From Sandaracinus amylolyticus (GTDB taxonomy: Bacteria > Myxococcota_A > Polyangia > Polyangiales > Sandaracinaceae), in NCBI RefSeq assembly GCF_021631985.1, contig NZ_CP070225.1, positions 3,410,001 to 3,474,000 of the forward strand: a DNA stretch of 64,000 bases, read 5' to 3'. Under the pieces are notes generated by a model. The model was given only the letters and a program-made list of their open reading frames with translations, had not been told where the DNA came from and did no database searches. The translations under genes and the position numbers were made by a program. The stretch's first letter is position 1. Every line of letters starts with the position of its first letter. Shown here piece by piece: positions 1-64,000 of this stretch.

Positions 1-360
1 GCGCTTCTCGACCGCGCGGTCGACCTTGACCAGCAGCTCTTCTTCGCTGAACGGCTTCTGGATGTAGTCGTACGCGCCGATGCGCATGGCCTCGACCGCG
101 CTCTCGATCGTGCCGTACGCGGTCATCACGATGACCTCGGTGAGGTGCGAGACCTCCTTCACGTGCCGCAGCACCTCGATGCCGTCGCGCCCGCCCATCT
201 TGAGGTCGGTGAGCACGAGGTCGAAGGAGTCGGTGTGCACCACCTCGCACGCCTCTTCGCCGTCGGCGGCTTCCGATACTTCGTGGCCTGCGCCACGCAG
301 CATCAGAGAGAGCGTCGTGCGCATGTTCCGCTGGTCGTCGACGACGAGGATCTTCGCCAT
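1..360 (-). CDS. Response regulator, NtrC-type receiver domain (C-terminus beyond window)
   Basis: The minus strand from 360 reads an open frame that runs off the left edge. It begins MAKILVVDDQRNMRTTLSLM, a classical CheY-like receiver. The acidic pocket DD is at residues 8-9, the phospho-acceptor Asp lies in VLTDLKMG near residue 51, the conserved Thr is in VIVMTAYG, and the Lys is in IQKPFSEEELL. The wording DLKMGGRDGIEVL and TAYGTIESAVEAM is typical of NtrC-family sigma-54 activators, so an AAA+ and a Fis-type DNA-binding domain probably follow outside the window; that part is inference. It is the last visible gene of a minus-strand operon, 36 bp after the small membrane protein gene. No partner kinase is adjacent. 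Confidence 0.9.
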   Translation of the reverse strand, partial: MAKILVVDDQRNMRTTLSLMLRGAGHEVSEAADGEEACEVVHTDSFDLVLTDLKMGGRDGIEVLRHVKEVSHLTEVIVMTAYGTIESAVEAMRIGAYDYIQKPFSEEELLVKVDRAVEKR

Positions 361-396
361 GAGGGCCTCTAGGTGTAATGCCCTCGCGCTCGCGGC

Positions 397-594
397 TCAA
401 TCCTCGGTGTCGAACGTCGGCGGAGGGCCCATCGGAATGCGCTGCTGCGCGTCGACCGCGCGGTCGATGGCGCGGCGCAGATCTCCGAGCTCCTGCTCGG
501 ATCGGTAGGCGCTCCAGCCCGCCAGGACGAGCGCGACGAGCGCGACCGCCAGGGCGGTCGCGGCGAGCCGGCGGGCGACGGGATCGCGGCTCAC
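397..594 (-). CDS. Small single-pass membrane protein, unknown function
   Basis: A 65-residue protein starting with GTG at 594. Its start codon overlaps the stop codon of the upstream gene in a GTGA tetranucleotide (591-594), so translation is probably coupled. Residues about 9-28 (RLAATALAVALVALVLAGW) form one hydrophobic helix. An amphipathic stretch with a coiled-coil look (SEQELGDLRRAIDRAVDAQQ) follows, and the acidic tail ends GPPPTFDTED. I do not recognise the family. The position between a secreted protein and a response regulator fits a small membrane-anchored accessory protein, but no function can be assigned. A DNA stretch resembling the tail sequence occurs near 6478-6506. Confidence 0.7.
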   Translation of the reverse strand: MSRDPVARRLAATALAVALVALVLAGWSAYRSEQELGDLRRAIDRAVDAQQRIPMGPPPTFDTED

Positions 595-1607
595 CCTGCC
601 CCACCCGGCTCGGCGCGCGGAGGCGGCGTCGCGCCGCGCTCGACGTACCCGCGCGCGTCGCGACGCACCCGGACGAACGCCGGCGCGCCCACGAACGTGC
701 CGGTCGGCGCGTCGAGGTTCCACTGCGCCCCGTCGTGCTCGAGCTCGACCACCGGCACGACCTCGTAGATCCCGGCGTCGTCGAACGTGCCCTCGGGGCA
801 GAACGTGCGCGCATCGAGCGCGAAGCTCGGGCCACCGCGCTCCGAGAGTCGCTGGAACAGATCGGCCGGCACCGCGCCACCGCCCTGCGGGATCGCGCAC
901 ACGACGTCGGCGTCGGGACCGTGCACGCGGAACGAGAAGCGATCGGGGCGCACGTAGGCGCGCACGCGCCCGCTGCGCGAGCGCACGCGCACCGAGAACG
1001 TCGTGACCGAGCGCCCGTCGCGATCGGACATCACGACGCGAACGCGCGCGCTCGGGTCGGGCTCGCTCGGGCGCGGGATCGCGTCGAGGTGCACCGTGGT
1101 GGGCCCGAGCTCGCGATGATCGACCGGGGGCTCACCGAGCGCGCGGAGCGTCACGTCGCCGCGCCGTGCGCGGCGCGGACCGAAGGTGATCGCGACGTCG
1201 CCGCCCGCGCGCAGCGCGTCGAGCGCCCGGCCCCAGCAGTACTCGCGCAGATCGATCCACTCCTGCCACGACTGGCCCGCTTCGAGCCGCACCACACGAT
1301 CGGCATCGAGCCGCGCGGGACGCTCGGGGTGCTCGCACGTGAGCGGACGGCGCGCGCCCTCGGGGCGCACCTCGATGCGCAGGAGCCGTCGATCGGCGTT
1401 GAGCTCGATCGGCGCGCTCGCCTGGATCGTGAGCACGCGACGGTAGGGCTCGCGCGCGGCGTCTTCGGTGGGAAGCGACGCGAGCGAGAGCTCCGCGGGA
1501 GGCGGAGGCGGAGGCTCGCGACGTCGCCGGCGTTGCTGCTGCGCAGCGCCGATCGACGGGAGCGCGAGCACGATCGCGAGCGCGAGGGGGATCGCCTTGC
1601 GGATCAC
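591..1607 (-). CDS. Secreted protein of unknown function
   Basis: A 338-residue protein starting with GTG at 1607, overlapping the stop of the HD-domain gene by four bases (GTGA, 1604-1607). It opens with a good signal peptide (MIRKAIPLALAIVLALPSIG, cleavage probably after AAQ), followed by an Arg-rich then Pro-rich segment. The rest is beta-rich and Arg/Val-rich with a few cysteines (LTCEHPE, REYCWGR, ARTFCPEG) that could pair in the periplasm. Phrases such as VRVRSRSGRVRAYVRPDRF suggest repeated beta strands. No catalytic motif is visible. Start choice rests on the overlap and on the signal peptide beginning exactly there. The operon context links it to the HD phosphohydrolase and the response regulator, but no role can be named. 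Confidence 0.75.
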   Translation of the reverse strand: MIRKAIPLALAIVLALPSIGAAQQQRRRRREPPPPPPAELSLASLPTEDAAREPYRRVLTIQASAPIELNADRRLLRIEVRPEGARRPLTCEHPERPARLDADRVVRLEAGQSWQEWIDLREYCWGRALDALRAGGDVAITFGPRRARRGDVTLRALGEPPVDHRELGPTTVHLDAIPRPSEPDPSARVRVVMSDRDGRSVTTFSVRVRSRSGRVRAYVRPDRFSFRVHGPDADVVCAIPQGGGAVPADLFQRLSERGGPSFALDARTFCPEGTFDDAGIYEVVPVVELEHDGAQWNLDAPTGTFVGAPAFVRVRRDARGYVERGATPPPRAEPGGAG

Positions 1608-2917
1608 TTCAGGATCTCCTCGATCGCGCGGCGGACCTCGTCGCGGACCTCGCGCGGGAAACAGAGCCGCGGGCGCACGATCGCCTGATCGCGCAGGCGC
1701 TGCAGCGGGAACGAGATGTCGCCGAGCCGGCGCAGCGGCTGGTGGCGCAGGAGCACCCAGAGGCCCTTCGCGGGATCGCTCTCGTCCTCGGCGTACGGCA
1801 CGTCCTCGGCGACGTCGACGTAGACCTGCAGGTCCGCGCGGATGCCGTGGCGCTCGGTGATCTCCGCCGCGCGCCGGCGCGCTTCTTCCCAGATCGGCTC
1901 GGAGCCGGGCTCGTCGGGGAGCGGCACCGTCTTCGGCAGCTCGCGACGACGGAGGCGACGCGCGAGATCGGCGAGCACCACGTCGCGATCGCGCTCCCAC
2001 TCCGCGAGGCAGTGCATGAGGATGTTGTCGTCGAGCTCGAGGTACCGCTCGAGCGAGAGCGGCTCGCCGAGCACCGCCGCGCGCATCGCGTGGGGCACGA
2101 CGCTCGGCCCCGCGCCCTCGCGGATGAGCTCGGCGACACGCACGAAGATCGCCCGCACCAGGCACTCCGCCGCGCGCGTGGCTTTGTGGTGATAGACCTG
2201 CTGGTACATGAAGTGCCGCGCGAGGAAGAATCCCTCGATGGGCGGCAGCCCCTTGCGGCCTTCGATCGCGAGCGCCCAACCGCCGCCGGGAAGCTCGGCG
2301 AACGCGAGCGCGCGCAGCAGCCAGTCGAGATCGTAGATGCCGTACGCGACGCCCGTCATGTGGCTGTCGCGCAGCAGATAGTCGCAGCGATCGACGTCGA
2401 GCACGCCGCTCACCGAGGACGCGAGCCAGCGCTTGTCGTGCGTCCCCTGGATCAGCGCGGCGACGCGCGCGGGCATGTCGGGATCGAACGCGACGAGCGC
2501 ACGATGCACTTCGGTCGACTCGTCGAGGAGGATCTCGACCGTCCACTCCTCGTGCGCGCGTGCATGCGGCAGCACTTCCTCGAAGAGATGCGACATGGGC
2601 CCGTGCCCCAGGTCGTGCAGCAGCGCAGCCGCGATCCCTTCGCACGCAGCGCGCTCGTCGAGGCGGAGCTGCGCGGGCACTCCGTCGCCCTCCTGCCGCG
2701 CGCGCACGCGCTCCTGGAGCCGCGCCATCACGTGCGCCGCGCCGACCGCGTGCGCGAAGCGCGAGTGCTCGGCGCCCGGGAACACCAGCGACGTGAGGCC
2801 GAGCTGACGCACGCGACGGAGGCGCTGCACCTCGCGCGTGTCGAGGAGCGACTGCACGAGGCGCTCGGCGTCCCCCTCGAACGCGACGAGCCCGTGGACG
2901 GGATCCCGGAGGATCAT
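1604..2917 (-). CDS. HD-domain phosphohydrolase (COG1078-like, dGTPase-related)
   Basis: A 437-residue protein starting MILRDPVHGL. The metal-binding histidine/aspartate set is visible: H51 and H56 in AEHSRFAHAVG, the HD doublet at 101-102 in LLHDLGHGPMSH, and a later Asp in DVDRCDYLLRDS. This is the layout of the COG1078 HD phosphohydrolases related to dGTP triphosphohydrolases, and the length fits that family. Substrate is unknown; dNTPs or related nucleotides are plausible from family knowledge. ATG 2917 is chosen because the conserved DPVHG motif starts at residue 5; upstream reading contains no family sequence. A TATGAC box lies 9 bp before the start and there is no convincing Shine-Dalgarno. 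First gene of the operon running to the left edge. Confidence 0.9.
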   Translation of the reverse strand: MILRDPVHGLVAFEGDAERLVQSLLDTREVQRLRRVRQLGLTSLVFPGAEHSRFAHAVGAAHVMARLQERVRARQEGDGVPAQLRLDERAACEGIAAALLHDLGHGPMSHLFEEVLPHARAHEEWTVEILLDESTEVHRALVAFDPDMPARVAALIQGTHDKRWLASSVSGVLDVDRCDYLLRDSHMTGVAYGIYDLDWLLRALAFAELPGGGWALAIEGRKGLPPIEGFFLARHFMYQQVYHHKATRAAECLVRAIFVRVAELIREGAGPSVVPHAMRAAVLGEPLSLERYLELDDNILMHCLAEWERDRDVVLADLARRLRRRELPKTVPLPDEPGSEPIWEEARRRAAEITERHGIRADLQVYVDVAEDVPYAEDESDPAKGLWVLLRHQPLRRLGDISFPLQRLRDQAIVRPRLCFPREVRDEVRRAIEEILK

Positions 2918-2926
2918 GGCGCGCGC

Positions 2927-2932
2927 GTCATA
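2927..2932 (-). promoter_or_regulatory. TA-rich -10-like box before HD phosphohydrolase gene
   Basis: On the minus strand TATGAC lies 9 nt upstream of ATG 2917. This spacing would put transcription start at or just before the start codon. It belongs to a recurring pattern in this window. Confidence 0.4.
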
Positions 2933-2974
2933 GCACGGGCTCCACACCGGCCCGAGCCCGGCGAGCACACGTGC

Positions 2975-2980
2975 TAGCGT
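2975..2980 (+). promoter_or_regulatory. TA-rich -10-like box before dacB
   Basis: TAGCGT lies 9 nt before ATG 2990, inside the wider word GTGCTAGCGTCGC. No Shine-Dalgarno is visible between box and start, consistent with a leaderless or near-leaderless message. No clear -35 was found. Confidence 0.4.
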
Positions 2981-2989
2981 CGCCCCGCG

Positions 2990-4432
2990 ATGCGACGTGC
3001 CATCCCCCTCGCCGCGGTCCTGCTCTGTGTCTCGCTCCTCGTGCGTCACGACGTGCGCGCGCAGGAGGCGCCGATCGTCTCTCCGCTCGCGACCTCGCTC
3101 TCGCAGCTCGTGAGCGAGGCCGGCTTCGGCGAGACGGTGAGCGTGACCGTGCTCGATGCGGCGACCGGACAGACGCTCTTCTCGCACCAGAGCGAGCTCG
3201 CGCTGAACCCCGCGTCGAACATGAAGCTCGTGACCGCGGCGGCGGCGCTCGCGCGGCTCGGCCCCGAGTTCCGCATGCGCACCGCGCTCTACGGGCGCGT
3301 CGAGGGCGACGGTGTCGCGACGCTCTCGCTGCGCGGCTTCGGCGATCCCTCGCTGACGCAGGCGGACCTCGTGGAGCTCGCGCGCGATCTCGCGGACCAC
3401 GGCGTGCGGCGCGTGGGCGAGGTCGTGGTGGATGCGACGTACTTCGAGGGGCACCTGCTCCCGCCCGCGTTCGATCAGCAGCCGGGTGAGGTCGCGCCGT
3501 TCCGCGCGGCCACCGGCGCGGTGTCGGTCGACGCGAACGCGTACACGCTGCGGGTGCTCCCGGGCGCGACGGTCGGCGCGCCGGCGCGGGTGCGGCTCGA
3601 TGGCGCGGGGTACTTCGCGCTCGAGAGCACGATCACGACGAGCGAGTCGGGCCAGCCCTCGATCGTCGCGATCCAGCGCGATCAGGGCGAGCACATGCAG
3701 CTCGCGCTGCGCGGCACGATGCCGGTCGGCGTGACCGGCGTCTCGTACCGCCGTCGCATCGAGAACCCGCTCGCGTGGGCGGGGCACCTCACGCGCGATG
3801 CGCTCGCGGCCGCAGGGATCCGCAGCAACGACGCGGTGCGCATCGCCGCGACGCCCGACGACGCGGCGCTCCTCGCGCAGCACACGTCCGAGCCGCTCGC
3901 CGAGATCCTCAGCGCGATGGGCAAGCAGAGCGACAACTTCGTCGCGGAGATGGTCTTCCGCGTGCTCGGTGCGGAGCGCCATCGCCCGGGTCGCGTGGAG
4001 GACTCGGTGGCGGCGGTGCGCGACGTGCTGCGCGAGGCGGGCGTCGAGCCCGACCGGGTGCAGATCGTCAACGGCTCGGGGCTCTTCGACGGCAACCGCA
4101 TCGCGTCGGGCGACCTCGCGCGGCTGCTCTCGTGGACGTACCGGCAGCCCGGACTGCGCGCCGAGTACGTGTCGCACCTCGCGATCGGCGGCGTGGACGG
4201 CACGCTCGCGGGGCGCCTGCGCGACCTGCCGCGGCCGCGCATCGTGCGTGCGAAGACGGGCACGCTGAACGACGCCATCGCGCTCAGCGGCTACGTGCTC
4301 GGGCCCGACCCCGATCGCGCGGTCGCGTTCAGCGTGATCGTGAACGGCGCGCGTGGTCGGCACGGCCCGGCGCGTGGGCTCTGCGACGGAGTCGCGCGGG
4401 CGATCGCACAGCAGCTCTGGGCGGGCCGCTGA
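2990..4432 (+). CDS. dacB: D-alanyl-D-alanine carboxypeptidase/endopeptidase (PBP4 family, peptidase S13)
   Basis: A 480-residue exported enzyme of peptidoglycan remodelling that trims D-Ala-D-Ala stem peptides or cleaves cross-links in the periplasm. Residues 1-24 are a signal peptide ending VRAQ. All three penicillin-binding motifs are present: SNMK with S76 and K79 ([13 protein letters not shown]), SDN at 314-316 ([11 protein letters not shown]), and KTG at 422-424 ([10 protein letters not shown]). The large insert between the first two motifs matches PBP4/DacB architecture, and the length is normal for the family. It is transcribed alone, divergent from the HD operon and convergent with the sigma factor gene, with a strong terminator at 4515-4544. 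Confidence 0.95.
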
Positions 4433-4514
4433 GCGCTCCTGGCGCGTTCGTCTCGGAGCTGAGACCTGCCCGTTTGCACGGGTGAAAAACGGCACGAGCA
4501 GAGCTGAAACGAAA

Positions 4515-4544
4515 GAAGCCCCGACCGTCTCCGGTCGGGGCTTC
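4515..4544. terminator. Bidirectional intrinsic terminator between dacB and sigma factor gene
   Basis: A perfect 13-bp stem (4515-4527 with 4532-4544) with a 4-nt loop TCTC. It is followed by TTCTTC on the plus strand and by a T-rich TTTCGTTTC on the minus strand. It lies between two convergent stop codons and can serve both genes. Confidence 0.85.
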
Positions 4545-4570
4545 TTCTTCACGGACGATCGCGCTCGCGA

Positions 4571-6319
<1,749 letters not shown>

Positions 6320-6768
6320 AGGATCACCTCGAGGCGGGAGCAGCTGGTCGACATCTCGGTTCGGAGTGGCGTCGCTCGCGGGGTTCGGCTCATGAAGCTA
6401 GGCTCGGCGTCCTTCGGGCGTGAACGCCCTTCGGTGAGTGCGTGGGGATCGACGTACAACAAGCGCAACCCCGTTGGATTCCGGGTCCGCCTCCGACGTT
6501 CGACGAGGAGCTCGGAGAGGCCGTGACACTGCGCGAGCAGGACAGACGGATCAGGCCCCGCGGGGCGATTGCGATCGCTCGATCCGTCGGCGCCGGGGAC
6601 GGCGTCGCAACCGGTCCCGACGCGCGATTACTCCTTTCGTCGCGAAAGCACAACACCTTCGTGCAACCAGTCGAACGATTCCGTCGGTCCCGCAGGGCGC
6701 CGGCCACGCGAGTGGCCGGCGGCGGCGACTTCCGTGGCCGCCACGCGCCGTGCGCGCACGCAGCCCAC
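6320..6768. other. Long divergent intergenic region
   Basis: About 450 bp between the divergent sigma factor gene and the HEAT-repeat protein gene. The plus-strand frame stays open from 6442, but its translation looks non-coding until the signal peptide at 6769. A stretch at 6478-6506 resembles the end of the small gene at 397-594 and would encode GPPPTFDEE. No clear promoter or terminator was recognised. Confidence 0.4.
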
Positions 6769-9150
6769 GTGCCGGCGATCGCCGCGATCGCGCTCGGCCT
6801 CGTGCTCTCCGTCGCGCCGACTGCGAGCGCAGCGCCCCTGCCGGTCGACGGCGCGGTGTCTGTGGGGCTCCCGCCGACGCGAGTCCAGGTGCGCGTCGAG
6901 GCGACGGACCAGGGCACGCGGATCCGGGCCCGAGCGGGCGCGCACACCGCCGAGGTCACGGTGCCCGGCGTGCTCGCCGAGGCGGACGTGGAGCGCGTCG
7001 CGCTCTCGGGCGGCGCATCGGTGGCGCTGGTGCGGGGCCGCGGCGAGGGCGGACGGGTCGCCGCGCTGATCGTCGTGCGGCGGGGTCGGCCGGAGATCCC
7101 GTGGACGGGCCGGCTCGACCTGCACGGAGATCCCGGCGAGCGCACGAGCGACGTGCTCGACGTGAGCGATCGGACGGGCGACGGCGTGCCCGACGTGGTG
7201 ATCGGGCAGGCGCGCGAGGGCGTCGGGCTGTGCGGGGAGCCGGCGGCGCTGCTCTATCCGCGCGCGCTGGACCCGGCGAGCGGCGAGCTGCGGCCCGTGG
7301 TGCTGCGGCGGGTCGGGGCGGGCGAGGAGGTCGCGATCACGGCGACCACCGAGAGCCCGGGGCCGACCGGACCGCCGGTGGTTCGGGCGCTGCGCGCGGC
7401 GGGCGCGTCGAGCGCGCTCGGGGTCGACGAGGACGCGCGGGCGCTGGGGCAGCCCCACGCGCTGGTCGACGGTCGTGAGGAGACGTACTGGGCGGAGGGG
7501 CGCGGGGGTGCCGGAGAGGGCGAGCTGGTGTCGCTGCGCTTCGGTGCGGGAATGCCGATCCGCGCGCTCGCGATCACGAGGGCGCGCGCCGAGGGGATTC
7601 GCGCGCCGCGCGAGCTCTGGATCGTGGGGGATCAGGGGCCGCGGCTGCGGGTGACGCTGCCCGAGACGTTCGAGGGGCGCGCCTGGATCGTGCCGCCCGC
7701 GCCGCTCGCGTGGTCGTGCTTCGCGGTGGTGCTCGCGGATCCCGGCGGAGATGCGGGGGCGCGCACCGGGATCGCGGAGATCGAGGCGTTCACCGACGTC
7801 GATTTCGGCGCGGGGATCGACGCGCTGGTCGCGGAGCTGGTGCGCGACGGTGAAGGCGGCGATCGCGCGACGCAGTGGCTCGGTCGGCTGGGCGAGCGCG
7901 CGGTGGTGGCGCTCGAAGGGGCCTGGGAGCGGCTCGGGACCCGAGGGCGCGTGCGGGCCGTGCGGGTGGCGTCGGAGGTCGCGGGCACGGCGAGCGAGCC
8001 GGCGCTGGCGCTCCTGGCGCGTGCCGCGGCGGACCAGAGCGAAGAGGTGCGCGCGGCCGCGCTCGGTGCGCTCGTCGAGCGTGGCGCCGAGGCGCGCATC
8101 GCGGCGCTGACGGCGCTCGAGGGCGCGCCCGGAGAAGACGCGGCCGCGAGGCTGGAGCGCGGCGAGCGTGCGTTCCCGATCGCGCCGCTCCTCGGTGCGG
8201 TGGCCGCGGAGGGCGGAAGCGAGCGGCCTCGGCTGCGCGCGGCGCTCGCGCGCGGCGTGGCGCTGGGTGGCGATGCGGCGCGGGACGAGCTCGCCGCGGC
8301 CGAGCTGTCGATCGCGGCGCGGGCGTCGGTCGCGCTCGGGCTCGCGGAGAACGAGGCCACGCGTGCCGTCGCGGCGCCGCTGGTGGAGCGCGCGGCGAGC
8401 GAGGCGAGCACGTTCGCGGATCGCTGGCGCACGGCGCGCGCGGCGGCGGGTGTGGAGCACAGCGCGGACGTCGAGGCGCGGATGCAGGCGTGGGCGCGCG
8501 AGGCCGAGGAGTGGATGCTGCGGCGCGCGGCCGTGGAGGCGCTCGGCGCGGGGTCGACCGAGGTGTTGCGGGAGCGCGCGCTCGAGGATGTGTACCCGCG
8601 GGTGCGCATCGCGGCGATCGAGCGGCTCGCGCAGGCGGGAGCGCTCGAGGGTGCGACCGCGAGCGCTGCGGCGCGTGATCGCTGGCCGATGGTGCGCGTC
8701 GCCGCGCTCGATGGGAGCGTGGACGCGGAGGGCGGACGCGAGCGGGCGCGCGCGGCGCTCGGCGACGATGCGCAGATGGTGCGGCGACGCGCGATCGAGC
8801 ACCTCACGCGGCTTCGCGATCGCGAGGCGTGGCCGGCGATCGAGCAGCGCCTGCGCGACACGCGCGAGTGGCCGATGGTGATCGACGCCGCGCTCACGTA
8901 CGTGTCGGATCTCTGCGTCGTCGAGGCGGGCGAGACGCTCGTCGAGGTGATCCGGCGCGGCGCGCGCGAGGGTGCGTGGGAGCCGAACGTCGAGAACGCG
9001 GGGCTCGCGCTTCGCGTGCTGACGCGGCTCGGCGGGCCGTCGCTCGAGGACGGACGCACCGTCGCGATGCGGGGCGGCGAGTCGCTGCGCGCCGCGGTCG
9101 AAGCGTCGCGGGCCTCGACCGAGGAGACCTGCGCAGCGGGACGGGAGTGA
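6769..9150 (+). CDS. Exported F5/8-type-C-like and HEAT-repeat protein
   Basis: About 793 residues if GTG 6769 is used; the frame is open back to 6442, but the signal peptide (VPAIAAIALGLVLSVAPTAS) starts at 6769. After the signal comes a beta-rich domain with an acidic FG-GAP-like turn (DVSDRTGDGVPDVVIG). A galactose-binding/F5-8-type-C-like domain follows (HALVDGREETYWAEG, VSLRFGAGMPIRALAITRAR, TGIAEIEAFTDV). The C-terminal half is a run of Ala/Glu/Arg-rich helical pairs typical of HEAT repeats (for example RVRIAAIERLAQAGALEG and QMVRRRAIEHLTRLRDREAW). HEAT solenoids usually mediate protein binding. It is probably periplasmic or surface exposed, with no enzymatic motif. The lipoprotein gene follows after 82 bp. 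Confidence 0.75.
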   Translation: MPAIAAIALGLVLSVAPTASAAPLPVDGAVSVGLPPTRVQVRVEATDQGTRIRARAGAHTAEVTVPGVLAEADVERVALSGGASVALVRGRGEGGRVAALIVVRRGRPEIPWTGRLDLHGDPGERTSDVLDVSDRTGDGVPDVVIGQAREGVGLCGEPAALLYPRALDPASGELRPVVLRRVGAGEEVAITATTESPGPTGPPVVRALRAAGASSALGVDEDARALGQPHALVDGREETYWAEGRGGAGEGELVSLRFGAGMPIRALAITRARAEGIRAPRELWIVGDQGPRLRVTLPETFEGRAWIVPPAPLAWSCFAVVLADPGGDAGARTGIAEIEAFTDVDFGAGIDALVAELVRDGEGGDRATQWLGRLGERAVVALEGAWERLGTRGRVRAVRVASEVAGTASEPALALLARAAADQSEEVRAAALGALVERGAEARIAALTALEGAPGEDAAARLERGERAFPIAPLLGAVAAEGGSERPRLRAALARGVALGGDAARDELAAAELSIAARASVALGLAENEATRAVAAPLVERAASEASTFADRWRTARAAAGVEHSADVEARMQAWAREAEEWMLRRAAVEALGAGSTEVLRERALEDVYPRVRIAAIERLAQAGALEGATASAAARDRWPMVRVAALDGSVDAEGGRERARAALGDDAQMVRRRAIEHLTRLRDREAWPAIEQRLRDTREWPMVIDAALTYVSDLCVVEAGETLVEVIRRGAREGAWEPNVENAGLALRVLTRLGGPSLEDGRTVAMRGGESLRAAVEASRASTEETCAAGRE

Positions 9151-9232
9151 AGTGAAGGGTTCCCACGGTTTGACGTGCGTGGTAGCGTCCGGCTCGCTCG
9201 CTGGGTCGCGTGCACCCTCGAGCGGGGAAGAC

Positions 9233-9886
9233 ATGAATCGTCAGTCGATGCGAGCGCGGATCGGATGCGTCCTGGCCCTCACGCTGGCCCCCCTCGCGCT
9301 GAGCGCGTGTGGCGAGCAGGCGGCGGCGGATCTCCAGATCGAGCGTCTACCCGACGTGAGCCCGAGCCTGCCGAACGTCCCGACGATCCCGCCGCCGCCG
9401 CACCCGGTGACCTATCCGGACAGCAGCTACAGCGTGTACGGCGTGCGTCGGCGCGAGGGCGTCACGATGAACACCGACGTCGCCGTGACCGGCTACATCG
9501 TCGAGATCTACACGCCGCCGGAGTGCGAAGAGGGCCGCACCTGCCCGACGCCCGCCGCGCCGCACCTGTGGATCGCGGACACGCGCGGTGAGGCCGAGGA
9601 GTCGAACCGGCTGATGATCGTCGGCTACGCCGAGAACCAGGCGCAGATCGACGAGGCGGTCGAGCAGGCGCGCCGCGGTCGCTACGAGCCGCCGGATCCG
9701 GAGACGGGCCTGCTGCCGATCCCGACCGACTTCTTCGTCGGCAACAAGGTGAAGATCAACGGGCGCTTCACGCGCATCTCGGGCAGCGGCTTCAACGTGA
9801 GCGAAGGCCTGCTCGAGTACCGCGGGCACGAGACGCTCGAGCAGTCGCCGGAGGCGCAGGCCGCCGCGACCCAGCGTCGTCGCTGA
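9233..9886 (+). CDS. Lipoprotein of unknown function
   Basis: A 217-residue protein. ATG 9233 is preceded by GGGGAAG at SD distance and begins a lipoprotein signal peptide with lipobox LSAC, so the mature protein probably starts at Cys23 and is lipid-anchored. A Pro-rich linker (NVPTIPPPPHPVTYP) follows. The globular part contains VYGVRRREGVTMNTDVAVTG and later FFVGNKVKINGRFTRISG, which look like OB-fold beta strands. Two Cys in PPECEEGRTCP may pair. The phrase PHLWIADTRGEAEES also suggests a nucleic-acid-binding-like OB fold, but this is inference. A possible promoter (TAGCGT, 9183-9188) lies about 45 nt upstream. Confidence 0.7.
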   Translation: MNRQSMRARIGCVLALTLAPLALSACGEQAAADLQIERLPDVSPSLPNVPTIPPPPHPVTYPDSSYSVYGVRRREGVTMNTDVAVTGYIVEIYTPPECEEGRTCPTPAAPHLWIADTRGEAEESNRLMIVGYAENQAQIDEAVEQARRGRYEPPDPETGLLPIPTDFFVGNKVKINGRFTRISGSGFNVSEGLLEYRGHETLEQSPEAQAAATQRRR

Positions 9887-9977
9887 ACGAGAGGCGACGG
9901 AAGCGGGTGACGCCCTCGAGCCGCATGGCTCGGGGGCGTCCGCGCTTGGAGCCCAGCTCGGACCGCGGCGAGCAACG

Positions 9978-10169
9978 CCCAAACCGATCCGAGGCCAGCT
10001 CCCGCTGCCTTCCGCGCCACCGAAACCGACTGGAGGCCAGCTCCAGCTGCCTTCCGCGCCACCGAAACCGACTGGAGGCCAGCTCCAGCTGCCCTCCGCG
10101 CCACCGAGACCGACTGGAGGCCAGCTCCAGCTGCCCTCCGCGCCACCGAAACCGACTGGAGGCCAGCTC
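9978..10169. repeat. 42-bp tandem repeat array A (about 4.6 copies)
   Basis: Four 42-bp units (9978-10019, 10020-10061, 10062-10103, 10104-10145) and a partial fifth. The first copy is the most diverged and copies 2-4 are nearly identical. Each has the core CCGAAACCGACTGGAGGCC followed by AGCTCCAGCTGCC. Because 42 is divisible by three the array stays open in several frames, but it lies between convergent genes and no gene is supported. Confidence 0.9.
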
Positions 10170-10204
10170 GAGCCGGGTCTTCGGCGGTTCGAAACCGCCG
10201 CGGG

Positions 10205-10345
10205 GGCAGCTCCAGCCGGGTCTCGGACGGTTTCAGTGGTCCGACGGGCAGCTCCAGCCGGGTCTCGGACGGTTTCAGTGGTCCGACGGGCAGCTCCAGC
10301 CGGGTCTCGGACGGTTTCAGTGGTCCGACGGGCAGCTCCAGCCGG
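10205..10345. repeat. 42-bp tandem repeat array B (about 3.4 copies), partly inverted relative to array A
   Basis: Three nearly perfect 42-bp units (10205-10246, 10247-10288, 10289-10330) plus the first 15 bp of a fourth. The unit contains GGCAGCTCCAGCCGGGTCTC and GGACGGTTTCAGTGGTCCG. Its reverse complement aligns with the array-A unit at 28 of 42 positions, sharing the ACNGAAACCG and AGCTGCC cores, so A and B could pair into a long imperfect hairpin. It ends about 30 bp before the stop of the convergent DUF4340 gene. Confidence 0.9.
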
Positions 10346-10377
10346 CTCCGCGCCCCGGAGACGCGCCTGGAGCACGG

Positions 10378-12600
10378 TCAGGGCTGGTAGTCGACGAACG
10401 CGCGCGCGACCGGCGCACCGAGACGGAAGCCGATCGCGAGATCGCTCCGTCGCGCGTGGTACCAGCCATCCGCGCCCGCAGCGCCCGGGGCGCCGACACG
10501 CAGCTCGTACTGCTCCGGCGTGCCGGTGCGGCGATGGATCTCGAGCACCAGCGTCGGGCTCGCCATCCCGTCCGCCGGCGCGGGCTCGCCGTAGCGCGTC
10601 GTGCCCACCGCCCGCATCGACGCGAGGCGATCGAAGATGAGCGTGGTGCGCGCCTCGTCCGCAGGGCCCTGCCCTGCGGTCCATCCGTCGCCCTCGCGGC
10701 GCAGCTCCACGCGCTCACCGCCTCGGACCAGCACGAGCGACTCGAGCTCCGAGGTCTCGACCGCGAGCAGATCGCGGCTCGCGAGCGGGCCCTCGAGATC
10801 CGCGATCAGATCGCTGGCGACGACGAACACCGCGGGGTCCTCGCCGAGCTGGGCGAACGCGCCGCCCTCGGTCGCCGCGCCGATGCGCAGCACGAAGACG
10901 CGCGGCGGCGTCTCCTCTTCGTCCTCGTGCTCGCCGTGATCGTGGTCGTGCTCTTCTGCGGCGTCGTCCTCGTCGGGCAGCGGGCCCTCGAACGTCGCCG
11001 TGACCACGAAGCGCGGGCGCTCGAGGCCGTGCTCGGCGCTCGCGCGATCGGCGACGAAGCGCACCGCCGTCAGCGACGCGACCGCGCGCACCACGTCGCG
11101 CGTCACGACTCCGTCGGCCGCGACCTCGACCGGCGTGGTCACGCGCCACTCGGTGCCGCGCTTCTGCACGCGCTCTTCGACGCCCCCGCGCAGCACGACG
11201 ACGTCCTGCGCGTTCGTCTCGACGTCGCGCACGAGACGGCGATCGCGGAACCGGATCGCAGGCGCCGTGAGGAGCTCCGCCGCAACGAGCGGGAAGCGCG
11301 CGATCTGCGGATCGTCACCTCGGCGGACCCACACTCCGTCGGCGTCGGTCGCGCCCAGCGCGACGCGCTCGCTGCGCTCCTGATCGCTGCGATGCAGCGT
11401 GATCGTCGCGCGCGGCGTCGCGAGCCCGCGGGCCCGCAGTGCCTCGTCGGTCGCGGGCTCGTACGCGAGCGCTTCCTGCGCGCGCATCTGGTTGGTCCAG
11501 TCGGCGATCGCGTCGTCGTCGGCGGCGCGCTCGTCCTCGCCCTGGACGATCTGCCAGCCCATGTCCTCGCGGCGAAGCTGATAGCCGTCGAGCTCGGCGC
11601 GCTCCATCTCGTCATCGCGCATCGCGACGAGGCGGCTCTCGCGCAGACGATCGACGCCGAGATCGAGCGTCGAGATCGACTCCGCGGTGACGCACACGAT
11701 CGGGCCTTCGTCGCCGACCATCGCGACGACCTCGGCCTCGCGGCCCGGGCATGCACCACCGATGCGCAGGCGCAGCGGCGTACGATTCGCCTCGTTCTCC
11801 GCACGATCGCGGCGCACCACGAGCTCGCGCGAGGGCTGCGCGAGATCGGCCTCGTCGAGGAAGCGCGTCGCGCGCACCTCGCGCAGCATCGAGAAGATCT
11901 CCTCGAGCGACGACGTGCGCGCGAGCGCCTCGTAGGGCTCGCGCAGCATCCACCCGCCCTCGGTGCGCTCCACGCGCGCGCGCTCCTGCTGCGTGCTGAG
12001 CTCGACCGCGCTCACGTCCGCGCTGCGCAGCGAGTCGAAGAGCTCCTTGCGGCGGAAGTGCGCGACGTCGTGCTGCAGCGCCTCGACGAAGTCCTGACCG
12101 ACGACGAACGCCTCGTCGGGTCGATCCGACACGCCGACGTACACGCCCTCGCCGCGCGGATCTTCACCGCCGAGCGCGACCGTCACGTCCTCCCCCGCGA
12201 CGGTGAAGCGCACGGTCGCGCGCGGCTCCGCGAGCCCGAAGCGCGTGCGATCCTCGTCGGTGATCCCGCGAAGGGAGCGACGCGCCTCGAGCCACTCGAG
12301 CGACGAGAGCAGCTGGTCGACCGCGTCCTGATCGGCGTCGCTGTCGATCGGCGCGGTGAGCTTCCAGTGCCCGAGCTCGAACTCGTCGAGGTCCTCCTCG
12401 CGATCGCGATGCAGCACGATGCGCGTCTCGCCGCTCACCAGCTCCACGTCGCTCACGCGCGGCCGCACGAAGCGTTGCAGCACGCGCCCGCGCCGCGCCT
12501 CGAGCTCGCCGGTCGAGAGCATCCCGCTCTCGAAGATCCCGATGAAGAGCGCCATCGCGAGCGCGATGACGCCCAGCACGATCGTGGTTCGCTTGGACAT
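10378..12600 (-). CDS. DUF4340-domain membrane-anchored protein of a Gld-like ABC system
   Basis: A 740-residue protein. An N-terminal membrane anchor (TTIVLGVIALAMALFIGIFE) is followed by repeated DUF4340-type segments. These alternate beta strands of the form VSDVELVSGETRIVLHRDR with phrases such as WKLTAPIDSDADQDAVDQLL and TRFGLAEPRATVRFTVAG. About three such units can be discerned along the chain, with an acidic His/Glu-rich insert (EEHDHDHGEHEDEEE) about two thirds along. It is the last gene of a four-gene minus-strand operon after a GldG-like protein, a GldF-like permease and a GldA-like ATPase. DUF4340 proteins commonly accompany these transporters. The role is probably as an extracytoplasmic partner; the transported substrate is unknown. 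Confidence 0.85.
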   Translation of the reverse strand: MSKRTTIVLGVIALAMALFIGIFESGMLSTGELEARRGRVLQRFVRPRVSDVELVSGETRIVLHRDREEDLDEFELGHWKLTAPIDSDADQDAVDQLLSSLEWLEARRSLRGITDEDRTRFGLAEPRATVRFTVAGEDVTVALGGEDPRGEGVYVGVSDRPDEAFVVGQDFVEALQHDVAHFRRKELFDSLRSADVSAVELSTQQERARVERTEGGWMLREPYEALARTSSLEEIFSMLREVRATRFLDEADLAQPSRELVVRRDRAENEANRTPLRLRIGGACPGREAEVVAMVGDEGPIVCVTAESISTLDLGVDRLRESRLVAMRDDEMERAELDGYQLRREDMGWQIVQGEDERAADDDAIADWTNQMRAQEALAYEPATDEALRARGLATPRATITLHRSDQERSERVALGATDADGVWVRRGDDPQIARFPLVAAELLTAPAIRFRDRRLVRDVETNAQDVVVLRGGVEERVQKRGTEWRVTTPVEVAADGVVTRDVVRAVASLTAVRFVADRASAEHGLERPRFVVTATFEGPLPDEDDAAEEHDHDHGEHEDEEETPPRVFVLRIGAATEGGAFAQLGEDPAVFVVASDLIADLEGPLASRDLLAVETSELESLVLVRGGERVELRREGDGWTAGQGPADEARTTLIFDRLASMRAVGTTRYGEPAPADGMASPTLVLEIHRRTGTPEQYELRVGAPGAAGADGWYHARRSDLAIGFRLGAPVARAFVDYQP

Positions 12601-12609
12601 CGTTCGCTC

Positions 12610-14199
12610 TCAGGAACGCCGGTTCCACCACACGGCGAAGCCGAGGAAGAAGATCGCCGCGGGCAGCAGCACGACCACGCGGAAGCCGAGCCCGTCGACG
12701 TCCTCCTGGGTCATCCGCACGGGGCGCGCCTCGACGCTGCGCCCCGGCAGCTCGATCAGCGCCTCGCGCTCGGTGAGCCAGCCGACGATCGCGCTCGCGA
12801 GCTCGTAGTTCATGACCTCTTGGAGCCCGAGGTACTGCGAGTCGAGGAAGTCGGCGTCCCCCACGACCACGACGCGCCCGCCCTCGCGCTCTTCTGCCGC
12901 GTCCTCGGTCTCGCCCTCGGGCGCCTCGCCGAGACGCTCGACGCGCGTCGCGACCGCGATCGACACCGGGCCCGCGAGATCCGCGTCGTCGCGCGAGGGC
13001 TCGCCGCGCTGGATCATCTGCGCGAGCTCGGTCTCCGCGAACGACGATTCGCTCGTCGAGAGCAGCGTCGTCGCGCGATCGGGATCGACGGGACGCACCG
13101 AGCGCGCGATCTGGAAGAGCACACCCGCCGGCGGATCGCGGAACGGGCGGGTGATCGGATGATCGCCCCAGCTCGCCACGAGGTACGGCCCGATCGGCGA
13201 CGTCGCGCTCTGCGGCAGGAAGCGCGGATCGAGCTCGAGCACGAGCGATCGGTCGATGCGGATCCCGAAGTCTCGCAGCACCTCCTCGAGGCCCGTCGCG
13301 GTGATCTGCTCGTCGCGCAGCTCGGGATCGGCCGCGACGAAGAGGTTGCCTCCGCCCTGCACGTAGCTGCGGAGCAGCTCGGCCTCCGCGCTGGAGAACG
13401 CGGTGGTCGGACCGACGACGAAGACCGCGTCGCAGTCCTCGGGCACGCGCTCTGCGCCGCGCGTCTCGAACGTCTGGATGTCGAGGTTGTCGCGGCGCAT
13501 CTGGTCCTGCAGCGCGCCGAGATCGCGCTCCGCGCCGCGGCCGAGCGTCCACTCGCCGTGGCCCTGCGTGATGCAGACCTTCGTCGGGCGCCCTGCCGTG
13601 ACCTCGAGCAGACCGCCGGTCAGCGCCTGCTCGGAGCGCACGTCGACGCGCGCCTGGCCCTGCTCCATCGCGTCGAGGTCGACGCTCACGAGATCGTCGC
13701 GCCCGATCTTCCACTGGCGCTCGCCGCTCTCGAGCACGACCGCGACGTCGCTGCCCAACGTGCCGCCGCCGAGATCGACCTGTCCGAGCCGCAGCCGCTC
13801 CGCGAGCACGCGATACTCGCCGGGCTCGCGATCGGGATCGACGAAGTGCAGCGTGATGCGCTGCGACTCGGCGCGATAGCGCTGCAGCAGCTCGCGCAGA
13901 TCCTGGTAGTTCGGCTCCGCCGACGAGAGCACGAGCCACGCGTCGACGTCGTGATCGAGCTCGTGCAGCACGGCGCGCGTGCGATCCGAGAGCGTGAACA
14001 CGCCCTCGCTCGTCCAGTCCCACCGCTGGTAGTGGCGGAAGGACAGGTAGTTGCCCATCAGCACGATCGCGAAGACGAGCAGCGAGGCGACGACGACGTT
14101 GGTGCGTCCCTCGAAGCGTCGCTTCGACGCGACATCGTCGCGCGCGGTCTTCTCCGCGGTCTCCTTGGGCTCGGGCGTGCGCGTCTTGTCGGAAGTCAT
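12610..14199 (-). CDS. GldG-like ABC transporter auxiliary membrane protein
   Basis: A 529-residue protein. ATG 14199 overlaps the permease stop codon (ATGA, 14196-14199). An N-terminal cytoplasmic tail of about 33 residues precedes one membrane helix (VVVASLLVFAIVLMGNYLSF). A large extracytoplasmic part follows, starting RHYQRWDWTSEGVFTLSDRT, the hallmark opening of GldG/ABC-type uncharacterised transport proteins. An IFT52-like domain includes VFVVGPTTAFSSAEAELLRSY and GGGNLFVAADPEL. A C-terminal helix (VVVLLPAAIFFLGFAVWW) ends in NRRS. In Bacteroidetes GldF/GldG/GldA support gliding; homologues elsewhere have no firmly known substrate. Sits between the permease and the DUF4340 gene. Confidence 0.88.
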   Translation of the reverse strand: MTSDKTRTPEPKETAEKTARDDVASKRRFEGRTNVVVASLLVFAIVLMGNYLSFRHYQRWDWTSEGVFTLSDRTRAVLHELDHDVDAWLVLSSAEPNYQDLRELLQRYRAESQRITLHFVDPDREPGEYRVLAERLRLGQVDLGGGTLGSDVAVVLESGERQWKIGRDDLVSVDLDAMEQGQARVDVRSEQALTGGLLEVTAGRPTKVCITQGHGEWTLGRGAERDLGALQDQMRRDNLDIQTFETRGAERVPEDCDAVFVVGPTTAFSSAEAELLRSYVQGGGNLFVAADPELRDEQITATGLEEVLRDFGIRIDRSLVLELDPRFLPQSATSPIGPYLVASWGDHPITRPFRDPPAGVLFQIARSVRPVDPDRATTLLSTSESSFAETELAQMIQRGEPSRDDADLAGPVSIAVATRVERLGEAPEGETEDAAEEREGGRVVVVGDADFLDSQYLGLQEVMNYELASAIVGWLTEREALIELPGRSVEARPVRMTQEDVDGLGFRVVVLLPAAIFFLGFAVWWNRRS

Positions 14200-14951
14200 C
14201 CTTCGTACCTCCGCGCCTCGAGCACGCGCACCGCGACGAAGAGCGCGAGCGCGGTGATCGACAGATCCCAGACGAGATAGCGGGTGTCGACGACGCCGGT
14301 CGCGTAGGTGCTCAAGTGGCCCCACACGCTGACGTACTCGAAGATCTCGCGCGCTCCGTCGTCGGGGAAGACGAACTGGCCGAGGCCGATCATGAAGTGG
14401 CCCGCGACCGCGAGGAACGTGAGCATCGCGGCGACGATCTGGTTGCGCGCGATCGCGCTCATCAGGACGCCGAGCGCCATCCACGAGAGGCCGAGCGTGA
14501 AGAGCCCGAAGTAGGTCGCGCCGAGCGCACCGAGATCGACGTCACCGAAGCGGCTCGTGAGCCATCCGTACATGAGCGTCGGCACGAAGAGCGCGCACCA
14601 GAACGTCATCGCGGCGAGGAACTTCCCGAGCACGATCGCGATCTCCGAGACCGGCGCGGTGAGCAGCGGCTCGATCGTGCCGGTGCGGCTCTCCTCGGCG
14701 ATGAGGCGCATCGTCAGCAGCGGCACGATGACGAGCACGCAGAGATAGAAGAGCGTGGTGCCACCGAAGAACTGCGCGAGCGGGCTCTCGCTGGTCGCGC
14801 CCGCGGTGAAGGGCTGCGACGCGGCGAACGCTGCGAGCAGATAGAACTGGAAGCCCATCAGCACCGCCCACGCGGTCAGCACCACGTAGGCGAGCGGCGA
14901 GACGAAGAACGAGACGATCTCGCGCTTCGCGATCGTCCACATCGCCCTCAC
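14196..14951 (-). CDS. ABC-2 type permease, GldF-like
   Basis: A 251-residue integral membrane protein with about six helices. GTG 14951 overlaps the ATPase stop (GTGA, 14948-14951); an internal ATG at 14942 is the alternative start. The N-terminus MWTIAKREIVSFFVSPLAYVV and the segment RLIAEESRTGTIEPLLTAPV are characteristic of ABC-2 permeases of the GldF/NosY type. Together with the ATPase it would form the core transporter, with the GldG-like and DUF4340 proteins as extracytoplasmic partners. Translationally coupled on both sides. Confidence 0.9.
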   Translation of the reverse strand: MRAMWTIAKREIVSFFVSPLAYVVLTAWAVLMGFQFYLLAAFAASQPFTAGATSESPLAQFFGGTTLFYLCVLVIVPLLTMRLIAEESRTGTIEPLLTAPVSEIAIVLGKFLAAMTFWCALFVPTLMYGWLTSRFGDVDLGALGATYFGLFTLGLSWMALGVLMSAIARNQIVAAMLTFLAVAGHFMIGLGQFVFPDDGAREIFEYVSVWGHLSTYATGVVDTRYLVWDLSITALALFVAVRVLEARRYEG

Positions 14952-15940
14952 GACGCCGCCTCCTGCTCTTCGGGCTTCTCTGTGCTCGTGCCCGGCTCCA
15001 CCGCTTCCTCGGTCGTCAGTCGCCCGAACACTTCTTCGAGCGAGCCCACCGTCTCCGGTCGCAGCTCGCGCAGCACGAGGCCCGCCTTCGCGACCGCCGC
15101 GAACACGCGCTCCGCGCCCTCACCGAGCTCGTCGACCGCGACGCGCGCCCGCACTCGACCGTCGCCGAGCGTCTCGACGCCCTCGATCGCCCGCACGCCC
15201 TCGACGCCCTCGAGCGCCGTGCGGAATCCGTCGCCCGTCGCGCGCGCCTCGATCACCAGCACGTTCCCGCCGGCGATCGCCTGGCGCAGCTGATCGGGAG
15301 CGCCCTCGCGCACCACGCGGCCGCGATGGATGATCACCACGCGATCACACGTCGCCTCGACCTCGGGCAGGATGTGCGTCGAGACGAGCACCGTCTTCTT
15401 GCCCGCGAGCCCGCGCACCAGATCGCGCACCTGCCGGATCTGGTTGGGATCGAGGCCCGCCGTCGGCTCGTCGAGCACCAGGATCGGCGGGTCCGCCACC
15501 AGCGCGTCCGCGAGGCCCACGCGCTGCCGCGTGCCCTTGCTGAGCTGCCCGATGATGCGGTCGCCCGCTTCCTTCACGCTCGCCTGATCGAGCGAGATCT
15601 CGACGCGCTCCTTGATGGCGCGCGCCGCCACGCCCTTGAGCTCGGCGCGGTACCGGAGGTACTCGCGCACCCGCATCTCCGGGTAGATCGGGCACGCCTC
15701 GGGCATGTAGCCGATGCGCTTCTTCGCCTCGATCGGCTTCGCGAGCGCATCGATGCCGTCGATGCGGATCGCCCCGCCGCTCGGGGCGAGGAAGCCGGTC
15801 AGCATGCGCAGCGTGGTGCTCTTGCCCGCGCCGTTGGGGCCGAGGAATCCGACGATCTCGCCCTTCTCGACGCGGAAGGAGACGTCCTGCACCGCGGTGC
15901 GCGGTCCGTATCGCTTCGTGAGGTGCTCGACCTCGATCAC
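14948..15940 (-). CDS. ABC transporter ATP-binding protein, GldA-like
   Basis: A 330-residue ATPase. Walker A GPNGAGKST, signature LSKGTRQRVGLADAL, Walker B ILVLDEPT and the H-loop STHILPE are all present, so it should be catalytically competent. The C-terminal extension of about 100 residues is common in ABC-2 ATPases. GTG 15940 is chosen because GAGAGG lies at SD distance (four nt before) and the family sequence MIEVEHLTKRYG begins there. The frame is open further upstream without homologous sequence. It is the first gene of the four-gene transporter operon. Confidence 0.93.
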   Translation of the reverse strand: MIEVEHLTKRYGPRTAVQDVSFRVEKGEIVGFLGPNGAGKSTTLRMLTGFLAPSGGAIRIDGIDALAKPIEAKKRIGYMPEACPIYPEMRVREYLRYRAELKGVAARAIKERVEISLDQASVKEAGDRIIGQLSKGTRQRVGLADALVADPPILVLDEPTAGLDPNQIRQVRDLVRGLAGKKTVLVSTHILPEVEATCDRVVIIHRGRVVREGAPDQLRQAIAGGNVLVIEARATGDGFRTALEGVEGVRAIEGVETLGDGRVRARVAVDELGEGAERVFAAVAKAGLVLRELRPETVGSLEEVFGRLTTEEAVEPGTSTEKPEEQEAAS

Positions 15941-16227
15941 GGTGCCTCTCGGGTTCGCAGGGATCGGACCTGCTCGCAGCGAGCGAGCGGTGTTGTGCGG
16001 CGACCCCGTACAACGCGCGCGCGGAGCAAGCAAGGGCGAGGCGCTGCCGTTTTCTGGACCGGCGATGCGCGACGACGCGAGGCTGGCGCTCGCATGTCGA
16101 TCGTCGCAGCTGCGATCCTGGTGATGCTCCTCGGGCAGGACCTGCTCGCGTGGGCGAACCGACGACGCTGATCGCCTGAATGAGGCGAGATGGCGCCGCA
16201 ACGGTGGGACGAACCCGCCGCGGTGCC

Positions 16228-17022
16228 ATGCTATCGTCGCTTCACGCGTCTCCGATCGACGCCCTTCCCCTCCCGGTCGCGGACACCCGCGACGCGAACG
16301 GTGCCGTCGCTCCCGCGAAGGTGCCGAAGCAGGCAGCACCAGGAATGGATCCGGAACGCGCGCTGATCGAGCGAGCGCAGGCGGGAGACGCGGCGGCCTT
16401 CCGCGAGATCTTCCGCAACCACCGCAGCGACGTGTCGCGCGTGGTGTTCCGCATGATCGGACCGGGCCCGGAGATCGAGGACGTGGTGCAGGAGGTCTTC
16501 CTGCACGTGTACCGATCGCTGCGCTCGTTCCGCGGCGAGTCGCGGTTCTCGACGTGGCTCTACCGGCTCGCGGTGAACGTCTCGCGCATGCACCTGCGCA
16601 AGGGTCGCTCGAGGCCGCGCTTCACCGACGTCGAGGTTCCGGAGGGACCCGCGGACGGCGCGCCGCACGAGACGCCGGACGTGATCGTCGAGCGCCAGGA
16701 GCGTGTGCGAACGCTCTATCGCCTGCTCGATCAGCTGAGCGACAAGAAGCGCGAAGTGCTGGTGATGCACGACTTCGACGGAGTGCCCGCGAAGGAGATC
16801 GCGGAGATCGTCGGAGTCCCCGTGCTCACCGTGCGCACTCGGCTCTTCTACGCGCGCAAGGAGCTCTACGCCGCGATGACGGCGGAGCCGAGCCTCGCGC
16901 AGGTGATGGAGGTCCTCGTCGCACAGCTACCGGGCAAGCCGCGCTCGAAAGCCGACGACGGGCTCCGCGGTCCGCCCGAGGCGATGGCCGAGGACGAGAG
17001 CAGCCGGGAGAGCCGACCGTGA
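16228..17022 (+). CDS. ECF-type RNA polymerase sigma factor (RpoE-like)
   Basis: A sigma factor with region 2 (AAFREIFRNHRSDVSRVVFRM, EIEDVVQEVFLHVYRSL, FSTWLYRLAVNVSRM) and region 4 (QLSDKKREVLVMHDFDGVPA, EIAEIVGVPVLTVRTRLFYA). The start is uncertain: ATG 16228 gives 264 residues with a poorly conserved N-terminus, while ATG 16345 starts next to the conserved DPERALIERAQAG. A TATCGT box at 16232-16237, if it is the promoter, would favour the downstream start. The 3' end overlaps the next gene (GTGA), which encodes a zinc-finger anti-sigma protein, so this is almost certainly a sigma/anti-sigma pair. The roughly 290 bp before it (15941-16227) hold only a doubtful 25-codon ORF at 16094-16171. 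Confidence 0.85.
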   Translation: MLSSLHASPIDALPLPVADTRDANGAVAPAKVPKQAAPGMDPERALIERAQAGDAAAFREIFRNHRSDVSRVVFRMIGPGPEIEDVVQEVFLHVYRSLRSFRGESRFSTWLYRLAVNVSRMHLRKGRSRPRFTDVEVPEGPADGAPHETPDVIVERQERVRTLYRLLDQLSDKKREVLVMHDFDGVPAKEIAEIVGVPVLTVRTRLFYARKELYAAMTAEPSLAQVMEVLVAQLPGKPRSKADDGLRGPPEAMAEDESSRESRP

Positions 17023-18512
17023 CGGGCGAGAGGGAGCACTCGCCGAAGATCGGGGCGCTGCTCGCGCTGCAGGAGCGACGTCTCTCGGCCGCGGGGCGCG
17101 CGCGCATCGAGCGGCACCTCGCGGGCTGCGACGTGTGCCGTCAGGCGCTCGCAGCGATGGCGCTCTACGACCGCATCGCCGACGAGGCGCGCGACGAGGC
17201 GCCGCCCGAGCTCGACTGGTCGCGGATGGAGCTCGCGCTCGAGCGCGAGGCGAAGAAGGTCGCGGAGACGCTGCGCGCGAAGAAGCGCGACCAGGCGACG
17301 AAATCGCGCCGGCCCTGGATCTCGTTGGGTGTCGCGGCGCTCGCGGCAGCGGGTGTGCTCGCGTACGTCGCGACGCGGCCCGCGCCCCAGATCGCGCGGC
17401 CGACGCCGCCGCCCGCGCCGGTGATCGAAGCGCCCGCGCCGGAGCCCGAGCCGCCCGAGGTGGTCGCCGAGGCCGCGCCGCTCGCGGCGACCGTCACGCT
17501 GGTCGCGGGGCGCGGGGCGCAGGTGATCGCGCCCGATGGAACGGCGCGCGCGGCAGCGGTGGACGACCTGCTCGCCGACGCGACGACGCTGCGCACCGAC
17601 GACGCGAGCGAGGTCCACGTGCGGCTCGCCGAGGACACCGGCGTGATCGCGTACCCCGCGAGCGAAGCGCTGCTCACGAAGCTGCGCGAGCGCGACGTCG
17701 AGATCGATCTGCGCGCGGGCACGCTCGCGGCATCGACCGGCGGGCCGCTCTTCCAGGGCGAGTCGCGCTTCGTGGTGATCGCGTCGGAGCATCGCTTCGC
17801 GCTGCGCGTGACGCGCGCCGAGGTCGTGCTCGACGAGGGCGGTGTGGTGCGGCTCGCGGTCGCCGAGGGCGAGGTCGAGGTGCAGCGCCCCGACGGGCGC
17901 GTCGAGATCGTGCGCGCGCCCGCGCGCTGGAGCAGCGCCGAGGCGGGCGAGGTGCCCCGCGTGCGCGAGCCGCATGGCATCGCCGACGCGGACGCGGGCA
18001 CCGGCGTGCTGCGCGTGCGGCACCCCGGGCTCGTGCGCTGGCAGATCGGCGACGTGGAGGCCGAGGGCGCGGGTGAGCTCGCGATGCGCGTGCGCCCCGG
18101 CGAGCTGAACATCGGCGGCTTCGATCAGACCGGGCGCGCGTTCCGCACCGTGATCGTCGTCGGCGAGGACGGCGTCGCGCTCGATGCGGCGGATCTGCAG
18201 CCGCAGGCGCCGCGGGTGCGCGAGGGCACGCTGCCCGAGGCGGACATCCGCGAGGTCGTGCAGGGCGGCCTGCCGCGGCTGCGCCAGTGCTACGAGCTCG
18301 GGATGCGCGAGCGGCCGGACCTCGAAGGACGGCTGACGGTGCGCATCACGGTGGGCCTCGACGGCTCGGTGTCGCGCGCCGAGGTGGTCGGCGGGGACGT
18401 GCCCGAGGGCCTCCAGCAGTGCGTGCGGAACTACGCGGAACGATGGACGTTCCCGCCGCCGTCGGGCGGGTTCGTGCGCTTCGACGTGCCGCTCGCGTTC
18501 GGCGGGCGGTGA
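17019..18512 (+). CDS. Membrane anti-sigma factor fused to FecR-like and AgmX/TonB-like C-terminal domains
   Basis: A 497-residue protein, GTG 17019 overlapping the sigma factor stop. Residues about 1-50 hold a ZAS-type zinc finger (H-x3-C-x2-C in RHLAGCDVCRQAL), the usual sigma-binding module. A membrane helix follows near residues 105-125 (PWISLGVAALAAAGVLAYVA), then a Pro-rich periplasmic spacer. A FecR-like beta domain comes next (LLADATTLRTDDASEVHVRL, FVVIASEHRFALRVTRAEVV). The C-terminus is an AgmX/PglI-type domain (IREVVQGGLPRLRQCYELGM, LTVRITVGLDGSVSRAEVVG, NYAERWTFPP). This domain is related to TonB C-termini and in myxobacteria occurs on gliding and envelope proteins. The fusion could let envelope events control the sigma factor. 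Confidence 0.85.
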   Translation: MTGEREHSPKIGALLALQERRLSAAGRARIERHLAGCDVCRQALAAMALYDRIADEARDEAPPELDWSRMELALEREAKKVAETLRAKKRDQATKSRRPWISLGVAALAAAGVLAYVATRPAPQIARPTPPPAPVIEAPAPEPEPPEVVAEAAPLAATVTLVAGRGAQVIAPDGTARAAAVDDLLADATTLRTDDASEVHVRLAEDTGVIAYPASEALLTKLRERDVEIDLRAGTLAASTGGPLFQGESRFVVIASEHRFALRVTRAEVVLDEGGVVRLAVAEGEVEVQRPDGRVEIVRAPARWSSAEAGEVPRVREPHGIADADAGTGVLRVRHPGLVRWQIGDVEAEGAGELAMRVRPGELNIGGFDQTGRAFRTVIVVGEDGVALDAADLQPQAPRVREGTLPEADIREVVQGGLPRLRQCYELGMRERPDLEGRLTVRITVGLDGSVSRAEVVGGDVPEGLQQCVRNYAERWTFPPPSGGFVRFDVPLAFGGR

Positions 18513-18553
18513 GCCGCACGTCCGATATTTGGATCTGACCGCCCACACGCGCC

Positions 18554-18559
18554 TACACT
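18554..18559 (+). promoter_or_regulatory. TA-rich -10-like box before deacetylase gene
   Basis: TACACT lies 6 nt before ATG 18566. TTGGAT at 18529-18534 is a possible weak -35 with 19-bp spacing. No Shine-Dalgarno is seen. Confidence 0.4.
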
Positions 18560-18565
18560 GGCGCC

Positions 18566-19600
18566 ATGTTGGGTCGAGGACTGCCGATCATCGGGCGCGT
18601 TCTGCTCTGCGCGAGCGCTCTCGCGGGGGGCGCGATGCTCGCGCACTTCACACGTCCCGTCGCGCAGTCGGCGGCGCACGCGATGGTCCGCGAGGACGTC
18701 GCCCCACCCGCGCCGGTCGACGAGCCGATCGACGTCGCGGAGATCGCGCCCGAGCCCGACGACGAGCTCGTCGAGCCGCTCGACGGGATGGGCGCGGATC
18801 TCCGCGAGGGCATGGTGATCACCGGCGGGACCCCGCATCGGCTGATCCTCTTCACGTTCGACGACGGGCCCGACCATCGCTACACGCCGGGGCTGCTCGA
18901 CACGCTCGACGCGCTCGGGATCCGCGCGGTGTTCTTCCTGACCGCGCGGCGCTTCGAGGGCACCACGCCGCGCGAGCGCCTCCTCGCCGACATCGCGCGC
19001 GACATCGTCGCGCGCGGGCACATCGTGGGCAGTCACACGATGGATCACGTGCAGCTCCCGCTGCTCTCGCACGAAGATCTCGTGGAGCAGGTCCTCGGCA
19101 CCGAGCGCGTGTTCGAGAACGTGCTCGGCGCGCGACCGTGGCTGATCCGTCCGCCCGGTGGATCGCGCTCGCCGCGCATCGACGCGTGGCTCGCGGAGCG
19201 CGGCTACACCCAGGTGCTGTGGAACGTCGGCACCGGTGACTTCCAGGTGCGCTCCAGCGACGACGTGCTCCGCACCTTCACGCGCGTGCTCGAGCGCCGC
19301 GAGCGCGAGAACGGCGAGCGCGGCGGGATCGTGCTGCTCCACGACATCCACGAGTGGAGCGTCGAGGCGCTGCCGCGCATCGTGCACGAGCTCGAGCACC
19401 GCAACTGCGCGCTGCTCGAGGCGGGCGAGGAGCTCTACGACGTGGTCGACGATCCGCGCCCGTTCTTCACGATGCGCGGCGAGGCGAACGCATCCGAGGA
19501 AGCCCCGCCCGCGATGCCCGAGCCTGCCTGGCTCGAGGCGCGACAGGCGCGGCTGCGCGAGGCCGCCGAGGCCCGCTGCGCGCGTCTCGCGATGCGCTGA
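18566..19600 (+). CDS. Polysaccharide deacetylase (NodB homology domain)
   Basis: A 344-residue exported or membrane-anchored enzyme of carbohydrate esterase family 4. An N-terminal hydrophobic helix (LPIIGRVLLCASALAGGAML) precedes an acidic Pro-rich linker. The NodB motifs are in order: TFDDGPD (catalytic and metal Asp), SHTMDH (H-x3-H metal ligands), RPPGGSR, and LLHDIHEW (catalytic His). Likely substrates are N-acetylated polymers such as peptidoglycan or exopolysaccharide. A C-terminal tail of about 90 residues rich in Glu/Ala/Arg follows the domain. It sits alone downstream of the sigma/anti-sigma pair, 53 bp after its end, and could share its regulation, though it has its own -10-like box. 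Confidence 0.92.
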   Translation: MLGRGLPIIGRVLLCASALAGGAMLAHFTRPVAQSAAHAMVREDVAPPAPVDEPIDVAEIAPEPDDELVEPLDGMGADLREGMVITGGTPHRLILFTFDDGPDHRYTPGLLDTLDALGIRAVFFLTARRFEGTTPRERLLADIARDIVARGHIVGSHTMDHVQLPLLSHEDLVEQVLGTERVFENVLGARPWLIRPPGGSRSPRIDAWLAERGYTQVLWNVGTGDFQVRSSDDVLRTFTRVLERRERENGERGGIVLLHDIHEWSVEALPRIVHELEHRNCALLEAGEELYDVVDDPRPFFTMRGEANASEEAPPAMPEPAWLEARQARLREAAEARCARLAMR

Positions 19601-19601
19601 G

Positions 19602-19679
19602 TGCTCGTCCCCAGGTCCCGCACGGAAGCGCGCGAAGCGCGCGGGCGGTAGCCACCCGCGGGCGAGCCGATCTTTCGAC
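19602..19679. repeat. Dispersed repeat, copy 1 (see 42901-42981)
   Basis: About 78 bp sharing an ordered set of blocks with 42901-42981: TGCTCG, CCCGCACGG, AGCGCGCG, CGCGG and GGCGAGCCGAT. It contains a short hairpin (GCGGGCGG/CCACCCGC, loop TAG). It fills the space between two convergent genes, as copy 2 does. Confidence 0.7.
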
Positions 19680-19695
19680 GGTCCTCGAGGTTCGA

Positions 19696-20607
19696 TCACT
19701 CGGCCTGCGCGGCCATGCCGGCGCGCAGGCGCTGCACGAGCATCGCGATCGCGACGAGCACCGCGCCCGCGAGCACGCCCGTCACGAAGTCGATCAACGT
19801 CGGCACGGCCCAGGCGAGCGGGCCCGCGTGCGTCGCGAGATCGACGATGTGCTCGAAGCCCGGGATGCCGTGCGTGAGGATCCCGCCGCCGACGAGGAAC
19901 ATCGCGATCGTCCCGGCGATCCCGAGCGCTCGCATCAGCCAGGGCGCGCCCCGGAGGATCCCGCCGCCGATCGCGCGCGCCACGCCGCTCGATCTCGCGC
20001 GGAGCGCGAGCCCGGCGTCGTCGAGCTTCACGATCGCGGCGACGAGCCCGTAGACACCGACGGTCATCACCGCGGAGATCGCGACGAGCACCGCGACCCG
20101 GTGCCCGAACGACGCGTGGGTCAGCGTGCCCAGCGAGATCACGATGATCTCCGCAGACAGCACGAAGTCCGTGCGCACCGCGCCCTTGATCTTCTCCTTC
20201 TCGAACGCGACGAGATCGACCGCGGGGTCCGCGATCGCCTTCTGGTGCGCCGCGTGCTCGGGCTCGTCGCGGTGCGTGAGCTTGTGCCAGACCTTCTCGA
20301 ATCCCTCGTAACAGAGGAATGCGCCGCCGATCATCAGGAGCGGCGTGACGGCCCAAGGCGCGATCGCGCTGATCGCGAGCGCGACCGGGACCAGGATCGC
20401 TTTGTTGACGATCGATCCCTTCGCGACCGCGAAGACCACGGGGAGCTCGCGGTCGGCCGAGAGGCCGGTGACCTGCTCCGCGTTCAGTGCGAGGTCGTCC
20501 CCGAGCACGCCGGCGGTCTTCTTGGTCGCGACCTTGGTCATCGTCGCGACGTCGTCCAGCAAGCTCGCGATGTCGTCGATCAGTGCGAGTAGGCTCGTTC
20601 CTGCCAC
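19696..20607 (-). CDS. DUF808 family inner-membrane protein (YedI-like)
   Basis: A 303-residue multi-pass membrane protein. GTG 20607 is chosen because the family opening (VAGTSLLALIDDIASLLDDVA) starts there, although the frame is open 25 codons further up. Conserved family segments are visible: TKVATKKTAGVLGDDLALNAEQVTG (read in two parts), REL-PVVFAVAKGSIVNKAILVP, and a Gly-rich C-terminal TM region. DUF808 proteins are widespread but functionally uncharacterised. A TACGTT box lies 9 nt upstream. Divergent from the zinc-ribbon/TPR gene and convergent with the deacetylase gene. Confidence 0.88.
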   Translation of the reverse strand: MAGTSLLALIDDIASLLDDVATMTKVATKKTAGVLGDDLALNAEQVTGLSADRELPVVFAVAKGSIVNKAILVPVALAISAIAPWAVTPLLMIGGAFLCYEGFEKVWHKLTHRDEPEHAAHQKAIADPAVDLVAFEKEKIKGAVRTDFVLSAEIIVISLGTLTHASFGHRVAVLVAISAVMTVGVYGLVAAIVKLDDAGLALRARSSGVARAIGGGILRGAPWLMRALGIAGTIAMFLVGGGILTHGIPGFEHIVDLATHAGPLAWAVPTLIDFVTGVLAGAVLVAIAMLVQRLRAGMAAQAE

Positions 20608-20616
20608 AGTCCCTGC

Positions 20617-20622
20617 AACGTA
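20617..20622 (-). promoter_or_regulatory. TA-rich -10-like box before DUF808 gene
   Basis: TACGTT on the minus strand, 9 nt before GTG 20607. The box supports the short start for the DUF808 protein. Confidence 0.4.
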
Positions 20623-20680
20623 GCCCCCGCAGCGCACTGCGGCATTGAACCGGCTCGCGCGGCATGGCCCAATCGCGGCC

Positions 20681-23518
20681 ATGAACCTCGCGACCCAGGT
20701 CTGCGGACACTGCGGCTTCGAGAATCCGCGCGCGTTCCGTGCGTGTGCGGGCTGCGGTCAAGGACTGGGCGCGGCGCCGAGGCCCAACGGTCGCGGCTAT
20801 CTCGCGGGCAACGGCAGCGGCGAGCGCACGATCGTCGGGATCGCGCCGACGTCGATCGAGCTCGACGCGGAGCGCACGGCGCTCGTCGGCGACAGCACGC
20901 CTCCACCGGTGCACGTGGAGGATCTCGAGCCCTCGCTGGTCGGCCAGCACGACGCGTCGACCGCGATCCGCACCGGCATCGAGACCGCGTTCCGGCGCGG
21001 CGTGCCCACGCTCGTCGCGCTCGAGGGCGGCGCGGGATCGGGGCGCACGCGGCTGCTCTTCCACGCGGCCGAGCTCGCGGCGCGCATCTCGCCCGAGGTG
21101 CGCGTGATGTACGGGCTGTGCCGCGAGGGCGACGGACCGAACGCGCCGATCTCGCGCATGATCCTCGAGCGCTTCGGCGTGACTCCGTCGAGCTCGCCGA
21201 GCGCGGTGCGCGGGCAGATGGCGACGATCGTCGCGGAGACGCTGCGCTCGACCGACGCGATCACGGTGAGCGAGACCGCGCACCTGCTCGGGCACTTGTC
21301 GGGCGTGCCCTTCCCCGACTCGCCGTTCCTCATGCCGCTCGAGGATCGGCCCGAGGAGCTGCGGCGCCGCGCGCGCGAGGCGTTCGCGCGCTTCGTCGAG
21401 GGCGACGCGAAGCAGCGACCGATCATCGTGCTGCTCGACAACGTGCACCTCGCCGAGAACGACGCGTGGGACCTCTTGCAGGTGATGCTCTCGGTCGACG
21501 CGCCGATCGCGGCGGTGATCGCGGGCGAGCCGCCGGTCGGAGATCGCGCGGCGCACCTTCGCGCGCCGGGCGGCGTGGTGTCGGGGCCGATCGCGCCGCT
21601 CGCGGAGAGCGAGATCGGATCGCTGCTCCACGTGTTCCTGCCGACGTTGCGCCACGCGGGCGAGCCCGTCGTCGCGGCGCTCGCGTTCCGATCGCGCGGG
21701 AATCCCGGCGCGCTGCGCGAGCTGGTGTTCGCGCTGCTCGAGGCCGGGTTCTTCAAGCGCACCGATGCCGGGCTGGTCGCGGACGTGGCGCAGCTCGAGG
21801 GCGGTGGGCTCCCGGTGACGATCGAGGACGCGATCGAGGCGCGCCTCGCGAGGCTCGACGATCTCGAGCGCGCCACGCTCGATCGCGCGGCGGTGGTCGG
21901 CGAGGTCGCGAGCGATCGCGCGGTGCTCGCGCAGATGCGTTCGGAGCGTCGTCCCCCGGGCAATCGGGCGAACCCGGCGACGCTGTGGCCGGACGACGAG
22001 GACGAGGTCGCGCTCGCGACGGCGCTCCTGCGCCTCGAGGAGAAGGGTTTCCTCGAGCGGCTCGAGGAGACGGAGCTCGCGGGCGGTCACGAGTACCGCT
22101 TCGTGCACTCGGAGACGCGCCACTTCGTGTATCGCGCCCAGCCGGCGGAGCTGCTCGCGCGGCGGCACGCGACGGTCGCGCACTGGATCACGGTCACGCT
22201 CGAGCTGCAGCGCGACGGAGTCGCCGCGATGGCGGCGCCGCACCTCGAGAAGGCGGGCATGGCGAGCCGCGCGGGCCGCGCGTACCTCGAGGCCGCGAAG
22301 GACGAGCTCGCGAAGATGCACACGCAGAGCGCGCTGCGTCACGTCGAGAAGGCGCTCGAGCTGATCCCCGCGGACGAGATCTCGCGGCGCATCGATGCGC
22401 TGCACGTGCTCGGCTCGCTGCTCACGACGCTGGGCCGCTACGACGAGGCGACGAGCGCGTTCGCAGAGATGCTCGAGGTGAGCTGGCGCGTCGGCGCGCG
22501 CGGCAAGGGCGGCGCGGCACTGAACCGGATCGCGCGCGTGCACCGCATGCGCGGCGAGGAGGAGCAGGCGCGCGCGCTGCTGATCCGCGCGCTCGAGCTC
22601 TTCCGCTCGGCCGAGGATCTGCGCGGCGTCGCGAGCACGCTCGACGACCTCGCGCAGGTCGAGCGACTGCGCGGCGATCTCGAGAGCGCGCTGAACGCGG
22701 CGACCGAGGCGCTCGCGATCCGTCGCGGGCACGGCGACGCGCGCGGCGAGGCGGTCTCGCTCACGACGCTCGGTCTGATCGAGCACGCGCGCGGCAACCT
22801 CGATCTCGCGGAGCAGAGCTTCCGCGCGGCGCTGGAGATCCGCGAGTCGATCGGCGATCGCGCGGGTGTGATGCAGTCGTTCAACACGCTCGGCATCGTG
22901 TCGTTCGAGCGCGGCGACGCGGATCGTGCGGAGGCGGCGTGGCGCGCTGCGCTGCAGGAGGGCCGCAAGATGGCGGACCGCCGCACCCAAACGTTCGTGC
23001 TCAACAACCTCGGTGAGGCGCTGGGCAAAGCGGGGCGCGTCGAGGAAGCGCAGGCGAGCCTCGAGGAAGCGCGCGCGCTCGCGCACGAGCTCGGTGATCG
23101 TCGCGCGATGGCGGAGATCGAGCGCAACCTCGGGCTCGTCGCGCTGCGGCGCGGTGACGAGCGCGCGGAGTCGATCCTCGAGCGCGCGCTCTCGATGGCC
23201 GAGGAGTACGGCGCGAAGGAAGCGATCGCGCTCGCGCATCGCGCGGTGGGTCAGCTGCGCGCGGAGACGATCTTCGACGCGACCGGGCAGATCGATCGGC
23301 GCGCGGAGGAGAGCTTCCTCGTCGCGATCGATCTCTTCCGCGAGATCGGGAACGAGAAGGACGCGGCGCGCGCGCTCTCCGATCTCGGCCAGCACCTCGT
23401 CGAGCGCGGCGATCTCGACAGCGCGAAGGAACGCCTGCGCGAGGCGCGCGCGATCATGCGGCGCATCGGGCTCGCGGAGCTGGAGCGCGTCGAGCGGACG
23501 CTGCTCGAGCTGGGATGA
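20681..23518 (+). CDS. Zinc-ribbon, AAA-type ATPase and TPR regulatory protein
   Basis: A 945-residue soluble protein. Residues 8-25 form a zinc ribbon with C8, C11, C22 and C25 (CGHC, CAGCG). An NTPase domain follows from about residue 90. Its Walker A reads GGAGSGRTRLL, with Arg where Lys is expected, and a Walker B-like strand is PIIVLLDNVHLAE. From about residue 540 to the end there are TPR repeats, for example RIARVHRMRGEEEQARALLI, ARALSDLGQHLVERGDLDS and FNTLGIVSFERGDADRAEAA. This resembles the ATPase-TPR part of large myxobacterial regulators that often carry a kinase or cyclase domain; none is present here. The stop overlaps the cytochrome gene start (ATGA), so it is probably functionally tied to that gene. 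Confidence 0.8.
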   Translation: MNLATQVCGHCGFENPRAFRACAGCGQGLGAAPRPNGRGYLAGNGSGERTIVGIAPTSIELDAERTALVGDSTPPPVHVEDLEPSLVGQHDASTAIRTGIETAFRRGVPTLVALEGGAGSGRTRLLFHAAELAARISPEVRVMYGLCREGDGPNAPISRMILERFGVTPSSSPSAVRGQMATIVAETLRSTDAITVSETAHLLGHLSGVPFPDSPFLMPLEDRPEELRRRAREAFARFVEGDAKQRPIIVLLDNVHLAENDAWDLLQVMLSVDAPIAAVIAGEPPVGDRAAHLRAPGGVVSGPIAPLAESEIGSLLHVFLPTLRHAGEPVVAALAFRSRGNPGALRELVFALLEAGFFKRTDAGLVADVAQLEGGGLPVTIEDAIEARLARLDDLERATLDRAAVVGEVASDRAVLAQMRSERRPPGNRANPATLWPDDEDEVALATALLRLEEKGFLERLEETELAGGHEYRFVHSETRHFVYRAQPAELLARRHATVAHWITVTLELQRDGVAAMAAPHLEKAGMASRAGRAYLEAAKDELAKMHTQSALRHVEKALELIPADEISRRIDALHVLGSLLTTLGRYDEATSAFAEMLEVSWRVGARGKGGAALNRIARVHRMRGEEEQARALLIRALELFRSAEDLRGVASTLDDLAQVERLRGDLESALNAATEALAIRRGHGDARGEAVSLTTLGLIEHARGNLDLAEQSFRAALEIRESIGDRAGVMQSFNTLGIVSFERGDADRAEAAWRAALQEGRKMADRRTQTFVLNNLGEALGKAGRVEEAQASLEEARALAHELGDRRAMAEIERNLGLVALRRGDERAESILERALSMAEEYGAKEAIALAHRAVGQLRAETIFDATGQIDRRAEESFLVAIDLFREIGNEKDAARALSDLGQHLVERGDLDSAKERLREARAIMRRIGLAELERVERTLLELG

Positions 23519-25209
23519 GGCAGAGGCTCGCGATCGCGGTGATCGTCCTCGGGGGCGCGGCGATCGCGGGGCTCGCAGCGCGCGGCGTCGCGTCGGATCT
23601 CGCGACGCCGCGTGATCTGCACGAGCGCGAGTACGTGGGGTCGGGCGAGTGCCGGCGCTGTCATCCGGTGCATCACGAGTCGTGGAGTCGGACGTTCCAC
23701 CGCACGATGACGCAGGACGCGCGCACGCCGGGCGCGGTGCTCGGTGCGTTCGACGGTCGCAGCGTCGAGTACGGCGGGATCACGTCGCGCATGGAGCGCG
23801 ATGGCGAGCGCTTCGTGATCACCAGCGAGCGAGATGGCGAAGCGATCGATGAGGTCGAGATCGATCGCACCGTCGGATCGCATCGCTACCAGCAGTACCT
23901 CGCGCGTCGTGGTGACGCGTGGTGGCGCCTGCCGATCGCGTGGGACGTGGCCGAGCAGCGCTTCGTCCACATGAACGCCGCGTTCCTCACCGCCGATCCC
24001 GAGGGGCTCGAAGAGGGCGCGATCGCGCTCGCGGATCATCGCCGCCACGTCACGCGGTGGAACGACAACTGCGTCTTCTGCCACAACGTCGCGCCCGATC
24101 CCGGGCTCGATCCGGTCACCCAGCGCTTCACGACCGAGGTCGCGGAGCTCGGCATCGGATGCGAGGCGTGCCACGGCCCGGGCAGCGAGCACGTCGCGCG
24201 CAACCGCGATCCGCTGCGCCGCTACGTGCTGCACGGGAGCGACGAGCCGGACCCGACCATCGTCTCGCCCGCGCGCCTCGATCCTGCGCGTCGCGCCGAT
24301 CTGTGCGGGCGCTGTCACGGGCAGCGCATCACCGACGACGTCGACGCGTTCCTCGCGCATGGCGATCCCTTCGTCCCGGGCGACGATCTCGCGCTCTACT
24401 CGAGCCCGCTCTGGCACGACACGGTGCTGTCCGAAGGGACGCTCGCCGAGCGCGAGGGCGTGTTCGCCGCGCGATTCTGGGGCGACGGAACGCCGCGACT
24501 GACTGCGTACGAGTACCAGGGCCTGCTCCAGTCGCGCTGTGCGAGCGAGGGCGCGCTCACGTGCACCGACTGCCACGGCATGCACGACGGTGATCCGCGC
24601 GGACAGCTGCGCCCGAGCGTGCGCGAGGGCGACGCGATGTGCGCGGGCGCGTGCCACGCCGAGCTCGTCGATCGCGCCGCTGCGCAGCAGCACGCGCGTC
24701 ACGAGGACGTTCGCTGCGTCGACTGCCACATGCCGCGCATCGTGTACGGCGTCCGCGACGTGCACCGCAGCCATCGCATCGACGTGCCGCGTCCGGTCGA
24801 GGACGCGGAGGCAGGACGCGCCGATGCGTGCACGCTCTGTCACCTCGAGCGCGACGACTCGTTGCTGACGACGGGCGTCGGTGGGGATCCAGTGCAGCGC
24901 GCCGTGATCGCAGCGGCGGCGGGACGCGAAGAGAGCGCGACGCCGCGCTCGATGCGCCTCGGCGCGCTGCTCGCGACGATGCGCGACGATTCCTATCCCG
25001 CGATCCGCCACCTCGCGTGGCGCAGCGTGCGCGCGCTCGTTCCGCTCGATGCGAGCGCGTTCACCGCGACCGATCCCCGCGACGCGCGCATCGCGGCGGT
25101 CGCGCGCATCGAAGCGATGATCGACGAGCCGATCGACGCGCCCTCTCCCGAGCAGCTCGCGTCGCTGCGCGCTCGCGCGCGCGACGTCGCCATCGAGATC
25201 GGCGAGTGA
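23515..25209 (+). CDS. Multihaem cytochrome c family protein
   Basis: A 564-residue exported protein. The N-terminal helix (LAIAVIVLGGAAIAGLAARG) acts as a signal or anchor. Seven canonical CxxCH haem motifs are present (CRRCH at 46-50, then CVFCH, CEACH, CGRCH, CTDCH, CVDCH, CTLCH). One CxxxCH motif (CAGACH) lies between the fifth and sixth. The closing segment of about 130 residues is helical and Arg/Ala-rich with no haem motif. The arrangement resembles the doxin-like multihaem proteins of electron transfer chains; a redox partner or reductase role is inferred. The gene overlaps its neighbours on both sides (ATGA and GTGA), placing it in an operon with a zinc-ribbon/TPR protein and a small membrane protein. 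Confidence 0.88.
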   Translation: MRQRLAIAVIVLGGAAIAGLAARGVASDLATPRDLHEREYVGSGECRRCHPVHHESWSRTFHRTMTQDARTPGAVLGAFDGRSVEYGGITSRMERDGERFVITSERDGEAIDEVEIDRTVGSHRYQQYLARRGDAWWRLPIAWDVAEQRFVHMNAAFLTADPEGLEEGAIALADHRRHVTRWNDNCVFCHNVAPDPGLDPVTQRFTTEVAELGIGCEACHGPGSEHVARNRDPLRRYVLHGSDEPDPTIVSPARLDPARRADLCGRCHGQRITDDVDAFLAHGDPFVPGDDLALYSSPLWHDTVLSEGTLAEREGVFAARFWGDGTPRLTAYEYQGLLQSRCASEGALTCTDCHGMHDGDPRGQLRPSVREGDAMCAGACHAELVDRAAAQQHARHEDVRCVDCHMPRIVYGVRDVHRSHRIDVPRPVEDAEAGRADACTLCHLERDDSLLTTGVGGDPVQRAVIAAAAGREESATPRSMRLGALLATMRDDSYPAIRHLAWRSVRALVPLDASAFTATDPRDARIAAVARIEAMIDEPIDAPSPEQLASLRARARDVAIEIGE

Positions 25210-25646
25210 CGCTCCAGGAACGACGGCGACGCGCGTGCCGCCGCGTCGGATGGACCGCGCTGCTCGCGTGGGCGCTCTTCGGGCTCGCGCTCGAGGCGAT
25301 GCACGGCTTCAAGATCGGCGCGTACCTCGACGACGCGCTCGCGCGCGAGCTGCTGGTGCTCGCGCACGCGCACGGCGTCGGGCTCTCGCTCGTGGTGCTG
25401 GTGTTCGGCGAAGCGGGCACGCCGCTCTTCGATCACGGCGATCACGGCGCGATGCGCGCCTTGCACATCGGCGCGCTGATCGTCCCGCTCGCGTTCGCGC
25501 TCTCGTCGATCGCCCATCCCGAGGGCGATCCCAACGTGATCGTGTGGCTCGTCCCGATCGGCGCGGTGCTCGTGATCTACGCGATCGCGCGCGCCGCCCT
25601 CGCGAGCTGGCGTCAGGGCAGCTCGACGAAGCCCCAGGACTCGTAG
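25206..25646 (+). CDS. Small multi-pass membrane protein, unknown
   Basis: A 146-residue protein, GTG 25206 overlapping the cytochrome stop. About four membrane helices can be seen: GWTALLAWALFGLALEAMHG, LAHAHGVGLSLVVLVFG, IGALIVPLAFALSSIAHP and VIVWLVPIGAVLVIYAIARA. Several histidines lie in or next to helices (HGFK, HAHGVG, HGDHGAMRALH, HPEGD), which could ligate haem, but this is inference. Coupling to the multihaem cytochrome suggests a membrane partner in the same electron path. Its last 34 bp overlap the 3' end of the opposite-strand gene at 25613-26284. Confidence 0.72.
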   Translation: MTLQERRRRACRRVGWTALLAWALFGLALEAMHGFKIGAYLDDALARELLVLAHAHGVGLSLVVLVFGEAGTPLFDHGDHGAMRALHIGALIVPLAFALSSIAHPEGDPNVIVWLVPIGAVLVIYAIARAALASWRQGSSTKPQDS

Positions 25647-26284
25647 ACGCGCGCGTAGTCGTTGTCGGTGGGATCGCCCACGTCGTAGAGCCAGCCGCCC
25701 CACGCGAGCACCGCGAGCGACACCGCACCGACGAGCGCGCCCACCGCGATCGGCCGCGCACGTGCTCCGACGCGCGGCACCCGCACGCCGAGCAGTCGCG
25801 CCGCGCGCGAGAGCCCGAAGAGCGTGTGATAGAGGCCCGCGCTCCCGAGCAGGAGGAAGTACGGATAGAAGAACACCGGCTGCCACCACAGCGCGAACGA
25901 CACCGAGGGCCCGCCGGTCACGATCCCGTACGCGAGCGCGATCCCACGCTCGGCCGCGACGTGCCCGACGATCACGGTCGCGAGGAACCATCCCGACCAG
26001 CGATGTGCTCGCGCCCACAGGTCGGGCTTCGCCGCAGTCGCGCGTCGCCGACGACCGAGCGCGAGCATCACGCCGACCGCGACGTGCACGACGAGCGGCA
26101 CGAGCATCACGCCGATCTCGATCAGCGGGTGCGTGTAGATCGGCCGCAGCCACGACGCCGTCGCGTCGAACGCACCGGGGATCGGGGCGAGCAACACGTT
26201 GCCGAGGTGCACGAGCGCGAAGATCGCGAACGTCGCACCGGAGATCGCCTGCACGAGGAGCAGGCGCTTGCGAGAACCTTCCAT
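25613..26284 (-). CDS. Cytochrome b-like (SdhC-type) integral membrane protein
   Basis: A 223-residue protein with about five membrane helices. ATG 26284 has GGAGGGGG just upstream. Histidines sit in the helices in a pattern like succinate dehydrogenase cytochrome b subunits: FALVHLGN, THPLIEIGVML, LVVHVAVGVM, and HRWSGWFLATVIVGH. This suggests di-haem b binding, but no flavoprotein or iron-sulfur subunit is near, so a complete complex II is not encoded here. Convergent with the small membrane protein gene and overlapping it by 34 bp. The alternative is an uncharacterised membrane protein with coincidental histidines. Confidence 0.65.
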   Translation of the reverse strand: MEGSRKRLLLVQAISGATFAIFALVHLGNVLLAPIPGAFDATASWLRPIYTHPLIEIGVMLVPLVVHVAVGVMLALGRRRRATAAKPDLWARAHRWSGWFLATVIVGHVAAERGIALAYGIVTGGPSVSFALWWQPVFFYPYFLLLGSAGLYHTLFGLSRAARLLGVRVPRVGARARPIAVGALVGAVSLAVLAWGGWLYDVGDPTDNDYARVYESWGFVELP

Positions 26285-26326
26285 TCCCCCTCCACGCTCG
26301 AGCGGCGCGAAAGGTTATCGACGCGT

Positions 26327-27235
26327 ATGGTGGGCTCGATGGATCCCCGCGTCCGCGATGCGCTCGAGCGCGAGCGCACGACCATCTGGGGCGTCTGCTA
26401 CCGCATGACGGGCAGCGCGAGCGCGGCCGACGATCTCACCCAGGACACGCTGATACGCGCGCTCGAGCGCCCCCCGGCGGACCTCGACGCGCCGCTGCGC
26501 CCGTGGCTCGTCCGGGTCGCGGTGAACCTCGCGCGCGACGCGCTGCGGCGTCGCAAGCGCGAGGCGTACACGGGCCCGTGGCTGCCCGAGCCCGCGCTCA
26601 CCGACGCGAGCGTCGACGAGGTCGAGCGCCGCGAGATCGCGTCCTACGCGCTGCTGGTCGCGATGGAGCAGCTCACGCCGCACCAGCGCGCGGTGCTGGT
26701 GCTGCGCGACGTGCTCGATCTCGGCGAGGCCGAGACCGCCGAGGCCCTCGAGTCGACGGTGGGGAGCGTGAAGGTCGCGCTGCACCGCGCGCGCAAGACC
26801 ATCGCGGATCACGCGCCTGCGCACACGCTCTCGCGCGAGTCACGGGCCCAGAACGGCTTCGCCCTCGCGGCGCTGCTCGAGGCGCTCTCGCGCGGCGACG
26901 TCGAGGCCACGCGTCGCTTGCTCGCCGAGGACGTGCGTCTCGTGCAGGACAGCGCGGGCCGCGTGCGCGCCGCGGTGACCCCGGTGGTCGGCATCGAGAA
27001 GGTGCTGACGTTCCTGACCAACGTCGCGAAGATCACGCCGCAGCCCATCGAGGTGCGCTGGATCGAGATCAACCACACGCCCGCGCTCGATTCGCGCTTG
27101 CCGCCGCGCCCGCCCCCGCTCGCGAACCGGCTCGTCATGTGGACCGAGCTCGACGCCGAGGGCCGCATCGCGGCGCTGCACAACCTCCTCGCGCCCGAGA
27201 AGCTCGAGCGCCTCGACGCACGCATGCGGCCCTGA
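26327..27235 (+). CDS. ECF sigma factor of the ECF41/SigJ type with SnoaL-like C-terminal extension
   Basis: A 302-residue sigma factor, ATG 26327 (ATG 26339 is possible). Region 2 (WGVCYRMTGSASAADDLTQD, LRPWLVRVAVNLARDALRRR) and region 4 (LTPHQRAVLVLRDVLDLGEA, TVGSVKVALHRARK) are clear. Between them is the exact WLPEP motif (GPWLPEPAL) used to define ECF41 proteins. The roughly 130-residue C-terminal extension carries a QDSAGRV segment in the place of the DGGGK motif and APEKL in the place of NPDKL. In ECF41 factors the extension regulates activity in cis and replaces an anti-sigma factor. The usual carboxymuconolactone decarboxylase/oxidoreductase/epimerase target gene is not adjacent here. 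Confidence 0.88.
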   Translation: MVGSMDPRVRDALERERTTIWGVCYRMTGSASAADDLTQDTLIRALERPPADLDAPLRPWLVRVAVNLARDALRRRKREAYTGPWLPEPALTDASVDEVERREIASYALLVAMEQLTPHQRAVLVLRDVLDLGEAETAEALESTVGSVKVALHRARKTIADHAPAHTLSRESRAQNGFALAALLEALSRGDVEATRRLLAEDVRLVQDSAGRVRAAVTPVVGIEKVLTFLTNVAKITPQPIEVRWIEINHTPALDSRLPPRPPPLANRLVMWTELDAEGRIAALHNLLAPEKLERLDARMRP

Positions 27236-27284
27236 CGCCACGAAATCTCCTCGGCGTCGAGAAGAGCGCGCCCGATCTCGCGGG

Positions 27285-27290
27285 TACTGC
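27285..27290 (+). promoter_or_regulatory. TA-rich -10-like box before membrane protein gene
   Basis: TACTGC lies 8 nt before ATG 27299; no Shine-Dalgarno is visible. Confidence 0.3.
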
Positions 27291-27298
27291 TCCATCGC

Positions 27299-28093
27299 AT
27301 GAAAGCCCGCATCCGCGCGTCGGTGGCCTCGCTCGCATTCCTCGCCCTCGCCGCGTTCCATGCGTGCAACGTGCAATACGAATGGCGCGGGACGGACGCG
27401 CTCTTCGTCGCGTGCCCGGCGCTCGCGGCGCTCGCGTGTCACTCGCGCTGGCTCGGCGCACACGTCGCGGTGCGCGCGGTGGCGTGGCTCCACGTCGTGC
27501 TCGCTGGGTTCGTCGCGATCATCGCCGGTCGAGCGGAGGCTGCGGGGGTGACGCTGCTCGGCGCGCTCGCGCTCGCCGCGCTCGGGCGCGAGGCGCACGA
27601 GTCTCGCGCGAGCGCGGCAGGGTTCGAGCCCGTCGCGTACCGGGGTGCCTTCCTCGCCGCGACCACCGCGACGATCGCGGTCGCGATGATCCAAGGTCTG
27701 TTCGCGGTCGCGATGCTCCAGAGCACGATCGATCGCGCCGAGGGCGTGGTGTCGCTCGTGATCGCGTCCGGGCTGATCACCTCTGCGCTGCTGGTGCTGC
27801 GGATGCGCGCGGCCGGCGTCGTGCTGGGCGTCGTGGTCGCGGCCGTCGCGATCGCGGGCGCGTGCTTCGAGGCGCGCTCGGGGCGCGAGATCGCGGGCGC
27901 GGTCCAAGCAGTGCTCTGGACGAGCGCCGCCATCCCTGCGCTCGCGCTCGCCGCGCCGATCGCGTGGTCGCGCCTGCGCCCCGTGCGCGCCGTCGCCGCG
28001 AGCGCGCCCTCGCGCCTGCCGTGGTCCTCCGTGCTCGCGATGGCGATCGCGCTGCACGCGTGCGCGTCCGCGCTCACGCGTGCGTCGTTCTGA
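27299..28093 (+). CDS. Multi-pass membrane protein of unknown function
   Basis: A 264-residue hydrophobic protein with about seven to eight membrane helices, including SVASLAFLALAAFHACN at the N-terminus, AVRAVAWLHVVLAGFVAIIA, VTLLGALALAALG, AATTATIAVAMIQGLFAVAM, AGVVLGVVVAAVAIAGACF and a C-terminal SSVLAMAIALHACASAL. No recognisable transporter or enzyme motif was found. It follows the ECF41-like sigma gene by 63 bp in the same direction and has its own possible start box, so linkage to the sigma factor is uncertain. It ends 3 bp before the convergent trmB stop. Confidence 0.65.
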   Translation: MKARIRASVASLAFLALAAFHACNVQYEWRGTDALFVACPALAALACHSRWLGAHVAVRAVAWLHVVLAGFVAIIAGRAEAAGVTLLGALALAALGREAHESRASAAGFEPVAYRGAFLAATTATIAVAMIQGLFAVAMLQSTIDRAEGVVSLVIASGLITSALLVLRMRAAGVVLGVVVAAVAIAGACFEARSGREIAGAVQAVLWTSAAIPALALAAPIAWSRLRPVRAVAASAPSRLPWSSVLAMAIALHACASALTRASF

Positions 28094-28096
28094 TCG

Positions 28097-28747
28097 TCAG
28101 GCGCGCTTGCGACCGAGCACGCGGTAGATCGGGAGCCCGTCCTCGTCGGCGCGGACCTCGCGGTTCGAGCGCGCCCCGTAGGGGTTCGCCTCGCACGGCT
28201 CGATCACGAACGAGCCCTGCGCCGCGATGCGCTCCCGCATGCCCTCGGCGCGATCCTCGACGTCGCTCTCCACGAAGAGCTCGCCGCCCGGCGCGAGCAG
28301 CCGCGCCACGTGATCGAGGAAGGTCTCGTCGACGACCTTCCGCTTCTCGTGGCGCTTCTTCCACCACGGATCGGGGAAGAGCACGAACACCCGCGCGAGG
28401 CATCCATCCGGCCCGCAGCGCGGGAGCACGGCGCGCGCATCGGCGCGCAGCGCGACCGCGTTCGTGATCCCCTCGCGCGCCCGGCGCTCCTCGACGAGGT
28501 GCGCCCACTTCGCCTTGATCTCCATCCCGATGATCCGCGAGCCGGGGGCGGCGCGCGCGCGCTCCATCAGGAAGCGTCCTCGGCCGAAGCCGATCTCGAG
28601 CTCGAGCGGGCCCTCCCCGGGCACGAGGGTGCGCAGGTCGACGTCCCCGTCGGGCACGGTGCGCGCCATCAGTCCGTAGCGAATCGGGGGCGGCGTGGTC
28701 ACGGCGGGGCGCGAGGTACGACGGGCCGGGCCCTCCCGCAACTCCAT
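28097..28747 (-). CDS. trmB: tRNA (guanine-N7-)-methyltransferase
   Basis: A 216-residue SAM-dependent methyltransferase that makes m7G46 in the variable loop of tRNAs. The SAM site is visible in LELEIGFGRGRFLMERA, followed by GMEIKAKW. The TrmB signature FPDPWWKKRHEKRK is intact, and FLDHVARLLAPGGELFVESD matches the late Rossmann strand. Length is normal. ATG 28747 is used. The first 25 residues are basic and poorly conserved, so an internal start is possible. Divergent from the response regulator gene across 120 bp. Confidence 0.93.
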   Translation of the reverse strand: MELREGPARRTSRPAVTTPPPIRYGLMARTVPDGDVDLRTLVPGEGPLELEIGFGRGRFLMERARAAPGSRIIGMEIKAKWAHLVEERRAREGITNAVALRADARAVLPRCGPDGCLARVFVLFPDPWWKKRHEKRKVVDETFLDHVARLLAPGGELFVESDVEDRAEGMRERIAAQGSFVIEPCEANPYGARSNREVRADEDGLPIYRVLGRKRA

Positions 28748-28790
28748 TGCGACCCCCGACGGCGCGCAAACGTGCGTGCGCGCAGCGTTC

Positions 28791-28820
28791 TTGACCCCGA
28801 GGCCGAATCGGTCGTATCCA
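28791..28820 (+). promoter_or_regulatory. Possible sigma-70 promoter for response regulator gene
   Basis: TTGACC at 28791-28796 and TATCCA at 28815-28820, separated by 18 bp, about 48 bp upstream of the TTG start at 28868. The -35 matches five of six consensus bases; the -10 is weaker. Confidence 0.35.
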
Positions 28821-28867
28821 AGTCGCGGCGACAGATCGTCGCTTCTCGTGTGCTCTCGGAGGCTCGC

Positions 28868-29818
28868 TTGCCGAAGATCCTGGGCGTCGACGACAGCGTG
28901 ACGATGCGCCGCATCCTGGAGATGACGTTCGGAGGCGATCCGTCGACGTCCATCTCCACCGTGGAGGACGGCGATTCGGCGATCCGCTGGGCCACCGAGC
29001 AGGGCGTGGATCTCGTGCTCGCGGACGTGTCGATGAGCGGCACCGACGGCTACGAGGTCGCGCGTGCGCTGCGCGCGAACCCCGCGACCCAGAACGTCGC
29101 GGTCGTGGTGCTCGCGAGCCAGCACTCGCCCTACGACGCCGAGAAGGGTCGTCAGGCCGGCGTCGACGATCACGTGCTCAAGCCCTTCGAGACGCAGGCG
29201 CTGCTCGACAAGGTGCGCGACGTGCTCGGCCGTCCGCGCGCCGCGGCCGCCGCGCGTCCCGTCGCAGCTGCGCCCGCCGCACCGCGTCCCGTCGCGCCCG
29301 CGGCGCCCCAGGCCGCGCCGCCCTCGCCTCCGCGTCCGCCGTCGCCCGGCGTCCCCGGCGTCGTGGCGCCGCCCGCCCAGCGTCCGCCGCAGCGCGCCAC
29401 CGTCGCGTTCGGCCCGCCCGCCGCCACCGGCGCGCGCCCCGCGACCGCCGCACCGGTCGCGCCCGTGGCGCCTGCCCGTCCCGCGCCCATCCCCGCGGCT
29501 GCGCCGGTGCCCGGCCCGGTCTCGGCGCGCAAGCCCGCGCTCGAGCTCGCCGACGACGACGCGCTCGTCTCGTCCGCGCCCACGCCGGCGCCCGCACCCG
29601 CGGCGCCTGCGATGGCCCGCCCCGCCGCAGTCGTGACCGCCGCGACCTCGGCGAACGGCGAGATGGCCGGCAAGCTCGAGGGCATGGGCCTCACGCCCGA
29701 TCAGGTGCAGGGCGTGCTCGCGCTCTCGCGCGAGGTGATCGAGCGCGTGGTGTGGGAAGTCGTGCCGGATCTCGCGGAGACGATCATCCGCGAAGAGATC
29801 CGTCGTCTCACGTCCTGA
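28868..29818 (+). CDS. Response regulator with Pro/Ala-rich linker and conserved C-terminal helical domain
   Basis: A 316-residue protein. TTG 28868 is chosen because a strong GGAGG (28858-28862) lies five bases upstream and the protein then starts with the typical receiver sequence PKILGVDDSVTMRRILEM. Residues about 1-120 are a CheY-like receiver (DD near 8, phospho-Asp in LVLADVSMSGTDG, Lys in VLKPFETQALL). Residues about 125-260 are an extremely Pro/Ala-rich linker. The last 45 residues form a conserved helical module (LTPDQVQGVLALSREVIERV, VVPDLAETIIREEIRRL) seen on other deltaproteobacterial regulators. No DNA-binding domain is present, so output is probably protein-protein interaction. 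Confidence 0.88.
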   Translation: MPKILGVDDSVTMRRILEMTFGGDPSTSISTVEDGDSAIRWATEQGVDLVLADVSMSGTDGYEVARALRANPATQNVAVVVLASQHSPYDAEKGRQAGVDDHVLKPFETQALLDKVRDVLGRPRAAAAARPVAAAPAAPRPVAPAAPQAAPPSPPRPPSPGVPGVVAPPAQRPPQRATVAFGPPAATGARPATAAPVAPVAPARPAPIPAAAPVPGPVSARKPALELADDDALVSSAPTPAPAPAAPAMARPAAVVTAATSANGEMAGKLEGMGLTPDQVQGVLALSREVIERVVWEVVPDLAETIIREEIRRLTS

Positions 29819-29837
29819 TCGCTGCTCGCTCGCGTGC

Positions 29838-29872
29838 TATGCGTCGCGTCCGCTCCGATTCCATTCGGAGCG
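29838..29872 (+). promoter_or_regulatory. valS promoter-like box and 5' leader hairpin
   Basis: TATGCG at 29838-29843 is followed seven bases later by a perfect 8-bp hairpin (CGCTCCGA 29851-29858, loop TTCCAT, TCGGAGCG 29865-29872). The hairpin would lie at the extreme 5' end of the message, 11 nt before ATG 29884. No T-run follows, so it is more likely a stabilising or regulatory stem than a terminator. Confidence 0.45.
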
Positions 29873-29883
29873 CAGACGAGCAC

Positions 29884-32592
29884 ATGAGCAAGCCCTTCCG
29901 CACCATCGATCCCGAGACGCTTCCTCCGCACTTCGACGCCGGCGCCGCCGAGGCGCGCTGGGACGGCGTCTGGGAGAAGGCGGGCATCTACCGCTGGGAC
30001 TCTTCGCGCAAGCGCGAGGAGACCTTCGTGGTCGACACCCCGCCCCCGACGGTCTCGGGCTCGCTCCACATGGGGCACGTCTTCTCGTACACGCACACCG
30101 ACGTGCTGGTTCGCCAGCGCCGGATGCGCGGGATGAACGTCTTCTACCCGATGGGCTGGGACGACAACGGCCTGCCCACCGAACGTCGGGTCCAGAACTA
30201 CTTCCACGTGCGGTGCGAGCCCAACGTGCCCTACGAGGGCGAGGGCTTCGCCGCGAAGTTCGAGCTCGCGAGCGACGAGAAGCGCAAGAAGGAGCGCCCG
30301 ACCATCGTGTCGCGCCGCACCTTCATCGAGCTCTGCCAGCGCGTGACCCACGAGGACGAGAAGGCCTTCGAGGGGCTCTTCCGCCGCATCGCGCTGAGCG
30401 TCGACTGGACCCAGACCTACGCGACGATCGACGACCGCTCGCGCACGCTCGCGCAGCTCTCGTTCCTCGATCTGTTCGAGAAGGGGCACCTCTACAGCAT
30501 CGAGGCGCCGACCTTCTGGGACGTCGACTTCCAGACCGCGGTCGCGCAGGCCGAGATGGAGGATCGCGACAAGCCCGGCGCGTTCCACCACATCGAGTTC
30601 GGCGTCGAGGGCACGAGCGATCGCTTCGTGATCGCGACCACGCGCCCCGAGCTGCTCCCCGCGTGCGTGGGCGTGACCGCGCATCCCGACGACGAGCGCT
30701 TCAAGAACCTCTTCGGTAAGCGCGCCGTGACGCCGCTCTTCAAGGCGCCGGTGCCGATCTTCCCGAGCGAGCTCGCCGACCCGAAGAAGGGCACCGGCAT
30801 CCTCATGGTCTGCACGTTCGGCGATCAGACCGACGTGCAGTGGTGGCGCGAGCAGGGCCTCGCGCTGCGCGTGATCGTGCAGCGCGACGGGCGCCTGCGT
30901 CCGGTGCAGTTCGGCAGCGACGAGTTCCCCTCGCTCGATCCCGACGCGGCGAACGCGGTCTACGCCGAGCTCGCGGGCAAGACGCTCGCCCAGGCGCAGA
31001 AGGCGATCGTCGAGAAGCTGAAGGATCCTTCGGGTTCGGCGACCGGCAACGGCGCGCCGCTCCAGGGCGATCCCAAGCCGATCCAGCACGCGGTGAAGCA
31101 CTACGAGAAGGGCGATCGCCCGCTCGAGCTGGTGATCTCGCGCCAGTGGTTCGTGAAGCTGATGGCGCAGAAGGACGCAATGCTGGGCAAGGGTGACCAG
31201 ATCCAGTGGCACCCCGACTTCATGCGCCTGCGCTACCGCAACTGGACCGAGAACCTCGGGCTCGACTGGTGCGTGTCGCGGCAGCGCTACTTCGGCGTGC
31301 CGATCCCGTGCTGGTATCCGATCGGCGCGGACGGCGCGATCGACTACGCGAAGCCGCTCCTGCCCTCGCGCGAGCAGCTCCCGATCGATCCGCTCTCGCA
31401 CGCGCCGACGGGCTACACCGAGTCGCAGCGCAACCAGCCCGGCGGCTTCACCGGTGACCCCGACGTGTTCGACACGTGGTTCACATCGTCGCTCACGCCG
31501 CAGATCGGCTCGGGCTGGCTGCTCGATCCCGAGCGCCACAAGAAGCTCTTTCCGGCGGACATCCGCCCCCAGAGCCACGAGATCATCCGGACCTGGGCCT
31601 TCTACACGATCGCCAAGGCGCTGCTGCACGAGGGCTCGGTGCCCTGGCACCACGTCGTGATCAGCGGGTGGATCCTCGATCCCGACCGCAAGAAGATGAG
31701 CAAGTCGGCGGGCAACGTGGTCACGCCGATCGACCTGCTCGACACGTACACGAGCGATGCGGTCCGTTACTGGGCCGCGAGCGCGCGCCTCGGCACCGAC
31801 ACGCAGTTCGCGAGCGATCAGGAGCTCAAGAACAAGAAGTGGCGCGCCGGGCTCGAGGGCAAGCGCCTCGTCACCAAGCTCTTCAACGCGGGCAAGTTCG
31901 TCCTCGGTCAGACCGCGGACGCGCCGGCGAGCGGGCACGGGATCACGCACGAGCTCGATCGCGCATTCGTGGCCGAGCTGCGCGCGCTGATCGAGCGCAC
32001 GAGCGCGAGCTTCGCGGAGCTCGACTACGCGCACGCGCTCCAGGAGACCGAGCAGTTCTTCTGGTCGCGCTTCACCGACACCTACCTCGAGCTCGCGAAG
32101 ATCCGCGCGCGCGGGGACGTGGGTGACGCGGCGGGGCGCACCAGCGCGGTCGCGGCGCTGCGGCTCGGGCTGAACGTGCTGCTGCGCCTCTTCGCGCCGG
32201 TGCTCCCGTACATCACGGAAGAGGTCTGGAGCTGGGCGTTCGCCGCGGAGAGCGGGCACGCGAGCATCCATCGCGCACCGTGGCCGACGATCGCGGAGCT
32301 CGGCGACGTCCCGATGCCGAGCGACCCGGGCGCGCTGCAGTGCGCGATCGACGCGCTCACCGCGATCAACAAGGCGAAGACCGAGCGCGGTGCGAGCGTG
32401 GGCCGCGTGGTCGATCAGCTCGAGCTGCGCACGAACGAGGAGACCGCGGGGCGCGTGACGAGCGTGCTCGACGACGTGCTCGCGAGCGCACGCGTGAAGT
32501 CGCATCGCATCGTCACGCGGCCCGGCGAGGGCTTCGAGATCGGCGAGATCGCGATCGCGCCGAAGGAAGCGAAGGAGACCGCGGCGACCTGA
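29884..32592 (+). CDS. valS: Valine-tRNA ligase
   Basis: A 902-residue class I aminoacyl-tRNA synthetase charging tRNA-Val. The HIGH-type motif HMGH is at 62-65 in PPPTVSGSLHMGHVFSYTH. The zinc/editing insertion CP1 domain contains GTSDRFVIATTRPELLPAC and GTGILMVCTFGDQTD. The KMSKS loop is at 604-608 in DPDRKKMSKSAGNVV. The valine-specific WCVSRQRYFGVPIP segment is present. The anticodon-binding helical domain covers roughly residues 690-830. The protein lacks the long C-terminal coiled coil of E. coli ValRS, ending shortly after a short helical tail, as in the shorter ValS subtype. Its stop is adjacent to the convergent PEP mutase-like gene. Confidence 0.96.
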   Translation: MSKPFRTIDPETLPPHFDAGAAEARWDGVWEKAGIYRWDSSRKREETFVVDTPPPTVSGSLHMGHVFSYTHTDVLVRQRRMRGMNVFYPMGWDDNGLPTERRVQNYFHVRCEPNVPYEGEGFAAKFELASDEKRKKERPTIVSRRTFIELCQRVTHEDEKAFEGLFRRIALSVDWTQTYATIDDRSRTLAQLSFLDLFEKGHLYSIEAPTFWDVDFQTAVAQAEMEDRDKPGAFHHIEFGVEGTSDRFVIATTRPELLPACVGVTAHPDDERFKNLFGKRAVTPLFKAPVPIFPSELADPKKGTGILMVCTFGDQTDVQWWREQGLALRVIVQRDGRLRPVQFGSDEFPSLDPDAANAVYAELAGKTLAQAQKAIVEKLKDPSGSATGNGAPLQGDPKPIQHAVKHYEKGDRPLELVISRQWFVKLMAQKDAMLGKGDQIQWHPDFMRLRYRNWTENLGLDWCVSRQRYFGVPIPCWYPIGADGAIDYAKPLLPSREQLPIDPLSHAPTGYTESQRNQPGGFTGDPDVFDTWFTSSLTPQIGSGWLLDPERHKKLFPADIRPQSHEIIRTWAFYTIAKALLHEGSVPWHHVVISGWILDPDRKKMSKSAGNVVTPIDLLDTYTSDAVRYWAASARLGTDTQFASDQELKNKKWRAGLEGKRLVTKLFNAGKFVLGQTADAPASGHGITHELDRAFVAELRALIERTSASFAELDYAHALQETEQFFWSRFTDTYLELAKIRARGDVGDAAGRTSAVAALRLGLNVLLRLFAPVLPYITEEVWSWAFAAESGHASIHRAPWPTIAELGDVPMPSDPGALQCAIDALTAINKAKTERGASVGRVVDQLELRTNEETAGRVTSVLDDVLASARVKSHRIVTRPGEGFEIGEIAIAPKEAKETAAT

Positions 32593-33393
32593 TCAGCGCG
32601 CGAAGAGCGCGTTGAGCTCGGGCACCGGGATCCGCTCCGCGAACATCGCGGACGGCCGGTGCCCGAGCAGCTCCGTCGTCGCCTTGCGCACCGTCGCGAG
32701 CGCGGCCTGGGCGAGCCCGGTCCCGACGCTCACGCGTCGCACGCCGAGCGCGTGGAGCTCCGGCATCGGCGCGAGCTCGGGCATCGCGAGCACGTTGAGC
32801 GGCACCCGCACCGCGCTCGCGATCGCCGTGATCGCCGCGGAGTCGACGAGACGCGGCACGAAGAGCCCGTCGCATCCCGCGGCGACGTACGCGGTGCCGC
32901 GACGGATCACCTCGTCGACCGCGCGATCGTTCGGTACCAGGCCACGCAGGTACACGTCGGTCCGCGCGTTGACGAAGAGCTCGACCCCACGCCGAGTCGC
33001 GACCTCGCGCACAGCCTCGATCTTCGCGGCGAGCACCTCGGAGGGATCGCTCCCGTCCTCGAGGTTGATCCCGATCGCGCCGGCATCGATCACCGCGGAG
33101 ATCAGCTCGGCGACGTTCGAATAGCCGCGCTCGACGTCGACGCTCACCGGGATCCGCACCGCGCGCACGATCTCGCGCACCGTCGCGAGGAGCACGTCGA
33201 CGTCGAGGTGCTCGCCGTCGGGCACGCCGTGCGCCCACGACATCGCAGCGCTGCTGGTCGCGATCGCGGGCGCGCCGCAGGCCTCGACGAGGCGTGCGCT
33301 GCCTGCGTCCCATGCGTTCGGTAGGACGAGCAGATCGGGGCCGTGGTGGAGCGCGCGAAACGTCCGCGCGAGAGCGCGCTGTGTGTTCGTCAT
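32593..33393 (-). CDS. Isocitrate lyase/PEP mutase superfamily protein
   Basis: A 266-residue TIM-barrel enzyme. Family motifs are visible: LLVLPNAWDAGSARLVEACG at the N-terminus, PVSVDVERGYSN for the metal site, GAIGINLEDGSDP, and ELFVNARTDVYLRG. The isocitrate lyase KKCGH motif is absent, so it is not a true isocitrate lyase. It belongs to the broad PEP mutase/2-methylisocitrate lyase-like group acting on a C-C or C-P bond of an oxo-acid; the substrate cannot be set from sequence. ATG 33393 is preceded by TACGTC at 6 nt. It is convergent with valS, with the two stops adjacent. Confidence 0.85.
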   Translation of the reverse strand: MTNTQRALARTFRALHHGPDLLVLPNAWDAGSARLVEACGAPAIATSSAAMSWAHGVPDGEHLDVDVLLATVREIVRAVRIPVSVDVERGYSNVAELISAVIDAGAIGINLEDGSDPSEVLAAKIEAVREVATRRGVELFVNARTDVYLRGLVPNDRAVDEVIRRGTAYVAAGCDGLFVPRLVDSAAITAIASAVRVPLNVLAMPELAPMPELHALGVRRVSVGTGLAQAALATVRKATTELLGHRPSAMFAERIPVPELNALFAR

Positions 33394-33399
33394 GCGACC

Positions 33400-33405
33400 G
33401 ACGTA
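33400..33405 (-). promoter_or_regulatory. TA-rich -10-like box before PEP mutase-like gene
   Basis: TACGTC on the minus strand, 6 nt before ATG 33393, with no Shine-Dalgarno in the gap. Confidence 0.4.
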
Positions 33406-33451
33406 GCGCGCACGCGCGCCCTCGTCCGGCCGCTTTCGGACCTCGATGCGC

Positions 33452-34051
33452 TCACTCCGCCGCGACGATGCAGCGCCCGCTCTCGCACCGCGCCGCGATG
33501 CCCTCGAAGACGGGCGCGCAGGGCGGGCACGTGAGAACGGGATCGCACACCAGCGCACCGAGCGAGCCGCGATCCGGATTGAACGCGATCGTGTCGCTCA
33601 CGCCGAGCAGGCCGCACGCGCAGCACTCCGCGGGCGCGAGCGTGCACTCGTCGTCGCCGGTGCACTCGGTGAGCGTCTCGACGTGCAGATCGAGCGCGAC
33701 GCACTCCCCCGCGCGGCACGTCGCGATCAGATACGGGTCGGGCTCCATGAAGCATCCGGGGCACGCGACGGGATCGGCGCACGCCATCGCGCGGTGCTCG
33801 TCGACGCGATCACGGTGCACCGCGATCATGTCGTCGGGCGTCGGCGCGCCACACGCGCCGCAGCAGCTCTCGGGCAGGAGCACGCACTCCGAGGGCACGT
33901 CGCACTCGCCCGCCGCGCCCGCATCGCGGCGAGCACCAGAATCCACGCGCGCCCCGGCATCGCGCGCCGAGCCCGCGTCCGCATCGCCCTCGTGCGACTC
34001 GCTGCACGCGACTGCGATCACCAGCCAGACCACCATCGCTCGCGCGCGCAT
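33452..34051 (-). CDS. Cys-rich lipoprotein, unknown
   Basis: A 199-residue protein with a lipoprotein signal (MVVWLVIAVAC, lipobox VAVAC). A low-complexity Asp/Ala/Arg spacer (DAGARVDSGARRDAGAAGE) follows. The mature part contains about 16 cysteines arranged in two similar halves: C-x4-C-x6-CCGAC with a later CADPVACPGC and CRAGEC, then CTGDDEC-x5-CCAC with CDPVLTCPPC and CESGRC. The duplicated pattern implies an internally repeated disulfide-rich fold. GAGGTG lies at SD distance before ATG 34051. Such lipoproteins are abundant in Sandaracinus-like genomes; function unknown. Confidence 0.75.
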   Translation of the reverse strand: MRARAMVVWLVIAVACSESHEGDADAGSARDAGARVDSGARRDAGAAGECDVPSECVLLPESCCGACGAPTPDDMIAVHRDRVDEHRAMACADPVACPGCFMEPDPYLIATCRAGECVALDLHVETLTECTGDDECTLAPAECCACGLLGVSDTIAFNPDRGSLGALVCDPVLTCPPCAPVFEGIAARCESGRCIVAAE

Positions 34052-34091
34052 CGGGCACCTCGTGAGATCAGGATGCCACTCCCGAGGCGCC

Positions 34092-34097
34092 TACTTG
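34092..34097 (+). promoter_or_regulatory. TA-rich -10-like box before alcohol dehydrogenase gene
   Basis: TACTTG lies 7 nt before ATG 34105 with no Shine-Dalgarno between. Confidence 0.4.
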
Positions 34098-34104
34098 AAC
34101 GGGC

Positions 34105-35121
34105 ATGCGCGCCTTCGTCCTCGATCACGCGGGGCCCGTGTCCTCGCGCCCGCTCCGTCTCGCGAGCGTGCCCACGCCCGAGCCCGGGCCCGGCGAGGTG
34201 CGCGTGAAGGTCCACGCCTGCGGCCTGTGCCGCACCGATCTCCACGTCGTCGAGGGCGAGCTCCCCGAGCGTCGCCCCCACGTCACGCCGGGCCACCAGA
34301 TCGTCGGCGTCGTCGACGCGCTCGGCCCCGGCGTGGACGCATCGATGCTCGGCGCGCGCGTCGGCGTCGCGTGGCTGCACCGCACCGACGGCACCTGTCG
34401 CTTCTGCGTGCGCGGCCGCGAGAACCTCTGCGAGCGCGCCGACTTCACCGGATGGACCGTCGACGGCGGCTTCGCCGAGCACACGATCGCGCCCGCGGAC
34501 TTCGTCTATCCGATCCCCGAGGGCTTCGGCGATCTCGACGCGGCCCCGCTCCTCTGCGCCGGCATCATCGGCTTTCGTTGTCTACGCACGACCGGGATCG
34601 AGACGTGGCGCGGCGCGCGCCTCGGCATCTACGGCTTCGGCGCGGCGGGCCACGTCGCGATCCAGATCGCGCGCGGACGCGGCGCCGAGGTGTTCGTGTG
34701 CACGCGCGATCGCGAGCGACACCAGGCGCTCGCGGTCGAGCTCGGCGCGACGTGGGTCGGCGACACCTTCGACGCACCGCCCGCGCCGCTCGACGCCGCG
34801 ATCGTGTTCGCGCCCGCGGGCGAGATCGTTCCCGCCGCGCTCGCGTGCCTCGATCCCGGCGGCACGCTCGTGCTCGGCGGGATCCACATGAGCGACATCC
34901 CGTCGTTCCCCTATGCCCGCATCTATCGCGAGCGCGTGATCCGCAGCGTCGCGAACAACACGCGCGCGGACGGCCGCGCGTTCCTCGCCGAGGCCGCCGC
35001 GCTCCCGGTGCGCACCCACGTGCAGCGCTACGCGTTCGACGACGTGAACGACGCGCTGATCGCGCTGAAGCACGACGCAGTCAGCGGCGCCGCGGTGCTG
35101 GTGGTGGGCGCGCCGCCGTGA
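34105..35121 (+). CDS. Zinc-dependent alcohol dehydrogenase family protein
   Basis: A 338-residue medium-chain dehydrogenase. The catalytic-zinc region is [13 protein letters not shown] followed by PGHQIVG. The structural-zinc loop reads [15 protein letters not shown]: three cysteines are kept and the first is replaced by Asp. The NAD(P)-binding Rossmann motif is [18 protein letters not shown], and a late [13 protein letters not shown] segment matches COG1064-type enzymes. It oxidises alcohols or reduces aldehydes with NAD(P); the true substrate is unknown. It appears monocistronic, between a divergent lipoprotein gene and the LysR gene. Confidence 0.9.
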
Positions 35122-35161
35122 GTCGTGCGCCGCGAAGAGGCGGCGGCGGAGATCCGCGCGG

Positions 35162-36118
35162 TCAACGGCTCGACCCGCCATCGAGCGGCCCCACGACTCG
35201 CCTCACCATTTCCCGCACCCACTGCTGTCCCGCATGGCCATGACTGCGCTCGTGCCAGACCATGCTCACGGCAAACCCTTCGACGGGAAAGGGCGGCCGC
35301 AACCGCAGCAACTGCTCACCCCGGTCGTGCACCAGGCGGCTGGGTACCAGGGCGACGAGGTCGGACTGCGACACGATCTCCGGCAACAGCAGGAAGGACC
35401 CGGCGGACAGCACGACGTTGCGGCGGTGGCCCAGGCCGGCCAGCGCGTCGTCCACGGGCGTGACGAAGTCGCCTCCGCGCAGCGACACGATCACGTGTTC
35501 CAGCTGCGCGAACGTCTGCACCGTGATCCCCTCGCGCAGCTGCGGGTGATCGCGCCGGCCGATCAGGACGTAGTGTTCATCGAACAGATGGCGCGTGCGC
35601 AGGCTCGCCGGCGCGATCTGCGGCGTCATCAGCGCGAGGTCCACGTCGCCGCGCGTCATCTGCGCCTCCAGGTGCGCCACGTCCAGATTGCGCAGCGCCA
35701 CACGCACGCCAGGCGCTTGGCGGCGCAGCGTCGGCAGCACGGGCGTGACGACAGCCGCCTGCAAGTAGTCGGTGCAGGCGATGTTCACGGTCAGCTTCGC
35801 CTTGGCCGGGTCGAAGCTCTGGTGCGTGGCAACGGTGGAGCGCACCTGGTCCAGCGCCTGACGCAGAGGCCCTAGCAGCTCCAGTGCCTTGGCCGTCGGT
35901 GTCATCCCGCGTTGCGCAGGGATGAGCAGCGGGTCGTCGAACAGGTCGCGGAGCCGGCTCAGCTGCGCGCTGACGGCGGGCTGGCTCAGGTGCAGCCGCG
36001 CGGCGGCCTTGGTCACGTTCTGTTCGACGAGCAGCGCCTCCAGCGTGACCAGCAGGTTCAAGTCCAGGCGCTTGGTATCCAAGCGATGGATGGTAGCGGA
36101 CCAGTTTCGCGATTTCAC
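35162..36118 (-). CDS. LysR family transcriptional regulator
   Basis: A 318-residue regulator. The winged helix-turn-helix is at about residues 17-75 (LDLNLLVTLEALLVEQN, VTKAAARLHLSQPAVSAQLS, RLRDLFDDPLLIPAQRG). The effector-binding periplasmic-binding-protein-like domain follows from about residue 100. GTG 36118 is the first start; TTG 36082, which puts the HTH at the N-terminus and has TACCAT 7 nt upstream, is a good alternative. It is divergent from the NmrA-like gene 32 bp away, the classic arrangement of a LysR activator and its target. Leu is written mostly CTG rather than the CTC favoured around it, suggesting acquisition together with the neighbour. Confidence 0.92.
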   Translation of the reverse strand: MKSRNWSATIHRLDTKRLDLNLLVTLEALLVEQNVTKAAARLHLSQPAVSAQLSRLRDLFDDPLLIPAQRGMTPTAKALELLGPLRQALDQVRSTVATHQSFDPAKAKLTVNIACTDYLQAAVVTPVLPTLRRQAPGVRVALRNLDVAHLEAQMTRGDVDLALMTPQIAPASLRTRHLFDEHYVLIGRRDHPQLREGITVQTFAQLEHVIVSLRGGDFVTPVDDALAGLGHRRNVVLSAGSFLLLPEIVSQSDLVALVPSRLVHDRGEQLLRLRPPFPVEGFAVSMVWHERSHGHAGQQWVREMVRRVVGPLDGGSSR

Positions 36119-36150
36119 AGGCAGCGCGCGGCGCCCGAGAGTTCAGCCGC

Positions 36151-37140
36151 ATGAACAACACCGCTGACTCCTCCACCGCGAAACCGTTGATCACCGTGGC
36201 CGGCGCGGCCAGCAAGCAGGGCCGCAGCGTGGCTGCTGCCTTGCTCGCCAGCGGCCGCTTCCGCGTACGCGCGCTCACCCGCCGCACGGACAGCCCGCCG
36301 GTGCGCGAGCTGGCCGAGCGTGGCGCCGAGATCGTCGTCGCCCCGCTCGAGCTCGGACATCGGGCCGAGCTCACCGCCGCCCTGCGCGGCTCCCACGGCG
36401 CCTTCCTCATGACGCCGCCCATCGTGAAGGAGCCGCCGGCCGACCTCGAGTACACCCTGGGCGTCGAGCTGGCCGACGCGGCGCACGCTGCGGGCGTGGA
36501 GCACGTCATATGGAGTGGGCTCGAAAACGTGGAGGCGCGCACCGGAGGCACCAAGTGGGCGCCGCACTTCACCGACAAGGCCCGGGTGGAGGACCACATT
36601 CGCGGCCTGCCGCTGCGCAGCTCCTTCCTCTACCTCGCGTTCTTCTACAGCAACTTCCTGGAGTACTACGTGCCCCAGCGCGGGCCGGATGGCAGCCTGA
36701 CCTTCGCCATCTACCTGCCGCCGGATGCACCGATGCCCTTCGTCGATCCGCTCACCGCGACCGGGCCCGCCGTGCTGGAGGTGCTCACGCATCCCGAGAC
36801 GTACGCGGGCGCGATCCTGCCGGTGATCGGCGAGATCCTGACCGCGCGGGAGATGGTGGACACCTTCGTCCGCGTCACCGGACGGAAGGCGCACTACGCC
36901 TCGGCCTACACTCGCCAGGAGCTGCTGCAGCACTTCCCGGCGTTCGGCGCGAATGAATGGCTGGTGCGCGAATTGGTGGGCATGGTGGAGTACGCCGCCG
37001 AGTACGGCTACTACGCGCCCGCGCGCGATCTCGAATGGAGCCGCAGGATCGACCCGAACGCGCTGAGCTGGGAGCAGTTCCTGAGGCGCAGCCAATGGCG
37101 AGGCGAGCTGATGAGCTTCGGTACCGCACCGGGAGCGTGA
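36151..37140 (+). CDS. NmrA-like NAD(P)-binding oxidoreductase
   Basis: A 329-residue atypical short-chain dehydrogenase. The nucleotide-binding loop near residues 14-24 (ITVAGAASKQGRSVAAALL) and FRVRALTRRTDS set up an NADP-preferring Rossmann fold. Later family features are GAFLMTPPIVKEPPADLEYT, HVIWSGLENVEA and PLRSSFLYLAFFYSNF. The catalytic YxxxK is not seen, as in NmrA sensors. It may act as a redox sensor or as a reductase. Divergent from LysR, its probable regulator. The 261 bp after it (37141-37401) contain no gene that I can support. Confidence 0.87.
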   Translation: MNNTADSSTAKPLITVAGAASKQGRSVAAALLASGRFRVRALTRRTDSPPVRELAERGAEIVVAPLELGHRAELTAALRGSHGAFLMTPPIVKEPPADLEYTLGVELADAAHAAGVEHVIWSGLENVEARTGGTKWAPHFTDKARVEDHIRGLPLRSSFLYLAFFYSNFLEYYVPQRGPDGSLTFAIYLPPDAPMPFVDPLTATGPAVLEVLTHPETYAGAILPVIGEILTAREMVDTFVRVTGRKAHYASAYTRQELLQHFPAFGANEWLVRELVGMVEYAAEYGYYAPARDLEWSRRIDPNALSWEQFLRRSQWRGELMSFGTAPGA

Positions 37141-37401
37141 GCCGCCTCGCTCGAGGTGCCGGATCGGCCGAGCCGGCTGCGCCGCGTCTCGACGACGCGA
37201 GCGCGCGCCGCGGCGAGAGCACGTGGCCGAAACCAGCATCGCGCGGCGGAACGGGCGGCAGCAGGCTGAGCTCGGCCGAGCACGATCAACAGCACGGATA
37301 CGAGAGCTTCCGGCGCGGTGTGCGGGCTCGCGAAGCCGCGTGCCGCGTCGGGCACGCTCCCATGTTCGTGCTCGTGCTCGGCTGTCTCTGCTCTTCCGAC
37401 T

Positions 37402-38853
37402 TCACAGCATCGGCGAGAACAAACGCCCCACGCCTTCCTTCACCCGCGTCACCACCGCGCGCCCGCGCCACCGCGCGAGGCTGACCTCCTCGGTCTTCGC
37501 GAGATCTTCCTCGAATATCCCCTCGAGAGCGCGCACGATCTCCGCGTCGTAGAGCACCGCGATCAGCTCGAAGTTCAGCCGGAAGCTGCGCACGTCGAGG
37601 TTCGCGCTGCCCACCGTCGCGAACCGTCCGTCCACGATCATCGCCTTCGTGTGCAGCATCCCGGGCAGGTACTCGTGGATGTGCACGCCGGCCGCGAGCA
37701 GCTCGTCGTAGAAGCTGCGCCCCGCATGGAACGTGACGCGATGGTTCGACTCGCGCGGCACGATCACCTTCACGTCCACGCCGCGCAGCGCCGCGGTCTG
37801 CAGCGCGACCAGCACCGCGCGATCGGGCACGAAGTACGGCGTCGCGATCCACACCGTGCGACGCGCCGACGCGATCGCCGCGAAGAGCAGTCGATGGATC
37901 TGCTCCACGCGCTCGTCGGGCCCCGACTCCACGATCTGCACGATCGCGTCGCCGCGCTTCGGGATCTCCGGGAAGAACGCGGGCAGCGTGAGGTCCTGTC
38001 GCGCCGCGAAGAACCAGTCCTCGACGAAGATCTTCTGCAGGTCGGTCACCGCGGGCCCGTCGATGCGCAGGTGCAGATCGCGCCAGTCGAGGAACATGTC
38101 GCCGACGTTGAGCCCGCCGCAGAACCCGACGACTCCGTCGACGATCATCAGCTTGCGGTGGTTGCGCAGGTTGATCGTCGCCGCGCGCCGGATCGGATCG
38201 AGCGGGAAGAACGGCTTCGCGATCCCACCCGCGCGCCGCAGCGGGCGACACGCGGGACCGAGCCCGACGCTGCCGAACCCGTCGTAGAGCAGGCGCACGC
38301 GCACCCCGCGCTTCGCCGCTTCGACCAGCGCGTCGAGCACGCGCCGTCCCGTGCGGTCGGGCCGGAAGATGTAGTACTCGAGGTGCACGTGATCGCGCGC
38401 GCTCGCGATCGCCTCGATCATCGCGTCGTAGGTCGCGGGCGCGCCGACCAGCACGCGCACGTCGTTGCCCGCGCGGATCTCGCCGCGCCCCATGCGCGCC
38501 GCGAGGCGCATCACGCCGCGCTGCTCCTCGGGCTGCGAGCCGATCACGCGCTCGCGCTCTTCCTCCTGCGCCGGGAACGCGCCCGCGATGCGGTCCTCGA
38601 TGCGCTCGCGCATCGGCGCGGTCTCCGCGACGCGGCGCCGCATCGGGCGGCGGATGCGATCGCGCCCGAGGTACCAGAAGAGCACCACGCCGACGACCGG
38701 CACGAAGAGCAGCACGAAGATCCACGCGAACGTCGCCGCGGGCTCCTTCTTGCGCAGGAGCACCATCGGCACGAACGCGATCGCGAGCACCTCCGCCGCG
38801 GTCGCGATCGTCGACACCACGGTCGACCACGAGAGATCGAGCCCCTCCCCCAC
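37402..38853 (-). CDS. cls: Cardiolipin synthase (phospholipase D superfamily)
   Basis: A 483-residue membrane-anchored enzyme joining two phosphatidylglycerols into cardiolipin and glycerol. Two N-terminal membrane helices (VLAIAFVPMVLL and FAWIFVLLFVPVVGVVLFW) precede the two PLD domains. Both HKD motifs are intact: HRKLMIVDG (with RNH before it, GGLN after it) and HTKAMIVDG (with GSANLDVRSF after it). Length and layout match bacterial ClsA. GTG 38853 is used. A TAGAAC box lies 6 nt upstream. Confidence 0.94.
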   Translation of the reverse strand: MGEGLDLSWSTVVSTIATAAEVLAIAFVPMVLLRKKEPAATFAWIFVLLFVPVVGVVLFWYLGRDRIRRPMRRRVAETAPMRERIEDRIAGAFPAQEEERERVIGSQPEEQRGVMRLAARMGRGEIRAGNDVRVLVGAPATYDAMIEAIASARDHVHLEYYIFRPDRTGRRVLDALVEAAKRGVRVRLLYDGFGSVGLGPACRPLRRAGGIAKPFFPLDPIRRAATINLRNHRKLMIVDGVVGFCGGLNVGDMFLDWRDLHLRIDGPAVTDLQKIFVEDWFFAARQDLTLPAFFPEIPKRGDAIVQIVESGPDERVEQIHRLLFAAIASARRTVWIATPYFVPDRAVLVALQTAALRGVDVKVIVPRESNHRVTFHAGRSFYDELLAAGVHIHEYLPGMLHTKAMIVDGRFATVGSANLDVRSFRLNFELIAVLYDAEIVRALEGIFEEDLAKTEEVSLARWRGRAVVTRVKEGVGRLFSPML

Positions 38854-38859
38854 GCGCGC

Positions 38860-38865
38860 GTTCTA
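38860..38865 (-). promoter_or_regulatory. TA-rich -10-like box before cls
   Basis: TAGAAC on the minus strand lies 6 nt before GTG 38853. Confidence 0.35.
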
Positions 38866-38920
38866 CCACTCGGCGCGCTTGCCGCGCGTGCCCACGTCGC
38901 GCGACACTGGCCGTTCTCCC

Positions 38921-39916
38921 ATGGACGACGGACTCCGGACTGCGCCCGAGACGAGCGCCACCCACTCCCACGAGCGAAACCCCGGCACCGAGCTGCACCT
39001 CGACTGGGTCGAGGACGTTCGCGTCAACAAGAGCGCGGTCGAGCGTCGATGCGCGACGCTGCCCGGCCGGCGCACCGTGAAGAAGGAGTGGCAGATCGCG
39101 TGGTTGCTCAAGGCGATCACGCTGATCGATCTGACCACGCTCGCGGGCGACGACACCCCCGGCAACGTGAGAAGGCTCTGCGCGAAGGCGCGCCAGCCGG
39201 TGCGCCGTGATCTGCTCGAGGGCCTCGGCGTCGCGGATCTGCCGATCACGACGGGCGCGGTCTGCGTCTATCACGACCTCGTGCGCACCGCGGTCGAGTC
39301 GCTCGAGGGCACGAGCATCCCGGTCGCCGCGGTGAGCACCGGATTCCCCGCGGGCCTCACGCCGCTCGACGTGCGGCTCGAGGAGATCCGTCGCTCGGTC
39401 GCCGACGGCGCGAAGGAGATCGACATCGTCATCCACCGCGCGAACGTGCTGACCGGCGACTGGCGCACGCTCTACGACGAGGTCCGCGCGATGCGCGCGG
39501 CGTGCGGCGCGGCGCACATGAAGGCGATCCTCGCGACCGGCGAGCTCGCGACGCTGCGCAACGTCGCGAAGGCGTCGATGGTCTGCATGATGGCGGGCGC
39601 CGACTTCATCAAGACGTCGACCGGCAAGGAGAGCGTCAATGCGACGCTGCCCTTCTCGCTCGTGATGGTGCGCGCGATTCGCGAGTATCGAGAGCGGACT
39701 GGCCACGTCGTCGGATACAAGCCCGCCGGCGGAATCCGCACTGCGAAACAAGCGCTCGAGTACATGGCGCTGATGAAGGAAGAGCTCGGCCGCGACTATC
39801 TCGAGCCCGACCTCTTCCGATTCGGCGCGAGCGCGCTCCTGAGCGACATCGAGCGCCAGCTCGAATTCCACCTCACGGGTCGCTACTCCGCATTCAATCG
39901 CCATCCGATGGCCTGA
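38921..39916 (+). CDS. deoC: Deoxyribose-phosphate aldolase
   Basis: A 331-residue class I aldolase that splits 2-deoxyribose-5-phosphate into acetaldehyde and glyceraldehyde-3-phosphate. The two active-site lysines are visible in HMKAILATGEL and in GADFIKTSTGKES. The proton-relay Asp lies in the segment KAITLIDLTTLAGDDTP, and VGYKPAGGIRTAKQALEYM holds the third conserved Lys. The N-terminal 50 residues are longer than in E. coli DeoC, as in the larger eukaryote-like subtype. The aldehyde dehydrogenase gene starts 14 bp downstream, so the two probably act in series, with acetaldehyde as intermediate. Confidence 0.93.
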   Translation: MDDGLRTAPETSATHSHERNPGTELHLDWVEDVRVNKSAVERRCATLPGRRTVKKEWQIAWLLKAITLIDLTTLAGDDTPGNVRRLCAKARQPVRRDLLEGLGVADLPITTGAVCVYHDLVRTAVESLEGTSIPVAAVSTGFPAGLTPLDVRLEEIRRSVADGAKEIDIVIHRANVLTGDWRTLYDEVRAMRAACGAAHMKAILATGELATLRNVAKASMVCMMAGADFIKTSTGKESVNATLPFSLVMVRAIREYRERTGHVVGYKPAGGIRTAKQALEYMALMKEELGRDYLEPDLFRFGASALLSDIERQLEFHLTGRYSAFNRHPMA

Positions 39917-39930
39917 GTCCGAGATCGCAC

Positions 39931-42345
39931 ATGGACGGATCCCTCATCAAGCGAGTGTTCGAGACGATGGAGTACGGACCTGCGCCCGAGGCCGACGGGC
40001 CCGCGAAGGAGTGGCTCGATCGACACGAGCGTCGATTCGGGCACTACATCGGTGGCAGTTGGCGTCCTGCGAACGAGCACTTCGCGACGAACGCGCCGGG
40101 CCGCAAGAACGCGAAGCTCGCCGACATCGCGCAGGGCACCGACGCCGACGTCGACGCCGCGGTGCAGGCCGCGACGAAGGCGCTGCCCGCGTGGCAGAAG
40201 CTCGGCGGTCACGGCCGCGCTCGTTATCTGTACGCGATCGCGCGCCACGTGCAGAAGCACGCGCGACTGCTCTCGGTCCTCGAGTCGCTCGACAACGGAA
40301 AGCCGATCCGCGAGTCGCGCGACGTCGACGTGCCGCTCGTCGCGCGCCACTTCTATCACCACGCGGGCTGGGCCCAGCTCATGGAGAGCGAGCTGCCCGA
40401 CAGCGCGCCGATCGGCGTCGTCGGTCAGATCATCCCGTGGAACTTCCCGCTGCTCATGCTCGCGTGGAAGATCGCGCCCGCGCTCGCGATGGGGAACACG
40501 CTGGTGCTCAAGCCGGCGGAGCTCACGCCGCTCACCGCGCTGCTCTTCGCCGAGATCTGCCACGAGGTCGGCCTGCCTCCGGGCGTCGTGAACATCGTGA
40601 CCGGCGACGGCCGCACCGGCGCCGCGCTCACCGCGCATCCCGGGGTCGCGAAGATCGCGTTCACGGGCTCGACCGAGGTCGGCCGCATCATCCGCAAGGC
40701 GACCGCGGGCACCGGCAAGAAGCTCTCGATGGAGCTCGGCGGCAAGTCGCCCTTCGTCGTCTTCGAGGACGCGGATCTCGACAGCGTGGTCGAGGGCGTC
40801 GTCGACGCGATCTGGTTCAACCAAGGTCAGGTGTGCTGCGCGGGCTCGCGCATCCTCGCGCAGGAGAGCGTCGCGCCCGAGCTGCTCGCGAAGCTGCGCG
40901 CGCGCATGGAGACGCTGCGGGTCGGCGATCCGCTCGACAAGGCGATCGACATCGGCGCGATCGTCGCGCCGGTGCAGCTCGAGCGCATCCAGGAGCTCGT
41001 GAAGCAGGGCGTCGACGAGGGCGCGTCGTTGTGGCAGCCGAGCTGGAGCTGCCCGACCGACGGCGTGTTCTATCCGCCGACCGTGCTGAGCGACGTGCAG
41101 CCCGCGAGCACCGTCGCGCAGGTCGAGATCTTCGGACCGGTCGTCGTGTTCATGACGTTCCGCACGCCGGAAGAAGCGGTCTCGCTCGCGAACAACACGA
41201 CGTACGGTCTCGCCGCGAGCGTGTGGACCGAGAGCCTCAATCTCGCGCTCGACGTCGCGCCGAAGATCAAGGCGGGCACGGTGTGGATTAACTGCACCAA
41301 CGTGTTCGACGCGGCGAGCGGCTTCGGCGGCTATCGCGAGAGCGGCTACGGGCGCGAAGGCGGCAAGGAAGGCCTCTACGAGTACGTGAAGCCGCGCTGG
41401 ATGGCCGAGACCAAGCGCGCGAAGAAGGACGCGAAGAGCGCGGCGAAGCTCTCGCCCGCCGCGACCGGCCTCGCGCCCGCGCCGCAGCCGAATGACAACG
41501 GCGTCCCCGCGATCGATCGCACCGCGAAGCTCTACATCGGCGGCAAGCAGGCGCGCCCCGATGGCTCGTACGTGCTGCCGGTGCTCGACCCGAAGGGCCG
41601 CGTCGTCGGCCACGTCGGTCAGGGCAACCGCAAGGACCTGCGCAATGCGGTCGAGGCCGCGCACGCCGCGAGCGGATGGTCCAAGCAGACCGCGCACCTG
41701 CGCGCGCAGGTCCTCTACTACCTCGCGGAGAACCTCGAGGCGCGCAGCGCCGAGCTCGCGGAGCGCATCGCGGCGATGACCGGTGATCGCAAGCGCGCGC
41801 AGGCCGAGGTGAAGAAGAGCGTCGAGCGTCTCTTCACGTACGGCGCGTGGGCCGACAAGCACGACGGCCTCGTGCACGCGACGCCGCACCGCAACGTGAC
41901 GATCGCGATGAACGAGCCGATCGGCGTGGTGGGCATCGTGTGCGGCGACGCGCATCCGCTGCTCGGCTTCGTGAGCGCGGTCGCCCCGTGCATCGCGATG
42001 GGCAACACGGTCGTCGTGGTGCCGAGCGAGCGCGCACCGCTCGCGGCGACCGACCTCTACCAGGTGTTCGACACCAGCGATCTCCCGGGCGGCGTGGTGA
42101 ACATCGTGACCGGCACGCGCGACGAGCTCGCACCGGTGCTCGCCGCGCACGACGGCGTCGACTCGATCTGGTACCTCGCGGAAGAGGGCCCGCTCGTCGC
42201 GGCGGTGGAGAGCGCGAGCGCGGGCAACATGAAGCGCACGTTCTGCGGCGAGCGCGACTGGATGGACGACACCCAGGGCGCAGGCCGCGAGCTGCTGCGC
42301 GAAGCGACCCAGGTGAAGAACATCTGGGTCCCCTACGGCGAATAG
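39931..42345 (+). CDS. Two-domain aldehyde dehydrogenase (ALDH16-like)
   Basis: An 804-residue fusion of two ALDH domains. The first (about 1-480) is a complete enzyme: PWNFPLLMLAWK, FTGSTEVG, the general base Glu in SMELGGKSPFVVF, the nucleophile Cys in FNQGQVCCAGSR, and EIFGPVVVFM. The second (about 520-804) starts again at KLYIGGKQARPDGSY and keeps the Rossmann-like core (EPIGVVGIVCGDAHPL), but has no catalytic Glu or Cys and ends early. This pairing of an active and a pseudo-domain matches ALDH16 as I know it. Located 14 bp after deoC, it probably oxidises the acetaldehyde produced there; a strong inverted repeat follows the stop. Confidence 0.9.
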   Translation: MDGSLIKRVFETMEYGPAPEADGPAKEWLDRHERRFGHYIGGSWRPANEHFATNAPGRKNAKLADIAQGTDADVDAAVQAATKALPAWQKLGGHGRARYLYAIARHVQKHARLLSVLESLDNGKPIRESRDVDVPLVARHFYHHAGWAQLMESELPDSAPIGVVGQIIPWNFPLLMLAWKIAPALAMGNTLVLKPAELTPLTALLFAEICHEVGLPPGVVNIVTGDGRTGAALTAHPGVAKIAFTGSTEVGRIIRKATAGTGKKLSMELGGKSPFVVFEDADLDSVVEGVVDAIWFNQGQVCCAGSRILAQESVAPELLAKLRARMETLRVGDPLDKAIDIGAIVAPVQLERIQELVKQGVDEGASLWQPSWSCPTDGVFYPPTVLSDVQPASTVAQVEIFGPVVVFMTFRTPEEAVSLANNTTYGLAASVWTESLNLALDVAPKIKAGTVWINCTNVFDAASGFGGYRESGYGREGGKEGLYEYVKPRWMAETKRAKKDAKSAAKLSPAATGLAPAPQPNDNGVPAIDRTAKLYIGGKQARPDGSYVLPVLDPKGRVVGHVGQGNRKDLRNAVEAAHAASGWSKQTAHLRAQVLYYLAENLEARSAELAERIAAMTGDRKRAQAEVKKSVERLFTYGAWADKHDGLVHATPHRNVTIAMNEPIGVVGIVCGDAHPLLGFVSAVAPCIAMGNTVVVVPSERAPLAATDLYQVFDTSDLPGGVVNIVTGTRDELAPVLAAHDGVDSIWYLAEEGPLVAAVESASAGNMKRTFCGERDWMDDTQGAGRELLREATQVKNIWVPYGE

Positions 42346-42360
42346 AAGAGAATTCCTCTA

Positions 42361-42406
42361 AGGAGAGCAGGAATCCAGGAGAGTGAGGAGCTCCTCCTGC
42401 TCTCCT
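42361..42406 (+). terminator. Long inverted repeat downstream of the deoC-aldehyde dehydrogenase operon
   Basis: A perfect 12-bp stem (AGGAGAGCAGGA 42361-42372 with TCCTGCTCTCCT 42395-42406) encloses a 22-nt loop that contains the palindrome GAGGAGCTCCTC. It lies 15 bp after the stop at 42345. The following sequence is only moderately T-rich, so terminator function is probable rather than certain. Confidence 0.6.
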
Positions 42407-42440
42407 CAGCGGCACTTCTTCTCGAGCCCTTCGAGGCGTG

Positions 42441-42884
42441 ATGCGCTTCCTCCTTATCGCGCTGCTTTTCCTGCTCTCCGCGTGCAATGCAGAAGACGGT
42501 CCGAGCGCCGAGGAGAGCGATCTCCTCGTCACGCTCGACGCGATCTGCGAGGCCGCGCATCGCTGCCGTGACTCGTATGCCGGCGCGACGCCGTTCATGA
42601 ACGTGTACGGCAACTCGCTCGCGGAGTGCGGCTCGACCAACGAGATCGTCGCGCGCATCGCCGGCGACGCGATCACCGACGAGCGCACGCGCTACGACGC
42701 GGACGAGAGCGCCGCGTGCCGCGCTCACGTCGAGTCCGTCACCTGCGACGGCCTGTGGAACGGCGGCGCCGTGCCGAGCTGCGACGCGATGCTCGTCGGC
42801 CTCGCGCCCTCGGACACCGAGTGCACGTTCGGCTGGGAGTGCGCGAGCGATCGCTGCACCGCCACCGAGGCGCTCTGCGAGTGA
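42441..42884 (+). CDS. Small Cys-containing lipoprotein, unknown
   Basis: A 147-residue protein. ATG 42441 (a GTG is directly before it) starts a lipoprotein signal MRFLLIALLFLLSAC with lipobox LSAC. The mature protein has about eight cysteines (ICEAAHRC, LAECGS, AACRAHVESVTC, PSCDAM, CTFGWECASDRC). DTECTFGWECASDRC resembles the disulfide knots found in myxobacterial secreted lipoproteins. Function is unknown. Dispersed repeat copy 2 follows immediately. Confidence 0.75.
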   Translation: MRFLLIALLFLLSACNAEDGPSAEESDLLVTLDAICEAAHRCRDSYAGATPFMNVYGNSLAECGSTNEIVARIAGDAITDERTRYDADESAACRAHVESVTCDGLWNGGAVPSCDAMLVGLAPSDTECTFGWECASDRCTATEALCE

Positions 42885-42900
42885 AGCGGCCCAGCTGGAG

Positions 42901-42981
42901 TGCTCGCCCGCGGAGGGCCCGCACGGGAGCGCGCGGAGCACGCGGACGGGAGGGCTCTCCGCCGGCGAGCCGATTTTGGAC
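42901..42981. repeat. Dispersed repeat, copy 2 (see 19602-19679)
   Basis: About 81 bp matching 19602-19679 block by block (TGCTCG, CCCGCACGG, AGCGCGCG, CGCGG, GGCGAGCCGAT). It lies between the lipoprotein stop and the convergent hydrolase stop, the same placement as copy 1. Confidence 0.7.
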
Positions 42982-42986
42982 ACGAC

Positions 42987-43832
42987 TCAACCCACGCCCG
43001 CCACGAAGCGCTCGATCGCCGCGACGCACTCCTCGGTCGCTTCGACCTGCGGGTAGTGCCCGACGTCGAGCGCGAGCACCTCGGCGTCCGGTCGCGCCTC
43101 GCGCGCCCACGCGAGCACGTGCCCGCCCGACACCGGATCGCGCGTCCCCCACACCAGCGCGACCGGCACCGATCGATCGCGGAACGCCGCGCGCCATCGC
43201 TCCGCGTACGTCTTCCGCTCCGCGATGTAGTGCAGCAGGCGCGGCGCCCGCGCCGCATGCACCCGCACGCCGCGCCAGTGCTCGTCCACGTCGAAACGAT
43301 CCATCCGCGTGATCAGTCGACCCATCGATCGCGCGAACGTCCGCTTGGTCACCAACACCGGCGCGAGCCACGGACCGAGCGGCCCCGCGAGGAGCTTCTG
43401 CACGAGGAGCGCGCGGTGCAGCGTCGGCTCGATCCCGCCGTTCATGAAGACCACGCCCTCGATCTCGATCCCCGAGAGCGCGCCCTCGCGACGCCGCGCC
43501 AGGAGCTCCTGCGCGATCGACACCGCGTAGTCGTGCGCGACGATCACGCAGCGCTCGACCCCGCTCGCGCGCATCACGCGAATCGCGAGATCGCACTGCG
43601 CCGCGTAGTCGATGCGCGCGACCGGCGGGGTCCCACCGAACCCGAGGAAGTCGAACGCGATGCAGCGGAACCGCGTCTCCAATCGCGCGATCACCTCCGC
43701 CCAGTCGAAGCTCGAGGTCGGGAACCCGTGGAGGAAGACGAGCGCCCGCCCTTCCCCGCGATCGCGCACGAACACCCGCACCCCCTCGAGCTCGACCTCG
43801 CGCCCGCTCGCGCGCCACTCGTCGTATCGCAT
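42987..43832 (-). CDS. Alpha/beta hydrolase, MEST-like (epoxide hydrolase/dehalogenase-type)
   Basis: A 281-residue hydrolase. ATG 43832 is preferred because GGAGGAG lies at SD distance; a TTG 8 codons upstream is the other option. The oxyanion-hole motif is VFLHGFPTSSFDW and FDFLGFG follows. The nucleophile elbow is VIVAHDYAVSIAQELL, with Asp in the nucleophile position, and the catalytic His is in LDVGHYPQVEATEE. The combination FPTSSFDW, HDYAVSIAQELL, FMNGGIEPTLHRALLVQKLL and GHYPQVE resembles vertebrate MEST/PEG1 and its bacterial relatives. Asp nucleophiles are typical of epoxide hydrolases and haloalkane dehalogenases; the substrate is unknown. Confidence 0.88.
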   Translation of the reverse strand: MRYDEWRASGREVELEGVRVFVRDRGEGRALVFLHGFPTSSFDWAEVIARLETRFRCIAFDFLGFGGTPPVARIDYAAQCDLAIRVMRASGVERCVIVAHDYAVSIAQELLARRREGALSGIEIEGVVFMNGGIEPTLHRALLVQKLLAGPLGPWLAPVLVTKRTFARSMGRLITRMDRFDVDEHWRGVRVHAARAPRLLHYIAERKTYAERWRAAFRDRSVPVALVWGTRDPVSGGHVLAWAREARPDAEVLALDVGHYPQVEATEECVAAIERFVAGVG

Positions 43833-43886
43833 CGCTTCGCTCTCCTCCTCGCCCAACGGTCAGGGCACGCGCTCCCCGCGCTGCGT

Positions 43887-43892
43887 TAGGCT
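43887..43892 (+). promoter_or_regulatory. TA-rich -10-like box before ABC exporter gene
   Basis: TAGGCT lies 9 nt before GTG 43902; no Shine-Dalgarno is visible in the gap. Confidence 0.35.
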
Positions 43893-43901
43893 CTCTCGCA
43901 C

Positions 43902-45758
43902 GTGGCGCGCAAGAAACCCTGGTGGATGACGCAGGAGAAACGAGACCTCGCCTCGTTCCTCCGCGATCGTGAGCTGCTCCTCGCCGCGCTGCGCGACTCG
44001 GCGCGCACGTTCGGCCTCGTGTGGAGCACACACCGCCCGCTCGGTGCCGCGCTCCTCGCGCTCGGCGCCCTGGGCGCCGCGCTCCCAGCCGCGATCGCGT
44101 GGACCGGCCACTGGATCGTCGATGCGATCCAGCGCGCGGTCGAGCACCCCGAGGCGCGTCGCGAGGTCCTGATCGCGGTCGGCATCGAGCTCGCGCTCGT
44201 GCTCGCGTCGAATGCGATCAAGCGCGTGCAGACCGTCGTCCACGGGCTCCTCCGCGCGCTCGTCGCGGAGCGCGCGAACGAGATGATCCTCGAGAAGGCG
44301 CTCGGCCTCGAGCTCGTCGACTTCGAGAACCCCGGCTTCTACGACACGCTCTCGCAGGCGCGCAGCGGCGCGTCGCACTACCCGCTCGGCCACGTGATGA
44401 ACGTGCTGAGCCTCGGCCAGAGCGTGCTCGCGCTCTTCGGCCTCGCCGCGCTCCTGATCCCGCTCTCGCCGCTCGCGGTGCTCGTGCTGATCGCCGCCGC
44501 GATCCCGCAGTTCGTCGTCGAGACGCGCTTCAGCCGCGACGCGTTCCGCCTCTTCCGATGGCGCTCCGAGGAGACGCGCAAGCAGAACTACCTCGAGACC
44601 GTGCTCGCGAGCTCCGATCACGCGAAGGAGACGAAGCTCTTCGGGCTCGGCGACATGCTGCTCGAGAAGTACCGCGCGATCTTCTGGAAGCTCTGGAAGG
44701 AGGATCGCGACCTCACGATCCGTCGCGGCCTCTGGGGCCTCGCGATCGGCAGCCTCGGCACCCTCGCGTTCTACGCCATCTACGCGTGGATCGCGTGGCA
44801 GGCCGCGCTCGGCGCGATCTCGCTCGCCGACATGACGATGTACCTGCTCGTGTTCCGCCAGGGCCAGAGCACGCTCGGCAACGTCTTCTCGGGCGCCTCC
44901 ACGCTCTACGAGGACGTCCTCTACCTCACTGCGTTCTGGGAGTTCCTCGATCACCGCGACGAGGACGCCCCGAGCGGCACCGCGACCAGCGGTCCCGATC
45001 CCCTCGACGGAGTCCGCTTCCAGAACGTCTGGTACACGTACCCCGGCGCGAAGGAGCCCGCGCTGCGCGGCGTCGACCTGCACCTGCCTCCGCGCCGCAA
45101 GCTCGCGCTCGTCGGCGAGAACGGCGCCGGCAAGACGACGATCATCAAGCTCCTCACGCGGCTCTATCGCCCGAGCCAGGGCCGCATCACGCTCGACGGT
45201 CTGCCCCTCGACGAGTGGGACGAGCGCGCGCTGCGCCGTCGCATGGGCGTCATCTTCCAGGACTTCGTGCAGTACCAGTGGCTCGTCGGCGAGAACATCG
45301 GCGTCGGCGACGTGAGCGCGTTCGACGACGAGGCGCGCTGGAAGGAAGCCGCCGAGAAGGGCTCCGCGAGCGACTTCGTGTCCTCGCTGCCGAAGGGCTT
45401 CCACACCCAGCTCGGCCACTGGTTCGACGAGGGCCAGGAGCTCTCGCTCGGTCAGTGGCAGAAAATCGCCCTCTCGCGCGCGTTCATGCGCCGCGACGCC
45501 GACATCCTGGTCCTCGACGAGCCCACCGCGTCGATGGATGCCGAGGCCGAGGCCCGCATCTTCGCCCGCTTCCGCGCGCTCACCGAGCAGCGGACCGCCG
45601 TCTTGATCTCGCACCGGTTCAGCACGGTGCGTATGGCGGATCGCATCGCGGTCATCGAGGGCGGCGTCGTGACCGAGCACGGCTCGCACGACGAGCTCAT
45701 GGCCCTCGGAGGTCGCTACGCCCGCCTGTTCACTCTACAAGCCCAAGGCTATCGGTGA
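43902..45758 (+). CDS. ABC transporter, fused permease and ATP-binding protein
   Basis: A 618-residue half-transporter working as a homodimer in the inner membrane. About six membrane helices (for example PLGAALLALGALGAALPAAI and LIPLSPLAVLVLIAAAIPQ) form the permease part up to residue about 350. The nucleotide-binding domain has Walker A GENGAGKTT, Q-loop VIFQDF, signature LSLGQWQKIAL, Walker B ILVLDEPT and H-loop ISHRF, all intact. It resembles exporters of the MsbA/lantibiotic type with the GHWFDEGQELSLGQWQ segment. Substrate unknown. The 86-bp gap after it contains a hairpin and the promoter-like box of the next gene. Confidence 0.92.
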   Translation: MARKKPWWMTQEKRDLASFLRDRELLLAALRDSARTFGLVWSTHRPLGAALLALGALGAALPAAIAWTGHWIVDAIQRAVEHPEARREVLIAVGIELALVLASNAIKRVQTVVHGLLRALVAERANEMILEKALGLELVDFENPGFYDTLSQARSGASHYPLGHVMNVLSLGQSVLALFGLAALLIPLSPLAVLVLIAAAIPQFVVETRFSRDAFRLFRWRSEETRKQNYLETVLASSDHAKETKLFGLGDMLLEKYRAIFWKLWKEDRDLTIRRGLWGLAIGSLGTLAFYAIYAWIAWQAALGAISLADMTMYLLVFRQGQSTLGNVFSGASTLYEDVLYLTAFWEFLDHRDEDAPSGTATSGPDPLDGVRFQNVWYTYPGAKEPALRGVDLHLPPRRKLALVGENGAGKTTIIKLLTRLYRPSQGRITLDGLPLDEWDERALRRRMGVIFQDFVQYQWLVGENIGVGDVSAFDDEARWKEAAEKGSASDFVSSLPKGFHTQLGHWFDEGQELSLGQWQKIALSRAFMRRDADILVLDEPTASMDAEAEARIFARFRALTEQRTAVLISHRFSTVRMADRIAVIEGGVVTEHGSHDELMALGGRYARLFTLQAQGYR

Positions 45759-45800
45759 GGCCCCGCCTAGACAGTTGTCCTCTGACCAGTACAGGGTTTT

Positions 45801-45824
45801 CCGCCTAGGGTCTTCCCTGGGCGG
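45801..45824 (+). promoter_or_regulatory. Hairpin between ABC exporter and the following gene
   Basis: CCGCCTAGGG and CCCTGGGCGG form a 10-bp stem with one mismatch and loop TCTT. No T-run follows. It may be a weak terminator for the exporter gene or an operator for the next gene, whose TA box is at 45839-45844. Confidence 0.4.
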
Positions 45825-45838
45825 TACGATTACGCGAT

Positions 45839-45844
45839 TATCGG
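45839..45844 (+). promoter_or_regulatory. TA-rich -10-like box before orphan 598-residue protein
   Basis: TATCGG lies 6 nt before ATG 45851. If it is the -10, the message would start near that second ATG rather than at ATG 45845. Confidence 0.35.
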
Positions 45845-47641
45845 ATGAACATGCACGCTGACACGAACTCGCTATTGGGAAGCGAGCCGGTGGAGACCCA
45901 CCCCATCATCAAGGCGCTGCTGCGCTTCGGCTACTCGATCGAGTGGCACGGCGAACCAGGGTCGCGGCTCTGCATCGTGAGTGACCCGGACGAGACGTTT
46001 GAGGGGCGCGGCGCCGACGACCGCAAGGCCTTCGAGGACGCGCTCGCCAGGCTCGCGCCGTCGAAGATCGCGCGCGCGTTGATCGAGCGAGCGGCATCGC
46101 AGATGCCGCGCGCCGCGGGGAGCGCCGAGGTGCAGGTCACACCGCGCCCCGATATGACGCCCCGGATCGAGCTCGAGCACACCCCGGCGCCGCCCAGCGG
46201 ACCCCGTGATCTCAAGGCGATCCTCAGCGACCTGCAGACGGTCGCGGCGCGCGTCGAGGCGGGTATCCCCGAGGCCGCGCTGATGGCCCCGCCGCTCCAG
46301 AAGCTGCACGTGCTCGCGTGGATCTCGCGCGCACGCGCCCTCGAGCACGAGGCCAACCGCAACCGCTCGGCGTCGGACGCGACCGGCGCCATCGCACGGC
46401 GGCTCACGACTCTCTGCAAGACGTGGTGGCCCGGCTCGGTCCGCGCGCTGCAGCTCGACGCGACACCCGAGCGCGCGACGCGCGAGCAAGGGCTCCCGCC
46501 CGCGACCAAGTGGCTCGACGTCGCGGAGACGGCAGAAGCCCGGCTCGAGCAGCTGATCGCCGAGCCTCCCTCCGACGACGGCTGGCGCGACACCGCGGCG
46601 CTCGCCGCCCCGCCCGACGACGCGAGCCGCGAGATCGCCCTCGCGATCCGCATCATCGAGCGCCTCGTCGGCCCGATCGACACGCCGCCCGGCAACGACG
46701 CGCCCCGCCCGCTCGCATCGAACGACGAGCTGCAGCTCGAGGACGCGGCCGCGCGCCTGCGCTGGGCCCGCCACGTCGCGCCGGACCCCGAGCGCTGGGG
46801 CGCCGCGATCGGTCGCCTCCGCTGGCTCGTGGCCCAGAAGCGCGGGAGCCAGCGCCTCGCGCGCCTGCTCGACCCGGGATTCGTCCCGCGCCCGAGCTGG
46901 GATCACGAGGCCGGCGCTGCTCGTTCGCGTCTCGTCGCACTGACTCCCCCTCCCGATAGTGGCCCCGAGCTCATGAAATGGCTCACGGCGACCTTCGATG
47001 CGATCGACGGTCCGACCCTGGCGAGCCGACTGCGCGAGCAGAAGACGGTCTCGGGCGCGCCCGCCGCGCCGCTGATCCTCTCGATCCAGGAGGCCGATCT
47101 GCCCGCGGGTGATCGCCGCCTGCGCCGCCGCCTGCGCCAGCTGCACGCGCTGATGACGGGTGGCAAGGCGGGCGAAGCGGCGACGTCGACCCAGGAGATG
47201 ACGAGCACCGGTGAGCAGCCGGTCCTCCACGTCGACGACGAGTCCGCCGCCGCGCGTCCCACCCACGACGAGCGCATCTTCACGCGAGTGCGCGCGAAGC
47301 TGCCCGATGCGGCCGCGCTCTTCGTCAGCAACCGCGAGGACCCGATGCTGCGCGAGCGCCTCGAGAAGGCGCTCGGCTGGCAGATCGAGTGGTCGACCGC
47401 CGAGCCCCGCCGCGTCGCGGCGATCGCGGGCGCGATCGGTCGCGGGAAGTACCGCGTCGTGCTCAGCGCGACCGGCTTCCAGGATCACTCGACCGACATC
47501 GCGCTCGCCCGCGCCGCACAGTCGAGCAACACGCTGTACGTGCGCGTGAACCGCGGTCGCGCGGCGGCCTGTGCGCGCGCCCTGGCGCGCGAGCTCGGCA
47601 TCCGCACCGACGACGGCGAGGAAGAGCGCGCCGCCGGGTAG
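45845..47641 (+). CDS. Large protein with DUF2325-like C-terminal domain, unknown function
   Basis: A 598-residue soluble protein (596 if ATG 45851 is used). No close family is recognised for most of it. The N-terminus (HPIIKALLRFGYSIEWHGEP, FEDALARLAPSKIARALIER) is compact. The middle (about 130-460) is helical and Arg/Ala-rich, with ARALEHEANRNRS. The last 100 residues read ALFVSNREDPMLRERLEKAL, YRVVLSATGFQDHSTDIALA and TLYVRVNRGRAAACARAL. This strand-helix order with a TDxxSH-like turn resembles DUF2325, a nucleotide/Rossmann-like domain of unknown function; the assignment is inference. It has its own promoter-like box and a strong terminator, so it appears monocistronic. Confidence 0.7.
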   Translation: MNMHADTNSLLGSEPVETHPIIKALLRFGYSIEWHGEPGSRLCIVSDPDETFEGRGADDRKAFEDALARLAPSKIARALIERAASQMPRAAGSAEVQVTPRPDMTPRIELEHTPAPPSGPRDLKAILSDLQTVAARVEAGIPEAALMAPPLQKLHVLAWISRARALEHEANRNRSASDATGAIARRLTTLCKTWWPGSVRALQLDATPERATREQGLPPATKWLDVAETAEARLEQLIAEPPSDDGWRDTAALAAPPDDASREIALAIRIIERLVGPIDTPPGNDAPRPLASNDELQLEDAAARLRWARHVAPDPERWGAAIGRLRWLVAQKRGSQRLARLLDPGFVPRPSWDHEAGAARSRLVALTPPPDSGPELMKWLTATFDAIDGPTLASRLREQKTVSGAPAAPLILSIQEADLPAGDRRLRRRLRQLHALMTGGKAGEAATSTQEMTSTGEQPVLHVDDESAAARPTHDERIFTRVRAKLPDAAALFVSNREDPMLRERLEKALGWQIEWSTAEPRRVAAIAGAIGRGKYRVVLSATGFQDHSTDIALARAAQSSNTLYVRVNRGRAAACARALARELGIRTDDGEEERAAG

Positions 47642-47664
47642 AAGCCTGGCTGATGGATCCACGG

Positions 47665-47691
47665 CGACCCATCACGCAGCGTGATGGGTCG
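47665..47691. terminator. Terminator between convergent orphan gene and protein kinase gene
   Basis: A perfect 12-bp stem (CGACCCATCACG 47665-47676 with CGTGATGGGTCG 47680-47691) and a CAG loop, located between the two convergent stop codons. No long T-run is present on either strand. The placement makes a bidirectional terminator likely. Confidence 0.65.
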
Positions 47692-47696
47692 TCGGA

Positions 47697-48908
47697 TCAG
47701 CCCGCGCTTTCCAATACCGGAGTCGCGCCCGCCGCGGCGCGCGGCCGCGCGACCGCCCACGCGATGACCCCGAGCGCCGCGAGCGCCGCGAGCACCATCG
47801 CGACCACGATGCGCGCGCGCCGGGCCCGCTCGGTCTTCGCCATCTCCTCGGCATCGAGCTCGGCGTCCGCCGCGAGCTGCAGCGCGTGCATCTCCTCGCT
47901 GCGGGTGCGGATGCGCGCGGTCACCGGGCGCGCATCGAGCGGCGTGCGATCGAGCGCCGGCTCCTTGGCGGCCTCGCCGGGGAAGAGCCCACCGAGCCAC
48001 GCCGCGATCTCGCGGTCTCCCACCGGCTCGCCGCGCGTCGCGAGCCATCCCTCGAGCGCGCGCGCCATCTCGTCGGCGCTCGCGAAGCGCGCATCGCGAT
48101 CCTTCGCGAGCCCGCGCTGCACGATCTCCTCGATCTCGATCGGCACGTCGCTTCGTCGCTCGCGCACCGAGGGCACGCTGGGATCGACCACGATCGCGGC
48201 GACCGTCTCGAACTCCGAATCGCGCTCGTAGACCGACTCGCCCGTGAGCAGCTCGAACGCGCAGAGCGCGAGCGCGAACACGTCGCTGCGCCCGTCGAGC
48301 GCCTGGCCGCGATACTGCTCGGGCGAGATGAAAGCGAGCTTGCCCTTGAGCACGCCCACCTCGGTCTTCCGGGGATCGATCACCGACTTCGCGATCCCGA
48401 AGTCGATCAGCTTGGGCACCCCGTTCCACCCGACGATCACGTTCTCGGGCGTGACGTCGCGATGCACGATCCCGAGCACTCGCCCCGCGTCGTCGGTCGC
48501 GACGTGCGCGTGGTGCAGCGCGCTCGCGAGGCTCGCGATCAGACGCGCCGTGATCGCGACCGGCACCGCGCGCCGCGTCTCCTTCGCGCGCTCGATCACC
48601 TTGCGCAGCGAGGGCCCGCGCACCCACTCGAGCACGAGGTGGAACGCGCCGCCCTCGTCGCCGAAGTCCTGCACCGCGCAGAGGTTCGGGTGCGAGAGGC
48701 GCGACGTGAGCCGTGCTTCCTGCACGAACGCCTCGACCTTCGCGGGGTCCGACACGACGTGCGGCAAGAGGCGCTTCACCACCACGCGCCGCGCGACGTC
48801 GCGCGGACCGGTCGCGCGCGCCACGAACACCTCGGCCATCCCGCCGCTCGCGAGACGCCCGAGCACCTCGTAGCGACCGATGCGCCCGATCGGGAGCACG
48901 TCGCTCAC
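47697..48908 (-). CDS. Serine/threonine protein kinase with C-terminal membrane anchor
   Basis: A 403-residue eukaryotic-type kinase. The Gly-rich loop RLASGGMAEVFVA, the ATP Lys in VVVKRLLP, the catalytic loop IVHRDVTPENVIV, the DFG in LIDFGIAKS and the APE-like SPEQYRGQ are present, so it should be active. Residues about 280-370 form a non-catalytic linker. A single membrane helix near the end (IVVAMVLAALAALGVIAWAV) leaves a short extracytoplasmic tail. GTG 48908 overlaps the stop of the upstream gene (GTGA, 48905-48908). HRDVTPEN is the form commonly seen in myxobacterial kinases. The partner is probably the DUF2378-like protein encoded upstream. Confidence 0.92.
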   Translation of the reverse strand: MSDVLPIGRIGRYEVLGRLASGGMAEVFVARATGPRDVARRVVVKRLLPHVVSDPAKVEAFVQEARLTSRLSHPNLCAVQDFGDEGGAFHLVLEWVRGPSLRKVIERAKETRRAVPVAITARLIASLASALHHAHVATDDAGRVLGIVHRDVTPENVIVGWNGVPKLIDFGIAKSVIDPRKTEVGVLKGKLAFISPEQYRGQALDGRSDVFALALCAFELLTGESVYERDSEFETVAAIVVDPSVPSVRERRSDVPIEIEEIVQRGLAKDRDARFASADEMARALEGWLATRGEPVGDREIAAWLGGLFPGEAAKEPALDRTPLDARPVTARIRTRSEEMHALQLAADAELDAEEMAKTERARRARIVVAMVLAALAALGVIAWAVARPRAAAGATPVLESAG

Positions 48909-49549
48909 GCCCAGCGCGCCTCGAACGGAAGGCTCACGATGTCGACGCCGTGCGCGCGCCCTTCGGGGATCGGCACCAGCGACGTGCACCGCACGTTCTT
49001 GCCGCCCGCCATCCCGAGCAGCACCTCGACGTAGGGCTCCGACACCGACGCGTACCACTCGGTCAGCGGGCGCGGCAGACCCCGGCGCAGCGTGCGGATG
49101 TAGCCCTTCGTGCTCTCCTCGACGATCACGTCGCCGAAGTCGAAGTACTGCGAGATCAATCGCTGCAATCGCCCGCCGATCATCTCCGGCGTGGTGAAGC
49201 CGAGCAGCCAGCGATAGACGCCCTTCACGTCCTCGTTCGCCTGCCAGCGCGTCCGCTCGCGCACGAACTCCGAGAAGCCCGTGCCCATCACGCGGGCCGC
49301 GCCGATGCCGACCATCGCGAGCGGGAACACGTCGTAGCGCGTCGACGCGAGGAAGGGCTGCGAGAAGAACTTCGTGACGTCGGGCCGCCCGAGCGCCGCC
49401 AGCACCGCCGAGTGCCCACCGGGAACGATGCGATCGCAGTACTCGACGTGGCCGCGGTACGCGACGCCCTTGATGTGGAAAGGCGACTGCCCTGGCGACC
49501 ACGGGATCTCGAGGAGCGCGCGTTCGTCGGCCTCGTTCACGCCGTCCAT
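48905..49549 (-). CDS. DUF2378 family protein (Myxococcus paralogous domain)
   Basis: A 214-residue soluble protein. The order of features (FHIKGVAYRGHVEYCDRIVP near the N-terminus, FSQPFLASTRYDVFPLAMVG, GFSEFVRERTRWQANEDVKG and a C-terminal LVPIPEGRAHGVDIVSLPFE) matches the TIGR02265/DUF2378 family, which is expanded in myxobacteria and has no known activity. ATG 49549 is used; ATG 49585 would add 12 residues. Coupled by a GTGA overlap to the kinase gene and divergent from the MoxR gene. Confidence 0.75.
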   Translation of the reverse strand: MDGVNEADERALLEIPWSPGQSPFHIKGVAYRGHVEYCDRIVPGGHSAVLAALGRPDVTKFFSQPFLASTRYDVFPLAMVGIGAARVMGTGFSEFVRERTRWQANEDVKGVYRWLLGFTTPEMIGGRLQRLISQYFDFGDVIVEESTKGYIRTLRRGLPRPLTEWYASVSEPYVEVLLGMAGGKNVRCTSLVPIPEGRAHGVDIVSLPFEARWA

Positions 49550-49606
49550 CGTACTCGAATCGTTCGGTGGCGCGAGGGTTGGCATCGAGTCAGGCTGGCC
49601 CGCGAA

Positions 49607-50446
49607 ATGAGCGAGTTCCTGCGTTTCCACGGGACCGACAGCTACCTGACCAACGAGGCCCTCGAGGCCGCCGTGAACTGCGCGCTGGTGCTCCAGCGGC
49701 CGCTCCTCGTGAAGGGCGAGCCCGGCACCGGCAAGACGCTGCTCGCGGAAGCGATCTCGGCGGCGCTCGGCCTCCGTCTGCTCACGTGGCACGTGAAGAG
49801 CACGACGCGCGCGCAGGACGGCCTCTACGTCTACGACACGGTGCAGCGCCTCTACGACTCGCGCTTCGGCGACGGCGACGTGAAGGACATCCGCCGCTAC
49901 ATCAAGTACGGCCCGCTCGGTCAGGCGTTCGCGTCGAAGGAGCGCGTCGTGCTGCTGATCGACGAGGTCGACAAGGCGGACATCGAGTTCCCGAACGATC
50001 TGCTCCACGAGCTCGATCGCATGCGGTTCCGGGTGAACGAGACCGACGACGAGGTCGCCGCGTCGCACCGCCCCGTCGTGATCATCACGAGCAACAACGA
50101 GAAGGAGCTCCCCGACGCGTTCCTCCGTCGCTGCGTCTTCCACTTCATCGACTTCCCCGACCAGGAGCTGATGAAGCGCATCGTCGCGGTGCACCACCCC
50201 GAGGTCGACACCCAGCTCGTCGATCACGCGCTGCGCGTCTTCTACGAGCTCCGCGACATGAAGCGCCTGCGCAAGCGCCCGAGCACGAGCGAGCTGATCG
50301 ACTGGATCGCGGTGCTGCGCGCGTCGGGGCTCAGCGACGTGCGGCTCGAGGGCAAGGTGCCCTTCCTCGGCACGCTGCTGAAGAAGGAGCAGGACCTCGC
50401 GACGCTCGCCGATCAGCTCGCGGGCGGACGCCGCTTCCGCTCGTAG
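49607..50446 (+). CDS. MoxR-family AAA+ ATPase
   Basis: A 279-residue AAA+ ATPase. Walker A GEPGTGKT is at 37-44, Walker B is VVLLIDEVDKAD, sensor 1 is VIITSNNEKELPDAF and the Arg finger lies in FLRRCVFHFIDFP. MoxR proteins act as chaperones that insert metals or mature protein complexes, usually together with a VWA-domain protein. The next gene, 33 bp downstream, is a CoxE-like VWA protein, which fits this pairing. Their client is not identifiable here. Confidence 0.94.
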   Translation: MSEFLRFHGTDSYLTNEALEAAVNCALVLQRPLLVKGEPGTGKTLLAEAISAALGLRLLTWHVKSTTRAQDGLYVYDTVQRLYDSRFGDGDVKDIRRYIKYGPLGQAFASKERVVLLIDEVDKADIEFPNDLLHELDRMRFRVNETDDEVAASHRPVVIITSNNEKELPDAFLRRCVFHFIDFPDQELMKRIVAVHHPEVDTQLVDHALRVFYELRDMKRLRKRPSTSELIDWIAVLRASGLSDVRLEGKVPFLGTLLKKEQDLATLADQLAGGRRFRS

Positions 50447-50479
50447 CGCGCGCGCCGCGGCCGAGGGAGACTGCGATCC

Positions 50480-51679
50480 GTGATCGTCCCCTTCCTCTAC
50501 GTGCTCCGCAGCCAGAAGGTGCCGGTCGGCACCACGGAGGTCATCCAGCTCGCGCGCGCGCTGGAGGCAGGGCTGCACGACTCGTCGCTCGACGGCTTCT
50601 ATCACGTCGCGCGGGCGATCCTCGTGCACTCCGAGGCGCACTACGACGCGTTCGATCAGGCGTTCGCGCATCACTTCCGCGGCGCGGAGCTGCAGGCGAA
50701 GGAGCTCCGCAAGGAGCTGCTCGACTGGCTCGAGGAAGCGGTCGAGCGCCCCGACGAGCTCAGCGACGAAGAGCGCGCGATGCTCGAGCAGTACGACCTC
50801 GAGACGCTCAAGCGCATGTTCGAGGAGCGCCTGAACGAGCAAACCGAGCGGCACGACGGAGGCAATCGCTGGATCGGCACCGGCGGGACTTCGCCCTTCG
50901 GCAACTCGGGCGCAGCGCCGCGACCTGGCATCCGCGTCGGGGGCCGTGGTGGCGGGCGCAGCGCGGTGCAGATCGCGCAGCGCCGCGCGTGGCAGGGCTA
51001 TCGCGACGATCTCACGCTCGACGTGCGACAGATGCAGGTCGCGCTGCGCAAGCTGCGCGCGTTCGCGCGCGAGGGCGCGGAGGACGAGCTCGACATCCAG
51101 GGCTCGATCGACGCGACCGCGAAGAACGCGGGCGAGCTCGAGGTGGTGCTGCGCCCTCCCCGTCGTCCCAACGTGCGCGTGCTGCTCGTGATGGACGTCG
51201 GCGGCTCGATGGAGCCCTACGCGCATCTGTGCTCGCGCCTCTTCAGCGCGGCGAGCAAGGCGACGCACTTCAAGGAGCTGCGCCACTACTACTTCCACAA
51301 CTGCGTGTACGGCCACGTCTACGAGGACGAGAAGTTCACGAAGCCGAAGAAGGTGCGCGATCTGCTCGCGGAGTGCGGCCCGCACTACAAGCTGATCATG
51401 GTCGGCGACGCGCTGATGGCGCCCTACGAGCTGCTCCAGTCGGGCGGCTCGATCGATCTCGGTGACGAGAACCGCGTCGAGGGGATCCGCTGGCTGCAGA
51501 CGCTGCAGGAGCACTTCGAGCGCAGCTGCTGGCTCAACCCCGAGCCCGAGAAGTACTGGAGCGGCAACACGATCGAGTACGTGAAGAACGTGTTCGACAT
51601 GTTCCCGCTGACGGTCCACGGGCTCGGCGAGGCAGTGGGCCACCTGACCAAGGGCAAGGGGCTCCGCAAGGCGGGCTGA
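50480..51679 (+). CDS. VWA-domain protein, CoxE-like
   Basis: A 399-residue cytoplasmic protein, GTG 50480. The N-terminal half is helical (MIVPFLYVLRSQKVPVGTTE, ERAMLEQYDLETLKRMFEER). A Gly-rich region (GIRVGGRGGGRSAVQIAQRR) separates it from the VWA domain near residue 230. There the MIDAS motif reads VMDVGGSMEPY, i.e. D-x-G-G-S rather than D-x-S-x-S. A late IMVGDALMAPYELL fits the third MIDAS segment. CoxE partners with MoxR ATPases in cofactor insertion; whether metal binds here without the first Ser is unclear. Confidence 0.9.
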   Translation: MIVPFLYVLRSQKVPVGTTEVIQLARALEAGLHDSSLDGFYHVARAILVHSEAHYDAFDQAFAHHFRGAELQAKELRKELLDWLEEAVERPDELSDEERAMLEQYDLETLKRMFEERLNEQTERHDGGNRWIGTGGTSPFGNSGAAPRPGIRVGGRGGGRSAVQIAQRRAWQGYRDDLTLDVRQMQVALRKLRAFAREGAEDELDIQGSIDATAKNAGELEVVLRPPRRPNVRVLLVMDVGGSMEPYAHLCSRLFSAASKATHFKELRHYYFHNCVYGHVYEDEKFTKPKKVRDLLAECGPHYKLIMVGDALMAPYELLQSGGSIDLGDENRVEGIRWLQTLQEHFERSCWLNPEPEKYWSGNTIEYVKNVFDMFPLTVHGLGEAVGHLTKGKGLRKAG

Positions 51680-51758
51680 GCCGGGTCGGGGTCGCCGGCG
51701 GATCCGGCTCGGGGACGGGATCGCGAACCAGGGGCGCAGGTCGATCGCGACGTGCACG

Positions 51759-51774
51759 GCGGATCGCGATCCGC
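51759..51774. repeat. Perfect 16-bp palindrome upstream of hisS
   Basis: GCGGATCG followed by CGATCCGC, 111 bp before hisS, outside any gene. It may be an operator or chance; GATC-containing words are common in this genome because of ATC-GCG codon pairs. Confidence 0.35.
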
Positions 51775-51822
51775 GCTCGGATCCTGCGGCGTCCCACGCT
51801 TGCGCCCCTCACGCGCATCGGG

Positions 51823-51862
51823 TAGGTACCGCGCTCGCAAAACCGCCTCTCTCCGCGGTTTT
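51823..51862 (+). promoter_or_regulatory. hisS promoter-like box and terminator-like leader hairpin
   Basis: TAGGTA at 51823-51828 is followed by a perfect 8-bp stem (AAAACCGC 51839-51846, GCGGTTTT 51855-51862) with an 8-nt CT-rich loop and a T4 tail. The stem lies 22 nt before ATG 51885. It could be an intrinsic terminator ending the CoxE transcript or an attenuator in the hisS leader. Confidence 0.5.
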
Positions 51863-51884
51863 CCGTCTCTCCAGCGACGACACG

Positions 51885-53149
<1,265 letters not shown>

Positions 53150-53153
<4 letters not shown>

Positions 53154-55075
53154 CCGACGCTGTGCGCGTCTCGCTCGCGGCGCTGAGCCGCGGCACAGGC
53201 CGGTGCTGCCGCCCAGGGCGAGCGCTGCTCGCGATCATGCTCGCGTGCGCGATGCTCTGCGTCCTTCCATGCGCACACGCGCAGGACGCGGGCGTCGACG
53301 AGCAAGAGCTCGAGGACGAGTCGGCGCTCGAAGAGGAAGAAGAAGCGCCCGCGTCCGAAGAGGACGAAGAGCCCGCCGCCGAAGAAGAAGGCGACGCGTA
53401 CCGCGAGGCCTACGGCGACGAGGACGAGACCGCCGAGGGCGAAGAGGCTGCGGAAGGCGAAGAAGAAGCCGCCGAGGCCGAGGCCGAAGCGGAAGAGGAA
53501 GCGACCGAGACCGCCGAAGGCGACGACTCGATCCCCGAGCCGCACACGACGCGCTTCGTCAGCGAGCCGCCGATCCCCGCCGAGGGCGACTTCCAGCTCG
53601 CGATCCCGCCGGTGCTGGTCGAGCGTCGCGGCGGCATCGCGACCACCGCGGTCTTCCCGCTCTTCTATCTGCGCGAGTCACCCGACGCGTCGGAGCTCGT
53701 GATCCCGCCGATCTACCATCGCGAGGGCGTCGAGCAGGCCGACGTCGTGTTCCCCGCGTTCTGGTGGTTCCGCGGACCGCAGTGGCACACGCTGATCATC
53801 CCGCCGTTCTGGCACCACGACTCGCCCGAGGGCCACGACATCGGCGTCGCGCCGCTCTTCATGTCGGGGCGCCATCGGCAGTCGTACTACCACGTCATCC
53901 CGCCGCTCCTGACGGTCGGCTGGGGCGACGAGGACGAGGACTATCTCTTCGCCGGCGCGCTCTTCTATCGGCTGCGCATGCGCGACGAGGAGCGCTGGGG
54001 CGTCTTCCCGTTCCTCTGGTGGTACGACACGCCCAACGAGCAGTACCAGTTCGTCGCGCCGTTCGTGTTCCGCCATCGCAACGCGCGCAGCGAGCAGACG
54101 CTCACGATCGTCCCGCCGGGCTTGTTCTATCTGAGCGAGCAGCCGCGCGAGAGCTGGTGGGGCATCGCGGGCCTCCTCCATCACGACGAGGGCCCCGGCT
54201 TCCACTCCACGACGATCCCCCCGCTGCTCTTCCACTTCAGCGAGGATCCGAACGCGTTCCGCCTCACCACGCCGCTCTTCGCGTACTTCCGCGAGCGCGA
54301 CTCGGAGACGCTCGTCACCTGGCTCTACCAGATGCATCGCGGCGCGACCGAGGCGGACATGGTCGCTCCGCTCTTCTTCTGGATCCGCGATCCGCGCGAG
54401 CGCAGCGAGACGCTGGTCATCCCGCCGCTGCTCTTCGCGCGGTGGTCGAGCCCCGCGTCGAGCAACACCATCGTCTTCCCGTTCTTCGCGCACTTCGACG
54501 AGTACGGCCGGCGCCAGACGTGGATCACGCCGCTCGTCGGCAACTCGCGCGACCTCGAGCACGGCGACGAGACCACGTGGATCGCGCCCACGATCCAGAT
54601 CTCGCGGTGGCGCGACGGTGAGGCGTTCAACATCCACCCGCTCTGGTACTACGAGCACGTTCCGTCGCACCGCCACTACGTGTTCGCGCCGTTCTGGTTC
54701 GACTTCGAGCAGTACGAGCGCGGGGATCGCTACACCGTCGCGTTCCCGTTCTACTGGCGGTTCCGCGAGGGCGTGACCGAGACCCAGCTCTTCCTGAACA
54801 CGTACTTCCGCCGTCGCGAGTGGCGCAACGAGGAGCGCTGGGAGTACGAGTTCCACTTCGCGCCGCTCTTCGACTACGGCCAGACCAGCGCGGGCGAGCA
54901 CTGGTGGCGCGTGCTCTACGGCCTCGTCGGCTGGGAGCACCGCAATCGCCACGATCGGCTGTGGCTCTTCTACATCCCGATCGACTTCGGCCACGCGCCC
55001 ATTCAGCCCGCCGAGCCGCGCACCGAGCCCGCGAGCGAGAGCGCGCTGTCGATCCCGACCTACACGCTGCAGTAG
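53150..55075 (+). CDS. Secreted acidic protein with about two dozen aromatic/proline beta repeats
   Basis: A 641-residue protein, GTG 53150 overlapping hisS. A signal peptide (LLAIMLACAMLCVLPCAHAQ) is followed by about 85 residues of almost pure Glu/Asp/Ala. From about residue 145 to 610 the sequence is a run of 16-19-residue units of the form hydrophobic-hydrophobic-P-P/L-aromatic followed by a charged turn. Examples are VIPPIYHREGVEQADV, IIPPFWHHDSPEGHDI, VAPLFFWIRDPRERSETL and IVFPFFAHFDEYGRR. Counting by eye gives roughly 24 units. The content is very rich in Trp, Phe, Tyr and Pro. No enzyme motif is visible. A beta-solenoid or barrel-like surface or outer-membrane protein is inferred; I do not recognise the family. 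Confidence 0.75.
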
Positions 55076-55115
55076 CCGCGCAGCGATCGATCCCGCCCCA
55101 CGTGCTCGTGCGCGC

Positions 55116-55793
55116 TCAGCGCTTCGGCGTCGGCCCGCGCACCGGCGGGCGCTCGTCGTCGAGCGCCCGTTCCTCGTCGCGCGTCATCGGAGGCGGGGCC
55201 TCGCTCGGCGCGCTGGGCGCATCCCCGCCGCTCACGATGCTGACCCCACCCTGCGGCGCCGGCGCAGGCGCCGGCTCGCGCGGCGCGTACTCGCCCGGCG
55301 CGAAGTCCACGTAGGTGTAGTGATAGCCGTCGCCCGCGCCGCTCGAGACCTGCGGCGTCACCGCGGCCCGCATGTGCATCACGAGCACCATGTCGCGCCC
55401 GCGACGCTCGAGCCGCGCGCGCCGCACCGGCGTCTGGAAGTGCTGCGTCTCGAGCCAACGCGCCGAATTCGCGAGGTGGATCCCGGTGTTCGGGAACACG
55501 ATCTCGACCCGCTCCGGCGTCGTGTGCACGCGCGTCGGGACCGCGGCCGTCGTCTGCACGAAGAAGCGCGAGCTCCCATCGGCCTGCATCTGGAACCCGG
55601 GCCACGTGAGGATCGCCGCCCGCGCCCGACGCCCCGCCGCGCGTCGCCCGAGACGCTCCGCCGCCGGCGGAGGCTGCGCCCCACCCGGCACGACGCCTTC
55701 ATAGCCGGAGGACGGACGCTCCTGCGCACCCGACGCCGCCGGCACCACCAGCAGCAGCGCGCACGCGAGCGCGAGACGAAGGAGGCGTCGCAC
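55116..55793 (-). CDS. Exported protein with AMIN-like domain
   Basis: A 225-residue exported protein, GTG 55793. The signal peptide is MRRLLRLALACALLLVVPAA. Residues about 60-165 form a beta-rich domain (AILTWPGFQMQADGSSRFFV, VEIVFPNTGIHLANSARWLE, DMVLVMHMRAAVTPQV) that resembles AMIN domains, which bind peptidoglycan or localise cell-wall and secretion proteins. A Pro/Ala/Glu-rich tail completes it. The gene is convergent with the repeat protein gene and divergent from the histidine kinase pair. AMIN assignment is by pattern only. Confidence 0.7.
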   Translation of the reverse strand: MRRLLRLALACALLLVVPAASGAQERPSSGYEGVVPGGAQPPPAAERLGRRAAGRRARAAILTWPGFQMQADGSSRFFVQTTAAVPTRVHTTPERVEIVFPNTGIHLANSARWLETQHFQTPVRRARLERRGRDMVLVMHMRAAVTPQVSSGAGDGYHYTYVDFAPGEYAPREPAPAPAPQGGVSIVSGGDAPSAPSEAPPPMTRDEERALDDERPPVRGPTPKR

Positions 55794-55799
55794 GAAACG

Positions 55800-55805
55800 A
55801 TCGTA
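55800..55805 (-). promoter_or_regulatory. TA-rich -10-like box before AMIN-like gene
   Basis: TACGAT on the minus strand lies 6 nt before GTG 55793. Confidence 0.4.
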
Positions 55806-55850
55806 GGCGAGCGCTCACCATCGGCGCAAAGAACGTGCACCGGCGGCTGT

Positions 55851-55856
55851 TACAGT
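55851..55856 (+). promoter_or_regulatory. TA-rich -10-like box before histidine kinase pair
   Basis: TACAGT lies 7 nt before ATG 55864, with no Shine-Dalgarno in the gap. The downstream context GCGCCATG is shared with the deacetylase start at 18566. Confidence 0.4.
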
Positions 55857-55863
55857 ACGCGCC

Positions 55864-57309
55864 ATGTCGGCCGACGCCGCGCTGCGGTGGACGTGGTGCG
55901 CGATCTACGGATTCGCGGCCGTGTACTACCTCGCGCTCTGGGCGCGGACGCATCGCCGCGATCCCGAGCACGCGTCGTACGCCTGCATCTGCGCCGGCCT
56001 CGCCATCCACGCGGCGGGCGCCGCGCTGCTCTCCGACGCCACCACGCTCGCCGAGGGCACGCTCGCGGTGCGCCTCCAGTACGCGGGCGCGCTCGCCGCC
56101 ACCGCGTTCGTCGTCGACTTCACCTCGCACCTCGTCGAGCGACCACGCCGCCGCGTCGTGCTCGCCTCGTACGCGCTCGCGGGGATCGGCCTGCTCCTCG
56201 ATCTCGCCGGGCGCCTCGTCGACCCCGCGCGATCCACGCTGCACGCGCCCCTGGCCCGCGATCTCCCGCGGGTCGCGATCGAGCCCTCGCTCCGCGTCGA
56301 GGGCGTCGTGGTGCTCACGATCAGCGTCACGTTCGGGCTCGTCGCGACATTCGCGCTCGGGCGCGCCGCGCGCCGCGACGCCGATGCGCGCCTCGTCCTC
56401 GCCGGCGTCGTGATCACGTTCGCCGCCGCGATCCACGACATCGTCGTGCACGGCCTCGGCCTCGGCACGGTCTACCTCGCCGAGCACGCCGGCCTCGCGC
56501 CCGCGATCGCCGTCGGCATCGTGCTCATGCGTCGCTTCGTGCGCGCGGCGCGCGAGCTCGAGCAGCGCACCGAGGAGCTCGCGCGCAGCTACGACGAGCT
56601 GCGCCAGACCCAGGAGGAGCTCGTGCGCAAGGAGCAGCTCGCCGCGGTCGGCGAGCTCTCCGCCGTCATCGCGCACGAGGTGCGCAACCCACTCGCGATC
56701 CTCAAGAACGCCGTCTCGAGCCTGCGCCGCCCCACGCTCACGCACGTCGATCGCGGCGTGCTCCTCTCGATCCTCGACGAGGAGACCGATCGCCTCAACC
56801 GCCTCGTCCGCGATCTCCTCGCGTACGCGCGCCCGGTCGCGCCCAAGGGCAGCTCGGTCGAGGTCGAGCCGCTGATCACCCGCGCGTTCGAGCTCGCGTG
56901 CGGCGGTCGGCGCGAGCACACCGAGGTGCACCTCGAGCTCGATCTCGAGGGCGCACCGCACGCGGTGCTGGGCGACGCCGAGCTCCTGCGCCACGCGATC
57001 GTGAACGTGATGGACAACGCGCTGCAGGCGATGGCCGGTCGGGGCCGGCTGCGCGTCGAGGCGACGCCCACCGCGCTCGACGCGCGCCCCGCCATCGCCC
57101 TCGCGTTCACCGACACCGGCGAGGGCATGGACACGCTGGTGCGCGCCAAGGCGCTCGATCCCTTCTTCACCACGCGCCCCGCGGGCACCGGCCTCGGCCT
57201 CGCGATCGTCGATCGCGTCGTGAAGAACCACGGCGGCACGCTCGGCATCGAGAGCGCGCCCGCCGCCGGCACCACCGTCACCCTCACGCTCCCGGCGGCG
57301 AGCTCATGA
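55864..57309 (+). CDS. Membrane sensor histidine kinase (first of tandem pair)
   Basis: A 481-residue kinase. The N-terminal half (1 to about 225) has six or seven membrane helices (for example GFAAVYYLALWARTHR, LASYALAGIGLLLDLAG, VVVLTISVTFGLVATFAL). A short coiled coil follows (ARELEQRTEELARSYDELRQ). The HisKA H-box is VIAHEVRNPLAILK; N, G1 and G2 boxes are NVMDNALQAM, DTGEGMDT and GTGLGLAIVDR, all intact. The PFFTTRP F-box is typical of NtrB-like kinases. The stop overlaps the second kinase's ATG (57306-57309). No response regulator is adjacent. Confidence 0.93.
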   Translation: MSADAALRWTWCAIYGFAAVYYLALWARTHRRDPEHASYACICAGLAIHAAGAALLSDATTLAEGTLAVRLQYAGALAATAFVVDFTSHLVERPRRRVVLASYALAGIGLLLDLAGRLVDPARSTLHAPLARDLPRVAIEPSLRVEGVVVLTISVTFGLVATFALGRAARRDADARLVLAGVVITFAAAIHDIVVHGLGLGTVYLAEHAGLAPAIAVGIVLMRRFVRAARELEQRTEELARSYDELRQTQEELVRKEQLAAVGELSAVIAHEVRNPLAILKNAVSSLRRPTLTHVDRGVLLSILDEETDRLNRLVRDLLAYARPVAPKGSSVEVEPLITRAFELACGGRREHTEVHLELDLEGAPHAVLGDAELLRHAIVNVMDNALQAMAGRGRLRVEATPTALDARPAIALAFTDTGEGMDTLVRAKALDPFFTTRPAGTGLGLAIVDRVVKNHGGTLGIESAPAAGTTVTLTLPAASS

Positions 57310-58793
57310 TCCCGACGAGCGCCGTCGTCTGCTTCGCCACCGCGGGGATCTACCTCTTCGTCGCGCTGCACTTCGGCGGGCTCTGGGCGATGCGCCGCAA
57401 CACGCGCGAGCACGGCCTCTTCTCGGTGCTCTGCGTGGTGCTCGCGGGGTTCGCGCTCGGCGTCGCGTGGCAGCGCACCACCGAGACCGTCGCGGAGGCG
57501 GTGCCCGCGCAGATGCTCATCTTCGCGTCGGTCTCGCTCGCGATGGCGGCCTACGCCGCGTTCTGCGAGCAGGTCGGCGGACGCTCGCTCGCCGTGCCCA
57601 CGCCGAGCCCGGTCGAGCGCGTCGCGTGGGTCATGGGCGGCATCGGCGCGGCGATCACGCTCTCGGGTCTCTCGCTCGATCCCTCGGTGCCCTCGGCGCA
57701 CTGGGACGGTCGCCTCACGTCGCACGGCGGACATGCCATCCCGCAGCTGCTCCCGCTCGGCTGGGCCGCGCTCGTCGGCGGGCTCGCGGCGACGAGCATC
57801 GCGGTCGCGCGGCTCGGTCGTCGTGCGATCGCGGATCGCGATCTGCGATCGACCTTCATCGCGGCGTGCCTGCCGCTGCTGGTCGGCATCGCCGACGCGG
57901 TGGAGCGCGCGTACGGCCCGGGCACGTCGATCGCGAGCGCGCTCGCGCCGCTCACTGCGGTCGTCGGCATCACGTGGGCGCTGCTCGGACGCATGGGGCG
58001 CGTGGAGACCGAGCTCGCGGCGCGCACCGAGGAGCTCGCGTCGAGCTACGACCGCGTGCGCGAGGCCCAGCAGGAGCTGGTGCGCAAGGAGCAGCTCGCT
58101 GCGGTCGGTGAGCTCTCCGCCGTCATCGCGCACGAGGTCCGCAACCCGCTCGCCGTCATCCGCAACGCGGTGTCGGGGCTGCGCCGTCCCGAGCTCAAGC
58201 CCGCCGACGTCGAGACGCTGCTCGTGATCCTCGACGAAGAAGCAGATCGTCTGAACCGCCTGGTGCAGGACCTCCTCGCCTACGCGCGCCCCGCCGAGCC
58301 CACGCCCGAGTCGATCGAGCTCCCGCGCATGCTCGAGCGCGCGGTCGAGCTCGCGCGCGAGGGCCAGTCGCACCGCAAGAACATCGAGTTCGATCTGCAG
58401 TTCGACGAGACGGTCTCGAGCATCGAGTGCGACGCCGCGCTCCTGCGCCACGCGCTGATCAACATCGCCGACAACGCGATCCAGGCGATGCCCGAGGGCG
58501 GCACGATCGCGGTCCGGGTGCGCGCCGCCGAGCTCGATGGTCGCCCCGCGGTCGCGATCGACTTCCACGACGAGGGCGAGGGGATGGACACGCTGGTGCG
58601 CAGCAAGGCGCGCGATCCCTTCTTCACCACGAGGCAGACCGGCACCGGCCTCGGCCTCGCGATCGTGGATCGCGTCGCGCGGGTGCACGGAGGTCGCGTC
58701 GAGATCGAGAGCCGCCACGGCCAGGGCACGACCGTGACCCTCGTGCTTCCGCGCCAGCGCGTGTCGCTCGCGCTCCCGGGCTCGTTCTCGTAA
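57306..58793 (+). CDS. Membrane sensor histidine kinase (second of tandem pair)
   Basis: A 495-residue kinase and paralogue of its neighbour. The sensor half again has about six to seven helices but different sequence (VVCFATAGIYLFVALHFGG, FSVLCVVLAGFALGVAW, VGGLAATSIAVARLG). From residue about 240 the two kinases are nearly superimposable: QELVRKEQLAAVGELSAVIA, HEVRNPLAVIRNAVSGLRRP, N box NIADNAIQAM, G1 box DEGEGMDT, DPFFTTRQTGTGLGLAIVDR. This argues for tandem duplication with sensor divergence. Its ATG overlaps the previous stop, so equal or coupled expression is expected and heterodimers are possible. Confidence 0.93.
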   Translation: MIPTSAVVCFATAGIYLFVALHFGGLWAMRRNTREHGLFSVLCVVLAGFALGVAWQRTTETVAEAVPAQMLIFASVSLAMAAYAAFCEQVGGRSLAVPTPSPVERVAWVMGGIGAAITLSGLSLDPSVPSAHWDGRLTSHGGHAIPQLLPLGWAALVGGLAATSIAVARLGRRAIADRDLRSTFIAACLPLLVGIADAVERAYGPGTSIASALAPLTAVVGITWALLGRMGRVETELAARTEELASSYDRVREAQQELVRKEQLAAVGELSAVIAHEVRNPLAVIRNAVSGLRRPELKPADVETLLVILDEEADRLNRLVQDLLAYARPAEPTPESIELPRMLERAVELAREGQSHRKNIEFDLQFDETVSSIECDAALLRHALINIADNAIQAMPEGGTIAVRVRAAELDGRPAVAIDFHDEGEGMDTLVRSKARDPFFTTRQTGTGLGLAIVDRVARVHGGRVEIESRHGQGTTVTLVLPRQRVSLALPGSFS

Positions 58794-58830
58794 CGCGTCA
58801 CGTTCTGCGCGGCTGCGCGGTCCTCCGGTC

Positions 58831-59445
58831 ATGAGACTCTTCGTGATCGGTGCGACCGGGAAGACCGGCCGCCACATCGTCGACCTCGCGCTCTCGCGAG
58901 GGCACACCGCGACCGCGTTCGTGCGCTCGCCCCACGCGCTCGAGGCGCGACCCGGCCTCGCGATCGTGAAGGGCGACCCGCTCGACGCGACCGAGATGGC
59001 CGCGGCGATGCCGGGGCACCACGCCGTGCTCTTCGCGATCGGCGCGCCGCCGCGCGAGGCGCTGCGCCCGAGCACGCTGATGGGCGAGGCCGGCGCGAGC
59101 ACGGTCGCCGCGATGACCCGCAGCGGGCTCGCGCGGATCGCGCTCGTCTCGGCGGCGGTCCTCTTCGACGAGCCGGGCCTTCGCTTCGCGTTCTTCCGCT
59201 GGCTGCTCCAGCACCACGCGCGCGATCTCGGCGCGATGGAGGCGCTCGTCGCCGCGAGCGAGCTCGACTACACGATCGCGCGCCCGCCCCGGCTGGTCCG
59301 CTCGGACGAGACCGCGTATCGCGCGTCGGTGGGGCGCCTGCCCGAAGGCGGCTCGGTCCTCTCGTTCCGCGCGGTCGCGGCGTTCATGTTGGATGCCGTG
59401 GAGCGAGACGAGCACGTGCGCGAGACCGTCGGGATCGCGCGGTGA
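58831..59445 (+). CDS. NAD(P)-binding oxidoreductase (atypical SDR)
   Basis: A 204-residue protein. The dinucleotide-binding loop MRLFVIGATGKTGRHIVDLA is followed by HTATAFVRSPHALEARPG. Later family segments are KGDPLDATEMAAAMPGH, RIALVSAAVLFDE and LDYTIARPPRLVRSDE. No YxxxK is present, so it fits the NAD(P)H-binding/SDR_a5-type group. It overlaps the downstream ECF41-type sigma factor by GTGA. ECF41 genes are typically linked to oxidoreductase, decarboxylase or epimerase genes, which fits this context. Confidence 0.88.
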   Translation: MRLFVIGATGKTGRHIVDLALSRGHTATAFVRSPHALEARPGLAIVKGDPLDATEMAAAMPGHHAVLFAIGAPPREALRPSTLMGEAGASTVAAMTRSGLARIALVSAAVLFDEPGLRFAFFRWLLQHHARDLGAMEALVAASELDYTIARPPRLVRSDETAYRASVGRLPEGGSVLSFRAVAAFMLDAVERDEHVRETVGIAR

Positions 59446-60350
59446 GCGACGAGGTGGACGACGATCTCGTCGCGTGGCGCGCGCGCCGGCCGCGCCTCGT
59501 CGCGCTCGCCTATCGCATGCTCGGGGATCTCGGGCGCGCCGAGGACCTCGTGCAGGACGCGTGGCTCCGCTGGCGCCATCGCACCGAGCGCGACGTGCCC
59601 GCCGATCGGTACCTCGTGACGATCGTGACGAGGCTCTGCCTCAACGAGCTCACGTCGGCGCGCGCCCGCCGCGAGGAGAGCCGCGGCGATCGCCTGCCCG
59701 AGCCGATCGATCTCGCCGCGAACGGGCTCGAGACGATCGAAGCGCAAGAGACGCTCTCGATGGCGTTCCTCGTCGTGGTCGCGCGGCTCACGCCCTCCGA
59801 GCGCGCGGTGCTGATCCTCCACGACGTGCTCGGGTTCTCGCACGAAGAGATCGCGGGCATCGTCGACAAGAGCGTGCCCGCGTGCCGCAAGCTCCTCGAG
59901 CGCGCGCGATCGAACCTCCGCACCGCGCGGCGCGAGCGCGAGGCATCGCGCGAGGAGCACGCACGCTTGCTCGACGCGTTCGCACGCGCGGCACGGCTCG
60001 GCGACGTCGACGCGCTCGTCGCGCTGCTGCGCGACGACGCGGTGATGATCACCGACGGCGGCGCGGCGGGCCGGCGCGGTCCCGGCATCCGCAACCTCGT
60101 GGTGCCGCTCCACGGTGCGGCGAACGTCGCGCGCTTCGTGGTCGTCGCGACGAAGCGCGGCCCCTCGGGGCTGACCATGGCCTCGCGCGAGCTCAACGGC
60201 GCGCCGGCGCTCGTGATCGAGCACGAAGGCGCGCCCTACGCCGTGCTCGCGGTGCACGTGGAGGACGGGCGCATCGCCGCGGTCTACTTCCACGCCGACG
60301 CGGCACGACTGGGTCACGTTCGCCGGCGCTCGCCGGTCTCTGGGACATGA
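59442..60350 (+). CDS. ECF sigma factor of the ECF41/SigJ type with C-terminal extension
   Basis: A 302-residue sigma factor, GTG 59442 overlapping the upstream stop. Region 2 is ALAYRMLGDLGRAEDLVQDA with RYLVTIVTRLCLNELTSARA. The linker contains RLPEP, close to the ECF41 WLPEP motif. Region 4 is LTPSERAVLILHDVLGFSHE, EIAGIVDKSVPACRKLLERA. The C-terminal extension carries ITDGGAAGRRGPG in the place of the DGGGK motif and is otherwise SnoaL-like. Activity is thus probably controlled in cis. It is flanked by an oxidoreductase and a DoxX-like gene in a coupled operon. Confidence 0.88.
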   Translation: MSDEVDDDLVAWRARRPRLVALAYRMLGDLGRAEDLVQDAWLRWRHRTERDVPADRYLVTIVTRLCLNELTSARARREESRGDRLPEPIDLAANGLETIEAQETLSMAFLVVVARLTPSERAVLILHDVLGFSHEEIAGIVDKSVPACRKLLERARSNLRTARREREASREEHARLLDAFARAARLGDVDALVALLRDDAVMITDGGAAGRRGPGIRNLVVPLHGAANVARFVVVATKRGPSGLTMASRELNGAPALVIEHEGAPYAVLAVHVEDGRIAAVYFHADAARLGHVRRRSPVSGT

Positions 60351-60709
60351 GACCTCGCATCGTCTACTGGGTCAGCACCGGCATCATCGCGACGCTGATG
60401 CTCGTCAGCGCGCTCACGTTCGCGCTCGATCCGAGCCAGCGCGACGCATTCGCGCACCTCGGCCTGCCCGACTGGTTCCGCATCGAGCTCACCGTGGCGA
60501 AGCTCCTCGGCGTCGTCGCGCTGGTGCTCCCGAGCACGCCGAGCGTGATCCGACAGTTCGCCTACTTCGGGTTCGGCCTCACGATCGTGTCGGCCGACAT
60601 CGCGCACCTCTCGAGCGGCGATCCCGCGTGGCTCGTGATCCCCCACGCGTTCTTCCTCGCGATGCTCGTCGTGTCGTATCGGACGTTCCACGCGGGTGCG
60701 AGGGGCTGA
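60347..60709 (+). CDS. DoxX-like small membrane protein
   Basis: A 120-residue protein, ATG 60347 overlapping the sigma factor stop (ATGA). It has four membrane helices (VYWVSTGIIATLMLVSALTF, VAKLLGVVALVLPS, FAYFGFGLTIVSADIAHL, LVIPHAFFLAMLVVSY) and the family turn FRIELTVAKLLG. The pattern matches the DoxX-like family, which often co-occurs with ECF41-type sigma genes. Function is unknown; a role in redox or oxidative-stress balance is suggested for the family. Confidence 0.85.
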   Translation: MRPRIVYWVSTGIIATLMLVSALTFALDPSQRDAFAHLGLPDWFRIELTVAKLLGVVALVLPSTPSVIRQFAYFGFGLTIVSADIAHLSSGDPAWLVIPHAFFLAMLVVSYRTFHAGARG

Positions 60710-60781
60710 GCGCCGGTCGACCACCGAGCGCGACGCGGACTTCCTCGGTGCGGTCCCGGGGATCACACCGAGCGCTCGCGA

Positions 60782-60869
60782 GGACCGCTCGGTGGTCGAC
60801 CGAGGACCACTCGGTGGTCGAGCTGGGACCACTCGGTGGTCGAGCCAGGACCACTCGGAGCAGTCCCAC
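60782..60869. repeat. Four tandem 22-bp palindromic repeats
   Basis: Units at 60782-60803, 60804-60825, 60826-60847 and 60848-60869. The core GGACCACTCGGTGGTCGAG contains the dyad ACCAC-TCG-GTGGT. Unit 1 has one change in the core and unit 4 is degenerate. They lie in the 230-bp gap between the convergent DoxX-like and DUF3604 genes and could form stem-loops in either transcript. Confidence 0.85.
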
Positions 60870-60939
60870 GGACCGCACCGACCTCCTAGCTCGCAGACGG
60901 TCGGCGGGATCGCGGGAAAACCGTTGCAAAACGCGCGAT

Positions 60940-62853
60940 CTACGGGTCGCGATCGACGAAGATCGGGCTCGACCAGGCCATCTCTCCGTCGTCCTGCACG
61001 ACTTTCGCGTACGCCCAGCCCGACTCGAGCTCGCACTCGACGCCCGCGCGCTCGTTCTCACCGCGCGAGGTCGCGATCACCCCGCTCGCGCTCACGATCG
61101 AGAGCTCGCGGATCGAGCTGGTGCCGATCGCCTCGGCCTCGATCCGCACCGGCGCGCTCGCGCGGACCTCGCTGCCCATCGGGAGCGAGCCGTTCGCGAT
61201 CACGTCGAGCAGGATCGGCACGCCGCTCGTCGCGTAGCAGCGTCGCTCGCGCATCGCGTCGAGGATCGCTTCGCGCGTTCGCGCCTTCGCCTGCACCGCG
61301 GTGAGCCCGGTGCGGAAGGGATCGCGCTTGCGCGCGACGCCGTGGTGCCAGAGCAGGCCGTGTCCGTCGCTGCACGCGATGAAGCCGAAGCGATGGCCGC
61401 GTCGCAGCACCTCCTCGACCATCTGATCGCGCAGATCGCCGCGCCCGCCGAGCGGATGATCGGCGGTCAGATAGCAGCCGTGGCAGGAGCAGATCTCCCA
61501 GACCGGCTGGCCCTCGGGATCGTGCGCGCCCTCGTCGGCGCCGGTCCATCCGACGTGGTGCGGCACCGCGAAGCCGCCGAGCGCCTTCACCGCGTCGACG
61601 AGCGCCTTGCCCTCGGGCACGACGTCGCGCGAGACGATCGGCAGGCCGGTGCGCGGCAGGTACACGACCTTGTGCCCGGGGCCCGGAAAACGTCGGCCGG
61701 TCCACTCGTACGCGATCAGCGTCGCGAACGATCCGGGATCGTCGTGGCGATCGGCGACCGACTGCAGGTAGCCCCACTCGCCGGGCCCGATGCGCTTGCC
61801 GAGGAACGACTCGTGATCGGTGAGCGCGACGAAGTCGTCGCCGTAGCCGTAGCGCGCGCGGAGGTAGGGCTCGTCGGCGACGCCGCAGCCGTCCGAGTGC
61901 GCGCTGTGCTGGTGGATGTCGCCGAAGAGCGTGGCGCGCGACCAGCGCGCGGCGGGATCGGGCGCGTCGGGGCGACGCGGCGCATCGCGACGCGGTCGTG
62001 ATCCCTCGTGCACCACGCGCGCGGGCACGAGCGCGGGACGTCCGCCGCGCGGTGCGTCGATCGCCTCGATCACGATCCCCTGCTTCTCGCGTCGCGCGGT
62101 GAGCGCGCGACCATCGCCGATCGCGCGCACGGCGACGCGACGGCCGCGACAGCCCCAGCCCTCGTCGGCGCCGAGCGCGACGCGCGCGCTCCAGCCCTGA
62201 GCGTCGAGGTCTTGGCGGTAGAAGCAATGCGAGCCGCGGCCGAAGAGCGCGATCGCGCCGTCGTGACCGACGAGGATCGAGGGGAGCTCGAAGCCCTGCT
62301 CCTCGCCCTCGCGATCCCGATCGCGCTCGCGCATCGGCGCGGCGGGCTCGAGCACGTCGCCGTCGCGCGTCACGAAGCGCAGCGCGATCCACTTCACCAC
62401 GTCGGGCGCGCCGTCGTCCTCGCGGAGGTCGTGGTGGAACGCGATCCACGCGCCGTCGTGGGTCGCGGCGATCGCGGGCGCGGCGACGATGGCGCTCGCC
62501 TCCCACACGATCACCGGGCCGCGGGTCGCGCCTTCGACGACGACGCGGCCGCGCGCGCCCTCGCGCACGATGCGCACGCGCCACACGCCGTCGCGCGCCT
62601 CGTCCTCGCTGCTCGGTGCGTCGGCCACGCGCGGAGACGACGCGTCGTGGGTCAGACCGGGCAGCGCGCTCGCGCGAAGCAGCTCGCGCGGCTCGGAAGC
62701 GAGCTCGCCCTGTGCATCGAGCGAGACCACGACGTGCGCCTCGCCCTGCTCGTCCCAGCGCAGCACGTGCAGGTCGGCGACGGTGCTCGTGCCCGGCGCG
62801 ACCAGCCGCGGATCGCGGAGATAACGTCCCTCGCCGTGCGTCCAGAGGGCCAT
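60940..62853 (-). CDS. DUF3604 (PHP-like) protein
   Basis: A 637-residue protein without an obvious signal peptide. The N-terminal half (to about 310) is beta-rich with many short charged turns (VVVSLDAQGELASEPRELL, ATHDGAWIAFHHDLRED, LVGHDGAIALFGRGSHCFY). The C-terminal half is a PHP-type metal-dependent phosphoesterase-like domain: LFGDIHQHSAHSDGCG, FVALTDHESFLG, FAVPHHVGWTGADE, FIACSDGHGLLWHH. These His/Asp clusters match DUF3604. Substrate is unknown. GGAGACGC lies before ATG 62853. Divergent from the beta'-like gene. Confidence 0.85.
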   Translation of the reverse strand: MALWTHGEGRYLRDPRLVAPGTSTVADLHVLRWDEQGEAHVVVSLDAQGELASEPRELLRASALPGLTHDASSPRVADAPSSEDEARDGVWRVRIVREGARGRVVVEGATRGPVIVWEASAIVAAPAIAATHDGAWIAFHHDLREDDGAPDVVKWIALRFVTRDGDVLEPAAPMRERDRDREGEEQGFELPSILVGHDGAIALFGRGSHCFYRQDLDAQGWSARVALGADEGWGCRGRRVAVRAIGDGRALTARREKQGIVIEAIDAPRGGRPALVPARVVHEGSRPRRDAPRRPDAPDPAARWSRATLFGDIHQHSAHSDGCGVADEPYLRARYGYGDDFVALTDHESFLGKRIGPGEWGYLQSVADRHDDPGSFATLIAYEWTGRRFPGPGHKVVYLPRTGLPIVSRDVVPEGKALVDAVKALGGFAVPHHVGWTGADEGAHDPEGQPVWEICSCHGCYLTADHPLGGRGDLRDQMVEEVLRRGHRFGFIACSDGHGLLWHHGVARKRDPFRTGLTAVQAKARTREAILDAMRERRCYATSGVPILLDVIANGSLPMGSEVRASAPVRIEAEAIGTSSIRELSIVSASGVIATSRGENERAGVECELESGWAYAKVVQDDGEMAWSSPIFVDRDP

Positions 62854-62920
62854 GCGTCTCCGATGTCACGCGCGCCCGAGCACGTCCACTTCTCCGTCAG
62901 GTCGCGCGATCGGATCGTGG

Positions 62921-62926
62921 TACACC
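62921..62926 (+). promoter_or_regulatory. TA-rich -10-like box before RNA polymerase beta'-like gene
   Basis: TACACC lies 9 nt before ATG 62936. A GAGG at 62927-62930 lies in the gap, so a Shine-Dalgarno is also possible. Confidence 0.3.
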
Positions 62927-62935
62927 GAGGGCCCC

Positions 62936-63835
62936 ATGTCGGCGGACGCGATCGACGACGCGCTGCAGGTGCTGCTCGGACGCCCCGAGGGAACGCCGCC
63001 GCTCGCCGCGCTGCGCATTCGTCCCGCGACCGCCGAGGAGCTGCGCGAGGGCACGACCGGTGAGGTGGTGCTCGGGGAGAGCCTCGCGGCGGACACGCTC
63101 GCGCCGATCGAGGGTGGGCTCTTCTGCGAGCGCATCTTCGGCTCGCTGGGCGCGACCGAGCCGACACGAGAGGCGTACCTGCGCGTGCTCGAGCCGCCGC
63201 TGATCCGCGCGCGCGAGGACGACGTGCTGCCGCCGCGCGAGCGCCTCGAGCGCTTCGGTCGGATCACGCTCGCAGAGCCGATCGATCATCCGCTGCTCAC
63301 GCGCGCGTCGTGGACCGAGCTGCTGGGCGAGGCGGGGCTCGAGTCGTGGCCGATCGAGGTGCTCCCGGTGCTGCCGCCCGACCTGCGCGCGGTGGTGCCG
63401 GTCGAGGGCGGCGAGCGGATGCGCTTCGCGGTGAGCGACCTGCACGAGCTCTATCGCGAGGTGATCCAGGCGAACGCGAGGCTCGCGCGCGTGAAGCAGC
63501 TGCGGGTGCCGCCGAGCGTGCTCGAGGTCGAGCAGGGACGGCTCGCGATCGCGATCGCGCAGCTCTTCGACAACGCGTCGACGACGACGCCGAAGCTCGG
63601 CCCCGCGGGGCGCCCGCTGGTGGGCATCCTCGGGATGCTCGCGCATCCGGCGCGACCGCTGTGGGGCACGCTCGCGGAGCTCGACGGAATGGTCGCGCGC
63701 GGCGTGGTGCGGACGTTGGCGCCGCCGCTCGCGAAGCGGAGCCTGCTGGTGTTGTGGCAGCTTCGGGCGCTCGCTGTGGCGATCGACATCGTGGGGGAGC
63801 CGCCTAGCGACTCTGGGGTGGCCACGGTGCACTGA
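62936..63835 (+). CDS. Stand-alone RNA polymerase beta' (RpoC) N-terminal-like protein without catalytic core
   Basis: A 299-residue protein resembling the first roughly 370 residues of RpoC. Residues 27-69 (IRPATAEELREGTTGEVV, IEGGLFCERIFGS) match beta' up to the point where the zinc ribbon starts; all four zinc cysteines are missing. ERFGRITLAEP at 105-115 matches the segment after the ribbon. About 100 residues are then deleted. Residues 142-213 match LPVLPPDLR-x-VVP-x-GG, SDLHELYREV and the clamp coiled coil that binds sigma region 2, ending LFDN at 210-213. GRPLVGILGML and VARGVVRTLAP (225-263) match the switch-2 region. It ends before NADFDGD, so it cannot catalyse RNA synthesis. Confidence 0.75.
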   Translation: MSADAIDDALQVLLGRPEGTPPLAALRIRPATAEELREGTTGEVVLGESLAADTLAPIEGGLFCERIFGSLGATEPTREAYLRVLEPPLIRAREDDVLPPRERLERFGRITLAEPIDHPLLTRASWTELLGEAGLESWPIEVLPVLPPDLRAVVPVEGGERMRFAVSDLHELYREVIQANARLARVKQLRVPPSVLEVEQGRLAIAIAQLFDNASTTTPKLGPAGRPLVGILGMLAHPARPLWGTLAELDGMVARGVVRTLAPPLAKRSLLVLWQLRALAVAIDIVGEPPSDSGVATVH

Positions 63836-63875
63836 GGAGGCCGCGCGCGGAGAGGCTTCGGTGTGGGTGCGGCCC

Positions 63876-64000
63876 TCAACGCCGCGAGACCCGAGCAGGC
63901 CGAGCAATCAGATAGCCCTGCCCCAGCTCGCACCCGATCTCGAGACACACGTCCCGCTCGCCCTGCGTCTCGATCCCCTCCGCGAGCACCCGGATCCCGA
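63876..64000 (-). CDS. EAL-domain cyclic-di-GMP phosphodiesterase, C-terminal end only
   Basis: The last 41 codons of a minus-strand gene that continues past the right edge. The translation IRVLAEGIETQGERDVCLEI followed by GCELGQGYLIARPARVSRR is the typical C-terminus of an EAL domain (VxAEGIET and GQGYLxARP motifs). EAL domains hydrolyse c-di-GMP. The catalytic core is outside the window, so activity cannot be judged. Convergent with the beta'-like gene, 40 bp apart. Confidence 0.85.
   Translation of the reverse strand, partial: GIRVLAEGIETQGERDVCLEIGCELGQGYLIARPARVSRR

Follow-up and report, generated by a model that had tools for sequence, protein, structure and literature searches.

Most of what is known about FecR-type signalling comes from iron uptake, with a separate receptor carrying the signal. 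The regulators FecR, PupR and FoxR combine an ECF sigma partner with a cytoplasmic anti-sigma domain, one membrane helix and the FecR/CJM fold, according to the accessible parts of PMC7186176 and PMC11637429. The periplasmic part of PupR consists of a FecR-type subdomain followed by an STN domain (PMC7186176, accessible parts). FoxR cleaves itself between a Gly and a Thr ahead of signal recognition, and in the known systems the genes that the sigma factor activates include the one for its outer-membrane partner (PMC11637429, accessible parts). In VreA/VreR/VreI (PUMA3) of Pseudomonas aeruginosa, also a cell-surface-signalling system, a TolA/TonB-like C-terminal domain is joined to the signalling domain of a separate protein, VreA (PMC2729926, accessible parts). 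GltG (PglI) and GltJ (AgmX) of the Myxococcus gliding machine carry the NF033768 domain behind a membrane helix; they are parts of a motor-driven machine and are not described as transcription regulators in the accessible text of PMC3169522 and PMC5349195.

A comparison with the locus at 16228-18512 of the window (the whole 64,000-nucleotide stretch of DNA analysed here) shows that it shares the ECF partner, the cytoplasmic anti-sigma domain, the single helix and the FecR/CJM fold with FecR, PupR and FoxR. In contrast to these three, as far as the accessible text of their sources goes, the window protein has a TonB-like C-terminal domain and an extra beta-sandwich instead of STN, an anti-sigma domain of the zinc type and a predicted exopolysaccharide (EPS) regulon. 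The C-terminal domain recalls those of VreA, GltG and GltJ, but it sits on the anti-sigma factor and not on a separate protein as in VreA. Judging from sequence, we propose with a probability of about 0.65 that the two genes form an autoregulated ECF sigma/anti-sigma switch that would turn on EPS export. If this is true, FecR-type signalling would extend to cell-coat control through a TonB-tipped form conserved in myxobacteria. The features are as follows.

16177..16203, plus strand: promoter-like motif TGAATG-N14-CGCAACG (contains TGAAY-N16-GCAAC), at equal spacing upstream of relatives' sigma genes
16229..16238, plus strand: DNA element TGCTATCGTC (TGNTANNNT), conserved in relatives' sigma loci
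16345..17022, plus strand: ECF sigma factor, favoured but not proven start ATG 16345 (MDPERALIERAQ, 225 aa)
17019..18512, plus strand: membrane anti-sigma factor, 497 aa, from profiles, predicted fold and pairing with the sigma gene
17040..17198, plus strand: anti-sigma domain with H33-x3-C37-x2-C40, zf-HC2 below cut-off, ligands in 23/25
17319..17375, plus strand: single transmembrane helix, residues 101-119, the strongest hydrophobic segment by hydropathy
17376..17486, plus strand: Pro-rich linker by composition, 13 Pro in 37 residues
17487..17936, plus strand: FecR/CJM-type periplasmic domain, PupR Z 12.7, Pfam FecR below cut-off
17991..18206, plus strand: transthyretin/Ig-like beta-sandwich domain, from its own structure model
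18228..18500, plus strand: AgmX/PglI (TonB/TolA-like) C-terminal domain with C424 and C468, from NF033768, fold and cysteines

Two genes thus make up 16228-18512, the ECF sigma gene followed by the anti-sigma gene. The sigma gene lies on the plus strand, ends at 17022 and has possible starts at 16345 or 16228; the GTG start of the anti-sigma gene (17019-18512, plus strand) overlaps its TGA stop. The sigma domains are found with Pfam scores of 62.1 bits (Sigma70_r2) and 53.9 bits (Sigma70_r4_2). The in-frame start at 16228, used in the initial annotation, was not taken as certain and ATG 16345 was preferred, since the conserved 'MLSS' at 16228 follows the DNA element. An ATG-Asp start stands at the matching distance in 14 of 34 sigma loci, and TGNTANNNT lies downstream of the promoter-like motif in 18/30 loci, one of the 30 (L084) being unreadable. 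The element TGCTATCGTC at 16229..16238 is perhaps a second, housekeeping-type extended -10, a role suggested by its conservation.

The initial annotation had placed a zinc-finger anti-sigma domain, one helix, a FecR-like and an AgmX/PglI domain in one sigma-coupled protein. The computed architecture and the pairing bear this out: the sigma gene is directly upstream of the anti-sigma gene in all 25 unbroken loci of the order. Profile support is uneven. On the window protein the C-terminal domain is clearly recognised by NF033768 (AgmX/PglI C-terminal domain; 65.9 bits against a curated cut-off of 40), whereas zf-HC2 (20.6 bits) and FecR (19.8 bits) stay below their Pfam cut-offs of 22.2 and 24. 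Both assignments find support in relatives and in the fold. In an alignment of seven proteins, the window's included (A3), FecR is matched in 6/7 (best 1e-11) and zf-HC2 in 4/7 (best 6.8e-16). In the predicted structure (mean pLDDT 79.6, from an alignment of 7 sequences), residues 186-319 match the FecR-type subdomain of PupR with Z 12.7 over 128 aligned residues and an rmsd of 2.9. His33, Cys37 and Cys40 are each kept in 23/25 aligned proteins (the window's own included), with the exact H-x3-C-x2-C spacing in 21/25. The N-terminal anti-sigma domain is apparently doubled in tandem in L100:6627-8438 and L104:6729-8738, also in L082 and L086; the zinc ligands are lost in L104.

Val264-Thr265 of the window protein stands at the probable equivalent of the FoxR cleavage site, where 18/25 aligned proteins have Gly-Thr and 4/25 have no Thr or Ser; self-cleavage is therefore not constant in this anti-sigma family. 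The beta-sandwich at about residues 325-396, which together with the promoter-like motif (16177-16203) goes beyond the initial annotation, has a pLDDT of 81.9 in a separate model. Its best structure matches (Z 8.1 and 7.9) gave only a common fold, and no ligand is inferred from them. The domain assignment leaves no stretch of the window anti-sigma factor for a C-terminal STN domain, because the C-terminus is assigned to NF033768/TonB_C and the preceding piece is nearly all beta.

The Pfam TonB_C model also matches the window protein (25.8 bits, cut-off 24.6). Within A3, NF033768 is found in 7/7 but TonB_C in only 2/7 (E<=0.01). In the predicted structure, residues 404-497 resemble the C-terminal domains of TonB proteins (Z up to 8.1), although by the search tool's own warning a Z near 8 alone can reflect a common arrangement; a PDB sequence search with the domain gave weak TonB matches (best E 0.063). 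By fold, the TonB-like module is on the regulator itself, as the initial annotation had it, in the C-terminal place where PupR has STN in the accessible parts of PMC7186176 and PMC11637429. Cys424 and Cys468 are kept in 25/25 aligned proteins, and the predicted periplasmic part contains no other cysteine.

The domain-order survey proposed in the initial annotation found the protein, full or nearly full-length by the seven-row alignment, in 26/183 genomes of the order and in 10/10 of the family. G027 and G227 are counted among the 26 as two pieces each; G027, the 26th genome beside the 25 unbroken loci, is split over two contigs, with the sigma gene and the N-terminus on the other contig. Across the class, 39/289 genomes match at E<=1e-30, of which 14 lie outside the order and 8 of these cover nearly the whole length; a draw of 377 genomes from the phylum gave 17 matches, all within the class. 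The surveys scored 4-18 candidates per genome (all where there were fewer), so absences are soft; the pairing counts refer to matches within the order. A sigma-alignment scan of named genomes turned up six loci in myxobacterial assemblies (L099-L104) that show the full architecture; they add names and not cases, since their sequences are apparently identical to those of six among the 26. Ten further, more divergent sigma-linked loci, among them L112 of Polyangium sp. 6x1, have a FecR match in 10/10 and a C-terminal region with conserved Cys. NF033768 matches none of these ten proteins at E<=0.01, so their C-terminal likeness rests on alignment. The zinc motif is absent in 6/10 (L106, L109-L113). 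The C-terminal domain, FecR regulators and EPS clusters are each already known. The initial annotation had allowed that the architecture might be already characterised; in the accessible text of the open-licence literature, neither an anti-sigma factor ending in this domain nor the regulon of this sigma factor was found described.

The TonB-like domain could be a passive structural or dimerisation module, with sensing and release through the FecR domain alone. It is common in the window's own genome (36 NF033768 matches at E<=0.001, 18 above cut-off) and stands there on unrelated proteins, one of them a protein kinase (L016:1462-3186, minus strand, Pkinase 130.3 bits), and is therefore a general module in this genome. 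Moreover, L117-L119 of uncultured Myxococcales MAGs, linked to a more distant sigma factor (34-35% identity), have the FecR region and a Pro-rich tail, and no TonB-like domain was matched in them. On the other hand, the domain with both cysteines is present in 25/25 aligned proteins, and those divergent loci that lack the zinc motif (L106, L109-L113) still have the C-terminal region with its conserved Cys, although NF033768 does not match it there. We regard a passive role as rather doubtful. Elsewhere in the same genome (G000:C1:2723648-2725632, L018:1-1746), another sigma-like gene is overlapped by the gene behind it, whose product has one helix and the AgmX/PglI C-terminal domain. This protein has no Pfam match, lies ~22 kb before the EPS genes and is a putative further anti-sigma factor with a TonB-like tip.

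The motif at 16177..16203 is predicted from sequence to be an ECF-type -35/-10 and would make the operon autoregulated. Of 34 regions upstream of sigma genes, 21 have the N16 spacing, against 0-2 for each of 13 other spacings, and 30 have a looser form; on the reverse strand of these 34 regions TGAAY-N16-GCAAC was not found. L090 is absent from these counts, having been missed by the search expression for sigma starts. The strict form TGAAYG-N14-SGCAACG has 37 sites in 12 genomes, and six other spacings together give 98, or about 16 each; for this reason the idea that all strict sites form a regulon was rejected. Nine of the 37 are sigma operons and seven precede genes of one family, whose products are small, secreted and helical and have conserved cysteines; among these seven, five were first found by listing genes after strict sites. 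A profile of four helical proteins (A5) then found the copy in the window's own genome and one in G334. The family occurs in 163/183 genomes of the order. In the window's own 10.96-Mb genome only two strict sites are found, one at the sigma operon and one 167 nt before the helical-protein match; this number does not exceed what other spacings yield there, with 10 sites for six of them. A one-mismatch search of this genome returned 115 sites, and 24 with the pattern reversed, and was discarded for its noise.

Outside the helical genes, a lipobox- or signal-like start follows within <=260 nt in 11/21 strict and 5/20 control sites (p=0.11), and within <=14 nt in 6/21 and 0/20 (p=0.02); the 20 control sites were hand-picked from the 98, and the search expression took two helical proteins for lipoproteins and overlooked L220. 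In L213, L219, L222, L224, L230 and L234, lipoprotein- or signal-bearing genes begin 7-10 nt past the strict motif, like leaderless transcripts. Genes of this kind after strict sites are possible further regulon members, for which the counts are suggestive only.

The presence of the motif before the helical gene was compared with the presence of the sigma factor. Of the 20 genomes examined that have the sigma factor, 19 carry the motif there, compared with 0/7 without the sigma factor (G235, G080, G231, G233, G218, G182, G211) and 0/2 with a divergent one (G051, G247); the exception is G236, which has the pair and no motif before the helical gene. With only barrel-adjacent copies considered, the figures are 17/17, 0/5 and 0/2. 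Among genomes not found through the motif, 12/13 with the sigma factor and 0/7 without it have the motif (Fisher p=1e-4, a type of value that overstates independence because the genomes are related). Sigma presence was taken from the anti-sigma survey and paired loci; in 16 genomes it was scored with the sigma alignment, and the cut between with and without (>=238 bits versus <=122) was set after the scores were seen. G200 was moved to the genomes with the sigma factor after its sigma gene was found near a contig end; the counts before were 18/19 versus 1/10. The set without is small because the loci covered only the best A5 matches.

The motif was looked for in 34 helical loci. Pair-bearing genomes outside the count are G027, G168 and G234 (weak helical matches without a locus), G204, G229 and G335 (no match at 1e-8) and G227, whose locus L297 has no upstream DNA; L274 (G335, E 0.0059) was left out. 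Four helical paralogues without the motif (L279-L282) were also kept out of the 34. The N16 motif occurs in 23/24 helical regions with zero at other spacings; since most of these regions had been picked because they contain the motif, the zeros are a test of spacing and the 23/24 is not.

The spacing of TGAAY-N16-GCAAC is ECF-like. Another sigma factor or regulator common to both operons could nevertheless read it, the pair then controlling something else: the assignment rests on conservation only, and the genomes hold several other ECF-like matches. Yet the motif lies upstream of the sigma gene itself, its presence tracks this sigma factor across genomes in the computed comparison above, and the ECF-like spacing also argues against such a reader, which we consider unlikely.

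The assignment of the motif to this sigma factor would give it a predicted target. In the window's own genome the helical gene is followed by genes for a barrel-like protein, an OPX protein (Poly_export, SLBB), Wzy, a Wzc-type kinase, an amidotransferase, glycosyltransferases, a Glycos_transf_4 protein and a Wzx-type flippase. The scores are 75.2 bits for Poly_export (cut-off 28), 47.1 for Wzy_C, 126.9 for Glycos_transf_4 and 47.3 for Polysacc_synt, and the cluster is an EPS pathway. The barrel of an OPX/barrel EPS cluster is 18-stranded; the one here is predicted only, with a weak BBP2_2 match of 21.5 bits below the cut-off of 23.7. The barrel gene is beside the helical gene in 25/34 loci, several others being cut by contig ends. 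In G149, G337 and G336 a strict site precedes a second helical copy with no barrel nearby, and the barrel-adjacent copy also has the motif, in its looser form in G149 and G337. An OPX protein and a barrel-like protein are likewise found in the composite EpsX/EpsY EPS translocon (PMC9601211, accessible parts). Neither ECF control nor a secreted helical protein ahead of the barrel is described there, and the OPX protein of the window's genome scores 91.2 bits with the EpsY model, under its cut-off of 320.

Based on these features, a course of events for the proposed EPS switch can be suggested. The anti-sigma factor would hold the sigma factor at the inner membrane by its cytoplasmic zinc-type domain, as its family suggests. 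Its predicted periplasmic part would present the FecR fold, the beta-sandwich and the TonB/TolA-like tip, which takes the place of the STN of PupR. Most likely this tip is a sensor for a partner in the envelope, which may belong to the export machine; by analogy with the known systems, and as a tentative guess, the candidates are the barrel, OPX or helical protein. Loss or change of the tip contact would release the sigma factor, by proteolysis as in FecR/FoxR or by conformational change. The freed sigma factor would read TGAAY-N16-GCAAC upstream of its own operon and also upstream of the genes for the helical protein, the predicted outer-membrane barrel, OPX, Wzy, Wzc, glycosyltransferases and Wzx, which we infer to form one transcript. 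The named promoter, the target cluster and a short deletion make direct testing possible.

Two other modes of sensing are much less probable. Cys424 and Cys468 could form a redox-sensitive disulfide by which the protein senses envelope thiol stress, since the pair is invariant and no further Cys occurs in the periplasmic part as predicted. But among the matches listed in this genome many other C-termini with the domain carry Cys, which fits a structural disulfide, and we regard redox sensing as very unlikely. TonB needs a histidine in its membrane helix for motor coupling. In the window protein no histidine is found in helix 101-119 (His occurs only at 7, 33, 200, 258, 319 and 335). The initial annotation had suggested force or contact across the periplasm, and of the two we keep contact as possible: a TonB/TolA-like transducer whose tip is pulled by an ExbBD/TolQR-type motor to release the sigma factor is hardly to be expected, in spite of the TonB-fold tip and of GltG and GltJ, whose machine with the same domain has a TolQR-related motor (PMC5349195, accessible parts), given the helix without His, the linker of ~37 residues behind it, the general occurrence of the module and a scan of six neighbouring proteins in which no motor gene was found.

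The same six proteins include no TonB-dependent receptor. A divergent ABC transporter with an ABC_transp_aux protein (12610-15937, minus strand) and a polysaccharide deacetylase downstream (18566-19600, plus strand) are often kept beside the sigma/anti-sigma pair. Among the 26 loci L069-L094 with flanks of ~1.5 kb, the divergent ABC-transporter ATPase is present in 20 and the downstream deacetylase in 17, one of them on the other strand. Also in the window, the translation of a mechanical ORF at 9907-14280 (plus strand) shows repeated blocks of the SDGQLQPGLGRFQW and LEASSSCPPRHRNR types in its N-terminal part, a sign of tandem repeats in the DNA.
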